NCBI GenBank assembly: GCA_018660825.1
Contig: JABJJO010000030.1
Location: forward strand, 1-49,359
Direction: 5' to 3'
Origin: Planctomycetaceae bacterium
GTDB taxonomy: Bacteria; Planctomycetota; Planctomycetia; Pirellulales; Pirellulaceae
DNA: 49,359 bases
Positions 1-49,359 of this stretch are shown piece after piece (within the stretch, counting starts at the first letter, position 1; the number at the start of each line of letters is the position of its first letter). The position numbers and the translations under genes were made by a program. A model generated the notes under the pieces. It was not told the origin of the DNA, did not search any database, and saw only the letters and a program-made list of their open reading frames with translations.

Positions 1-1
1 C

Positions 2-3000
2 GACACACTAGTACAACAGTTCAAGCGATTGTATCCGAACGATCAACGTAAGTGGTTATTGCAACAATATGCGGCAAACCAGTATCAAAATGCGATGAAC
101 AACGCCAAAGCATTGCAATTGATGCGTGAAGCACTAGTCGGTGATGCGATAACGCACAATGCTGCGGGAGTGTTTATCGGACTTAACGGCACGGAATTGC
201 CTCGGTTGCAGGATACGGAACGTGCCTTTAGAGCAGCAATCGGAAAAACTCAAAACGCAACGACGCGGGCTAGATTGTACCGATATCTGGCCTTCAATAT
301 TTACACGGGTGAAGCATTTAATAAAAATCGAGCGTTGCAACTCTGTCGGGAATTCTTATCTCGCTACCCCGAAAATAGCAGTGACACTCACGTGATGATT
401 GACTATTTGTTCAAAAACTCTGAAGACGATAATCGTTTTCAGAATGACGTTAAGATGGTGATAGCCGGTCGCAAGAAATTTCTACAGTACGCTAATCTTG
501 TTTCTTACCCAGCAGCATGGGTCAACGCGAATCGCAACAACAAAGATTTTAAAACTCGTGCGCAGATACTCAAGCAAGCATTAGCCGCTGCAGATAATGA
601 CCCCTTGCTCAAATTGTGGGCTCAACGAGGGGGTAACAACGCGAAAGGTGCCACTATCCGCTCGCAATTACTGGCGGCACCATATTTCGCAGCGATGAAT
701 GAAGTCATGGCGAGGGAATTATTAACATTGCAGACATCTTATTATCGCAGTTATGCGCCAACAGCTAAGCGCTCAGATGGTGTGAAATACTTTGCGCAAT
801 GGGCACAAAAGTTTTCCAAAGACGAGGCGATTGCGGTGCAATATATCGCCATGGCAATGGATTATGGAATTCCGGAAGAGTGTAAGTTAGCGTTGCAGCA
901 TATGTTGAGATTTAATCCAGCGAAAAATGACGCAGATCTAAATCGACGGATGCTGATTTGTGCTGGTCGCAATGAAGACCTTAATTTGGCGAAGCAAACG
1001 TATGCCTGGATTAAACGGGAAGAACAACAGCATGGTGTGAGTTTGACATATTTAGCCACTATGGGCGATGTGTTGACGACATTGAAGTTACCCGACTTGG
1101 CGAAAGAACGTTTTCAAACGGGGGCAAGTTCTGCTGTTTTGTCGGCTGACGGTCGTGAATGTGTTCGACGCTTGGTTGCGATCGAACTGGACCGTGTTAA
1201 AAAACTTCAACTTCTGCAACAAGCCTATGCCAAGCCATCGGATCAGTTTGGGAGTTTGTGCATGGATATTACAGCCATACATTTGGTCCCAGAAGAAGAC
1301 AAGACGGTTGACTGGAACGTTGTGTTGACCTTACTCGAGAAGTGTCAGTTGCGAACGTTAGAATCACCATTTCGTGCCACGGGGTTTGACGCCAATACAG
1401 TTGTCGGTTACTTGTCGGTGGTGCGTAATGATGAATCGTTAGACGTAGCGCAACGCCAAAAACTACTTCAACGATTTGTCAAACTAAATCAAACGACGGT
1501 TTCAGCGGTTGCTCAATTGTTGTTGTTGAATGACCCAGAAGTTGCACAGCCAGACATCATGCCGAGTTTGTTGTTGTTTCAGCGAGCGACATATCAATCG
1601 GGTGAAGATTATCGAGGCTTTGATCAGTTAACTCAATTTGCAAAGGCAGCGGCAGCCAATCAGCGACATGTTGTTGCCACTATCCTTGGCACGGGAATCT
1701 TGGCCAACTTTTCCGCCGTTGATGAAAATCGTCGCAAGGCCGTCCGTGATCTTGTTAGCCGTAGTTACACTCAAATTGGCGAAGTCGGATTGACGATCGA
1801 TGAGGATAGCCCGATTGCCCCGCTGCTACAAGCCGCTCTGTATTTGAGACTCGGCGATCAAGACCTAGCCTTTGAAATGTATAACGAAAACAAATCATTA
1901 TTCAATGAGCATCGGGCATTGATGCCTGTCGATTTGGTTGAGTTTGTTGTGACGCGTTTGATTGCCGCGGGGGGTGATGAGAATTTTAACTACGTGGAAG
2001 ATCTTCTTAGGACTTGGATTGTTAAAAATAGCGAATCCGATCAAGTTGGCATTGATGCCAAAGCGACCATGCAATTGTTGTTGGCGCGCAATTACTTCAA
2101 AGCGCGACGATTTGACATCGCTCGCAGTGAATTTACGACAGTGGTAAATCGGTATCCAGATACGTTGCAATCAGTGGACGCTCAATTTGGCATCGGCGAG
2201 TCGTTTATGGAACAGCGAGTGTTCGATCAAGCACAATTGGTTTTCGATAAATTAAGTAATAACGCTGAAACTTTGATTGTGGTGCGAGCGGAATTTTTGC
2301 GAGGAGTGTTGTCGTTCCGCCGCGGTGACCGTGATGAAGCACGTGATATTTTCCGGAGTGTATTGGAACGAGTTCCTGACGTTGAACTCGCAAATCAAAC
2401 GCTCTTCAACTTGGCTGAGATCTATCGCGTCGAAGAACGTTATATGGACCAACTTAACTTATTGCGTACTATTGGACGGTTAGGCCGCAATAGTAAGAAT
2501 CGACACAATCCAGGTTCTCCTTTGTCTATCGTCGTGCACGATAGTGACCTAGGTATTAGCCGCGGACATAATCGCATCCCTGTGATGGTTTCCACGAGCG
2601 GCGGGGATCAAGAATTAGTGTATTTGATTTCATCGGGTGCTGGTAAAGGCCTGTTCCGCGGCGATTTGGAAACACAGCTTGGTGAACCGACTCCGGGAGA
2701 TGGGACTCTACATCTGGTAGGAACGGACATTATTAAATGTGACTATCCCGAAGAATTTCGCCAGGAGTTCAAAAGCGTTCCGCTGTCGGATGTGGATATC
2801 CGGATTGCTGCAAATGCCAAGTTTGAGATTGCCAGTAGTATCGATGCGGACCAAGAAGATGTGAGTTTTAGCGATACGCTTATTCAAGAACAAATCGGTC
2901 AGCAGGATGAGCGGTTGAGTCAATCTCGCAGCGTGAATCAAGTCAAACCGGGCAATCCACTATACATCTATGTCGAAGATCCCGATCAAGATCGCTCCCA

Positions 3001-6000
3001 AGAATTAGATAATCTTGTAGTGAAACTGGTTACCGACAGTGGTGACGAGGTCCAAGTCGAACTGATGGAAACAGGGCCACACACGGGGATTTTCGAAGGA
3101 TCTCTGAAAACTGCTGAATTGCCTGCGGGTGCCTTGGCTACAGACTCGGCTATCGACCATAGTCCATTAATGGCAATTGACAACTCAACGGATACATTTT
3201 GGTTGAGTCAGCCCGACGGTGCCACTCCGAAGAATCTTACGGTCGACATGAAAGATCTGTATGAAATATCACGAGTCAATATTGCCACGCCAGACGCCGA
3301 ATCGAATCGCCCCCTTCGCCTCGATGTCTTGGGCAGTTACGACGGTGAATTTTGGTTTAGGATGTCCAGTTTTCCGCGCCGCATTGAAGTGCAACAACCC
3401 CAGTCGGAAAAACGACAAACAGTCTCTGGTGTCCAACAGACCGTGATCATGGGTAACCACCAGTCGTATCGTAATTGGAATCAAGTTAACGCATTGATCA
3501 ATAATGACAGTTTGACTTGGACTGAGGTGCAAGGTTCGCTGTTGCATCAAGAAGAGATTCCAGAAGGTGAATCTGCAAATGCTCGATCCGTGGTGTGGTC
3601 AGGGTTGTTTAACATGGAATTGAGCGGGGCTGTTCGCTTTCGCGTACGAGGCAATACTACTGGATTAGTGGTCAACGGTATTTTGGAAATGCCTTTGGCC
3701 GGTGGGATGCAAACGGTAGACGTGTGGCTGGAAAAAGGAACACACACGTTGCTGGCATTTAGTGCATTTGGCAATCAGGCCCAAGGTGGGGCGTTGGAAC
3801 ATGCAATCGCTAGTGTGGATTCACAGCAAGTGTTCGTGCAGCCGATGCGGTCAGAGCAGTTTGTTGTAGCGCCACCGCAGGTCGCCGTTGAGGTGTTGAC
3901 GGCGCCGAAAGTGACGAGTCGAGTGAATGTCGATGGGGTCGAGTTACAAAAGATGACCGAAACGTTTGCCGTGGAAGAAAAGGGCGAATTCAAGGTAACC
4001 AAAAACTGGAGTGCCGTTGAAGATGGGCTCACTTTGCAACTCGCAAATACAGCGCCTGGCATGTATGAACTGTGGCTTGATTATTCCAATGCTGGCGGCG
4101 CGAACTCAGTCGTTATTAAACTCGACCAGCAGTCGGTTGAACATTCGTTGGTAAACACGGGCTCGTGGGACACTTATCAATCCGTATTTGCAGGACACGT
4201 GCTGCTAGAAGCAACCAGTAAGAATGCACTGCAATTCAATCCGGTAAATGCCTCGGCTAATTTGATGGAACTCAAAGGCGTTGAGCTGCGTCCTATTTCT
4301 CGCGATGCACTTGTGCAACACGACAATACTTGGGAATTTCGTTTTCCCGAGTATGAAGTCCGCTATACAAAAGTTGTCATTCATGAATATAGCGGCGATT
4401 CGGTTGCTATTAATCAGATTGAAATAGGCAATGTTCAAACTAATAGCGTGCAGATTCCGACTGAGGATGACCTGCTGGCGCTAGCTAACAACGAAATCTT
4501 GGAAATTGCTGCTGGCGACCACGTAGTAGCAACATACACGGATGAGAACACGCAAAATGAATATGATACTAGTCAGCTTTTAACGCGAGAGTTAACAGCA
4601 ACTTATAACAATGCTGTGATCAATGCGATCGCGTACAACCTTAGGCGTGCCGGTGGTGGCGGAGTGTCAACTGAGCGTAAAGAACTGATGCGAGTCGACC
4701 CAGGTGAGCGCATTGTGGTTGAAGTCATTGATTACGATGAGGATCGGTCGAACGAAATCGATACCATTTCAGTCGAGGTTACCGTAAATGGTAGTGAGCC
4801 CCTCGTGCTTGAAGCAACGGAAACGGATAAGAACACAGGAGTGTTCACTCGTGAGATTGACACAGCGGCGGAAGTTACAGAAGGTGCTTTAGTAGTAGCC
4901 GTAGGCGACATTGTCGAACTGAAATATTTGGATCGCCAGAATACTTTTCCCGGTCATACCGTTCCCCGCATCCGCCGTGTATTTGTCAATGAACCGACAG
5001 ATGCCGTAGTACGAATTATTCCTTCGCTAGCACATCGTATCGAAGGGGCAGTGTTACCTCGGGCGGAATATATATCTGAAAAACTTAGTGAACTCAATGC
5101 CTCCGATCCTGCCAATGTGGATAATGTTATCGGCACTGCTGAAACTGTTGATGCTACTGAAACCCGTCAGCTAGAAACTGCGGCCGTGGCGTTTGCAGTT
5201 CCTTTGCTCGTCGAAGTTTTTGATCCAGACCGTGCCAAGGACTCGGGCAGCGTGGTGAATGTCGTTTTGGGAACAACGGGTGGATCAGCGGTTGTTGTTG
5301 AATGCGTTATTAGCAACGCACATTCCGATTTGCCGCGTAGTGCCACCGATAATGAAGCATTATTGGCGGGGCGTTTTGTTGGGCAAGTTATCATGCAGCT
5401 CGGCAGCAAAGATACTCCCTCGGTCATCCCGCTCACCGCCGAAATGCCACGTGGATTAATTGGGCGGGTTCATGATGGCAAAGAGGAACAAGAGTTGTTG
5501 CCAGGATTGGTGGCAATGGTTTTAAACGTTACCGGCACCGATACAATCAATTTGCGATATAAGGACGCAATTACCCCGGCCGACGAAGAAACGGTTCGCT
5601 CACACACTGCGCGGCTGGTAGTCACTGGAGAACTGACAGTGACTGATCGAGAATACGAAGAATCTGTTGAACAGCTACATGTTGGTGAGAAAATATTTTT
5701 ACGTGTGTTTGATGCGGATCAAGATGTGAGTGATGCACGTGACTCCGTGGAAATCACGCTAACAACAAAGATTGGTGAACAGGAAACAATTAAGTTGATT
5801 GAAACGACTGTGCACAGCGGTGATTTTACCGGTGCTTTTACATTAGTGGCGAATGAGAACCCGGTGGCCAACAATTTGAAAACGGACGATCCCATTATTG
5901 AAACTAATTTTGGGGATGTGATTAGTGTTACCTACAACGATCAACGATCTGCCGACTCTGCTGATCCGCTGGCACTTACTACAGAAATTCCAGTGGTGGT

Positions 6001-6850
6001 TGGCACCAACGGTTTAGTCGCCGCATTTTCCAAGGCATTTAATGATGAAGAATTGGCTGTTGAAACCAAGTTCCGTATCGCCGAAAGTTATTTTGAGTTG
6101 TTCAAAAGCCATAAAGAAATTGGCCGCGATGAGGAACAATTGGTAGATCTGGAATCCGGTCGACGGATATTACAGGAAGTGATGGAGGATTATCCCGATC
6201 CTAAATACGTTCCGAGGATAAGCTACCTACTAGGACAGTTTTCTCAAGAATTAGGGCAATGGAGTCAAGCCATTGCTTCGTACGAAGTGATACTTCAACA
6301 ATACGCTGATCATACGCTCGCTCCGGACGCGCAATTCAAAATGGCTCAATGCTTTGAAGAATCAGGGGATTTCGATGAAGCCCTGGAAGCGTATGTCACA
6401 TTGGCAGCAACGTTTCCTAAGAGCCCTTTGATTGCTAGCGTGATGATTCGCATTTCGGATCATTTCTACAAAGCCGAAAACTACGTGATTGCCGCTCAAG
6501 TTGGTGAAAAGTTTTTGGAAAAATTTGAAGCGCACGAGCATGCCCAACGAATGGCTTTTCGTGTTGGTCAAGCCTATTACAAAAACGAAGAGTTTGTACG
6601 AGCTGCTGAGTCGTTCGACAATTTCACGAAGCTGTTTCCGGATGATTCTTTAGGCGCCGATGGCTTGTTCTGGAGTGGTGAAAGTTATCGTATGGCTAAA
6701 AATAATCAATTTGCTTTTCGGCGTTACAACCGCTGCCGCTGGGATTTCCCTGCGAGTGAAGCTGCGAAGTTTGCTAGAGGCCGTTTAGCGCTACCGGAGA
6801 TGCTAAACCAGTTTGAAGCGGAAGCGAACAGCATTGACAATGACAACTAA
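2..6850 (+). CDS. Giant TPR / discoidin / CBM-like envelope protein, 5' partial
   Basis: The frame is open from the left edge, so the true start lies outside the window. A TTG at 29 falls inside a helical run and is not a credible start. 2,282 residues are visible. Residues about 1-830 are helical and TPR-like. A beta-rich middle follows, with five copies of a unit having an acidic D-x-D loop (near residues 844, 993, 1577, 1741, 1904) and, 30-46 residues later, a TGxFxG-type turn (clearest at 1023 and 1608). Between copies 2 and 3 lie a discoidin-like segment (about 1053-1121), a PA14-like segment (1200-1259), a CBM6-like segment (1352-1431) and a second discoidin-like tail (1445-1476). Residues about 2030-2280 return to TPRs. 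The ExbB gene starts 40 bases downstream. A role as a large periplasmic or surface scaffold that binds glycans is inferred; the domain calls are by eye. Confidence 0.85.
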   Translation, partial: DTLVQQFKRLYPNDQRKWLLQQYAANQYQNAMNNAKALQLMREALVGDAITHNAAGVFIGLNGTELPRLQDTERAFRAAIGKTQNATTRARLYRYLAFNIYTGEAFNKNRALQLCREFLSRYPENSSDTHVMIDYLFKNSEDDNRFQNDVKMVIAGRKKFLQYANLVSYPAAWVNANRNNKDFKTRAQILKQALAAADNDPLLKLWAQRGGNNAKGATIRSQLLAAPYFAAMNEVMARELLTLQTSYYRSYAPTAKRSDGVKYFAQWAQKFSKDEAIAVQYIAMAMDYGIPEECKLALQHMLRFNPAKNDADLNRRMLICAGRNEDLNLAKQTYAWIKREEQQHGVSLTYLATMGDVLTTLKLPDLAKERFQTGASSAVLSADGRECVRRLVAIELDRVKKLQLLQQAYAKPSDQFGSLCMDITAIHLVPEEDKTVDWNVVLTLLEKCQLRTLESPFRATGFDANTVVGYLSVVRNDESLDVAQRQKLLQRFVKLNQTTVSAVAQLLLLNDPEVAQPDIMPSLLLFQRATYQSGEDYRGFDQLTQFAKAAAANQRHVVATILGTGILANFSAVDENRRKAVRDLVSRSYTQIGEVGLTIDEDSPIAPLLQAALYLRLGDQDLAFEMYNENKSLFNEHRALMPVDLVEFVVTRLIAAGGDENFNYVEDLLRTWIVKNSESDQVGIDAKATMQLLLARNYFKARRFDIARSEFTTVVNRYPDTLQSVDAQFGIGESFMEQRVFDQAQLVFDKLSNNAETLIVVRAEFLRGVLSFRRGDRDEARDIFRSVLERVPDVELANQTLFNLAEIYRVEERYMDQLNLLRTIGRLGRNSKNRHNPGSPLSIVVHDSDLGISRGHNRIPVMVSTSGGDQELVYLISSGAGKGLFRGDLETQLGEPTPGDGTLHLVGTDIIKCDYPEEFRQEFKSVPLSDVDIRIAANAKFEIASSIDADQEDVSFSDTLIQEQIGQQDERLSQSRSVNQVKPGNPLYIYVEDPDQDRSQELDNLVVKLVTDSGDEVQVELMETGPHTGIFEGSLKTAELPAGALATDSAIDHSPLMAIDNSTDTFWLSQPDGATPKNLTVDMKDLYEISRVNIATPDAESNRPLRLDVLGSYDGEFWFRMSSFPRRIEVQQPQSEKRQTVSGVQQTVIMGNHQSYRNWNQVNALINNDSLTWTEVQGSLLHQEEIPEGESANARSVVWSGLFNMELSGAVRFRVRGNTTGLVVNGILEMPLAGGMQTVDVWLEKGTHTLLAFSAFGNQAQGGALEHAIASVDSQQVFVQPMRSEQFVVAPPQVAVEVLTAPKVTSRVNVDGVELQKMTETFAVEEKGEFKVTKNWSAVEDGLTLQLANTAPGMYELWLDYSNAGGANSVVIKLDQQSVEHSLVNTGSWDTYQSVFAGHVLLEATSKNALQFNPVNASANLMELKGVELRPISRDALVQHDNTWEFRFPEYEVRYTKVVIHEYSGDSVAINQIEIGNVQTNSVQIPTEDDLLALANNEILEIAAGDHVVATYTDENTQNEYDTSQLLTRELTATYNNAVINAIAYNLRRAGGGGVSTERKELMRVDPGERIVVEVIDYDEDRSNEIDTISVEVTVNGSEPLVLEATETDKNTGVFTREIDTAAEVTEGALVVAVGDIVELKYLDRQNTFPGHTVPRIRRVFVNEPTDAVVRIIPSLAHRIEGAVLPRAEYISEKLSELNASDPANVDNVIGTAETVDATETRQLETAAVAFAVPLLVEVFDPDRAKDSGSVVNVVLGTTGGSAVVVECVISNAHSDLPRSATDNEALLAGRFVGQVIMQLGSKDTPSVIPLTAEMPRGLIGRVHDGKEEQELLPGLVAMVLNVTGTDTINLRYKDAITPADEETVRSHTARLVVTGELTVTDREYEESVEQLHVGEKIFLRVFDADQDVSDARDSVEITLTTKIGEQETIKLIETTVHSGDFTGAFTLVANENPVANNLKTDDPIIETNFGDVISVTYNDQRSADSADPLALTTEIPVVVGTNGLVAAFSKAFNDEELAVETKFRIAESYFELFKSHKEIGRDEEQLVDLESGRRILQEVMEDYPDPKYVPRISYLLGQFSQELGQWSQAIASYEVILQQYADHTLAPDAQFKMAQCFEESGDFDEALEAYVTLAATFPKSPLIASVMIRISDHFYKAENYVIAAQVGEKFLEKFEAHEHAQRMAFRVGQAYYKNEEFVRAAESFDNFTKLFPDDSLGADGLFWSGESYRMAKNNQFAFRRYNRCRWDFPASEAAKFARGRLALPEMLNQFEAEANSIDNDN

Positions 6851-6890
6851 GAAATAACCCTCGAATTGAAACTGCAGAAAGTACGAGAAT

Positions 6891-7970
6891 ATGATTCGTC
6901 GACTGAATCGACTAAACCAGTTTGCACTTATAGGTAACACTGCCCTAATTTTAAGCTTAGCCATCTTGTTGTGTGTGATGCAGGCGAAGCCAGCAGTGGC
7001 TCAAGATGATATTCTCGGTGATATCAAGTCGGAGTCAACTCAGCAAAACACTACGAATGGTTCCGGCGCAGAACAATCAGTGGCAGATGCTGCCACGACG
7101 GTTGTGGATGACGAAGCTGCAGATAACTCTGCGGATAACTCTGCGGATAATGGTGGTAGTGAATCAACAAGTAGCGACGCTGGTGATACCGAGAATTCAG
7201 ATGAAGAGGCTGGGAATACCATAGATGAGATAACTGGAACCGTGAGTGGTGCGACGTGGGCTAAATTTAAGGACTCGGGGGCCTTAGGGTTGTTACTCAA
7301 CGGTGGTCTGTTCATGTGGCCCATTTTGATTATGGGAATCTTGGCGGTAGGTGTCATCATTGAACGATACCGCAGTCTCAAAATGCTCAACGTTGACGAC
7401 GATGAAGTGCGAGCCCAAGTGCAGCAGTTACTGTTTGATGACAATGTTTCCGAGGCGTTGGAGTTATGCGACCAGCAGTCCGGTCCAGTGCCTGCAGTTT
7501 TGTCAGCGGGATTGAGGAAGTATTATGTCTTGCGAAAATTGAATTACGATGTTGCTAGAACGGAAGAACAAGTTGTCAAAGCGATGGATGACTACAGCGT
7601 TCATATCGTCGCCGGTTTAGAACGACACTTGCCCGTGCTGGCAACCGTGTCCAGCGCTGCTCCGATGCTAGGGTTCCTGGGAACAGTCCAGGGGATGATT
7701 GTTGCTTTTCAAAATATCGTGGATCAAATGGGCGAAACAAATATCGTCGAAGCTGCTGCGGCGGGGATTCAAGTGTCGTTGTTAACAACATGTTTCGGGT
7801 TGATAGTGGGAATTCCAGCGTTTGTCGGATTTAACTATTTCACAAGCGTCATCAATCAATTTGTGTTGCAAGTTGAACAATCGGCTACTGAACTTATTGA
7901 GAATGTGACAATCCAACTGGCTGCTGCCGGACTCGAGGATGAAGCGGCGGAGGGGGGAAGTGAATCGTGA
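6891..7970 (+). CDS. MotA/TolQ/ExbB-family proton channel protein with signal peptide and acidic linker
   Basis: A 359-residue ExbB/TolQ homologue, the pentameric part of inner-membrane proton channels that power TonB, Tol or gliding machines. An N-terminal signal peptide (hydrophobic about 12-30, likely cut near AVA-Q at 37-38) is followed by an Asp/Ser/Glu-rich linker to about residue 120. A membrane segment lies at about 135-160. The family core (residues about 250-325) has the LGFLGTVQGM motif at the start of the second core helix and a final membrane helix. The added signal peptide and extracytoplasmic acidic arm are absent from E. coli ExbB but fit planctomycete versions. The stop overlaps the next start as GTGA, so it is translationally coupled to the first ExbD. 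The energised partner is probably a protein of this operon. Confidence 0.93.
   Translation: MIRRLNRLNQFALIGNTALILSLAILLCVMQAKPAVAQDDILGDIKSESTQQNTTNGSGAEQSVADAATTVVDDEAADNSADNSADNGGSESTSSDAGDTENSDEEAGNTIDEITGTVSGATWAKFKDSGALGLLLNGGLFMWPILIMGILAVGVIIERYRSLKMLNVDDDEVRAQVQQLLFDDNVSEALELCDQQSGPVPAVLSAGLRKYYVLRKLNYDVARTEEQVVKAMDDYSVHIVAGLERHLPVLATVSSAAPMLGFLGTVQGMIVAFQNIVDQMGETNIVEAAAAGIQVSLLTTCFGLIVGIPAFVGFNYFTSVINQFVLQVEQSATELIENVTIQLAAAGLEDEAAEGGSES
7119..7154 (+). repeat. 12-bp tandem repeat, about 3 units, in the ExbB acidic linker
   Basis: Three successive 12-base units of the form GCGGATAACTCT, the first with one change and the third diverging in its last four bases. They encode ADNS-ADNS-ADNG. 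The array is in frame, so unit gain or loss would change linker length without breaking the gene. Confidence 0.8.
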
Positions 7971-8395
7971 GGAAAAAACGATTACGATTGAGCCCGATGG
8001 TTGAACCGCCAGCGAGTGCGACAGGAGATATCGCTTTTAATCTGATTGTTTTCTTTTTAGTTTGTGCATCAGTGCAACCGGATAGTGGGCGCGAGCAGTC
8101 GTTGCCACGCAGTGACCAAGATTCCGAAGAGCAGACAGAAAACATCCAAGTACAGTTGACGCGCAATGCAGTCATGCTCAATGGAGCTATCCTCAGACAA
8201 GATGATTTTGCAATCGCCTTAAACCGATCGTTAAAAGGAAAAGTACGCCCAGAAGATCGCGTGGTAATTGTGCAGAGTAAACCGGACACGCCGTATAGTC
8301 ATTGGGTCATTGTTACAGAGATGATTGATCAAGCAGGTGGAATCGTCACCATTCAAACAGAAGAGGTGCAACAAATGGTTGTGCCAAATTCGTAA
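7967..8395 (+). CDS. ExbD/TolR-family protein, first of two paralogues
   Basis: A 142-residue ExbD/TolR-type protein: short basic N-terminus, one membrane helix at about 22-38, then a periplasmic domain. The conserved membrane aspartate is D21, in the context TGDIAFNL. This residue carries protons in the family. It starts with GTG overlapping the upstream ExbB stop (GTGA). The next gene, 18 bases on, is a second ExbD with the same GDIAFNL signature but otherwise divergent sequence, so the two may form a heterodimeric peptidoglycan-binding stator inside one ExbB pentamer. That pairing is inference from gene order. Confidence 0.9.
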   Translation: MRKKRLRLSPMVEPPASATGDIAFNLIVFFLVCASVQPDSGREQSLPRSDQDSEEQTENIQVQLTRNAVMLNGAILRQDDFAIALNRSLKGKVRPEDRVVIVQSKPDTPYSHWVIVTEMIDQAGGIVTIQTEEVQQMVVPNS

Positions 8396-8413
8396 CTTGG
8401 GAGGAGTGTTGCT

Positions 8414-8818
8414 ATGAAGATAAGTCGCCGCGCTTCCAAAGCGGATGTACCCAGTATGGCTATGGGTGATATTGCCTTCAACCTGTTGATCTTTTTTGTA
8501 ATCTTAGCACGAGCAGAGGATGACAGTCATTTGCACTGGCAACCTGCCTCGGCCGTTGAAATTACGGCCTCTGGCGCTGCCAAAGTGTCAGTGTTGATTG
8601 ACAGTGATAACAAATACTATGTGAACGGACAACAAGTTGGTGAAACACAAATTGCTGGCGAAGTAGAATCACTGTTAGGCAATGCCGCTGCCGGCGACCG
8701 TCGAGTGTTTTTTAAAGTTCATAAAGATGCGCAGGCTATGTATTTTGAACCGGCGATAGCGGCGATTAGTGAAGTTGGTGGGGATCTTATCCATGTGTTG
8801 GAGCAAAAAAAGGAATAG
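8414..8818 (+). CDS. ExbD/TolR-family protein, second paralogue
   Basis: A 134-residue ExbD/TolR-type protein preceded by a strong Shine-Dalgarno (GGGAGGAG, 8399-8406). Membrane aspartate D19 lies in MGDIAFNL, followed by a helix to about residue 33 and a periplasmic domain with a beta-rich pattern (VSVLIDSDNKYYVNGQQVG). It is clearly paralogous to the preceding gene in the helix but divergent outside it. One ExbB plus two ExbDs is the gene content known for Myxococcus AglR/AglQ/AglS. Whether this cluster drives transport or motility cannot be read from sequence. Confidence 0.9.
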   Translation: MKISRRASKADVPSMAMGDIAFNLLIFFVILARAEDDSHLHWQPASAVEITASGAAKVSVLIDSDNKYYVNGQQVGETQIAGEVESLLGNAAAGDRRVFFKVHKDAQAMYFEPAIAAISEVGGDLIHVLEQKKE

Positions 8819-8821
8819 GCC

Positions 8822-9322
8822 ATGAATAGTTCTGAGCAGAATAGAACACAAACCCAAGACAAAGGTAGCGGCGGAATTACAGGTGATATTCGTAGTGTCA
8901 AAAACAATGGCGCCGCATCGCTTACCGAATTGCGAGAATTTATAGGCAGTTTAAAGGGTCGGAAACCTCAAGAAGCAATAGAGATTGCCTCGAGCAACGG
9001 GTTAATTCGCGGGCTGATGATCTCCACAATCGGTTTTTTAGTGGTGCTATTTGTGTTCACTGTGATCCCTTTTTTCCTACACGAGGATGAAGTGGTGACA
9101 CAACAAGGAATCACACCAACGTCAGAAAATGCCCTCGAGACACAAGAATCAAACTCTACTGCAGATGCTGGCACTCAAGGAGGATCAGATTCTTTACAAA
9201 CTCCAACAGCTCAGGGTGAAGAACTGTTGGACAAGCTTCAAATCGGTGAAACGAAAACGGCGGACCCTGATGCGAACCCGCTTGATAGTCAATTCAATGA
9301 CTTGTTAGACGGAATTGAATAG
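8822..9322 (+). CDS. Single-pass membrane protein of the ExbB/ExbD cluster, unknown function
   Basis: 166 residues, starting three bases after the ExbD stop. Residues 1-59 are polar and probably cytoplasmic. One hydrophobic segment at about 61-83 is followed by a Ser/Thr/Gln/Glu-rich, probably disordered, periplasmic tail with no recognisable domain. The position inside a tightly packed operon argues for a structural or coupling role beside the channel. I do not recognise a family. Confidence 0.75.
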   Translation: MNSSEQNRTQTQDKGSGGITGDIRSVKNNGAASLTELREFIGSLKGRKPQEAIEIASSNGLIRGLMISTIGFLVVLFVFTVIPFFLHEDEVVTQQGITPTSENALETQESNSTADAGTQGGSDSLQTPTAQGEELLDKLQIGETKTADPDANPLDSQFNDLLDGIE

Positions 9323-9349
9323 AGTCTGAGTTTAATAGGTGGAACTATT

Positions 9350-10837
9350 TTGTTGGAAACATGGCGCAACATTAATCGACGAACGCGTTGGACAGCTGTC
9401 GCAGTGACTTTTGTTTGGTTTGCTACCGTATTTGACTGGGTGTGGGGTGGATTAATACCGGATCCTACGTTGCTTTTCGCAACCGCTGCTACGGCGATGG
9501 CAATCCGTATGCGGGTTGAATATCGTCGCCGCCATGAAAACATCATCCGCTTTTGGTTTGCCTTCACTGTTTCTATACCGGTATTTTGGCAGGCAGGGAT
9601 CTATTTTTCTGATTGGCTGGAGTTTGATGAATTGCGAGGCTATATCGCCCGCGGCGGACTCGCAACCTTTTTCATAACGGGTTTGATTTGGGTCGTCTGG
9701 GGCGTCGAGCGAATATCGCAGCGTCTCGAAGCAGAACGTCGCCACGCGTTTAATCTGCAAGCCACACTGCGGCACGAATCACCTGTGAAAACGAAAGATA
9801 AAAAATCGCAGGCTAAGATTTGGAATCCACTCGACCCGCAAGCATGGTACTACGGTCAGAAAGCTCCACGGCTGAATCAATCGCTGAGCAGTTTTGTCAG
9901 TTATTGCGTTACGTTCTTTTTGGTGTGCATTATTCTGAGCCAGTTTCGTGGTTGTACGCAATATTACGATTTACCAGCCGGTGGTGGAGTTACGGAAACC
10001 GTTCAACGGGTCGTTAAGGTTCAGAAGATTATCCGCAAGAAGTTTATTCTAAACCCCTATAGCGCCATCTATTACAATGCCCCGGAGATTGATGAAGTTA
10101 AATTGGAGCTCAGCGAAGTTACTGCACATCAATACAATATTGGCGATGGGGAAGGGGAAGGCGCCGGATTTGCCGGAGGAACCAATAAAGGCTCGGTCGG
10201 ATTTTTTCGGCTTGAGTATGCCGGTGGTGATTGGAACCAAGATTTCGGGATTGGTGGTGACATGAATATGTTAATTAAATACACCGAGTTGACCGGACAG
10301 AATGTGGCTAAACAATCCAAGGCAGTGACGCCGAGTCAACTGAAAGCGTTTGATAAGGTGCGTTGCCCACCACTACTTTATATAACAGGCCAAAAGAATA
10401 TTTCCCTAGGAAACAATGACATCAAGATTCTCAGAGAGTACATTTTCGACAAGCACGGCATGATTTTTGGAGATAATGGTGGCAGCCGGCACTTTCATAA
10501 TCAGTTTCTAGCGATGATGCAACGAATTGCGGGTGATGTGAAACCAGTACGTATCCCAGCCGACGATGACATTCATATGAAACCGTATCAAATTCCGAAA
10601 GTACCGATCGTGGCGCCACATGGTGGTGTTGAATCTTTGGGTTGGTTTAAAGATGGTCGCTGGATATGCTATTACCACCCAGGTGATATTGGTGATGCTT
10701 GGGCAAATGGACATGCGGGTGTGTCTGCTGAAATATGGAATAGCAGTTACCGTTTGGGCGCGAATATTATTAATTATGCACATGTGGGACATTCGCGTTG
10801 GCGAATTGCTCAACAAAAATCGAATGGAGAAGACTAA
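9350..10837 (+). CDS. DUF4159-domain membrane protein
   Basis: 495 residues from a TTG start chosen because AGGTGGA (9337-9343) sits six bases upstream; the next codon is also TTG. Hydrophobic segments lie at about 13-36, 65-90, 105-125 and 180-200, so the N-terminal part is an inner-membrane anchor and the C-terminal half (about 205-495) is extracytoplasmic. That half contains the DUF4159 pattern: PPLLYITG near 338, a helix with LREYI, GDNGGS, then a C-terminal region with the IWNSSYRLGANIINYA segment. The domain has a flavodoxin- or class-I-amidotransferase-like layout in related proteins, but its function is not established. It ends in a TAATG overlap with the next gene. Confidence 0.88.
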   Translation: MLETWRNINRRTRWTAVAVTFVWFATVFDWVWGGLIPDPTLLFATAATAMAIRMRVEYRRRHENIIRFWFAFTVSIPVFWQAGIYFSDWLEFDELRGYIARGGLATFFITGLIWVVWGVERISQRLEAERRHAFNLQATLRHESPVKTKDKKSQAKIWNPLDPQAWYYGQKAPRLNQSLSSFVSYCVTFFLVCIILSQFRGCTQYYDLPAGGGVTETVQRVVKVQKIIRKKFILNPYSAIYYNAPEIDEVKLELSEVTAHQYNIGDGEGEGAGFAGGTNKGSVGFFRLEYAGGDWNQDFGIGGDMNMLIKYTELTGQNVAKQSKAVTPSQLKAFDKVRCPPLLYITGQKNISLGNNDIKILREYIFDKHGMIFGDNGGSRHFHNQFLAMMQRIAGDVKPVRIPADDDIHMKPYQIPKVPIVAPHGGVESLGWFKDGRWICYYHPGDIGDAWANGHAGVSAEIWNSSYRLGANIINYAHVGHSRWRIAQQKSNGED

Positions 10838-12471
10838 TGATATACAGAAAGAAATGGTTACTGATTTCGATGTTGGCAATGGTGCTCGTCCTAACGATGG
10901 AATTTCAAGTACTGTACGCACAGACAAAGTTGACTGAAATGTCCCTCGATCGCTGGGCGAAAATGCGCGAAGTTGAGCGTTATCAGATGAACATTGCGGA
11001 GAAATACTATAAGGATAAAAAATTTGATGTGGCGATGAGTGAATTTGAAAAATACTTGTCGTTGTATGAAGCAAGTGATGCTGCCTCGTTTGCTCAACTA
11101 AAGTGGAGCCTTTGTCTTAATCAACTCCGTAAACAGAACACTGCAATTAAGGAAGGATTTCAATCGGTTATCGATTATTGGCCAGAATCAGCGGACGCTG
11201 CCAAAGCCTCGTATCTCATTGGAAAAACGTATGTCGCGATCGGACGCGTTCCAGATGGAAAGAAAGCATATCAGAATACGATTATAGATTATCCCAAAGA
11301 TGCAGTGGCCGTCTATTCGTTAGCTGGATTAGCAGAGATTGCGATTCGAGAAAAAGATGAAGCGAGTTTGGTGAAAATTTGGAAACAGATGACATTCGAT
11401 ATCCCCCGCACACCGCTGATTCGAAGCACATGCGCCACAGCTGCGAATTCGCTTGCTGTGTATTACTTTAACAAGGGTGTCTTTGCGAGCGGGCTTAAGA
11501 GTCTGCAAACCAACTATAAAGATGATCAACTTTCTTATTATGTCTATTATTATAGCCGCACTCCAATTGGTAGCTTGGTTGGCACAGATGAGACTCAAAG
11601 TATGGGGTATAAGGTTGCTGATCAAGCCGTAGGATTTCTGCGCGAAAATATTGAAAAAGATGTGTCGACCGAACCTTTGAAGGCCAAGGCGATCGGACAG
11701 TGGAGTCAAATGATCGAATTGCAGAAATATTCCCGCCGCGATAAAGAAATTCTAGCTGCATACCGCTCGATGTTGGGAGTATTTGGAAACCGAGATGATT
11801 TGTTGTCGAGCATTGCAGATTATCATGTGACCCAAAAGCGATTTGAGCAGTCGCGGACGATCTATCGTCAATTCAAGGATAAAGTTGCCGGGTTGTCTAA
11901 GGTCGCTCAGAGTTTTCGCTCAGAATTGAAACCGGATGAAGCAGTTGTTGTGTATAAGCAGTTAGCTGGAATCGATGCGGAAAACGGTGCAACTTGGAGA
12001 GGTGCAGAAGCAGCAACATATCGACAGTTTCAAAAGTATCCTCAGGCTATTCAAGGTTATCAAGCTTTAGTGAAGACCGACGTCACCAATTTCCAGCAAT
12101 GGATATGGGCGTTAGCAACCACTCAGCACGAGGCGAATCAATTCAAGGAAGCTATTGGTACCTATCGACAATGCGAGAACTTTCCGGAAAATTATAAACA
12201 AATGGCCGCCTGTCACCGAGCGTTGAAACAACACAAAGAAGCCTTGATTCTATATGGTCAGATCGTAAATGGCCACGAAGGTTTAGCTCCCTGGGCTCAG
12301 TTGCAAATCGCGTACACTTATGAGGCAATGACATCTCGTGAATTGGCGATCAAGGCGTTTCAGTCGTGTTGCAAGAAGTATCCCAAGGCGTCCTATGCGA
12401 GTACTGCACACGCTCATCTGCAAAACAAATATAAAATATCGGTCACGCTTGGTGGTGCCACGGATGAATAG
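10837..12471 (+). CDS. Exported TPR-repeat protein
   Basis: A longer frame begins at a TTG at 10798, inside the DUF4159 gene, but the ATG at 10837 overlaps that gene's stop (TAATG), has GGAGA six bases upstream (10826-10830) and starts a clean signal peptide (MIYRKKW then a hydrophobic run, likely cut near YAQ). The mature part is built of TPR-like helical hairpins, for example DVAMSEFEKYLSLYEAS and AKASYLIGKTYVAIGRVPDG, and continues to a C-terminal YasTAHahL-type repeat. It closes cluster 1 and probably serves as a periplasmic scaffold. About 544 residues with this start. Confidence 0.9.
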   Translation: MIYRKKWLLISMLAMVLVLTMEFQVLYAQTKLTEMSLDRWAKMREVERYQMNIAEKYYKDKKFDVAMSEFEKYLSLYEASDAASFAQLKWSLCLNQLRKQNTAIKEGFQSVIDYWPESADAAKASYLIGKTYVAIGRVPDGKKAYQNTIIDYPKDAVAVYSLAGLAEIAIREKDEASLVKIWKQMTFDIPRTPLIRSTCATAANSLAVYYFNKGVFASGLKSLQTNYKDDQLSYYVYYYSRTPIGSLVGTDETQSMGYKVADQAVGFLRENIEKDVSTEPLKAKAIGQWSQMIELQKYSRRDKEILAAYRSMLGVFGNRDDLLSSIADYHVTQKRFEQSRTIYRQFKDKVAGLSKVAQSFRSELKPDEAVVVYKQLAGIDAENGATWRGAEAATYRQFQKYPQAIQGYQALVKTDVTNFQQWIWALATTQHEANQFKEAIGTYRQCENFPENYKQMAACHRALKQHKEALILYGQIVNGHEGLAPWAQLQIAYTYEAMTSRELAIKAFQSCCKKYPKASYASTAHAHLQNKYKISVTLGGATDE

Positions 12472-12496
12472 CTCAAGCTGTGTTGTCTTTTCACGA

Positions 12497-12518
12497 GTGG
12501 GGGCTAAATTTGCCCCAC
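12497..12518. terminator. Hairpin between convergent genes, weak terminator candidate
   Basis: GTGGGGGC and GCCCCAC pair around a seven-base AT-rich loop with one bulged G. It lies between the end of the TPR gene (+) and the end of mnmG (-). No T-run follows on either strand, so rho-independent termination is doubtful. Confidence 0.4.
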
Positions 12519-12524
12519 GGATGA

Positions 12525-14342
12525 CTATGATCGCAAGTGGGCTAGGACCAGTGCCATGTCGGCCGGTGTGATACCGCTGATACGGGAAGCTTGAGCGATG
12601 CTTACGGGGCGGATTTTCACTAACTTCTGACGAGCTTCGGTACGTAAATGGCCGATACCATCGTAATCAAAATCGTCGGGTATCTTTTTGTCTTGCAGTC
12701 GCTGTTGCCGGTCAATTTCAAGTTGTTGCCGAGCGATATATCCCGAGTACTTCACGTCATAAACGACCTGCTGTACAACGGCGTCAGACATCTCAGACAA
12801 TTCTGGTAAGTGCTCCAAAATTTCTTCCCATTGTGTCTCGGGACGTTTCAGGTACTTACTCAATGTCCCTTGACCTAGCGATTTTGTATCTAATGCTGCC
12901 CGCGCTGATTTAATGTGATCTTCTTTTTGTCGCAATTGATCCAAACGCTGTTGGCTAACGAGACCTTTTTCAAATCCTAATGGAGTTAAACGGCGGTCAG
13001 CATTGTCTTGTCGTAGCAGCAACCGATATTCTGCTCGGGAAGTGAACATGCGATACGGTTCGTCCACACCGCATGTTACTAAATCATCAATTAACACGCC
13101 AATGTAAGCTTGGTCGCGACCGATGATTAACGGCAGTTCGTTGTTCTCAGCCAGCGCCGCGTTAGCACCGGCAATCAGACCCTGAGCTCCCGCTTCTTCA
13201 TACCCAGTTGTGCCATTGATTTGACCAGCAAAATACAATCCATCAATAAATTTGGTTTCCAATGTTGGACGCAGTTGATCTGGCGGGGCGAAGTCATATT
13301 CGACGGCATAGCCATAACGCATAATTTGAGCGTTTTCGAGTCCGGGGATCAGCTGAAACATGGCATCCTGCACGTCTCGAGGCAAGCTAGTCGAAATCCC
13401 GTTTACGTATATCTCTTCGGTTTCGTAACCTTCGGGCTCGAGAAACAGTTGGTGGCTTGATTTGTCAGCAAAGCGAACGACTTTATCTTCTATAGATGGG
13501 CAATATCGGGGGCCGCCCGAATCGATTTGGCCGTTGTACATAGGTGCTCGATCTAGGTTCGCTTTGATAAGATCATGCACTGCTTCATTTGTATGCGCAA
13601 TCCAACAGGGTAGTTGTTCTTGCGTTAGTTGTTTCGTTAGAAATGAAAACGGCTGGGGATCGTCATCACCAGGTTGAATCTCGGTTTGGGAAAAGTCGAC
13701 GGTGCGGGCATTGATTCGAGGGGGCGTGCCTGTTTTGAATCGTGCGAGTCGAAATCCTGCTTCGTTCAAAGCACTGCTGATTCCGCTGCTTGTTCCTTCA
13801 CCCGCGCGGCCACCCGCCGTTTGGGATTCACCGGTGTGCATCAAGGCGGAGAGAAAGGTGCCGGTCGTCAAAATTAGGCGAGGAGCATAATAGACAGCAT
13901 CGCCAGTTACGCGGACACCTCGCACAACCACTCGCTCACCAACCTTTTCAGTGAGAATATCCTCGACCATTTCTTGTCGCAGTGTCAGTCCAGCTTGTTG
14001 CTCAATGAGTTGCTTGATTTCTTGCTGATACAATTTCTTGTCAGCCTGCGCACGCGGGCTATGCATCGCGGGGCCTTTACGGCGATTGAGCATGCGAAAC
14101 TGTAATGCGGTTTTATCGATGGCCAATCCCATGAGGCCGCCGAGGGCATCGATTTCGCGTACGATTTGCCCTTTACCAACACCGCCGATGGCAGGGTTAC
14201 AGCTCATTTGTCCAACGGTATCGAGATTGGTAGTAAGCAGCGCGACCTGAGCGCCGGCTCGTGCTGCCGCTGCCGCTGCTTCTGTGCCGGCGTGGCCCGC
14301 GCCAACTACAATCACGTCGTATTGGTAAGTAGATGAACTCAT
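12525..14342 (-). CDS. mnmG: tRNA uridine-5-carboxymethylaminomethyl modification enzyme MnmG
   Basis: 605 residues, the usual length for MnmG/GidA. With MnmE and a folate donor it installs the carboxymethylaminomethyl (or aminomethyl) group on wobble U34 of several tRNAs in the cytoplasm. The FAD-binding Rossmann motif GAGHAGTEAA begins near residue 14. The family blocks QMSCNPAIGGVGKG, RRKGPAMHSPRAQ, TGTFL, FKTGTPPRI, PRYCPSIEDK and the C-terminal YSGYIARQ and GISGIT-type helices are all present. MnmE is not in the window. It follows the histidine kinase gene by 42 bases on the same strand and may be co-transcribed with it, although the functions have no obvious link. No strong Shine-Dalgarno precedes the ATG. 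Confidence 0.98.
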   Translation of the reverse strand: MSSSTYQYDVIVVGAGHAGTEAAAAAARAGAQVALLTTNLDTVGQMSCNPAIGGVGKGQIVREIDALGGLMGLAIDKTALQFRMLNRRKGPAMHSPRAQADKKLYQQEIKQLIEQQAGLTLRQEMVEDILTEKVGERVVVRGVRVTGDAVYYAPRLILTTGTFLSALMHTGESQTAGGRAGEGTSSGISSALNEAGFRLARFKTGTPPRINARTVDFSQTEIQPGDDDPQPFSFLTKQLTQEQLPCWIAHTNEAVHDLIKANLDRAPMYNGQIDSGGPRYCPSIEDKVVRFADKSSHQLFLEPEGYETEEIYVNGISTSLPRDVQDAMFQLIPGLENAQIMRYGYAVEYDFAPPDQLRPTLETKFIDGLYFAGQINGTTGYEEAGAQGLIAGANAALAENNELPLIIGRDQAYIGVLIDDLVTCGVDEPYRMFTSRAEYRLLLRQDNADRRLTPLGFEKGLVSQQRLDQLRQKEDHIKSARAALDTKSLGQGTLSKYLKRPETQWEEILEHLPELSEMSDAVVQQVVYDVKYSGYIARQQLEIDRQQRLQDKKIPDDFDYDGIGHLRTEARQKLVKIRPVSIAQASRISGITPADMALVLAHLRS

Positions 14343-14384
14343 AGCAATATTATGAAGCGCACATCCTGTTTTGGGTATGCCATC

Positions 14385-15617
14385 TCAGGCCTCACGGCTC
14401 TCGGGGAGATGAACCGCGACACATATTCCTGTAGGATTGGCATGGTCATCGGTGAGGTTCTCTATTTCAATGGAACCATGATGGATTTGTGTGATTCGCC
14501 AAGCCTTGGATAGTCCAAAACCTAGACCACGTCCGGCTTCACGACCAGAGAAAAATGGATCAAAGACTACCGGTAGAATGTCGGTGGCAATGCCGGGCCC
14601 ATTGTCAGCGATTTCGATACGTACTTGGCCGAGTTGTGTTGTCCAGGCAATTGTGATGTTTCCCGATTCCATAGCATCGACACAGTTCTGTAGTAGGGCC
14701 TTGAACATTTCAAATAGACCATTGGTGTCACCAATTACATGGATGTCCGAGTCACCTATTAATTCGGACTGGATGCCATGGGCTTCCAACTGAATTGCCA
14801 TTTCTTCAAGACTGCGCTGGAGAATTTCCTGTAGGTTTTGACGTTCGAGTTTCATTGTCGGCGGGTGGGCGAATAACATCAGATCCGCAATCATGGCATT
14901 GGCGCGAAAAGCTTGAGCGACGATTGTACCGAGTGATCGTTGTCTGTCCGCATCGGTCTCATCGTACAGCAATGCTTGTCCACGTGTCGAAATATTCGCT
15001 AACGGGTTGTTGATTTCGTGACTGGCGCCATAGGCGAAGTTTTTGATGGCGAGCATCTTTTGGGTGTGTAGTTGTTGTTGGAAGGAATGTTCCATCGTGT
15101 CCCACCGCAAGACTTTTTGCAGATCTGAAAAACCCAACCTGAGTCCATCTTGTTCAGTTGGCGGTGCCGCGAGTTGAGTCAGTGCATCGTGGATTTCAGC
15201 GTCGACGGTTGCAGACAGTTCGCCAAAATCGCAAGCGACTAATTCAGCTACGAGATCATGATCGGCATTGCGACTGTTCGTAACAAGGGTAGTGATTAAA
15301 GTAATACTGTCTGCAGGGTCTGGCGGTTGGAGTTCACCGGCAAGATCTGGGTCGAGATCGGCAACGTACGTTTGCCCCGCGTCGTTCATCCATTCAACGA
15401 GCTCAGATACATCGCTAGGATGTTGCCCGCGGGCTGCGGCTAAGGCATATACCCAAGTGGTAAAGAACGGATCGTCGGCGAAAAGTTTCAGCAGTTGTGC
15501 CGTGCGTTCTTGTGGGTTTAATTTAATAACGCCTGTTATATATCGGTTAAGCGTCTTGGCAACTTGTGGCAGAGCCAGGCGTCGATGTTGGATCGCGATC
15601 GTGGGCCAAGTTTGCAT
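14385..15617 (-). CDS. Sensor histidine kinase without membrane segments
   Basis: The C-terminal half is a HisKA/HATPase kinase: phospho-acceptor His at about residue 200 in SHEINNPLANI, N-box LLQNCVDAME, G1 DNGPGIA and G2 GRGLGFGLSKAW. The first about 150 residues are helical and soluble, with no signal peptide or transmembrane helix, so the signal is probably cytoplasmic; the fold was not identified. The longer frame from ATG 15653 is rejected because that ATG lies inside a perfect 13-bp terminator hairpin. The next ATG, 15617, is used here and gives 410 residues. No clear Shine-Dalgarno is visible before it. The response-regulator gene lies just upstream, making a likely two-component pair. 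Confidence 0.9.
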   Translation of the reverse strand: MQTWPTIAIQHRRLALPQVAKTLNRYITGVIKLNPQERTAQLLKLFADDPFFTTWVYALAAARGQHPSDVSELVEWMNDAGQTYVADLDPDLAGELQPPDPADSITLITTLVTNSRNADHDLVAELVACDFGELSATVDAEIHDALTQLAAPPTEQDGLRLGFSDLQKVLRWDTMEHSFQQQLHTQKMLAIKNFAYGASHEINNPLANISTRGQALLYDETDADRQRSLGTIVAQAFRANAMIADLMLFAHPPTMKLERQNLQEILQRSLEEMAIQLEAHGIQSELIGDSDIHVIGDTNGLFEMFKALLQNCVDAMESGNITIAWTTQLGQVRIEIADNGPGIATDILPVVFDPFFSGREAGRGLGFGLSKAWRITQIHHGSIEIENLTDDHANPTGICVAVHLPESREA

Positions 15618-15639
15618 AGTATGAATTAGGGAGAAGAAT

Positions 15640-15675
15640 AAAAAAACGCGCATCGTAGGTTAACGATGCGCGTTT
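15640..15675 (-). terminator. Rho-independent terminator after the HTH-receiver regulator
   Basis: A perfect 13-bp stem (15644-15656 with 15663-15675) with a six-base loop. On the - strand the 3' arm runs into seven T's. It sits 45 bases after the regulator's stop and directly before the histidine kinase start, so kinase expression needs read-through or its own promoter. Confidence 0.9.
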
Positions 15676-15720
15676 AGCTTAAGTTGATGTACGACCTTTA
15701 AAGTTAAAACAAGGTTTCAA

Positions 15721-16314
15721 CTAGCTGGTCTGCGCACGTTCCATTTCCAACAGATCACACGCTCGGTCAAGCAAACGATCTACGGTGAATGGTTTGTGCA
15801 TGAAGTCATCTGCACCGGCGGCGGTTAGTTCAGCAATTTTATCTTGCTCGACCATCCCCGAAATACAGATGATTTTTACGGATTCAAGGGAGTCATCGCT
15901 GCGTACTCGAACACAAACTTCTTTACCGTTGATATCTGGAAGCATGACATCTAACACGACAAGGTCGGGTCGAAATTCACGAACAGCCATGCCTGCGTCA
16001 AATCCGTTGTTGGCGGTTTTTACATCGAAACGGCCGTCGCGTTCGAAAACATCGACAAGCAGTTCTACCAATTCTAGATCGTCATCGACGACAAGCACTT
16101 TGCGATTACCACTTTCAAAGGCGTCGGTTGGGATCCCATTTTCTTTCATGAAGGAAAATAGCATTTCGCGCGGGATACGGCGGAATCGACTACCGGGAAC
16201 TCGAAATCCGTTAAGTGACCCGTTGTCAAAACAACGAATGATGGTTTGTTGACTGACTTTGCAAATCTTTGCAGCTTCACCTGTTGTGAACACTGTTTTT
16301 GATGTGAGTGACAC
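15721..16314 (-). CDS. Response regulator with N-terminal excisionase/MerR-like HTH and receiver domain
   Basis: 197 residues. GTG start supported by AGGAGGGA (16321-16328) six bases upstream. Residues about 8-50 form a helix_turn_helix_17/excisionase-type DNA-binding domain (TTGEAAKICKVSQQTIIRCF, then FRVPGSRFRRIP). Residues about 71-190 are a CheY-like receiver with acidic pocket VVDDD, phospho-acceptor D122 in VVLDVMLPD and conserved K174 in MHKPF. The order is reversed from the common receiver-then-HTH regulators: the DNA-binding domain is N-terminal. A terminator follows. The neighbouring kinase is the likely partner, by position only. Confidence 0.92.
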   Translation of the reverse strand: MSLTSKTVFTTGEAAKICKVSQQTIIRCFDNGSLNGFRVPGSRFRRIPREMLFSFMKENGIPTDAFESGNRKVLVVDDDLELVELLVDVFERDGRFDVKTANNGFDAGMAVREFRPDLVVLDVMLPDINGKEVCVRVRSDDSLESVKIICISGMVEQDKIAELTAAGADDFMHKPFTVDRLLDRACDLLEMERAQTS

Positions 16315-16471
16315 GTACCGTCCCTCCTGAACGAAATTTATGCTGTTGTAATGTTTGTTATGCTAGTTACGTGGTTAGTCTTACCTGTCTAGGTCGACTA
16401 ATCTACGGTTTCACCGCATTTCATTGACATCACCTGGTTTTCCAAAGTCATCGAAAGTTACCAAGCCTGCC

Positions 16472-16495
16472 AACTTGGAAGGATTTTGCCAAGTT
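16472..16495. promoter_or_regulatory. Inverted repeat upstream of the HTH-receiver gene
   Basis: AACTTGG (16472-16478) and CCAAGTT (16489-16495) form a 7-bp inverted repeat with a 10-base spacer, and a further CCAAG at 16461 can pair with the first arm. It lies about 160 bases upstream of the regulator start. It could be an operator or a small hairpin after the aldolase gene. Nothing else was recognised in the 16329-16575 gap. Confidence 0.3.
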
Positions 16496-16575
16496 TGACA
16501 ATCTACGTCAATAGTAATTGGGGTAAAAATTGGCACCGCTGGCCAGAAATAGATTGGTCTATCAACTGCGGTGAA

Positions 16576-17601
16576 CTATTGAGCCAAGCCGCGGCGCGAT
16601 AGTTCGGCGAGGACCCCTTGGACGATCGCGTCAATGTTGTTACTGGCGATCGGCGCAACGCTGCTGGTTTGTGGGTCGACGTTAACTGCTTGTGTGAATC
16701 CTTCCTCGTGTAGCAACGTAGACAAGTCGCGGCTGAGTTCCTGTAATTTGGCAGTCAGTACTGGGCCTTGAGGTTGTCGTCCGGTACCGGTGTCAAAACC
16801 CCGTAGCTTAATTGCTTCGCGGAACCCCTCAGGGAATTCGCTGTTGAGAATCATCGCGTCAAACAACCGCAGTAAACGAAATTGTAGATCACGAGCTAGA
16901 TCCCATTCGCCGGTAGATGCGAGCTGATAAATTTTGCTCGTCAATTCAGGCACGACTCCACTCGATGCGTTCGTTCCACCATCGGCCCCAGCCCACATCA
17001 TGGGTACTAAAATTGGGTCCCAGCCAGTCAGGAAGGAAAATTCGGGACGGTTTGGACGAATACGGGATATCAAACGCATCATTTGTGGGAGGTCGCCCGA
17101 TGAATCTTTAATACCGATGACGCGCTCACAATCATCCGCTAACCGGGCCACTGTATCGACGTCGATCGGTGACGCGAATATCGGGATGTTGTATAATGTC
17201 ACATCGATTGGAGAATTATCAGCGATCTCTTTGAAGTATGTATACACCGCTTCAGATCCAATCTGATAGTAGAACGGTGCTACGATGGCAACCGCCGTAG
17301 CCCCTAATTCATAATAACGCTCGCATGCGCGAATCGTCTCACGTGAATTTGCTTCAGCAGCTCCCGCCAAAATCGGTACGCGTCCGTTTACCTGATCTGC
17401 GATAATTTCGATCGTCCGTTCCCGCTCTGCGGCAGTAAAACGTGTGAATTCCCCTGTCGATCCGTTTGGATAGAGTCCGTGCACACCGTTGTCGATCAAC
17501 CAATCGACGTAACGCCGTGTTTCGCGTTCGTTAATATTACCTTGGGCATCAAGGCATACAATGTTGGGAGTGAAAATTCCAGCGAGTTTAGCTTGTCTCA
17601 T
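16576..17601 (-). CDS. Dihydrodipicolinate synthase / N-acetylneuraminate lyase-family aldolase with encapsulation-peptide-like tail
   Basis: 341 residues against about 290-300 for the family. The TIM-barrel core (1 to about 295) has the GSTGEF motif at 47-52, Tyr137 in LYNIP and the Schiff-base Lys165 in IGIKDSSGD, matching the Tyr133/Lys161 pair of E. coli DapA. Substrate cannot be assigned: a 2-keto-acid aldolase or lyase is as likely as DapA, and no lysine-pathway genes are nearby. The extra C-terminus is a Pro/Ser/Thr/Asn linker (about 300-322) followed by a short amphipathic helix (323-337) with hydrophobics at I323, I326, V327, V330, L331 and L334. This resembles peptides that target enzymes into bacterial microcompartments. 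No shell gene is in the window. Confidence 0.9.
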
Positions 17602-17922
17602 TGTCTTGGGTCTACTATGTAAGTTGAGAATGTGTTGTGAGTATTTGTGATGGTCTGCTAATAGGTAGCTGTTTCTTAACCCGTGAAGCTTACCTAATCA
17701 AAAAACTTTATCATTCGACAAAGAACTATAGACCTTGTGCAATACAGAGCACCAAAAAACGAATAAAACCTCCATTTGAACCGATACTTAAAACAGATAG
17801 AGCACTCGTTTTTAGGGTTGTGACGGTTATAGTAGAGCCTTAACATCACCACGAGGAATCACAGTTCGCCGTCACCGTTAGTCTTCGCAAAAATGCATAA
17901 GCATTAATTAACCAAAAGTGAT
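17602..17922. other. Divergent intergenic region with hairpins
   Basis: A 321-base gap between the aldolase (-) and the glycosyltransferase (+). TAGGTA-GCT (17662-17670) can pair with AGCTTACCTA (17687-17696) with one bulge, and GTGACGG (17820-17826) can pair with CCGTCAC (17869-17875) across 42 bases. It must contain promoters for both genes, but no convincing -35/-10 pair was found and no RNA gene was recognised. Confidence 0.4.
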
Positions 17923-20097
17923 ATGAGCAACGAATTGGAAAAGACGGACCTAATTCACCGCATCCCGGTGTGGATACGGATTTGCGCTGTGCTCGCATAT
18001 TTCCTAGTGTTTTCACTTGCCGAATCGCACACGACCAAATTATTACCAGAGTCGGCGGCGGTCGATAGCTCCACAGACGAGGGTGGGCAACCTGTGGCGG
18101 CACATCACGTTCCGTGGGTACGGTTGATTGTGCCAGATCTTATGATTGCCGAATGGTTTGAATCTGATAGCAATCGGATTGGCATCTTAGACCGAATTCC
18201 GATCTTAGCTGGAACCGTGTTATTACTCGGAGCCGTCTTGCTGATCGGCCACAGTCTTTTACGACTGTTGAGGATTGTACCAACGAACACTCTCGAGTCG
18301 TCCGTTTATTGTTTTGCGTTGGGTATGTCCGCCGTGTCGTTATACGTGTTATTGATCGGCTTGGCAGGAGGCCTGCGAGTTAAAACATTGTATATCGTGC
18401 CCGTCGTGCTGGCGTTGGTTTATGAGGTATACCACTGTCGAACACAGATGTCTGTGCGGGCGACGGCACAGCAATTCGTTGCTCGTCTTAAGCCACCGCG
18501 ACAAGCATGGTTAATCCTCTTTCCGTTTAGTTTGATCGTGGCCGGAGCAATTCTGCCACCTTGGGAATTTGATGTTCGTGAGTATCATATGCAAGTTCCC
18601 GCTGAATGGTATCGCAATGGACAAATCGAATACTTACCGCATAACGTTTATGGCAATATGCCACTGGCAAGTGAATTGATTTTGATTCCACCAATGGCGT
18701 TGGGCAGTGGTGCAGAGAGTTGGTATAGCGGCGCGTTGATCGGTAAAACCATGATGTCGTTTTATGTGATCTTTGCGGCTTTGGCCGTAATGGCGATTGC
18801 TCGTAGGTTCGGTCGACAGCGTAGTGGATGGGCTGCCGCGATTCTGGTGGTAAGTTGCCCGTGGATTGGATATGTCGCAACAACCGGCCTCAATGAAGTT
18901 GCGCTTGGTTGTTTTATCGTCACCAGCGTACTTGCAATCCTTAATGCTCAAGCTTCACAGAACCCGCTACGTCACGTGTTACTCGCTGGGTTGTTTGCGG
19001 GCAGCGCGGCGGCGACGAAATACACGGGTGTCGTCTTTGCCATTCTTCCACTCCTTGTGTGGACGTTGTGGATCGCCAAAACACGTAGCAACAATGTAGA
19101 GGTATCTACAGTCGCTGAGGCAAATAACGATACTAGTTCTTGGCAAGCCGTTTGGACTTTCGCAGTTGTATTCACCATTGGGGCGACGATAGTGTTTAGC
19201 CCGTGGCTCATAAAAAATGCCGTCTTTACGGGTAACCCGACCTATCCGTTGTTAAGCACATTGTTTGTAAGTGCGGATCGGGATGTGGAACTAGACGCGC
19301 GCTGGGATCGAGCCCATCAGGTTCCAGCAAGTGATTCAGTAGGAGAGCACATCCGTAAAATTGGATATGCGAGCTCACGGCAAAGTCCATTACTAATGGG
19401 ATTGCTGGTGCTGTCGTGCCTAGTAATGTATACCGATCGGCGGTTGGTGCCGCTGGCGTTGTATTTAGTGTTTGGAGTACTGGCCTGGTGGTTTGCCACG
19501 CATCATGTGGAACGATTCCTGGTACCGTTGATTCCGTTGTCTGCGGTTTTAGCAGGTGTAACATTAGAGCGTTTGTTTTCCAATGCGAAGTTGTTTTGGG
19601 GTGTGTGTATTGGGCTATCGCTTTATGGATTTATGTATTTAGGTGCGGGAATGGAGAATGACAGTCGTGTTTTAGTTAAGTTAGATGTGCTACGGCATGG
19701 ACCCTCACTTTCGGCACCGAGGACGACCGAGAAAGTGCATCGGTTTCTAAATAAAAAGCTAACGAGTGATGATGTTGTGCTGCTGGTTGGAGATGCCGAG
19801 CCGTTTGATTTAACTCCACAAACGATCTATGCAACGTGCTTCGACCCCGATGTATTGCAGGGTGTGATTGATGGCAAGACGGCCACCGCCCAGCGTGGGG
19901 CACTGGCCGAGTTAAATGTGGATTATATTTATGTTAGCTGGGAGGAAATCAAGCGTTATCGTGCAACCTATGGTTACGATGGTTATGTCACGCGTGATTT
20001 GTTTAACAAGCAACTTGTGCCAGCGGGCGTGATCTCGGTAGAAACTGAACTACGGATTGATTCGGATTTTGGCCAACTGTTCCGCTGTAATCAATAA
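17923..20097 (+). CDS. Polytopic membrane glycosyltransferase-like protein (GT-C fold, ArnT/PMT-like)
   Basis: 724 residues. There are about a dozen hydrophobic segments between residues 18 and 560, then a soluble C-terminal domain of about 150 residues. The segment WEFDVREYHMQVP (from about residue 215) places acidic residues in an extracytoplasmic loop, as in GT-C enzymes that use polyprenyl-phosphate sugars, and the VKNAVFTGNPTYPL-type segment (about 425-440) is typical of planctomycete members. The likely role is sugar transfer to lipid or protein on the outer face of the inner membrane. Donor and acceptor are unknown. The next gene begins 26 bases downstream. Confidence 0.75.
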   Translation: MSNELEKTDLIHRIPVWIRICAVLAYFLVFSLAESHTTKLLPESAAVDSSTDEGGQPVAAHHVPWVRLIVPDLMIAEWFESDSNRIGILDRIPILAGTVLLLGAVLLIGHSLLRLLRIVPTNTLESSVYCFALGMSAVSLYVLLIGLAGGLRVKTLYIVPVVLALVYEVYHCRTQMSVRATAQQFVARLKPPRQAWLILFPFSLIVAGAILPPWEFDVREYHMQVPAEWYRNGQIEYLPHNVYGNMPLASELILIPPMALGSGAESWYSGALIGKTMMSFYVIFAALAVMAIARRFGRQRSGWAAAILVVSCPWIGYVATTGLNEVALGCFIVTSVLAILNAQASQNPLRHVLLAGLFAGSAAATKYTGVVFAILPLLVWTLWIAKTRSNNVEVSTVAEANNDTSSWQAVWTFAVVFTIGATIVFSPWLIKNAVFTGNPTYPLLSTLFVSADRDVELDARWDRAHQVPASDSVGEHIRKIGYASSRQSPLLMGLLVLSCLVMYTDRRLVPLALYLVFGVLAWWFATHHVERFLVPLIPLSAVLAGVTLERLFSNAKLFWGVCIGLSLYGFMYLGAGMENDSRVLVKLDVLRHGPSLSAPRTTEKVHRFLNKKLTSDDVVLLVGDAEPFDLTPQTIYATCFDPDVLQGVIDGKTATAQRGALAELNVDYIYVSWEEIKRYRATYGYDGYVTRDLFNKQLVPAGVISVETELRIDSDFGQLFRCNQ

Positions 20098-20123
20098 ACA
20101 TTGTCTGTAAGGAAAACCAATAA

Positions 20124-21032
20124 GTGCTTGTTCGCTACCTAGTTTCGAATTATCTTCGCTCTGCTGCTGGGCAGGCGGTGCGCGATAAAATGGAATCAGC
20201 TGTAAGTGAGCAAACACAGAACTTGCAGGAAATGACGGATGATCGAGAAATCCCCAATTGTGAAATCGCCATTGTGTTCGCGAGTCACATTGAAGCAACG
20301 GGCGTGCTAGACCAATTGGAAAAGATTGTCAGCGTCCAATGCGCTGGGTTTGTCGAACATACGGGGAATTGGAATGGACTTGATGTTGTTGTTGTCGAAG
20401 CTGGGGACTCTTGGCGATCTATCGCGCGGGCGACGACCGCTGTGATCAATCTGTATCAACCGCCGTGGATCGTCTCGGCCGGATTCTGCTGTGCCTTGCA
20501 TCCCAAGTTCCGCAATGGAGGTATCGTCATGCCCAATCGCGTATTGGATACTCAAAATCGGCGATTGGATGTTGGATTTAAAATATCGGAACAGGCGGTC
20601 AAGGAAACCACAGGCTTGTACGTTGGTGAATTACTGACGGTTAGTGAAATATTAGATACACCCAAAAAACGAAAACAGATGCATAAGCAAACGGGCGCCG
20701 TTGTCGCTGACATGGAATCGTCGGTTATTATGGAAATCTGTCGACAAGCTAGCGTTAAGTGCATGAGTGTACGCGTGATTACCGAGGAATTAGACGAGCA
20801 GCCTCCGGAGTTGATGAGTCGCATGATGAAACAAAAAACAAAAGCTGGCAAGCTGGGCGCGTTGTCCAAAGGTGTGTTCACTAAGATCGCCGGCGTCAAA
20901 GAAATGTGGGATATGAAAAATGCCGCGTACTTATCATCAGAGCGGCTAGCGAAATTCTTGTTCGGTGTGATTGAGCAGTTAGCTAAAACAACTAAGTCAA
21001 GTGAAGCAGGTTTGTCCAAGGAAACGCATTAA
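20124..21032 (+). CDS. Nucleoside phosphorylase / MTA-SAH nucleosidase-family protein
   Basis: 302 residues, GTG start with AAGGAAA about nine bases upstream. The fold signature is clear: an early IAIVFAS strand, a VVVEAGD strand, VSAGFCCAL near 118 and VADMESS near 194, the last matching the nucleoside-binding Met-Glu motif of the family. C-terminal helices carry an unusual Lys/Met-rich stretch (about 230-265). Its stop overlaps the ispH start (TAATG), so the two are co-translated. The coupling to the last enzyme of the isoprenoid MEP pathway, and the DMES motif, bring to mind the hopanoid-pathway phosphorylase HpnG. No other hopanoid gene is in the window, so that is only a hypothesis; an MTA/SAH nucleosidase is the alternative. 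Confidence 0.82.
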   Translation: MLVRYLVSNYLRSAAGQAVRDKMESAVSEQTQNLQEMTDDREIPNCEIAIVFASHIEATGVLDQLEKIVSVQCAGFVEHTGNWNGLDVVVVEAGDSWRSIARATTAVINLYQPPWIVSAGFCCALHPKFRNGGIVMPNRVLDTQNRRLDVGFKISEQAVKETTGLYVGELLTVSEILDTPKKRKQMHKQTGAVVADMESSVIMEICRQASVKCMSVRVITEELDEQPPELMSRMMKQKTKAGKLGALSKGVFTKIAGVKEMWDMKNAAYLSSERLAKFLFGVIEQLAKTTKSSEAGLSKETH

Positions 21033-21961
21033 TGAAAATATTGCTAACGGCGCCACGTGGGTTTTGCGCAGGTGTGAATATGGCGATCGAATGCCTTGAT
21101 TTGGCAATTAAGACCCTTGGTGCGCCGATCTATGTGTACCATGAAATCGTGCACAATAAGCATGTTGTCGAAACTTTCCAAGGCGAGGGTGCGATCTTTG
21201 TGGATAGCCTGGCAGAAGTTCCGCAAGGAGCGAATTTGTTATTTTCAGCGCATGGTATTTCGCCGGAAATCAGAGAGTTAGCAAAACAGCGTAACCTGTT
21301 TGCGATTGATGCAACTTGCCCGTTGGTAACGAAAGTGCATTTAGAAGCTATCCGTTATGCTAAGTCTGGGTATACGATTTTATTGATTGGCCATGCGGGT
21401 CATGATGAAGTGTTGGGAACGATGGGCGAAGCACCGGAAAATATGATACTGGTTGAGGATGAGGATGATGTGGCGGCGTTGGATATTGTCGCGGGTACCG
21501 AGGTCGCCTATTTGACTCAGACGACTTTGAGTGTTGATGACGCGGATAGAATTATTGCGGCGATAAGAAAGAAATTTCCGGCAGTGCATTCGCCGCCGAA
21601 AGCGGATATTTGCTATGCCACACAGAATCGTCAAGAAGCGATCCGAATTGTATCTGCAGAAGTTGATTTAGTGTTAGTCGTTGGGAGTCAAAATAGCTCA
21701 AATAGCCAACGCCTGAAGGAAATCGCACTTGAACTCGACCGACAGGCTTACTTAATTGATACGGCCTCGGACATTGACGATGCATGGTTTACAGAAGTAG
21801 AAACCGTAATGATTACTGCCGGTGCGAGTGCACCTGAAGTCTTAGTTGAAGAGTGTGTGGACTATATTAAGCAGCGGTTTGGTGCAGACGTGGAACTGCG
21901 CACGATTCGTGACGAAGAAGTGCATTTCAATTTGCCCAAAGAATTGGTGAAACTGTTGTAG
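21032..21961 (+). CDS. ispH: 4-hydroxy-3-methylbut-2-enyl diphosphate reductase IspH
   Basis: 309 residues, normal length. This is the last step of the MEP pathway: reduction of HMBPP to IPP and DMAPP, cytoplasmic, with a [4Fe-4S] cluster. The three cluster cysteines are present at C12 (RGFCAGV), C96 (DATCPLV) and C194 (DICYAT), close to E. coli C12/C96/C197. EIVHNKHVV, GHAGHDEV, LTQTT and GSQNSSNS active-site blocks are also intact. Start codon overlaps the preceding stop. Confidence 0.98.
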   Translation: MKILLTAPRGFCAGVNMAIECLDLAIKTLGAPIYVYHEIVHNKHVVETFQGEGAIFVDSLAEVPQGANLLFSAHGISPEIRELAKQRNLFAIDATCPLVTKVHLEAIRYAKSGYTILLIGHAGHDEVLGTMGEAPENMILVEDEDDVAALDIVAGTEVAYLTQTTLSVDDADRIIAAIRKKFPAVHSPPKADICYATQNRQEAIRIVSAEVDLVLVVGSQNSSNSQRLKEIALELDRQAYLIDTASDIDDAWFTEVETVMITAGASAPEVLVEECVDYIKQRFGADVELRTIRDEEVHFNLPKELVKLL

Positions 21962-22001
21962 GGGACCGCGGATTTTCACACGTTACGACGAATAACACGA
22001 A

Positions 22002-23297
22002 TTACAGTTCGCTAATCCGTAGGTTGCGGAAAGATAGATTGGTGGTGGGGTCATGGCCTTGGATCATGATGCTGCCGGCGGCCGTGCGTAATCCCCGACG
22101 AGGGTTTTCATTGGATTTGCGAGTGTCGGTCCAATCGGTGACTTGGTATCCGTTAACCCAGACCGCGATGTGATCGTCACAGGCAATGATCGTTTTGTAA
22201 AACCACTGTTTATCTTGAGCGACAATGCGTCTGGCGTCTTGGCGACGGAAGATGCCCCCGGTACCACAGTCTGCGGGTACGGTGGGGTCACCATCTTGCA
22301 TGCCATTTTGAATCTGACTCTCGTACCCCATCATCTCGTCGCCGGGGATACAGCGAAAAAAGATTCCGGAATTGAGACGTTCGAGGTGACTGATACACTC
22401 AAGTTGTAACACGAAGTCAGCATAATGTCCCTCGGTTTCCAGTTGCCCCTTGCCGTTTTTAACGTTGAGAAAACCATCGGTTGTTACCGAGAATTCACTT
22501 TCCATTTCTGGGTGCTCAACCCACCCCGTTAGATCCTTGCCGTTGAAAATTGTGGTCAACGCCAAGGGCTTGAGGCGGAGGTTGCGAAAGGCAACCGCAC
22601 CGGAATTAAGTTGCAATCCGATATGACCTTTGCCTAATGGAGCAGGATCTTGATAATCGAGCACCAGATTTCCGTCGAGCAATGCGGAAATTTGATCATC
22701 AAGAACAGTTATTTGGACCGTGTGCCATTGTGTGCTGTCGACTTGAGGTGTTACGCGTTTACGAGCAACTAGGCTGCCCGTTGGAAAAGGATTGTCCAAT
22801 GGGGCGATGTTGAATTCGTAGCAATCTGTGGCAGGGTCGGAGGGAGTGCCACCGGTACGTAGGAAAATACCACTGTTGGTTTCGGGATCGCTTTTAAATT
22901 CGAGGTGCAGCGTATAGTTGCTGAATTCCGAGGTGGTATAAAGTAACCCAGCATCACCTTCGCTGACCGTGATTGCACCATCGGTAACCTGCCAATTTGC
23001 CTTTGTCGCCGCTTGCCAACCAAACAAAGTCGCCCCGTCAAATAATTGGATCCAACCCTCGGCCAGTTCCTCTGTCGTGATTGGAAGAGGTTCTGGTGCG
23101 GGAGCAGTCGGCATTTCAAGGATTACTGGTTGCTCAGTTGGCGGCGAAGTTGTCTGAGCATCAGGTGTTGCGGGAGTGGCGGGGGTAACTTGGGCCTCGG
23201 GGCTATTGGAATTGGCAGAATTACCAGAATCGCATCCGGTGAGTTGAACGAATAGAATGACGAACAGAGGTAACGTTAACTGGCGGAGCAGAGACAT
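22002..23297 (-). CDS. Lipoprotein with two DUF1080 (3-keto-disaccharide hydrolase-like) domains
   Basis: 431 residues. A lipoprotein signal ends in LTGC with the lipid-acceptor Cys22, followed by a Pro/Thr/Ala-rich linker. Two concanavalin-like DUF1080 domains follow: the first at about 80-250 (WIQLFDGATLFGWQ through GHIGLQL and FRNLRLKPL), the second at about 253-431 (FNGKDLTGW, SGIFFRC, then FRNLRISEL). DUF1080 proteins are abundant in planctomycetes, and some cleave 3-keto-glycosides. Here the pair is envelope-anchored and would act on sugars outside the inner membrane. It lies third in a - strand group, 60 bases after the sugar-binding-fold gene. Confidence 0.93.
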   Translation of the reverse strand: MSLLRQLTLPLFVILFVQLTGCDSGNSANSNSPEAQVTPATPATPDAQTTSPPTEQPVILEMPTAPAPEPLPITTEELAEGWIQLFDGATLFGWQAATKANWQVTDGAITVSEGDAGLLYTTSEFSNYTLHLEFKSDPETNSGIFLRTGGTPSDPATDCYEFNIAPLDNPFPTGSLVARKRVTPQVDSTQWHTVQITVLDDQISALLDGNLVLDYQDPAPLGKGHIGLQLNSGAVAFRNLRLKPLALTTIFNGKDLTGWVEHPEMESEFSVTTDGFLNVKNGKGQLETEGHYADFVLQLECISHLERLNSGIFFRCIPGDEMMGYESQIQNGMQDGDPTVPADCGTGGIFRRQDARRIVAQDKQWFYKTIIACDDHIAVWVNGYQVTDWTDTRKSNENPRRGLRTAAGSIMIQGHDPTTNLSFRNLRISEL

Positions 23298-23357
23298 ATT
23301 GTTGTTCCAGAGGCGGGCAGTTGTTTGTGACTGTAAATGAATGGTGGATCGTGGGAT

Positions 23358-23837
23358 CTATGATTCGATAATGTTTAATTGTACTTCACCGGTGATGCCC
23401 CCAGCTTGGTCGGGCGTACGATTTGGCCGTGGCAAGGGAGCACTAGAATCGTCGGTGGCTGGCAAGTCGACGAGTATTTCGAGCAAATTGGTTGCTTCGA
23501 GATACTGTTGGATTTCGAAGCGGAGATTACTTTGACCAAGCTGGATTTCGCCGACAGTGTTATTGTTGACATAGACAGTTCCCAACGCATCGACCGAATC
23601 AATCTGTACTTGCACGACATCATTGTCTTGCAGTCCCGTGGGGCAATGAAACGTTCGCTGAAACAACACCTTTCCACGAAAATCTCCGCCCAGTTCAATG
23701 CTCCAATCGGCGGGAAGTTTTATTCGTCCGGGCGGTGGCACAGCGGTATCGTATTCCTGAGATTGACCGTTAGAGGTCCAGTAGGTGTGCGCTAGTGGGG
23801 TGTATTGCCAAGGGCCTCGTAAGCGGATGGTGTGCAT
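23358..23837 (-). CDS. Stand-alone GH2-type sugar-binding (galactose-binding-like) domain protein
   Basis: 159 residues with no signal peptide. The pattern resembles the N-terminal jelly roll of family 2 glycosidases: LRGPWQYTPL at the start, LPADWSIELGG, then V-LFQRTFHCP, a V-Q-DSVDALGTVYVN-TVG block and a closing NLLEILVD strand. No catalytic barrel is present or follows, so it is either a free binding module or a remnant of a longer enzyme. It is 11 bases after the pseudopilin stop, so the two are probably one transcript. Confidence 0.7.
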   Translation of the reverse strand: MHTIRLRGPWQYTPLAHTYWTSNGQSQEYDTAVPPPGRIKLPADWSIELGGDFRGKVLFQRTFHCPTGLQDNDVVQVQIDSVDALGTVYVNNNTVGEIQLGQSNLRFEIQQYLEATNLLEILVDLPATDDSSAPLPRPNRTPDQAGGITGEVQLNIIES

Positions 23838-23848
23838 GGATGCAGATA

Positions 23849-25414
23849 TTATTCAGGTGTGAAATCATGAGTGATTGTAAATTGTCGTGTTTGTTGTTGG
23901 CCGCTTTGAAAGGCGCGCACAATCACCTGAAACCCGCGTAAGGGCGCAGAGTACGGTGGTGGAGCTTCTCGCTCGGTCGCATCATCGATCCCCGCATTGT
24001 CAGACCTGTTGTCGTCCAATCCGTTGAATCCTTCATCGATGAACCAGTTTTCGCCCGCCCCAACTGTTGGTGCATTACGAGGGTAGTTCTGATTGATACC
24101 ATCGCGTTCGTACTCGATTGTCCAAGTATCGTAGACACGACAATCTCCAAATTTAAAATAGCCAAAAGTGTTTGGAAAAAGTGAAGGAGTATCAAACCTA
24201 TTAAGTTGTGCGCGCGTATCCGCCCGATAAGATAGCTCACTGCCTACGTTCTTTGGCAGATAGGTTAAAGAGGAAGCAAAACCGAGATCAATATAGGCGC
24301 CAGTTCCGATCAGGTCATCGGTGTTGCTATTTACAATATATCCCGGATCTCCCGGCACCAGAGGTTCCTGTTCCTGTTCCCGTGCCTGTTTCTGCACTGG
24401 TGTTTCTGGAGTGTTTGTAGGTAGTTCTAGATAGCTCACGATTTTAGCGTGTGGGTCGTATACGCGAATATCAAAACCGATGACCTGATCAAGAACGATA
24501 TCTTCACCCAAACTGTATACATCCACCTCAAACTTATGTTTGTAATCCCATTGGAATGGAAGACGTGTCGGATCAAATCGATATGGAAAATTCTTGTCTA
24601 TTCGGGTCTTTATATTACTCCCATAAATCGTAGGGCCGGCCGAGGGTATGTGAGCGACGCGGTTTTGACGCAGTGACAAATCCGACAGCGTATTGGCACT
24701 GAGGGTACCGTCAGGATTTACCCGTACCGAAACGTCGTTTTCATTCAGAAACCTCCGGATCTGGTTGGCCGTATATCCAGGAATGACGCCATTTACATTT
24801 AGGTCGGGGCGAATCAACAATGCACGGCGACGCAGGGTAGCCAAGGGCATACCGTTGTGTAGTATCGGAGCAATCAGGCCTTCGCTCGGTTCATCAAGTG
24901 TTCCGTTACCGTTGTTGTCGATTCCATCCTTGAGGAATTCTGTATTGCGAGGTTCTAGCCAATAAATGATCTCAGCGTTTGGTGACGTGATCGTCTTGTC
25001 CAAACCAGGATTGCCATGATGCATTACTTTCCAATTGACTCGACCGGAAAAAGGCACTCCCAGTCGCCGTGAAGTAAACATGATGACATCATCCGTATCG
25101 CCTGATAGGGTATCAGTTGGGGATTGGATCAAATCATTATCTTCGCCTTCGATGATTTCGAAGTAGCCTGCGCCTGAGTTGGTCGAGATATTGGGAATAG
25201 CAGGGACCGTGATCCCCTGAAAATCCTCACGCAGGAGATTGATCGTGTTACGCAATTTTCCAGATAATTGTACGTTTGCCCGACCTTTGTTGACGGCATG
25301 GGTTATTTGGCGAAAGGCTTCGATGACCCCGAGCACGAGCAATAAGCCGACAGTTGAGGCGACGAGAAGTTCGACGATGGTAAAACCACCATGATGACGA
25401 CGTTTTCGATTCAT
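23849..25414 (-). CDS. Prepilin-type N-cleavage protein, PulJ/GspJ-like pseudopilin
   Basis: 521 residues. It has a type IV prepilin leader: basic MNRKRRHH, then G10-F11 cleavage site, TIVELLV with Glu15 at +5 and a hydrophobic helix to about residue 33. The mature part begins with the LRNTINLLREDFQGI region typical of GspJ-like minor pseudopilins, then a much longer beta-rich globular domain with an Asp/Asn-rich motif (DGIDNNGNGTLDEP, near 155) that could bind calcium. Twice or more the usual GspJ length. No secretion ATPase or secretin gene is nearby. Confidence 0.88.
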   Translation of the reverse strand: MNRKRRHHGGFTIVELLVASTVGLLLVLGVIEAFRQITHAVNKGRANVQLSGKLRNTINLLREDFQGITVPAIPNISTNSGAGYFEIIEGEDNDLIQSPTDTLSGDTDDVIMFTSRRLGVPFSGRVNWKVMHHGNPGLDKTITSPNAEIIYWLEPRNTEFLKDGIDNNGNGTLDEPSEGLIAPILHNGMPLATLRRRALLIRPDLNVNGVIPGYTANQIRRFLNENDVSVRVNPDGTLSANTLSDLSLRQNRVAHIPSAGPTIYGSNIKTRIDKNFPYRFDPTRLPFQWDYKHKFEVDVYSLGEDIVLDQVIGFDIRVYDPHAKIVSYLELPTNTPETPVQKQAREQEQEPLVPGDPGYIVNSNTDDLIGTGAYIDLGFASSLTYLPKNVGSELSYRADTRAQLNRFDTPSLFPNTFGYFKFGDCRVYDTWTIEYERDGINQNYPRNAPTVGAGENWFIDEGFNGLDDNRSDNAGIDDATEREAPPPYSAPLRGFQVIVRAFQSGQQQTRQFTITHDFTPE

Positions 25415-25774
25415 AGAAAATTCAGCTACAAAGGGTATAACGAGGATATTTGAAAAGCATTTTGTTGGGGAAAAGCACTACTCTGTAATAATACTCAACT
25501 GCAACGATTTGTGGAACGTTATTTTTGTGTTGGGGGGTAATGAACCATAGAACATCATGTTGTTTTTCCGGTTGTACCTATTGGGAAAGCATTCTAATTT
25601 CTTGCGTTTCCACCCCGAATTATCACGAATCTTTAAAATCGGGTATTCCCAATCGTCTGGATTAATTGTTCAAACTAGATGATTACTATTTGATTTTAAA
25701 AAAATATAGACATTCTCATGAGCGATTTGGATTTCGCCTAGACAGCAGCAGAGGAAATTCAGTCCAATACGGCT
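25415..25774. other. AT-rich divergent region between two pseudopilin genes
   Basis: A 360-base gap from which both pseudopilin genes point outward. It holds A/T-rich stretches and a weak inverted repeat (CCCGA near 25605 with TCGGG near 25640). No ORF, tRNA or clear promoter hexamer pair was recognised. Confidence 0.4.
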
Positions 25775-26794
25775 ATGAAAGCAGCGATTCATAAAAAACC
25801 TGGGATTAGTAGAGCGGAAGTTTTCGTAGCCGTTGTTGTTGTCGTGTTGTTAAGCGGAATTTTGCTTCCTTATATACTGAAACAGCGGACAATGAGTCGC
25901 CGTAACATGTGTGAATACCGACTTACAGGACTCGGTTTCGCCGCGGTGTTAGCAGAAAAAGACAGCCAGCAACTTCCGACGTATCGCACAGCTTGGCCCG
26001 AACTACACAATAGTCCCGTGCCGGTAATCACCAATGACCGCATTGTCGGGTGGCAATTTTCATTGTTACCGTATTTGCATTTGCCCCAAGAATCCTCCAC
26101 AACAACGGATGCGGAGGCAGTCGTGCCGCTGGTTGGACCGCTACAGCAACATTTTACCGACTTTGTGGACGATTCTACCGTACCAGCGCTGCAACGACTG
26201 CGCAAACTGTATTTGAATGATTTTGTTTGTCCAGCCAATAACCCTCCCGAGATTGACAAAGGCATTTTGCCAGGGGGTTGGAATTCTTACGTTGCCAACG
26301 GCGGCTTGCCGGATGCAGTCGAATCACCTGATTCAATTTACACGATTGATGCCATCGCGAATGGATTGTTTGTTGATGATCCCGCTTTATCGAAACACGC
26401 CGGCCAGCGAGCACTCTTGGGATTTCAGTATGTTGCAGGCGGAGATGGGCTTGATAAAACTTTGATGTTGTCTGAAAATATTGACAGTGGTAATTGGACC
26501 GATATTTCTCAGGCTGCGTTGCTTTTCCATTGGGAAATTGACACGCCGCTTCCTGAGGGCATTAAGATACCTCGCGTGCTAGGAATTAACATTCAGCGGG
26601 GGCGAGCAATTTCCGGTGATATCCGCTTCGCTCGCATTTCAAGCAACCACCGAGGGGGTGCGAACGTGATTTTTGTTAGCGGGCGTACTCAATTTCTAAG
26701 TGAGAACATTGACCCGCGGGTCCTGCGATATATGATGACAGCGCGTGATTCTGAATGTACGTGGCCTGGTACGACCGTTTCTATTTTTAAATAG
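25775..26794 (+). CDS. DUF1559-type planctomycete pseudopilin with atypical leader
   Basis: 339 residues. The leader keeps the essential prepilin features (Gly10 at -1, Glu15 at +5, then a 20-residue hydrophobic helix) but the usual FTLVELLVV is changed to ISRAEVFVAV. The mature start MSRRNMCEYRLTGLGFA corresponds to the 'RR-qC-nnLkq-gla' block of DUF1559 proteins, and the end (SNHRGGANVIFVSGRTQFL followed by VLRYMMT) matches the family's C-terminal signature, so the assignment is firm despite the divergence. Such proteins are probably processed by PilD and inserted in envelope fibres or pseudopili. Confidence 0.87.
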   Translation: MKAAIHKKPGISRAEVFVAVVVVVLLSGILLPYILKQRTMSRRNMCEYRLTGLGFAAVLAEKDSQQLPTYRTAWPELHNSPVPVITNDRIVGWQFSLLPYLHLPQESSTTTDAEAVVPLVGPLQQHFTDFVDDSTVPALQRLRKLYLNDFVCPANNPPEIDKGILPGGWNSYVANGGLPDAVESPDSIYTIDAIANGLFVDDPALSKHAGQRALLGFQYVAGGDGLDKTLMLSENIDSGNWTDISQAALLFHWEIDTPLPEGIKIPRVLGINIQRGRAISGDIRFARISSNHRGGANVIFVSGRTQFLSENIDPRVLRYMMTARDSECTWPGTTVSIFK

Positions 26795-26800
26795 TAGGTG

Positions 26801-27778
26801 TTAACGGTTAAATTCGTCGCGCACGTTGGCAATGATTTGTTCGATCCCGCAATGATTGGGGTCGCCAATTAGATTACAGAGTTTTGTGAGATCAGGGACT
26901 CGCCGGCGAATATCTTCAAACGACTCGTCATACGCATCCGTATACGTTTGGAACTCAACCTGCGATTTAGAATCACACACTTCGATTACTTTGTGGGCCA
27001 ATTCCAAAATGGTAATTGGCGTGTTGCTGCCAATGTTGATGACTTCGCCGACTGCAGCATCCGTCTGCATCAACTTGAGGACGGCTGCGATGACGTCTTT
27101 TACATGCGCAAAGCAACGGATCTGAGCGCCGTCATCATGAACGATCAACGGTTCGCCTTTGAGTGCCGCTTGCACAAATCTTGGCAATACCATTCCGTAG
27201 GCTCCGGTTTGACGTGGGCCCACTACATTGAAAAACCGTCCAATGACGATAGGCAGGTTGTGTTCCTTAACACAAGCGAGCGCTAGAAACTCATCAATCG
27301 CTTTGGATACTCCATAGGACCAGCGTGGACGGGTTGTCGAGCCAAACACGAGGTCGTCTTCTTCAGTCCAAGTTTCTTTTGGATTCTTACCATAGACTTC
27401 GCTAGTCGATGAAAAGAAAGTCCGTACTGACTCACCGTTTTCTACTCGTTGCCGCAGTGCCGCCATTAACAATTGTGTCGGATAGATGTTACGCTCGATT
27501 GTTTCAATAGGTTTGCTGGCAATAAGCGCCACACCAACGGCAGCCGCTAGGTGGTAAACTTGATCTTGTCCAGCAACCACTTGGTTCATGAGGGCCTCAT
27601 TACCAATATCACCTTGGATATAGGTCAGCGCCGGATTCTCAATAACATGGCCGAGGTTGCTTGCGCTGCCCGTCGACTGGTCATCGACAATCGTGACTTG
27701 GTCTCCCCGCGCAAGCAGTGCGGTTGTGAGATGTGAGCCGATAAAGCCCGCTCCGCCAGTTATCAAAACGTTCGGCAA
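26801..27778 (-). CDS. NAD-dependent epimerase/dehydratase (nucleotide-sugar modifying)
   Basis: 325 residues, extended short-chain dehydrogenase. NAD-binding GGAGFIGS at 8-15, a SSTSEVYG strand, catalytic Tyr155 and Lys159 in YGVSK, then VVGPRQTGAYGMVLPRF and the C-terminal NIGSNTPITI block. The closest recognised groups are UDP-glucose 4-epimerase and UDP-glucuronate decarboxylase-like enzymes; the substrate cannot be fixed. It starts with TTG, supported by AAAGGA eight bases upstream. Convergent with the DUF1559 gene, which ends six bases away. Confidence 0.93.
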   Translation of the reverse strand: MPNVLITGGAGFIGSHLTTALLARGDQVTIVDDQSTGSASNLGHVIENPALTYIQGDIGNEALMNQVVAGQDQVYHLAAAVGVALIASKPIETIERNIYPTQLLMAALRQRVENGESVRTFFSSTSEVYGKNPKETWTEEDDLVFGSTTRPRWSYGVSKAIDEFLALACVKEHNLPIVIGRFFNVVGPRQTGAYGMVLPRFVQAALKGEPLIVHDDGAQIRCFAHVKDVIAAVLKLMQTDAAVGEVINIGSNTPITILELAHKVIEVCDSKSQVEFQTYTDAYDESFEDIRRRVPDLTKLCNLIGDPNHCGIEQIIANVRDEFNR

Positions 27779-27815
27779 GAATTATGTCCTTTTTGAGTTT
27801 ACTATAGTTGCTTTT

Positions 27816-27895
27816 GCGTTGATTACTAAAGGAATTTAAGTCACCTGACTACACTAAAACGACAGACGCACATTGGTGACATCGGCAATCAACGC
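27816..27895. other. Nested inverted repeats between divergent genes
   Basis: GCGTTGATT (27816-27824) pairs perfectly with AATCAACGC (27887-27895), and inside it GTCACC (27840-27845) pairs with GGTGAC (27875-27880). The nesting suggests a folded RNA leader or an operator region. The strand is not evident. No known riboswitch was recognised. Confidence 0.4.
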
Positions 27896-27972
27896 CTTAA
27901 ATAATCACGTAAATCGGTTTTTTACGGTGACCGCACGTCCCCGCGCTTGTTTCTTCGATTGTTCGTAATGAG

Positions 27973-27978
27973 TATACT
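27973..27978 (+). promoter_or_regulatory. Possible -10 element for the 1,014-residue TPR gene
   Basis: TATACT, 38 bases before the first possible start codon. No good -35 at the standard distance, so this is a weak call. Confidence 0.25.
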
Positions 27979-28016
27979 ATTACTAATTGGAAAAACATTT
28001 ACTTAATTGATTTATC

Positions 28017-31000
28017 GTGAGGAACTCTCGCATTACGAGATGTTGTATTAATATGTTCAAGCGTAAATTCCGCATCCTTTCACAGAATTTGAAAACATCC
28101 TTATTATTCACTTTGCTTGTCACCCAAGCTCTGGCACTAATGGTGACAAATATATCTGTGGTCTGTGCTCAAGAAGAAGCTGCCGATGGCATTATTAAAC
28201 TCAAAGAAAAGTCATCCCAGGACGCCTTAGATGTCTACTCCGACGCGGCCAAATTCCAAAATGGTGCTAAGTTTGAAATTGCCGTTGAGGAATGGGAAGG
28301 GTTTCAAAAAGAATTCCAAGATGACCCCTTAGCTCCCAAAGCAATTTATTACTTGGGAATTTGTGCTTTACAACTGCAACAATATGATAAAGCGGCGAGT
28401 GCTTTTAAATTTACGGCAACACGATACGCACAGCATGACAGCACGGAGTCAGCATTGTTTTATTGGGGCCGCACGCGGTATGCGCAGGCCTCGTCGTTGC
28501 AAGATGATAAACAAAAACAAGCTCAACTTAAAACAGCTATTGGTGCATTTGAAAAACAGCTAGCCGCCTACGCCAAAGGCGCTTTGGCAGATCAGGCGTT
28601 GTACTTAATGGGTGAATCCCATTATGGCTTGGGCGACAAAATCGCTGCGATAAAGTCATACCAAGCGGTCGTCACGGGGTTCCCCAAATCCAAGCAGCGG
28701 GTAACAGCAGTCTATGCTTTGGGTGCTACGCTTGAAGAAGAAAAAAAATATGCTGAAGCAGGGCAGGCCTACGATATTTTCTTAGCGGAATTTCCAGAAG
28801 ATTCGCTCCGTACAGAAATACGAATGCGTAAGGCAGAGACAATTTTACAGGCTAAAAATTATAAAGAGGCCGCCGAAGTTTTTGGTGAAGTTGCTGCGGT
28901 GGAAGGTTACGCACTCGTAGACCACTCGCGGATGCGACAAGCATTTTGTTTGTTGCAGTTAAAGGAGCATGAGGCAGCCACAGTAATTTTCTCGGCAGTT
29001 TTAGCCGCTAAAGAAACAGCTGATTTTCACACCGAAGCTGCGGGGCATTTGCTGTCGATCTGTCGTGCACATATCAAGGACAAAAAGCATGACACGGCGC
29101 TTGAACTAGCGGACGCATTTATTGCAAACGTGACGGACGCTGAGTTAATTGTCCAAGTTAAACTCGTAGCTGCTGATGCACTTGATGGTCAGCAAAAATA
29201 TGCTGATTCACGCAAACGCTATATCGGAATTGTGGAGCAGCACAGCAAGCATGCCCTAGCGGCAGATGCTTTGTACTTTGCAACATTTGCTGCGTTACAG
29301 CTTAAACAGCACGATGATGTCATTGCCGACGCGAAAGCCTTTTTGGAGAAATATCCCAAACACGAATTTCAATCAGATGTCGCTAAACTCCTAGAAGAAT
29401 CGCGTATCCTTAAAAGTGCTGATTTATTTCAAGATAAAAAGCATGCTGAAGTCGTGGAAATACTGTCGGCGTCAATCAAGGATAGTCCGCAGGGTTCACG
29501 AGTGGTCGACAGTTTATTGCTTTTAGCACGATCTAGTGCCGCCTTGAAAGATATCGCCGCGGCGAAGGATTATGCCGCTCGGCTTATCAAAGAATTCCCT
29601 GAAAGCAAACTCGTTGCTGAAGCCCAGTTTCGTTTGGGAGAATATCATTATGGTGAAAAAGAATATGAACTGGCGATTAAACAGTACGCAACAGTCGTCA
29701 CAGACCATTCTGATTCCGTCTTTGTCGCTAATAGTCTTTATAGTCAAGCCTGGAGTGAAGTGCTGATTGGCAAACCAGATGTTGCTGAAACCACCTTCAC
29801 TGCTTTGATTGAAAAACATTCGGGGCACCAATTAGTGAGTGCGGCACTATTGGGTCGCGGCAAAGTTCGACGACAACAGAAAAAATTCAAAGAGGCGATT
29901 GAAGATTTAGATCGGTTCTTGTTAGCCAAACCGGACGTCGGCCAACAAGTGGATGCTTGGTCTGAAAAAGGCAAGTCGCAAATCGGTTTGCAGCAAAATG
30001 CAGCAGCGATTGAAACGTTCAATCTGCTGCTCACAGCCGATGCCAAGTATGCCGATGCCGATGCAATTCTTTATGAAATCGCGTTTGCTCAGCGAACGCT
30101 CGATAAACACGATGCGGCTAAAGCAACCTTTGCAAAACTTGTTGCCGCTCACGCTGGCAGTGCACTTGCCGGAGATGCCTATTTTCGGTTAGCGGAATAT
30201 CAATATGCCGCTGGACAATTCAAAGCAGCATTGGTTGACTACACCAAAGCAGCAGACAGTTCCCAGGGGTCCGACGCATTGAAAGAGAATATTCTTCACA
30301 AACAAGCATGGACACTTTATAAGTTAGATGATTTCAAAGGGAGTGCTGCTGGCTTTAAAGACCAAGTGTCCAAGTATGCTGCGGGTAGTTTTTTACACGA
30401 TGGCCAATTTATGTTCGCTGAATCTTTATACAAACTTGGTGATTTCCCAGCTGCTGCCGCTGCATTTGAGGCCATCACGCGTGTTACCTTTAAATCGCCC
30501 CAGCATCATTTATTAGTGAGGTTGCACGGTGGTAAAGCCGCTAGTGAACTTAAACAATATGAGCAATCGCGTAGCTTATTGCAACAAGTTGTGGACAGCG
30601 AAGACGAAGTGGCTGACGGTTATCGCCGCGAGGCACATTTTGAAATCGGCTGGACCTATGACCGAGAGAAAAATTACGAAAAAGCATTAGCGGCATTTGC
30701 AGCAGCCGGTCGTGATCGCGGTCACATTGGCGCTCGATCTCATTTTATGATCGGGGACATCGCCTTTAAACAAAAGCAATTTATTGATGCGATCAAACAA
30801 TTTGATCGGACCATTTTGCGGTTTGAAGATGAGAATGCTCCTGCCAATGTTAAGAAGTATCAAGCCTTAGCTGCATTTGAAGCTGGGCGGTGTAAAGAGG
30901 TATTGGCGGGAGTTGCCAAGGATGATAATAAACCGGACGAGATGCAGAAGCTCGTAGGCGAAGCAATTGCTTACTATCAAATGATTATTGATAAATACCC

Positions 31001-31061
31001 TGCGACTGAATTAGTGAAAAATGCGACGGAGCGTATCGTAGAACTAGGGAAAATAGAATAG
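28017..31061 (+). CDS. Large exported TPR protein (YbgF/BamD-like repeats)
   Basis: 1,014 residues from a GTG. An ATG at 28053 (residue 13) is an equally good start and gives a shorter signal peptide (MFKRKFRIL then a hydrophobic run, cut near VCAQ). Neither has a clear Shine-Dalgarno. After residue about 60 the protein is almost entirely 34-37-residue TPR hairpins of the tol-pal/YbgF and outer-membrane-assembly type (ALYFWGRTRYA, ALYLMGESHYGLGD, AQFRLGEYHYGEKEY, AYFRLAEYQYAAGQF and others), with a Lys-rich, evenly charged surface. It is followed 122 bases on by ExbB and ExbD, so a periplasmic scaffold for the second energisation cluster is likely. Confidence 0.92.
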   Translation: MRNSRITRCCINMFKRKFRILSQNLKTSLLFTLLVTQALALMVTNISVVCAQEEAADGIIKLKEKSSQDALDVYSDAAKFQNGAKFEIAVEEWEGFQKEFQDDPLAPKAIYYLGICALQLQQYDKAASAFKFTATRYAQHDSTESALFYWGRTRYAQASSLQDDKQKQAQLKTAIGAFEKQLAAYAKGALADQALYLMGESHYGLGDKIAAIKSYQAVVTGFPKSKQRVTAVYALGATLEEEKKYAEAGQAYDIFLAEFPEDSLRTEIRMRKAETILQAKNYKEAAEVFGEVAAVEGYALVDHSRMRQAFCLLQLKEHEAATVIFSAVLAAKETADFHTEAAGHLLSICRAHIKDKKHDTALELADAFIANVTDAELIVQVKLVAADALDGQQKYADSRKRYIGIVEQHSKHALAADALYFATFAALQLKQHDDVIADAKAFLEKYPKHEFQSDVAKLLEESRILKSADLFQDKKHAEVVEILSASIKDSPQGSRVVDSLLLLARSSAALKDIAAAKDYAARLIKEFPESKLVAEAQFRLGEYHYGEKEYELAIKQYATVVTDHSDSVFVANSLYSQAWSEVLIGKPDVAETTFTALIEKHSGHQLVSAALLGRGKVRRQQKKFKEAIEDLDRFLLAKPDVGQQVDAWSEKGKSQIGLQQNAAAIETFNLLLTADAKYADADAILYEIAFAQRTLDKHDAAKATFAKLVAAHAGSALAGDAYFRLAEYQYAAGQFKAALVDYTKAADSSQGSDALKENILHKQAWTLYKLDDFKGSAAGFKDQVSKYAAGSFLHDGQFMFAESLYKLGDFPAAAAAFEAITRVTFKSPQHHLLVRLHGGKAASELKQYEQSRSLLQQVVDSEDEVADGYRREAHFEIGWTYDREKNYEKALAAFAAAGRDRGHIGARSHFMIGDIAFKQKQFIDAIKQFDRTILRFEDENAPANVKKYQALAAFEAGRCKEVLAGVAKDDNKPDEMQKLVGEAIAYYQMIIDKYPATELVKNATERIVELGKIE

Positions 31062-31094
31062 TAATCAACGCCTAGGCATCGAAGTAGAATGATG

Positions 31095-31107
31095 TTAATG
31101 GCATTAA
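31095..31107. promoter_or_regulatory. 13-bp palindrome before the second ExbB gene
   Basis: TTAATG-G-CATTAA, a perfect palindrome in the 122-base gap between the TPR and ExbB genes. It might be a repressor site; chance occurrence in AT-rich sequence is possible. Confidence 0.25.
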
Positions 31108-31183
31108 TGTATGACTGAGGCACAGTTCAACCGACCATAAACGAATCGAGATCAGTCGAGACCACCAGAGAGGAATTCAGCGG

Positions 31184-32101
31184 ATGAAAATGTTATTTTC
31201 ACGACACGAGTTAAAACGAAGTGTCGTGTTGTTCAACATAATCGCGGGGTGCATAATTGCCGGTGCCATTTTTGTGCCCTTCGTACCACGGGTAGTCAAC
31301 GCTCAGGACGGTGCGGGTCCGACAGCCGGTGTTGAAGCGAACAATAGTGAAGCTGTTGGTAACGAAGCAGTTGTTGATGGCGAAGTTGCGACCGTCGAGG
31401 CTGAAGGGATTAATATATTCACGCTCGTTTTGCAGGGTGGTGCCTTTACGATTCCCATTGGGTTAATGTCTTTGATAACCGTGACGTTTGTGGTCGAACG
31501 ATCTATGGCGCTGCGTCGTGATCGGGTTATCCCCACCGGCCTGATTACAGAGTTGGGGGAATTAGCGGAGACTCAATCACGGTTTGATCCGCGGGCTGCC
31601 TATCGATTGTGTCAGCGATATCCTTCCGCAGCAGCGACGGTGATTCGCTCGATGCTCGTCAAGGTTGGGCGGCCTCAAGCAGAAGTAGACCGAGCAACGA
31701 CTGAGACAAGCGAGCGGGAAGCGGATCGATTGTACGGTAATATTCGCTGGTTGAATCTTTCCGCAGCAGTTTCACCGTTGCTCGGATTGCTGGGAACAGT
31801 TTGGGGGATGATTCAAGCGTTTCACGATACGACCGGATTGCCGGCGGGAGTCAATAAAGCGGATTTTCTAGCCGAAGGGATATATGTTGCGCTGGTAACC
31901 ACCCTTTGTGGATTAATGGTCGCAATTCCAGCTGCTGTTTTCTCACATTATCTAGAAGGGCGTTTGCAAAATCTGTTTCATGAAGTGGATGAATTGTTGT
32001 TTAGCTTAGCGCCTCAAATTGAACGCTTCGAAGGTCGTATGCGGTTTACCAATGCGGATGAAGATGCCGGCGAGCAAGACGATGATGGTGCGAGTGAATA
32101 A
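31184..32101 (+). CDS. MotA/TolQ/ExbB-family proton channel protein, second copy
   Basis: 305 residues. A signal-peptide-like N-terminal hydrophobic segment (about 12-36, ending near VNAQD) is followed by a short acidic linker, a membrane helix at about 82-105 (FTIPIGLMSLITVTFVV), a cytoplasmic loop and the family core at about 193-260 with LLGLLGTVWGMIQAF and a final hydrophobic helix. Shorter linker and different loop sequence from the copy at 6891, so the two are paralogues for separate machines. GAGAGGA lies nine bases upstream of the ATG. Confidence 0.93.
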   Translation: MKMLFSRHELKRSVVLFNIIAGCIIAGAIFVPFVPRVVNAQDGAGPTAGVEANNSEAVGNEAVVDGEVATVEAEGINIFTLVLQGGAFTIPIGLMSLITVTFVVERSMALRRDRVIPTGLITELGELAETQSRFDPRAAYRLCQRYPSAAATVIRSMLVKVGRPQAEVDRATTETSEREADRLYGNIRWLNLSAAVSPLLGLLGTVWGMIQAFHDTTGLPAGVNKADFLAEGIYVALVTTLCGLMVAIPAAVFSHYLEGRLQNLFHEVDELLFSLAPQIERFEGRMRFTNADEDAGEQDDDGASE

Positions 32102-32163
32102 GTTGTGAGTTGCGATAGTGAAGCAGGAATAATAAAAAATAAAAATAGCAGACTGACACGATC

Positions 32164-32577
32164 ATGGCGGTAAAAATAAAATCTAGTCGAGCACTTGGAA
32201 CACTCAACCTAACACCATTGATTGATGTCGTTTTCTTGCTATTGGTGTTCTTTCTCGTCGCCACTAGGTTTGCGGATGAAGATCGTGAGTTGGACGTATT
32301 GCTGCCATCTGCTAGCGAAGCTGCGGCTGTGACGGCCGAGCCGAACGAGCTAGCAATTAATATTTCAGAAACGGGTAGCTACTATATTGGTGGTCAGACG
32401 GTGGATGAAACCGGATTGTTGGCAATCCTTAATACCGCTGCCAGCAATAATCCAATTGGTCAAACGGTGATCATTCGAGCGGACCACCGAGTGCCGTTTC
32501 AGTTTGTGACGACGGCGATGAATTTGTGCAATTTAGCGGGCATTGAAGACTATACAATTGCAACAGATAAGGATTAA
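32164..32577 (+). CDS. ExbD/TolR-family protein of the second cluster
   Basis: 137 residues with the classical ExbD start LNLTPLIDVVFLLLVFF and membrane Asp21. This is much closer to textbook ExbD than the two GDIAFNL-type paralogues of cluster 1. The periplasmic domain has the LPSA, L-I-I-TG-YYIGG and VIIRADHRVPFQFV blocks that form the TonB-associated fold. It forms the channel with the adjacent ExbB. The next gene, 45 bases on, encodes the probable energised partner. Confidence 0.95.
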   Translation: MAVKIKSSRALGTLNLTPLIDVVFLLLVFFLVATRFADEDRELDVLLPSASEAAAVTAEPNELAINISETGSYYIGGQTVDETGLLAILNTAASNNPIGQTVIIRADHRVPFQFVTTAMNLCNLAGIEDYTIATDKD

Positions 32578-32622
32578 TTAGGAATCGAAGAAGCGGGCAT
32601 TACAGAAAATACGGAGCAGACA

Positions 32623-35600
32623 ATGGGTTCTACGAGCCAATTCGATAAGCCACAGCAAGGTTCGCAAAAACCTCGCCGTACGACGGTTCGTCGATATGTT
32701 CCGCGGCGGCGAGTTGTTTTTGACGAACAACAATGGCCCGTTAATATTGTTCTTGTTGTTCTCGGTGGATTTTTGATCGGTGGAATATTAGCGTATCAAC
32801 GATTTGATGACCCGCGATGGTACGCCAGTCCTTGGCTTTCCCTGACGTTGGTGCTGTTTTTAATTACAACGACCATTATGACCTTACGGATGATCGACAA
32901 CCGTAAGGTCAAACGGACGATGCAATTTTCGGTGGTCGTTTGCGCGATCGTGCACCTTGTGATGTTGATCTATTCCGTAGAAAGTATGATTTTCTCCAAA
33001 GGTTGGAATTCTCCGGTTGCCAATAAGCAACTAGTGCGGAAAAAGCAGCGAAAGCAGATGGAGTATCATCCCACGCCTCAACAGCAAGCTGACAAACCCG
33101 ATTTTCTCAAGCCGATTGATGCGGAAGTGCCGGAACCGACGCCGCCAGAAGTTGAGAAACAAGAGCAAGAAGATCCGGTAACTCCGGAACCCGTTCAGCA
33201 ACAACCACAACCGGATCCCCAACCTCAAGTCGAACCTGAGGTGGTGCGTAAAAATAGTTCGGCGGACAGTAGTATGGCGCGACAAAGTGATACATCTTCA
33301 CGGCTTACTAAGCGAGATGTGAAGATGCCTGAGACTCCACAAGTGACGGTTGATGTTTCGCAAAACACGGTCCGAAAACCATCTCAACCAAAGCAGGCGG
33401 AACCGACACGCCAAGTCGCTCGTAGCCAAAGCTCCACAACCGCTCAAAAGGTAACCATTCCCAAAGTTGTTGAAACTCCTGCTCAAGCCCAAGCTGCCAA
33501 TGTGCAGCGCGCGGTAACTGAGCCAAACCAAGAGTCGGTGGCAACTAATAACGCTTCACAAGCAACAACCAAACGGCAAACCTCTGAAAATCAAGAAGTT
33601 CCGAAAACACAAGTCCAGCCGCTGGAAAACCAACAAGCGACATCGCAGCGAACTCCACAGCCGCTGCAAGTTGTAAAAAATACGGCAGCTCGTCAACAAC
33701 AGACAGCGACACCTACTGTGCGCCCTCAACAGACACCACCGACGCCAACGATACCCGAAGTAACCAGCGCCGAGCCTGTAAAGCGGCAGTCTCCAATGGA
33801 GCGGCAAACGGTTCAAGCGAGTAGTCCTCAGCAGTCACGGACAACACCGCAGCCACAGAACCCAGTGGTCAAGCCCGTCGCCGTAACAGCACCCCAAACC
33901 TCAAAAACGGAACCGACTCCAGCTGAGCCGCAACCGAATCAGACGGCTCAAAAAGCGAATACCCAATCGCCGGCAGCCACTCCTAGTCCGCCAACGCCAC
34001 CCGCTGCTGCGGCAAATGCAGTCCCTGTTGCTGCACAACAATCCAATCGAGCGGTGACCAGTGCTAATGCGTCGAAGCCCAATTCGCAAGCGTCTCAAGT
34101 TTCACAGGTTACTAGAAATCGCTCAGCGGAATCGAGCGTGACGAATCCAGTGGTGACTGCGACTGCCCAACAGCGACCGACACAGCAAGCAATTGCAGCC
34201 GCGGCTCCCAATGCAGCTGCGGGCGCTGTTGCTCGAGCCAACACCAATCGCCGTTCCAATACAGCAAATAAATTGACATCGGTCCAGAATAATCCTCAGA
34301 CTCAAGTGAACAAGGGTTCGACAATTTCCCAGCGACGTGACAGTGCAAACCAAGTCAGTGCGACGAATACGAGCCAGAGTAATAATTCGCCACAACGCAG
34401 TAGTCGAGTAGCTGCGGCGACGGCTTCACCTACCAATGCGGATGTTCCGGCAAACTCCAGAAGTGTTGCCACTAACCAAAACTCGTCGCTTGATGCATCA
34501 AGTCGGGCGACTTCACGAGCTCAGCAAGGCACGAGCGGTGGCAAGACGGGGCGTAACCAATCAACCGCCGCCGCCGCGGCGGAAAGCAGCAGCGAAGTGT
34601 CGGCAACTGCGGCGAGCCGCGCTGAATCGACACGTAGTACCGCAGCCAACGCGGATTCGTCGTCAGATGTCGCCAGCGTACAAAGGAATCGTACACAAGC
34701 GAATGTGGCGTCTGCGATTCGCGCAGCAAACACGACCGCGGAGGCAATGTTGCTGGCATCCCGGCAGCCGGCAGAACAAACCTTGGATGCGTCGGCGGCG
34801 ACTGAACGCGCAGCTGCGGCCAACGCGGTAGCAAGCACTCAAAATGCGGCACAGGGTAGTGCAGCGGCGGATACTGGCGCACCGGCAGTACAAGCAGCAG
34901 ATCAATTCAGCCGAGCGGCTGGAGGGGGGCAACGTCAACTTAGCAACGAAGCAGATAACGCGGAAGTGGCCAGAAAAGTGACCGGCCAAAATTTTGAAGC
35001 GGTAGCAACTAACACGCAAGCCGAGGTGGCGGAATCGGTTGAAGGCTCCGCGGGGCAGACGGCTGCTGCTGCATTGACCGCAGATAATCAAACAGCGTCC
35101 AGAGCGGAGGCTGGTGCAGAACAGTCGTTGGTGGGTGATCGAGCGGAGAATCAATCGGAGCAGGAAGCGGGAGAAATGTCGGCGCAGATTGCTCAAAACG
35201 ATGTGCAACGCAACGACTCCAGTCGTAGCGGGCCCGCCGGTGCCGCGAATCCCTTAAATGAAGATGAAATGTCGACTGCGGCTGCAGCTGGTCGAAGTGC
35301 CACTCAACGAAAAAATGCGGCGCTTAATGCGAGTGCTGTTGATGCTGTCGCAGCAGTAGCACAGCCGGGAACGGGTCCGATGAATCCGGCAACGGCTGCT
35401 ACAGCGGAATCCGGAGTGTCCAGTGCGGCGACGGATGTGCAAAGAGCTGAAACGGGTGCGGGGTCGGTAGCAGCGATGTCGGAGAGTTCGCAAACGGATG
35501 GCCCTCAAGGTCAGCAGGTAGCAGCCGCCGCGACAACTCGAGCGCAGCAGTCCTCGAGTGCAGACGCTGCGATGGGGGAGACCGTCGCCGGCGGTGGAAC

Positions 35601-37365
35601 TGCGTCGCCACAACGAGCAAGCGAAGGGACGCCTATTAATGCACTTGCGGCAGTGCCAGCAGTGATGGTTGAAGGTGCCAATGAATCAGCGGGTGCAACA
35701 GCGGGTGTGGAAGTTGCTGCTCAAGATGATGCAGTCGGAAAAATCGCTGGTGGGGTGCAAGCGCCACCAACGGTGGGCCCTGTGGGAGCTGCTGCCGGAG
35801 CAGAAGTTGCTCAAGGGGAGAATAATATTGAAGCGGGGTCTGTAGGTAATCGCCGTGAACAATCGACGGCCGCTGTGGGAGACACAGAAACTACTGGGCA
35901 ACTTAGCGGTAGTCAGATTGCTCGTAGCCAGCAAGGCGGAGCACTAGCGGGGGATTTAGGAGCTGTCGCGGTTGCTGTTCCCGAGTCGGCGGATACCGGT
36001 GTACCGTCTCCGGGCAATGTGGAAACGAGTGAAGCAGGGGGCGAGTATACAGTGGGGCCAGTATCACAAGCATTTGGAGAAGCGGCCCCGGTGAAAGTTG
36101 AAGCGACTGAGGGCCTCGGTGGATTAGGTGAGAAGATCGCAGCTGATGCAGGAATTGCAGATCGGCGCGCGAGTACTGTTAATGCAACGATTCAACTGAA
36201 TACTTCGCGGTTTAATCGTGACACACTAGCGGGACTTCCTGCGATTGACGTACATGCGACGATGGCTAAGAAATCATTCGATGGGCGGATGAATCGCGAA
36301 GGTGGCGGAAATGGTTCGGCGGGTCCCGAAACAGAAGAAGCGATTGAATTAGGTTTGGCTTTTCTAGCGAAATTCCAGAAGCGTGACGGTAGTTGGACGC
36401 TGCAACAATTTGCAGCGATCGACGGAGTGTCGGCGATCGAAAGTGATACTGCTGCAACGGCGCTGGCAATGCTGGCCTTTCAAGGAGCAGGGTATAATCA
36501 CCAAGAACACCAATATAAAGAAGTTGTGGCGGGTGCATTGAATTTTATCGTAACTCACCAGACAACTAGCGGTGATTACTATCTGCCACAAGGCACGCCT
36601 GAGAATCGAGTGGCCCGATTGTACGGTCATGCGATTGCGACACTGGCAATGTGTGAAGCTTATGGCATGACACAAGATCCGGACATTAAAGACTCAGTGC
36701 AACAAGCGTTGAATTTTATTGTGCAAGCACAACATACCGAACGTGGTGGTTGGCGATATACACCGGGACGCGAATCCGATACTTCGGTGACGGGGTGGAT
36801 GTTGATGGCGATTGAAAGTGGTCGCCGTGCGGGACTGGAGGTCCCTGAACAAACCTTTGAGGGTATTCAGAATTGGTTAGATACTTCGCAAGATAAAGAG
36901 CAACCGTTTATGTATTCTTACAATCCTTATGCACCAGTTAACACTCGGCAGGCGCAAGGTCGCAGCGCTACGAAGACGATGACCAGTGTCGGATTGTTGA
37001 TGCGGCTATATTTAGGTTGGGACAAAGACGATGATAATTCAATAGCGGGTGCTCGGTATCTACAAGAAAACTTGCCCTCGATCCGTAAAACTCGTGACGC
37101 GTCTTTGCGAGATACATACTACTGGTACTATGCAACGCAGTTTATGTATCACATGGGCGGAGAACATTGGAAAAAATGGAATGACCGCTTACACCCATTG
37201 TTGGTAAACGGACAGGAAAAAAATGGCGAGTTAACTGGCAGTTGGGACCCGCGCAATCCTGTTCCTGATCGTTGGGGACCGCACGCCGGAAGATTATACG
37301 TGACCACGATGAATCTGTTATCGCTCGAAGTACATTACCGACATTTGCCGTTGTATAACGATTAA
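32623..37365 (+). CDS. Giant membrane protein: three TM helices, very long low-complexity linker, prenyltransferase-like alpha/alpha toroid
   Basis: 1,580 residues. The basic N-terminus is followed by hydrophobic segments at about 40-61, 70-88 and 100-118. Residues about 140-1200 are low complexity: first Pro/Gln/Glu/Thr-rich with TonB-like alternating acidic-Pro and Gln-Pro runs, then Ala/Ser/Asn/Gln-rich, then Ala/Gly/Glu/Val-rich. From about 1235 the chain folds as a terpenoid-cyclase/protein-prenyltransferase toroid, with repeats such as GLAFLAKFQKRDGSW, LNFIVQAQHTERGGWRY and SDTSVTGWMLMAIES. The DxDD proton-donor motif of squalene cyclases is absent, so a binding or scaffold role is more likely than cyclisation. 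Gene order after ExbB/ExbD suggests it is the energised arm, an analogue of TonB; this is inference. Confidence 0.9.
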   Translation: MGSTSQFDKPQQGSQKPRRTTVRRYVPRRRVVFDEQQWPVNIVLVVLGGFLIGGILAYQRFDDPRWYASPWLSLTLVLFLITTTIMTLRMIDNRKVKRTMQFSVVVCAIVHLVMLIYSVESMIFSKGWNSPVANKQLVRKKQRKQMEYHPTPQQQADKPDFLKPIDAEVPEPTPPEVEKQEQEDPVTPEPVQQQPQPDPQPQVEPEVVRKNSSADSSMARQSDTSSRLTKRDVKMPETPQVTVDVSQNTVRKPSQPKQAEPTRQVARSQSSTTAQKVTIPKVVETPAQAQAANVQRAVTEPNQESVATNNASQATTKRQTSENQEVPKTQVQPLENQQATSQRTPQPLQVVKNTAARQQQTATPTVRPQQTPPTPTIPEVTSAEPVKRQSPMERQTVQASSPQQSRTTPQPQNPVVKPVAVTAPQTSKTEPTPAEPQPNQTAQKANTQSPAATPSPPTPPAAAANAVPVAAQQSNRAVTSANASKPNSQASQVSQVTRNRSAESSVTNPVVTATAQQRPTQQAIAAAAPNAAAGAVARANTNRRSNTANKLTSVQNNPQTQVNKGSTISQRRDSANQVSATNTSQSNNSPQRSSRVAAATASPTNADVPANSRSVATNQNSSLDASSRATSRAQQGTSGGKTGRNQSTAAAAAESSSEVSATAASRAESTRSTAANADSSSDVASVQRNRTQANVASAIRAANTTAEAMLLASRQPAEQTLDASAATERAAAANAVASTQNAAQGSAAADTGAPAVQAADQFSRAAGGGQRQLSNEADNAEVARKVTGQNFEAVATNTQAEVAESVEGSAGQTAAAALTADNQTASRAEAGAEQSLVGDRAENQSEQEAGEMSAQIAQNDVQRNDSSRSGPAGAANPLNEDEMSTAAAAGRSATQRKNAALNASAVDAVAAVAQPGTGPMNPATAATAESGVSSAATDVQRAETGAGSVAAMSESSQTDGPQGQQVAAAATTRAQQSSSADAAMGETVAGGGTASPQRASEGTPINALAAVPAVMVEGANESAGATAGVEVAAQDDAVGKIAGGVQAPPTVGPVGAAAGAEVAQGENNIEAGSVGNRREQSTAAVGDTETTGQLSGSQIARSQQGGALAGDLGAVAVAVPESADTGVPSPGNVETSEAGGEYTVGPVSQAFGEAAPVKVEATEGLGGLGEKIAADAGIADRRASTVNATIQLNTSRFNRDTLAGLPAIDVHATMAKKSFDGRMNREGGGNGSAGPETEEAIELGLAFLAKFQKRDGSWTLQQFAAIDGVSAIESDTAATALAMLAFQGAGYNHQEHQYKEVVAGALNFIVTHQTTSGDYYLPQGTPENRVARLYGHAIATLAMCEAYGMTQDPDIKDSVQQALNFIVQAQHTERGGWRYTPGRESDTSVTGWMLMAIESGRRAGLEVPEQTFEGIQNWLDTSQDKEQPFMYSYNPYAPVNTRQAQGRSATKTMTSVGLLMRLYLGWDKDDDNSIAGARYLQENLPSIRKTRDASLRDTYYWYYATQFMYHMGGEHWKKWNDRLHPLLVNGQEKNGELTGSWDPRNPVPDRWGPHAGRLYVTTMNLLSLEVHYRHLPLYND

Positions 37366-37392
37366 TATGGACCACGAATTGATCCCGTTGGT

Positions 37393-37441
37393 TTGTAACT
37401 CTTACAATGTAACGCTTACCAATGGGTTGTAATAATTACAA
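37393..37441. promoter_or_regulatory. Three 15-bp palindromic sites, candidate activator-binding region
   Basis: Two perfect copies of TTGTAA-N3-TTACAA at 37393-37407 and 37427-37441, and a third copy with one mismatch per arm at 37407-37421. They lie about 100-145 bp upstream of the -24/-12 promoter, the usual position of enhancer sites for sigma-54 activators. They overlap no gene. The binding protein is unknown. Confidence 0.65.
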
Positions 37442-37452
37442 TTATTGGGATT

Positions 37453-37473
37453 TCGTCTATGAGACGATTTTTT
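37453..37473 (+). terminator. Rho-independent terminator of the second ExbB cluster
   Basis: TCGTCT-ATG-AGACGA, a perfect six-pair stem with a three-base loop followed by six T's, 88 bases after the giant toroid gene. Confidence 0.75.
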
Positions 37474-37537
37474 AGGATCCTGTTAAAACCCTGTAATACT
37501 CGACATCTGAGAAGTTATTCTGGAATGCTCTAATGTT

Positions 37538-37552
37538 TGGCACGGTAGTTGC
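37538..37552 (+). promoter_or_regulatory. Sigma-54 (RpoN) -24/-12 promoter
   Basis: TGGCACG-GTAG-TTGC followed by A. It matches the sigma-54 consensus TGGCACG-N4-TTGCW at every position, with the -24 GG and -12 GC exactly ten bases apart. It is in a gene-free gap, points along the + strand and predicts transcription from about 37564. No protein gene on that strand begins before the terminator at 37744. Confidence 0.85.
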
Positions 37553-37563
37553 ATTAATACTAT

Positions 37564-37783
37564 TCCAGTAAAACAACGATCTGTTTTGGTTAGCTTTGCC
37601 GAGTTAGCCGGCAGCATCACCACCAGCTAACCTGGTGCGAAAATGTTTGATTTACTGTGGATCTAAGAAAAATTACTATCAGTGTGCGATAGTCGAAAAA
37701 ACATCCCTCATGGGGATCGATTCAGTTTTCCACAGTATACAAGAAGGCCTGATTGGATTCCCGCATCCAACCGGGCCTTTTTT
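37564..37783 (+). ncRNA. Predicted sigma-54-dependent small RNA, about 220 nt
   Basis: Bounded by a consensus sigma-54 promoter and a strong intrinsic terminator. It folds well by eye. An 8-bp stem (37588-37595 with 37625-37632) encloses a 5-bp hairpin (37597-37601 with 37609-37613). A 9-bp long-range stem (37653-37661 with 37729-37737) encloses two hairpins (37675-37680/37688-37693 and 37703-37707/37713-37717). The terminator stem follows. The only ORFs are a 7-codon one and a 27-codon one that runs through the terminator, neither with a ribosome-binding site. It does not resemble tmRNA, RNase P, SRP or 6S RNA to me. By analogy with sigma-54-driven RNAs such as Qrr or CrcZ a regulatory role is likely. 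Target unknown. Confidence 0.7.
37744..37783 (+). terminator. Strong rho-independent terminator of the predicted small RNA
   Basis: AAGGCCTG pairs with CGGGCCTT (one G-U pair), then a single A-C mismatch, then TTGGAT pairs with ATCCAA around the six-base loop TCCCGC. A run of six T's ends at 37783. It may also stop transcription from the opposite-strand gene ending at 37815, but that side has no T-run. Confidence 0.92.
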
Positions 37784-37814
37784 AATGCGCTGACTCATAA
37801 CGCAGAACTAACGA

Positions 37815-38249
37815 CTAGGCGTTATTTAAGAGGCTCGTCGCTAACGCTTGAAAAATGATTTCATTTTCGTCGTATTCACGACTTTCTGCTTGGATGACGA
37901 ACATGTAGGTGGCATCGTTTTTGAATATAGTTACGGCTGTCATGCAAAGAATGAAGTCGAGATAATTAAAGAACATGCGAATTCCAACGAGTTCTTCATC
38001 GCCGACGTTGATTTGATAATTAGCTGTTTCTTCGTGGTCTTCGTACTCGGTATGGATAGCTCGTACCGCTTGCCCGATCAATTCCTCGGTGTCCATTTGG
38101 CCATCATATCGATAAACAGACCACAGAATCGTTCCCTCATTTTGCAACGTTACACTTTGACAGATCGCCGAGTCGTTTTGTTGTTCAATGATCTTCCAGT
38201 TTTCAGGATACAGAAATTTTAGTTCAGCGTGTTCAAACGTTTGCGGCAT
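37815..38249 (-). CDS. Small hypothetical protein with DcrB/PsbP-like pattern
   Basis: 144 residues, no signal peptide. The order of short strands (AELKFLYPENWKII, CQSVTLQNEGTILWSVYRYDG, DELVGIRMFFNYLDFILCMTAVTIF, YMFVIQAESREYDENEIIFQALATSL) with a closing helix is like DcrB or PsbP-type alpha/beta folds and like many small planctomycete proteins that begin with 'F-YPenW'. I would not assign a function. It is isolated: the small RNA terminator lies downstream and the TPR lipoprotein is divergent from it. Confidence 0.75.
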   Translation of the reverse strand: MPQTFEHAELKFLYPENWKIIEQQNDSAICQSVTLQNEGTILWSVYRYDGQMDTEELIGQAVRAIHTEYEDHEETANYQINVGDEELVGIRMFFNYLDFILCMTAVTIFKNDATYMFVIQAESREYDENEIIFQALATSLLNNA

Positions 38250-38456
38250 TTCTAAACGGGCTCCGTACGATATTGCGATTTAGGAAAACTAGAAGATTTG
38301 GATAAATCAATGAATAGTTGATCTTGAGGTCATAATTTGAATTTGCTACGTTCTATCATTCTTCTCTTCCATCTTCTACGCTTTTTGGGATGTTGGCAAT
38401 TGACCACATCACAAAAATATTTCATTTGCAAAACCTACGTCCATATCCAGCGTCTA

Positions 38457-39380
38457 ATGCCTACACTACATAACAAACAATTAGCTGTATTTATTGCGCT
38501 AGCCGCATTTGTTTTATCTAGCCTGACTGGTTGCAGATTGTTCTCGCCGCGGGTCACGCTGGAGACACTGACAACAGCAGCTGGAATTGAGCGCAGCGGA
38601 GACCAATTGTACAAGAGTGGACAATACAATGCGGCTGCCGAGCGGTTTGAAGAAGCGGCAGCGATGGTTACATCGGATCAACGTGTTCGCCGGAAACTTG
38701 CGGATACCTATTGGGCAGAGCAGCGGCACAACAGGGCCATTGCGACGATGCAGACAGCTATTGAATTAGCGAACCCAGTTTTTGATCGCGAGTTACGTCA
38801 AGAATGGTTTGTACGTCTTGCAGAAATGTATTTAGAAGTTGGTAATGTTGATCGGGCACTGTATTGGGCGGATCGAGCCACTGCAGAGAACCCGCAGATG
38901 TTATCAGCACGGGTTGTGCGGGGCAGCATCTTTGAGCGAGTGCAATCCTACAAAGCAGCCTTGGAAGACTATCATTATGCATTGAGTTTGATGGCTACAG
39001 AGCCGACTGCCGAGCGCGTTCGAGTTGAAATTGAAGTAGCTCGGATCTATTCGCATCAGCAACGACCGCATCGCGTGCTAGCAGTGACTAGTGCCATCGA
39101 CACGCGAACCCTGCAACCGACGCAGGCCATCGATGTTCATCTAATACGCGCTACGGCGTTACGTGATCGTCAGCGGTTTGGCGACGCCGTTCGTGAATTG
39201 CAACAAATATTAGTCCTAGATACAAATCACGCCCAAACTCATTTCGTGCTCGCAAGTACCTATTGGCAACAAGGTGATAATTTCCGGGCTCGGAAGTCAC
39301 TTGCTGAGGTTCTCCGACTAAACCCAAATCATCCAGCCGCCTTGCGGTTGCAGCAACAAATCACGCCCCGTGGCGGATAG
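38457..39380 (+). CDS. TPR-repeat lipoprotein
   Basis: From ATG 38457 the protein begins with a clean lipoprotein signal (hydrophobic IALAAFVL, lipobox LTGC with Cys26) and runs 307 residues. A TTG at 38337 extends the frame by 40 residues and has GAGGT six bases upstream, so it cannot be excluded, but the added segment looks like translated leader. The mature part is TPR hairpins (AGQYNAAAERFEEAAAM-like, RKLADTYWAEQRHNRAIA, VRLAEMYLEVGNVDRALYW, FVLASTYWQQGDNFRARKSL) resembling PilF/NlpI-type lipoproteins. Probable envelope assembly helper; no pilus genes are adjacent. Confidence 0.85.
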   Translation: MPTLHNKQLAVFIALAAFVLSSLTGCRLFSPRVTLETLTTAAGIERSGDQLYKSGQYNAAAERFEEAAAMVTSDQRVRRKLADTYWAEQRHNRAIATMQTAIELANPVFDRELRQEWFVRLAEMYLEVGNVDRALYWADRATAENPQMLSARVVRGSIFERVQSYKAALEDYHYALSLMATEPTAERVRVEIEVARIYSHQQRPHRVLAVTSAIDTRTLQPTQAIDVHLIRATALRDRQRFGDAVRELQQILVLDTNHAQTHFVLASTYWQQGDNFRARKSLAEVLRLNPNHPAALRLQQQITPRGG

Positions 39381-39440
39381 GTGTGCGGGCGAATAAAATG
39401 GATCACCAAAGTGGCAAATGGGTGACGTCGCCGCGCCCCT

Positions 39441-40391
39441 TTAGGTCAATTTCCCAATGAGGTCTTGGCGATAGACGATGCCACTAACGATCGAGCGGGT
39501 GTTTTTGACGGCGGCGACATCAATATTGTTTTCTTGCATAAACACTAAAGCGGACGTGACTTGCATCGTATTTTCAAAGAAATGCAAATCTTCGCACGTA
39601 TCGATGTGTTCTAGTTCCTGTATCTTCATGTCCAACACCGATACGACACCAATCGGGTTTTGTAGGCTTTCCTGATAGACAACGAGCGTGGTTACGCCGA
39701 GCATCTTGGCTGTTCGTTCAATTTCTGCATAACTAGCGTCGTGATTGATCAAGGCGGATTTGTTTAACCCCCGTGACACTTCGCCGACCTTCATCGAACT
39801 ACAAGCAAATAGTTTTTGCGTAAGTGACCGTTGGTTTTCCGTCAGCAACCCAGCTAACTCACCTTGTTGGAACACGTTCAACAATGAATGCCGTAACATC
39901 GTGAATTGCACCCGTAGCGGAGTTTCCCCGACGAGTGTTTGCAGAATACGCGCGAAAGCCCACAGAGCCAATGCGATAGGCGAAAAGATAATGGCGAAGA
40001 CTAAAAACAACGGCCCGGCTTTGCGGATCAAAGCGTTAGGCGAGTCCTTGAACGCCGCCTTTGGAATTAACTCGCCAAACAAAAACACCACGGGCACAAA
40101 CAACGCTGAAAATAGAATTTCCACTCCGGCTTTGGGAAACATCACTTGGCTCGCCAGTACAATCGCAAACGAAGTGAGGTAATTGGCAAGATTGTTTCCT
40201 ACGAGTGTCGTCGCAACAAAAATAGAGGGGTTATTAGTGAACCACAACAACGACTGTGATATCCAATCTCCGTCACGACCATCCAGTACAAGCCTGACAC
40301 GAGTCACTCGATAAAATCCAGTTTCAATTCCGCTGAAAAAGGCACTCAACAAAATGCCAATGCACAATAATACCAATGGTTCCCAGGTCAT
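39441..40391 (-). CDS. CNNM/CorC-type membrane protein lacking the C-terminal CorC domain
   Basis: ATG 40391 is chosen over an upstream in-frame ATG at 40433 because GGAGGT lies five bases before it and because it forms an ATGA overlap with the preceding gene. 316 residues. The CNNM (DUF21) membrane domain has the typical LLSAFFSGIETGFY start and FGELIPKAAF motif. Two CBS-like segments follow (about 185-316). The chain stops there, without the PCMH-like CorC_HlyC domain that its upstream partner has. The family is linked to magnesium/cobalt export. The pair may work as a heterodimer. Confidence 0.88.
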   Translation of the reverse strand: MTWEPLVLLCIGILLSAFFSGIETGFYRVTRVRLVLDGRDGDWISQSLLWFTNNPSIFVATTLVGNNLANYLTSFAIVLASQVMFPKAGVEILFSALFVPVVFLFGELIPKAAFKDSPNALIRKAGPLFLVFAIIFSPIALALWAFARILQTLVGETPLRVQFTMLRHSLLNVFQQGELAGLLTENQRSLTQKLFACSSMKVGEVSRGLNKSALINHDASYAEIERTAKMLGVTTLVVYQESLQNPIGVVSVLDMKIQELEHIDTCEDLHFFENTMQVTSALVFMQENNIDVAAVKNTRSIVSGIVYRQDLIGKLT

Positions 40392-41644
40392 GCCCCACCT
40401 CCGTCGGAGAATAGTGACACTTCGACAGTACAATCTCCACGTTTGGCCACCGCTGTGACTTCAAGTTGCAGCGGTCCCCAGTTGCAGCGGTCTCCTTGTT
40501 TTGGCATTCGTTGCAGTACTTCATGCAGCACGCCCAAGAGAGTGGCGCTACGAGTGTGGGGAAAGGAAACTTGTAAATGTTTTTCGAGACGCCTCAGCGT
40601 CGCCAGTCCGTTGACTTGCCATAGTCCTTCATCGAGGTCAAGAATTGCCGTTTCGTTTCTCAGACGTTGAGTTCGACTTGGGGCCACAACAAAAAGTGCA
40701 TCAGCGATATCTTCGGTGGTAATAATCCCAATCATATCGCCAAATTCATTAACAACGATCGCAACATCGGAACTATGATTGGTCAGTCGTTGATGAACGT
40801 CTGCTACGGTTGCACACCACGGCACGGAGATGACAGGCGTTCCCATGTGTGATGCCGAATTGTCCATGGCAATAATATCTTGGGCATCGATCGAATAGAG
40901 AATCTCGGTTGAATTATGTTGTGTCACAAGGACATAACCACTTGGTGGAAATTCTTCCTGCAGGCTCTTCGTGGTAACAGGAGCTTGATACGTTACGAAT
41001 TGTCGCCGAGGTCGCATCCATTCGTCTGCTCGAACTTGGGAAAGCTCCAAAATGTTCCGTAACATTCGATATTCGTGTGGGTCGAGTTTAGCGTCAAGCG
41101 TGGAAAGCTCAACCGCTCGTGAAAGGTCAGAAATGTCGAGATCAGACTCAGTGGTCAATCTTGGCACGATAAGTCGCATGGTAAGAAGATGAAAGAATCG
41201 AAGCAGTGGCACTAGTGGTTGGATTAACTTAATTGCTAACAATAACGGGAACGAAACCAAACTGGCAAACCAGCGACTACGCAGTACTGCGAAACTCTTG
41301 GGGAGCATCTCACTTAATAAAATGATTACGAGTACACTGGCAACTCCGAACAATACGCCAAGGTGTTGAGTTTCGGGGTTTTGTTGTAGTTGCAATCCCA
41401 CTCGAGCAGAGATGGAAAAGTAAATCATGTTGACGAGCAGGTTCCAAAAGAGGACCGCCGATAATAGGTAATCGGGTTGGTCCATTAGTCGAGCGGCAGT
41501 CCGCTGTGTGGCGTTTCCATGAGCGAGAATTTTCAAGTCATGACGCTGCAAGTAAAAATACGCCGCTTCGCTTGCTGAGAACAAGCCAGAGAGAATTATC
41601 AGGATCACCATGGTAAGTAGCCACGGTGTTAGCTCAAACCACAC
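40388..41644 (-). CDS. CNNM/CorC-type membrane protein with CBS pair and CorC_HlyC domain
   Basis: 418 residues. GTG start with AGGTGA nine bases upstream. CNNM domain at 1 to about 185 with SGLFSASEAAYFYL, several membrane helices and SEMLPKSFAV; a CBS pair at about 205-325 (VVNEFGDMIGIITTEDIADALF closes it); C-terminal CorC_HlyC domain at about 335-412 (QVNGLATLRRLEKHL, TLLGVLHEVLQRMPKQGD, LEVTAVAKR). Family members are linked to Mg2+ efflux or resistance. It overlaps the next gene by four bases, so the two paralogues are co-translated. Confidence 0.92.
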   Translation of the reverse strand: MWFELTPWLLTMVILIILSGLFSASEAAYFYLQRHDLKILAHGNATQRTAARLMDQPDYLLSAVLFWNLLVNMIYFSISARVGLQLQQNPETQHLGVLFGVASVLVIILLSEMLPKSFAVLRSRWFASLVSFPLLLAIKLIQPLVPLLRFFHLLTMRLIVPRLTTESDLDISDLSRAVELSTLDAKLDPHEYRMLRNILELSQVRADEWMRPRRQFVTYQAPVTTKSLQEEFPPSGYVLVTQHNSTEILYSIDAQDIIAMDNSASHMGTPVISVPWCATVADVHQRLTNHSSDVAIVVNEFGDMIGIITTEDIADALFVVAPSRTQRLRNETAILDLDEGLWQVNGLATLRRLEKHLQVSFPHTRSATLLGVLHEVLQRMPKQGDRCNWGPLQLEVTAVAKRGDCTVEVSLFSDGGGA

Positions 41645-41745
41645 GTTTGTTAGTCACCTACGCAACGGACACGACAAAGAAAAATACAGTAGTTACAGTG
41701 TATCACAGAACCACAAATTACCACGAATTAACACAGATGTTTAAT

Positions 41746-43581
41746 TTACTCATCATCGCTTTTAGTGCGTCCCATGGCGACGTCGAATTCACCGATGGCA
41801 GGCATGAGCATGGCTAGTGTGGTAAACCCGTAGATGATTGTGACGACAGTAACACTGGTCAAATGGTGTTCGATAAAGAAGCTGGTAATTGCGTGGAAGG
41901 TTGCAAACGGTAATAGCAACGTCGACCAAAAAATGGCTGGCGAGGGATTGCGAAACCCGAGGGCCACATAGAGGCCAATGCTGCCGCCAAGAATGAACGC
42001 AAGAAACGGTGCCAATTGCTGCTCGAAGGATCCGCTAAACGAAATCATGATCATGATACAAGTCACAACACCGAGGAACAAGAAAAACACGCTACCCATG
42101 CTGACACTGATTGCCGCTCGACTGTTGGCAAAATTCAGCCCGCAGTGGATTCCAAGTATGGTCACAAAGAAGAGCAGAGCAAGGAATCCGACAATAAGAA
42201 ATGAGAATCCTTCAAAATCGATCCCGCCTCGGATCGTCAAATACAATCCGATGAGTATTGGCATGATGACCATTTCTTTGGTGACATACAAAACACCCCA
42301 AAGCTTGCCAAAAATGAATTCACGGGGCGAGAGATCTGTGACCAACAGCAGATCAAGTGCTTGCCCATCACGTTCATTGGTTATGGAATTCACAGCGAGG
42401 GCATTGATGATGATCAAACTGACAAGAAATAGTGGAGCGATTGAAGACGCGACTGGTGGAATAATCGTCTCGAGTCCAACGAGTGTAGCACCGGCTTCGA
42501 TGTCGGCAAGGTTTTTGTTTAAACTGAAAAATGCTAACAGTGACATGCAGATATAGGCGATACGAATGATCAGAATTTTACGTCCATAGGCCCACGTGCA
42601 TATTTCTCGCCAGAGCACCGGATTATCCCACACTCGCCGCGTAGCGTGTACCTCAGTCGTTTCCGTGGCCGCGCGGCCAATCGAATCGACATGGCCCCCG
42701 CGCGATGCTTCCGCAATTTCCTCAGCAGATAATTGTTTATCCCAAATTGCCGACACATCATCGTGATCCTGAACAACGCTGCGGACTTCGCGCGTGGGAT
42801 TCCAGACACGGACTTTTATGATTGCTAGTAGATTAAGGAGCAATGCGGCTATGCCGGCAAAGAGCGAAAAACAAATCGCTGGGTCGGACAGTGACCAAGA
42901 GGATTGATCGCCAATGCGAGGAACGGTGACTGCAGCGATTCCTCGAATAGGACTCGCCCAATCAGCACAGGCAGTAAGCAGTGGATTTGACGCTCCAACG
43001 ACACCAATCCCTTCCCATAGCCCAATCCACAGAACGATTGTTAAGGTTGTTAGCGATAGAGTTTGGAAAGTTTTTTCGCGCCATAACGCGAATGTGCTTC
43101 CGAGTGTGCCGGCGACAAGAGTGGCTGCGAATGTGATTAGAAGGACTCGCGCAACTTGGTCGTTCGAAACACCGCCAAATAATTGGACCGCTAGCAGCAC
43201 GGGAAGGGATGCTAGGACCATGATGAGTGGCGTCAGTAAAGCTGCTAATAGTTTGCCGAGCACGAGTTGTTGGTTGGTGAGTTGGGTCAGAAGTAATAGG
43301 ATGAGAGTACGTTTATCTTTTTCTTGGGCGACGGCACTGGCAGCTCCAAAGGCCGACAGGAAAACGAGTAGTGCTAATTGCAGGGGTGCGAGAATTTGAA
43401 AAAAAGTAGCGCCGAATCGAGCGAGGTCTCCGGGGCTCTGAATAACTTGCGTGCCCGCTAAAATCATCCACGACGTACTCATTAGAATCAGCAACGCGGT
43501 GACATAAATCGCGCGGAGTGCGTAATGGCGCGACCGTCGCGGCAATGTCATAGCTTCTCGAGTGAAAACTGGACCGAACAA
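41746..43581 (-). CDS. ABC-2 type transporter permease, duplicated
   Basis: 611 residues from a TTG start with AGGT six bases upstream. Two six-helix halves: the first (about 20-265) contains SAVAQEKDKRTLILLLLTQ, the second (about 325-600) contains NSITNERDGQALDLLLVTDL, both the ABC-2 signature where an 'E+..gtle.LL' motif follows a helix. A soluble loop with charged residues joins them. Such gliding/Nos-type permeases export a substrate with a separate ATPase, which is not adjacent in the window. The CNNM pair follows 101 bases downstream on the same strand. Confidence 0.88.
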   Translation of the reverse strand: MFGPVFTREAMTLPRRSRHYALRAIYVTALLILMSTSWMILAGTQVIQSPGDLARFGATFFQILAPLQLALLVFLSAFGAASAVAQEKDKRTLILLLLTQLTNQQLVLGKLLAALLTPLIMVLASLPVLLAVQLFGGVSNDQVARVLLITFAATLVAGTLGSTFALWREKTFQTLSLTTLTIVLWIGLWEGIGVVGASNPLLTACADWASPIRGIAAVTVPRIGDQSSWSLSDPAICFSLFAGIAALLLNLLAIIKVRVWNPTREVRSVVQDHDDVSAIWDKQLSAEEIAEASRGGHVDSIGRAATETTEVHATRRVWDNPVLWREICTWAYGRKILIIRIAYICMSLLAFFSLNKNLADIEAGATLVGLETIIPPVASSIAPLFLVSLIIINALAVNSITNERDGQALDLLLVTDLSPREFIFGKLWGVLYVTKEMVIMPILIGLYLTIRGGIDFEGFSFLIVGFLALLFFVTILGIHCGLNFANSRAAISVSMGSVFFLFLGVVTCIMIMISFSGSFEQQLAPFLAFILGGSIGLYVALGFRNPSPAIFWSTLLLPFATFHAITSFFIEHHLTSVTVVTIIYGFTTLAMLMPAIGEFDVAMGRTKSDDE

Positions 43582-43715
43582 GCTTGTACCTATGTTGTGG
43601 TTATTGTGAATGACAGTCGATGTAGCTAATGCGATTGTTTGCTTAGAACCTACACTACTTGTCGGCGTTTATGGGGTTTTAACTGAAGTGTACTCATTGA
43701 TGGCTGAAACAGTCG

Positions 43716-43727
43716 TGGGTTAACCCA
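43716..43727. promoter_or_regulatory. 12-bp palindrome, possible operator
   Basis: TGGGTTAACCCA, perfect, 62 bases upstream of the candidate -10 of the DUF1549 gene. Confidence 0.35.
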
Positions 43728-43788
43728 TATTAGGTATTGTGAGGGCAGTGAAGGTATCTTTGCAGTGGAAGGTTTGTAAAATGCACGA

Positions 43789-43794
43789 TATAAT
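43789..43794 (+). promoter_or_regulatory. Candidate -10 (TATAAT) for the DUF1549/DUF1501 operon
   Basis: Exact TATAAT, 134 bases before the chosen start. No good -35 at 16-18 bases, so an activator or an extended leader may be involved. Confidence 0.4.
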
Positions 43795-43928
43795 GTCTAA
43801 ATCGGAATTAGATGTTATCTATGATATTTGTTGTTTCAAGAGAACTCTTGCAATACGTCGATAGATTAACAGTGGTTCAAAGAGTCTTTCGTAGGATTGC
43901 GAAGCTTTTATTTCAAAAAAGGTTGTTC

Positions 43929-46658
43929 ATGAAAAGTCGATTTCTTATTTTTGTTGGTTTGATGATGGGATTGAGTCTGATAGCAGTCTCGCTAGAAGCG
44001 GTGGATACAGTTCCACCTTTGCCAAGCCGGTTTTCTGATGCCAACATTGATGAAGTACCAGATTTTCAAAAGCATGTTGTGCCTCTTTTGAGTCGCTTAG
44101 GGTGTAATGGCCGCGCCTGCCATGGGTCCTTTCAGGGCCGCGGTGATTTTCGTTTGTCGTTGTTTGGTTACGATTTTGCAGCGGATTTCAAGGAATTAAA
44201 TGATCCTGATAGCCCTCGTATTGATACAGCGGATTCTGAGGATAGCTTGCTATTAACGATGCCGACCGATGCGGATATCCATGGCGGCGGTAAACGATTT
44301 GATCCCGCTGGTTGGGAATATCGCGTTTTACACAATTGGATTCAAGGTGGTGCCGCCTTTGATGGGGATAATGTTGCCAAGCTAACGCGTTTGGAAATTA
44401 GCCCCACGGAAATTCAGTTTTCAGCTACCGGCGAAGCGGAACAACTGACCGTGGTTGCTGTGTGGCAAGATGGGTTGCGCGAAGATGTTACTCCGTTAGT
44501 GCGGTTTACTACCAATGATGACGTGATAGCAGCGGTTGATGAAAACGGTTTAATTACGGCCGGCAGTGGTACTGGTGATACGCATGTGGTTGTCGCTTAT
44601 GACAAAGCTGTGGTACCGATTCCGGTATTACGGGCAGTGGGTAAACTTGCAGGTCGACGATATCCCAAAGTGGAAACGCCGACACGCGTGGACGAATTAG
44701 TTGTTGAAAAACTCCGCAAACTAGGTATTGTGCCAGCGGCCCTGTCTACGGATGCTGAATTCTTGCGGCGTTTGTCACTCGATCTGACAGGTACCTTACC
44801 AACCGCCACCGCCGTTGAGGATTTCTTAGCGGATACGTCTAAAGATAAACGTTCCAAGAAAATTGATGCGTTGTTAGAAACTCCGGCCTATGCGGCTTGG
44901 TGGGCAACCAAATTATGTGACTTTACAGGCAACAACGATCAACAATTAACGAATACGTCTCCCGTACGTAATGCACCAGGTGAGATTTGGTATCGTTGGA
45001 TCGAGCAGCGGCTTGCCAAAAACATGCCCTATGATGAACTCGCTGCGGGTATCATTTTAGCGACATCCAGAAAACCAAATCAATCCTACGTTGATTATTG
45101 TAAAGAAATGACTGAATTGCATGGTGATGATCGCGATCACAAAATTTCCCAAATGGAAACAATGCCATATTATTGGGCTCGGCGTGAGTTTCGAAATCCA
45201 CCTGAACGAGCGATAAGTTTTGCCTATGCTTTTATGGGGATTCGCATTCAATGTGCTCAATGCCACAAACATCCATTTGATGTGTGGTCCAAGCAGGATT
45301 TTGCAGAATTCTCGAGCTTCTTCTCGGGTGTTGTTTTCGGCAATACGCCGGTTGGAGAAGATCGTACGGTTTATCAAAACATGCTCAAGGATTTAGGTAT
45401 CAGTAAATTACGCGGAGGGGAACTACGGCGGGAGTTAACTAATAAAATACGAGCGGGCGAGACGGTACCGTTTCCCATGTTGTATACACGGGCACCCCGC
45501 AAAGTTGATGAGAATGGGCGTTCCAGCGGAAGTCCTTTGCAGGAAGCCTCTATTCTTGGAGGAAATGTTGTCCGGTTCGAGCGAGGTCAGGATGTTCGTG
45601 AACCCTTGATGCAATGGTTGCGTTCGAAAGAGAATCCCTATTTTGCAAAAGCGTTTGTCAATCGAGTGTGGGCTAATTATTTCAACGTTGGCATTGTCGA
45701 CCCGCCCGACGATCTTAGTTTGGCAAATCCACCTAGCAATGCAGCGCTACTGGATTACCTGACACAAGGATTTTTGGATCATGATTTTGATATTAAGTGG
45801 TTGCAGCGGGAAATAATCAACAGTCGTACGTATCAATTGAGTTGGCAAACCAATGAAACTAATCAAGCGGATGATCGCAACTTTAGTCATCAAGTCCCAC
45901 GGCGTTTGCCAGCTGAAGTAACTGTCGATGCAATTGCCATGGCAACAGCTTCTGACCAAGAAGCTCAGCGGTTACATGCGGAGATGAAGGGACGGGCGAT
46001 TTCAATCGCTTCATCCAGTGAACGGTTCTTGCAAGGTAATAATTCAGCTACATTTGGCTTGATGGTGTTTGGCCGCTCGACTCGTGAAAGTAGTTGTGAA
46101 TGTGATCGCAGTGACGATCCTACTTTATTGCAGACGGTCTATTTGCAAAACGACCAAGATGTCTATCGTTTATTGGATCGCCGCAATACAGGGTGGTTGT
46201 ACCAAGTTTCGCAGGAAAACAAGTGGGCTATGACCGGAGTTGGTCGCGCAAATAATAGCTCAAATTCAACATCCAAAAAGCCGCCAGCAAACTATGCACA
46301 ATTGATGCAGAGTCTAGAGAAACGGATCGCTTATTCTCGAAAACAGGGCAATGCCGCCTTGGTTAAATCATTGCAAGAACGACGTAGAATGTACGTGCAG
46401 CGATTTGGACCACCAAATTCAGCTGACCAAGAAGAGCCAGTTGAAGATAACTCAAACGATGAAAACATCGTGCGGCGGGTGCTTGGTGCGGATGAAATCG
46501 TCAAGCAGGCGTATTTGCGAACACTTAGCCGCTATCCGAATGAACAGGAATTGGCGAAGTGCGTTAAGTATATTAATGAATCGGAAGATACGATAAATGG
46601 CGTCCGCGGAGTGTTGTGGGCATTACTAAATACAAAAGAATTTGTTGTTAACCATTAG
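43929..46658 (+). CDS. DUF1549/DUF1553 planctomycete protein with Ig-like domain and two cytochrome-c-type motifs
   Basis: ATG 43929 gives a signal peptide (MKSRFLIFVGLMMG...) and has AAGG six bases upstream; the longer frame from 43812 does not. 909 residues. A C-x4-CH motif at 59-65 (CNGRACH) lies in the N-terminal domain that often carries a CxxCH heme site. A Big_2-like Ig domain spans about 152-240. DUF1549 follows at about 250-480 (LRRLSLDLTGTLPT) and contains CAQCHKHP with C442/C445/H446, a standard CxxCH. DUF1553 is at about 560-900 (FVNRVWANYF, RLPAEVTVDAI, YLRTLSRYPNEQEL). Downstream DUF1501 is its usual partner. Function is unproven; an extracytoplasmic redox or polysaccharide-related role is commonly proposed. 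Confidence 0.93.
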   Translation: MKSRFLIFVGLMMGLSLIAVSLEAVDTVPPLPSRFSDANIDEVPDFQKHVVPLLSRLGCNGRACHGSFQGRGDFRLSLFGYDFAADFKELNDPDSPRIDTADSEDSLLLTMPTDADIHGGGKRFDPAGWEYRVLHNWIQGGAAFDGDNVAKLTRLEISPTEIQFSATGEAEQLTVVAVWQDGLREDVTPLVRFTTNDDVIAAVDENGLITAGSGTGDTHVVVAYDKAVVPIPVLRAVGKLAGRRYPKVETPTRVDELVVEKLRKLGIVPAALSTDAEFLRRLSLDLTGTLPTATAVEDFLADTSKDKRSKKIDALLETPAYAAWWATKLCDFTGNNDQQLTNTSPVRNAPGEIWYRWIEQRLAKNMPYDELAAGIILATSRKPNQSYVDYCKEMTELHGDDRDHKISQMETMPYYWARREFRNPPERAISFAYAFMGIRIQCAQCHKHPFDVWSKQDFAEFSSFFSGVVFGNTPVGEDRTVYQNMLKDLGISKLRGGELRRELTNKIRAGETVPFPMLYTRAPRKVDENGRSSGSPLQEASILGGNVVRFERGQDVREPLMQWLRSKENPYFAKAFVNRVWANYFNVGIVDPPDDLSLANPPSNAALLDYLTQGFLDHDFDIKWLQREIINSRTYQLSWQTNETNQADDRNFSHQVPRRLPAEVTVDAIAMATASDQEAQRLHAEMKGRAISIASSSERFLQGNNSATFGLMVFGRSTRESSCECDRSDDPTLLQTVYLQNDQDVYRLLDRRNTGWLYQVSQENKWAMTGVGRANNSSNSTSKKPPANYAQLMQSLEKRIAYSRKQGNAALVKSLQERRRMYVQRFGPPNSADQEEPVEDNSNDENIVRRVLGADEIVKQAYLRTLSRYPNEQELAKCVKYINESEDTINGVRGVLWALLNTKEFVVNH

Positions 46659-46666
46659 GGAAAAAT

Positions 46667-47980
46667 ATGACTATTCACAAGACATGTGATGGTGTACGCC
46701 GCCGCGATTTTTTACAGATTGGTGCAACCGGAATTGCCGGCGTGAATTTGGCGGGCTATTTAAGTATGGCTCAAGCCGATGAACTTGCCGCATCCCAAGG
46801 TAAAAATGCGATCTTTGTGAACTTACCAGGTGGCCCTTCACATATGGACACCTTTGATTTGAAGCCTGATGCACCGGTTGAATTTAGAGGGACTTTTAAT
46901 CCGATAAAAACCAATGTGGCCGGAATTGAGATTAGCGAGCATCTGCCAAAGTTAGCGCAATGTGCCGATAAGTATGTGGTCTTGCGGGGTGTTAGTCACA
47001 CGCTGGGCGCTCACCGCTTGGGCAGTGAATATGTCAACACGGGAAACCGACCACTCGCCTCACTAGAATATCCAGGCTATGGCGCAGTGGTAACTAAGGA
47101 ACTAACGCAATCATCCAAAATCGCAGATGTGCCACCGTTTGTAGCGATTCCCCGCAGTGCACAACAAGCAGGGTTCTTGGGTGTTCAATATGCACCACTT
47201 AATACAGGCGCGACACCACGTCCAGGACAACCGTTTTCGGTTCGAGGAGTGACACTGGGAAATGGATTGACTGTTAATGAAGTCACGAAGAGACAGAACC
47301 TGCTGACCGATTTGGATACGGTGTTTAAGAAAGCAGAGCAGAACAATCAGCTACTCAAAGGCATGAATGAGTTTGACAAGCAGGCGCGTGCGATGATTAC
47401 TTCCAAGGCAGCGCGAGAAGCATTTGACATTAATCGCGAACCTGAATCGTATGCCAAGAAGTTTGGCACGACGCCCTTTGGTATGAGTTGTTTGCTAGCA
47501 ACACGCTTGGTGGGGGCTGGTGTGAAATTCGTGACAGTCTCCTACGGTGGTTGGGATACGCATCGAGATAATTTTACAACGTTGAAGACTCGGCAGTTAC
47601 CAGCATTTGATCAAGGCCTAGCAGCATTATTTACAGGCTTAGCGGAAAAGGGCTTGCTCGAGTCGACTGTTGTATATGTGACGGGTGAGTTTGGTCGCAC
47701 GCCAAAAATAAATACTAGAACCGCTGAAGGCGGCCGCGATCACTATCCACGGTGTATGTTCATGTTGCTTGCTGGAGGTGGAATTCAAGGCGGTCAAGTA
47801 ATAGGCAAAAGTGATGCGAAAGCAACCGCACCGGCTGATGCAGGCATTTCTCCTGACGATGTTGCCGCCACTTTTTATCAAGCAATGGGAATTGACCATA
47901 CTAAGGAATATCACAGTGGTACGGGTCGACCGATTACTATTGTTCGCAACGGCACGCCAATTAAACAAGCCTTTGCTTAA
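46667..47980 (+). CDS. Tat-exported DUF1501 protein
   Basis: 437 residues. The twin-arginine leader RRRDFLQIG at 11-19 is followed by a hydrophobic stretch and a likely cut near AQA (residues 33-35). The DUF1501 fold is related to sulfatases/alkaline phosphatases: NLPGGPSHMDTFDLKP, a conserved LRGVSHTLGAHRLGSEY block, GGWDTHRDNF and GEFGRTPKINTR with the metal-type residues, then GRDHYPRCMFMLLAGGGIQGG. It begins eight bases after the DUF1549/1553 gene; the two are almost always paired in planctomycetes. Hydrolase substrate unknown. Confidence 0.95.
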   Translation: MTIHKTCDGVRRRDFLQIGATGIAGVNLAGYLSMAQADELAASQGKNAIFVNLPGGPSHMDTFDLKPDAPVEFRGTFNPIKTNVAGIEISEHLPKLAQCADKYVVLRGVSHTLGAHRLGSEYVNTGNRPLASLEYPGYGAVVTKELTQSSKIADVPPFVAIPRSAQQAGFLGVQYAPLNTGATPRPGQPFSVRGVTLGNGLTVNEVTKRQNLLTDLDTVFKKAEQNNQLLKGMNEFDKQARAMITSKAAREAFDINREPESYAKKFGTTPFGMSCLLATRLVGAGVKFVTVSYGGWDTHRDNFTTLKTRQLPAFDQGLAALFTGLAEKGLLESTVVYVTGEFGRTPKINTRTAEGGRDHYPRCMFMLLAGGGIQGGQVIGKSDAKATAPADAGISPDDVAATFYQAMGIDHTKEYHSGTGRPITIVRNGTPIKQAFA

Positions 47981-48016
47981 CCCTTACAAATTCGATGTCA
48001 CAGCCGTGACGCTATT

Positions 48017-48056
48017 GAGCCAAATGTCAGCAGTGATGACATTTGGCTCTTTTTTT
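48017..48056 (+). terminator. Rho-independent terminator after DUF1501 gene
   Basis: A perfect 13-bp stem (GAGCCAAATGTCA with TGACATTTGGCTC), seven-base loop, then seven T's. It starts 37 bases after the stop. Confidence 0.95.
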
Positions 48057-48139
48057 GATTTTAGTCCGGAAATCGTCGCTATTCATTCTCTTAAATTATA
48101 GAGACATCTTTTTACTTTTGAGAAGGGGAGTGATTTGTT

Positions 48140-48577
48140 ATGCGTGTTTTGCAAAATCGAAATAGGTGGTTTGATTGTGGATTGAGTGGCGTAGTGTTGT
48201 TTGTTGTGGTTGCGGCGATCGGCGCAACAGGGATTGCTTTCGGGCAGCAGCCAGCGATTCAAGTGAAGACGGGTCAAGTCGTTCAGCAACGCTCGATTGA
48301 TTTAGGCAGCAAGCGTCAAGCGGCGGTGACTGTACAGTCAGCACCCCCAGTTCAAACGCCGGTGCAGAAGAAATTCACGCGGCGGTTGCCGACGTATTAT
48401 TCTAAAGTCGTTAACGATCAACAGCGACAATATATCTATTTGTTGCAATGGCGGTACGAACAGGAAATTCGTAAATACGAAGCGCACCTAAAAAAGTTAG
48501 TTTTGCATCGTGACAAAATGATTTACAACGTATTGTCACCTCAACAAAAAGAGCAGCTCAAAAAGTTGCATCACTAG
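48140..48577 (+). CDS. Small exported protein, unknown function
   Basis: 145 residues. Strong Shine-Dalgarno (AGAAGGGGAG, 48121-48130), ATG nine bases later. A signal peptide (hydrophobic about 16-34, likely cut near AFGQQ) is followed by a Val/Gln/Thr-rich segment and a Lys/Arg/Tyr/Gln-rich helical C-terminus (about 75-145) with no cysteines. Such short basic exported helical proteins are frequent and unnamed in planctomycetes. Separated from the upstream operon by a terminator, so it has its own promoter. Confidence 0.75.
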   Translation: MRVLQNRNRWFDCGLSGVVLFVVVAAIGATGIAFGQQPAIQVKTGQVVQQRSIDLGSKRQAAVTVQSAPPVQTPVQKKFTRRLPTYYSKVVNDQQRQYIYLLQWRYEQEIRKYEAHLKKLVLHRDKMIYNVLSPQQKEQLKKLHH

Positions 48578-49359
48578 GGCTTATCTCTACTGATGGTCTT
48601 TGGTTTTATAGGTGTGGGTTGAAGGTTGCCGTCACGATCCACACTCGCGCGAGATTTTAATCGTTCGTCGATCCATGATTGGTTGACGAATTTGCGCATC
48701 AAGTTCCAGAAGTTGAGGTGTAGGATGCGTTGGGTATCCGCCGGTAATGTATCCGGCAAGGGTGTGCCGTCCGCCGCGGTAAATTTATCCCACTCTAGTC
48801 GTAGATCCCAATCGTTCATCTTTGCGGCGACGTTGATGCGTTCTCGTATTCGCAATGCCCACATGCCACCAAACATGTCACGGTAATCGAGCCAAACCTG
48901 ATCTTCCACTCGCATCTTACTTCGGTCCGGTTTACGCAAAGCAAGCATGGCAATGAGTGCTGCAATTGCGAAACCCAATCCCCATGGTACCATTGCCGTG
49001 GATTGGATTTGTAACCAACTTGGTAAATGCGAGTTGACTAAGGCAAATTGCGCACAACCTATTAGGATTCCACAGATCCAAAATCGACCTAGAATAATAT
49101 TTATGCTCGACACGAATATCAGAATCATCATAAACCAAGCTCGGATTCCTTGTGTGTCATAATTTTGGCCGGGCCTGACAATGACTGCTTCGAGTGCAGG
49201 CAAAACCAGAATGAACCAAAGCGTGATTACAACCATTTCCCACATTCGATTTTGTGGACGTCGAGCACCCAATAAAGACATAAAAGGGCAGAAGATTAAT
49301 GAGTGTGCGCTGTATTGAATAGCCTCATGCCAATGACGGTCCGTCGCGGATAGCCCTTC
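48574..49359 (-). CDS. Membrane protein of unknown function, 5' partial
   Basis: The - strand frame remains open past ATG 49281 to the right edge, and the upstream residues (ending FCPF before MSLLGARRPQ) read as protein, so the gene very probably starts outside the window. The visible 261 residues contain about four hydrophobic segments between visible residues 44 and 140, then a soluble C-terminal domain (LRIRERINVAAKMNDWDLRLEWDKF) and a Pro/Lys-rich tail. No family recognised. Its stop overlaps the opposite-strand small exported gene by four bases. Confidence 0.8.
   Translation of the reverse strand, partial: EGLSATDRHWHEAIQYSAHSLIFCPFMSLLGARRPQNRMWEMVVITLWFILVLPALEAVIVRPGQNYDTQGIRAWFMMILIFVSSINIILGRFWICGILIGCAQFALVNSHLPSWLQIQSTAMVPWGLGFAIAALIAMLALRKPDRSKMRVEDQVWLDYRDMFGGMWALRIRERINVAAKMNDWDLRLEWDKFTAADGTPLPDTLPADTQRILHLNFWNLMRKFVNQSWIDERLKSRASVDRDGNLQPTPIKPKTISRDKP

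Follow-up and report, generated by a model that had tools for sequence, protein, structure and literature searches.

The window analysed here is a stretch of 49,359 nt from contig JABJJO010000030.1 of a Planctomycetaceae bacterium (GCA_018660825.1), which belongs to the family Pirellulaceae in the order Pirellulales. At one end of a row of genes encoding a TPR protein, ExbB, ExbD and a 1580-aa protein (28017-37365) lies a gap without ORFs of 60 aa. The original prediction placed a small RNA gene with its own sigma-54 promoter in this gap between two genes, which is confirmed as an observation of the locus, and its interpretation as a sigma-54-dependent small RNA (sRNA) is supported. The criteria applied for sigma-54-dependent regulatory RNAs are a -24/-12 promoter, an activator site, and a noncoding, structured, self-terminated RNA. 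The features of the locus are as follows, with the basis for each:

32623-37365, plus strand: neighbour gene, outside the RNA unit, for a 1580-aa protein adjoining the ExbB and ExbD genes (position).
37394-37406, no strand assigned: palindrome TGTAACTCTTACA, candidate activator (enhancer) site 1 (equivalent in 7/7 aligned same-genus loci).
37408-37420, no strand assigned: imperfect third palindrome TGTAACGCTTACC (not kept in relatives).
37428-37440, no strand assigned: palindrome TGTAATAATTACA, candidate activator site 2 (equivalent in 7/7 same-genus loci).
37538-37553, plus strand: -24/-12 promoter TGGCACG-GTAG-TTGCA, TGGCACGGTAGTTGCA (exact consensus; -24/-12 upstream of 48/48 homologues).
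37564-37783, plus strand: predicted sRNA of about 220 nt (fold z -4.2; recovered by models R1, R2 and R3; start inferred).
37578-37637, plus strand: 5' domain, hairpins 37578-37618 and 37621-37637 (lineage-specific, different outside the genus).
37655-37735, plus strand: core, in which P1 (37655-37661/37729-37735) closes two inner hairpins (fold and covariation).
37662-37667 and 37723-37728, plus strand: conserved core loop strands TCTAAG and CAGTTT, respectively (conservation).
37675-37693, plus strand: core hairpin P2, 37675-37680/37688-37693 (double changes at 6/6 pairs in 48 sequences).
37703-37717, plus strand: hairpin P3, 37703-37707/37713-37717 (predicted fold; outside the R2/R3 structure and not counted).
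37744-37783, plus strand: intrinsic terminator and U-tract (double changes at 14/15 pairs in 48 sequences).
37815-38249, minus strand: neighbour gene, outside the RNA unit, for a 144-aa PsbP/DcrB/Mog1-like protein (homologue beside the RNA in 26/41 regions).

The claim of a -24/-12 promoter at the RpoN consensus is borne out: nowhere else in the window than at TGGCACGGTAGTTGCA is TGGCACG-N4-TTGCA matched in full. Allowing two mismatches gives 5 matches against 6.2 expected from shuffles, so a looser promoter match would carry no meaning. Across the 4.94-Mb genome there are six exact matches and none to the reversed control, and the genome encodes rpoN (Sigma54_AID). The transcription start at about 37564 is inferred from the -24 element. 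Another of the exact elements in this genome (L005, C200:57265-57280) precedes a gene for a Peripla_BP_5-type binding protein, interpreted here as part of a urea/amide-type transporter; this suggests that nitrogen uptake is controlled by sigma-54.

Counted from the inferred start, the 220 nt fold with a minimum free energy of -70.6 kcal/mol, far below the mean of -50.8 for shuffled sequences (z -4.2, 0/200 shuffles). Both the perfect 9-bp helix spanning 67 nt (37653-37661/37729-37737) and the long intrinsic terminator that had been described are present; a simple terminator scan does not list the latter (37744-37783), probably owing to its internal mismatch. No ORF of at least 15 codons both starts and stops inside the RNA, as expected if it has no credible reading frame. 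The core consensus reads roughly CCGTGAATCTTAG, P2, P3 (which is not in the model) and CCAGTTTTTCACGG, followed by the terminator. P3-like hairpins can be seen by eye in many homologues, with shifts in register. Within the core loop TCTWA is predominantly unpaired (mean 0.77-0.86), and every position of TCTWAG except W is at least 94% conserved; the two T residues facing it are 98-100% conserved and also mostly unpaired. The TCTWAG strand is altered in genomes G347 and G042.

A blastn search of 60 genomes, that of the source included, located the stretch in six of the eight remaining members of the genus; the 51 genomes from outside the genus gave no match. Alignment of the six same-genus homologues shows that they keep the promoter, the two palindromes, the RNA body and the terminator, and a covariance model recovers the RNA in these six genomes and not in three other records. 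More distant copies were found with covariance models. R1, built from seven sequences, matches 14 of 241 family genomes, including 7 genomes in 5 other genera. At E<=1e-6 the core model R2 matches 37 of the 241 family genomes and, at the level of the order, 60 genomes out of 396, spread over 14 families; the two samples overlap, and there is one match per genome at this threshold. Relaxing the threshold to E<=1e-3 raises these counts to 48/241 and 79/396, respectively, with most of the weak matches unopened. Of the 396 order genomes, 317 have no match at E<=1e-3, and a further 19 have only matches weaker than 1e-6. The only matches outside the order, eight weak ones from a phylum sample of 392 genomes that also includes genomes of the order, were rejected as plain terminators without the core or a -24/-12 element, and for this reason only matches at E<=1e-6 were counted. 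Searches of more than 40 genomes were run with stricter filters. A laxer search of 40 order genomes lacking an E<=1e-6 match recovered four real copies (G125, G149, G120 and G202) among 12 loci opened, and thus the model undercounts. Many complete genomes of the order nonetheless gave nothing convincing even under the laxer filters, and the distribution within the order is patchy.

Covariation was assessed in two alignments. In a plain MAFFT alignment of 14 sequences (18 candidate rows minus 4 antisense terminators), double changes are found at 16 of the 28 core pairs and 97.7% of cells are paired; 0/500 shuffles matched the observed values on four measures, and 43/500 did so on the fifth, the number of pair types. 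With 48 sequences, double changes reach 26 of 28 pairs with 96.2% of cells paired, and no shuffle out of 500 matches on any of the five measures. Because the latter alignment had been fitted to the R2 structure, its pairing figures are biased upwards; slid controls on the same alignment reach at most 50.6% pairing. A lack of both compensatory stem changes and -24/-12 elements in homologous gaps had been named in advance as grounds for refutation, and the prediction passed this test with loci from 9 families of the order.

A coding check of 13 of the 48 homologues found 5 without any ORF of 15 codons and 8 with some ORF of 15-55 codons, varying in length and place. A GTG-[GA]AT-CTN-AG frame recurs among those bearing ORFs, because the core DNA itself is conserved. 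A small coding role for the RNA is unlikely, but not formally excluded. With that reservation the sRNA meets the criterion of a noncoding, structured, self-terminated RNA, and, at the level of sequence, it is seen to be maintained by base pairing and not by a reading frame.

The promoter and the palindromes lie outside the core model with which the 48 loci were found, and their presence at these loci is therefore independent evidence. The best -24/-12 score is at least 17.7 in 48/48 core-found loci (none ambiguous) against 29 of 742 control windows. Over these 48 loci the predicted length of the RNA ranges from roughly 140 to 360 nt. The score is an ad hoc weighted match, computed for the highest-scoring site within 330 nt; owing to that choice, retention of GG and GC in all 48 is partly selected, and the comparison with control windows is the fair figure. 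A -24/-12 site is also found at 7 of 8 further loci, the core in G079 having none within 330 nt. The converse test, with a composite pattern of promoter letters only, gave 24 matches in the 396 genomes, one in each genome (5 of them from the genus of the source), and 2 for the reversed control. The RNA core lies downstream at 22 of the 24: 19 are at RNAs with E<=1e-6, the match in G071 is at an RNA with E 5e-4 that was confirmed by eye, and the core is also present in G065 and G331. There is no RNA at the match in G158, and only a 5' domain at that in G030. The -24/-12 criterion is thus met. As a separate observation, the 5' domains of genus g23 (L077, L078, L079, L080 and L084) share a stretch resembling GGCCCG-GCGGAGCTAGGT, and it is a 5' domain of this type that stands behind the promoter of G030, with the core absent.

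The palindromes at 37394-37406 and 37428-37440 (conserved) and at 37408-37420 (imperfect) had been missed in the original prediction. The two conserved ones are exact TGTAA-N3-TTACA sequences whose starts precede the promoter by 144 and 110 nt, the position at which an enhancer-binding activator would sit. TGTAA-N3-TTACA occurs at 6 places in the genome (8 for the control), two of them these; the remaining four lie within predicted reading frames. Among the six exact -24/-12 sites of the genome, only that of the sRNA has palindromes within 250 nt. Across the order, 32 of 48 loci carry a strict palindrome (TGYAA-N3-TTACA and its mirror form) at a distance of 60-160 nt before the promoter, compared with 2 out of 2352 control windows; of the 8 further loci opened later, 2 carry one. 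It is absent from the other 16 and 6, respectively. The activator-site criterion is fulfilled at the level of sequence alone. The site looks dedicated to the sRNA within the strictness of the pattern used, and looser sites elsewhere are not excluded. Taken together, sequence comparison shows joint conservation of promoter, upstream sites, fold and terminator as a unit in many families of the order.

In the source genome the RNA unit (37366-37814) is inverted with respect to both flanking genes, relative to G002, G003, G004, G006 and G008, while being intact and oriented as in G012 and G253 of genus g5; G001 has Ns on one side of the unit. The palindromes, the promoter and the RNA have travelled as one block, an argument that the unit is self-contained. 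The neighbouring gene of about 145 aa, where kept (26 of 41 regions, several of them short contigs), is usually just upstream of the RNA and on its strand. Its 144-aa product here has a Pfam PsbP match below the cut-off (E 0.025) and an AF2 model with pLDDT 83.8 from 6 sequences, for which the PDB fold matches are SciW, PsbP and DcrB (TM about 0.4-0.6). A role for this protein as an RNA chaperone was considered and set aside, as the modelled fold appears to resemble PsbP/DcrB/Mog1 proteins instead; to our knowledge this fold is not known as RNA-binding. The 1580-aa protein on the other side has no Pfam match at E<=0.1.

The Rfam search proposed for the locus returned no match at gathering score, either in the window or in 27 homologue loci, and the 5 matches that appeared when the locus was searched under lax settings all have E>=1.3 and lie below gathering. 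CrcZ of Pseudomonas (CbrB/sigma-54) is a sigma-54-driven, repeat-rich sponge, GlmY is similar in length to the sRNA described here, and 6S RNA forms one long rod with a central bubble. The sRNA differs from CrcZ and GlmY in having no Rfam match, on which ground GlmY/GlmZ membership was rejected. An identity with 6S RNA was rejected because the 5' domain is separate, the core has three helices and is followed by a terminator, and again no Rfam match was found. GlmY does share a sigma-54-type promoter with the sRNA: in Escherichia coli and relatives, its stronger promoter is sigma-54-dependent and needs the response-regulator activator QseF (PMC7073468). The Qrr sRNAs of Vibrionaceae (LuxO/sigma-54; PMC10162802) resemble the locus in combining an sRNA gene, a sigma-54 promoter and two upstream 13-bp palindromic activator sites, and the 5-3-5 layout of TGYAA-N3-TTACA is like that of the LuxO site TTGCAWWWTGCAA. 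Unlike Qrr, the sRNA has no Rfam match, its sites have other half-site letters (TGYAA-N3-TTACA, not LuxO TTGCAWWWTGCAA) and it is found in another phylum; membership of the Qrr family was therefore rejected, and no quorum role is implied. Sigma-54-driven sRNAs are a known class, and the sRNA looks built like them while belonging to none by Rfam.

No report of such an RNA in planctomycetes was found in the open-access papers searched, and within that scope the original remark that none with this structure was known there holds. The Rhodopirellula-1 motif of Weinberg 2010 is a candidate RNA listed for Planctomycetes and Proteobacteria, as probably cis-regulatory and without an Rfam accession (PMC2864571, Table 1); identity with the sRNA is not excluded. 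A 2022 count gives 8 annotated sRNAs for the whole PVC group (PMC9029176). The main text of a 2025 sigma-54 regulon survey covering the class never uses the terms "small RNA", "sRNA" or "non-coding" (PMC12316311).

Five full sigma-54 activator genes and two weak partial matches were found in the source genome, which is 96.6% complete. L021 and L023 are response regulators, each preceded by an ORF that reads by eye like a histidine kinase. In the sigma-54 contact loop, GAFTGA is replaced by GAFTDA in L021 and L025, and L022 has GSFTGA. The sigma-54 activators of Pirellula were reportedly the subject of work by Studholme and Dixon in 2004. No activator gene was found near the RNA in 41 regions (several of them short contigs), except one 9.7 kb away in G051.

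The locus is very probably a free-standing gene for a sigma-54-dependent regulatory RNA, with transcription, RpoN dependence, activator and targets all inferred, and the best reading is that it represents a new family of sigma-54 RNAs, with an activator site that seems to be dedicated to the RNA. A signal would activate one of the five sigma-54 activators, which would bind the tandem TGTAA-N3-TTACA sites ahead of the -24/-12 element and loop onto RpoN-RNA polymerase, leading to a start at about 37564. The RNA of about 220 nt would end at the strong terminator and act in trans, by mRNA pairing or by protein binding, which cannot be separated at present.

One possibility, plausible and still short of an even chance, is a Qrr-like antisense sRNA in which an exposed segment pairs with target mRNAs, silencing or exposing ribosome sites. 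The largely unpaired state of TCTWA and the high conservation of TCTWAG are compatible with this. In 20 of 48 RNAs GACCC is also found less than 80 nt from the start, compared with 5.6 expected under mononucleotide shuffling, and CCCGC in the terminator loop of 26 of 48. However, GACCC is missing from the genus of the source and related loci are not independent, C-rich loops could be usual for terminators of the group, and the most conserved unpaired bases lie on both internal-loop strands between covarying helices, which is more like a folded binding site. Equally tentative is a protein-binding or decoy RNA similar to GlmY or CsrB/CrcZ, with a folded core that would capture a protein or present one. 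An internal loop that hardly varies, in which TCTWAG faces TT between covarying helices, would fit this; yet no partner is identified, and the conserved neighbour has a PsbP/DcrB/Mog1-like fold. Since the near-invariant TCTWAG/T-tract loop strands lie within covarying helices, protein-assisted action, as with GlmY, appears about as likely as antisense pairing.

A cis-acting leader or attenuator, with the RNA as the 5' leader of a downstream gene, is improbable. A same-strand gene does follow soon after the terminator at some loci (for example at 113 nt in G021 and G237), but the next gene is convergent in the source genome, and a gene of the 1580-aa type is next and convergent in 5 of the 6 other same-genus loci; downstream genes vary among loci while the terminator is conserved. 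On account of the convergent next genes and the conserved terminator, this explanation was rejected. Least probable of all is coincidence, with a chance promoter match lying in a spacer whose fold is fortuitous, an explanation which could appeal to the weakness of a single-site consensus match alone and to a two-mismatch pattern no commoner than in shuffles, but was rejected given the covarying fold and the independent conservation of promoter and palindromes.

For a free-standing sigma-54-dependent regulatory RNA, a broader proposal can be made, although it is offered with less than even confidence: that the locus represents a signalling branch shared throughout the order, whose enhancer-binding activator controls one direct target in each genome, the sRNA, and that the three-helix core with its near-invariant TCTWAG/T-tract internal loop is a new RNA recognition module from early in the order. 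Regulation by sRNAs in planctomycetes is nearly unexplored. The fixed promoter, the distinctive activator site and the finding of only five activators make the circuit open to standard genetic dissection in a cultured relative; for annotation, the covariance model is usable as well.
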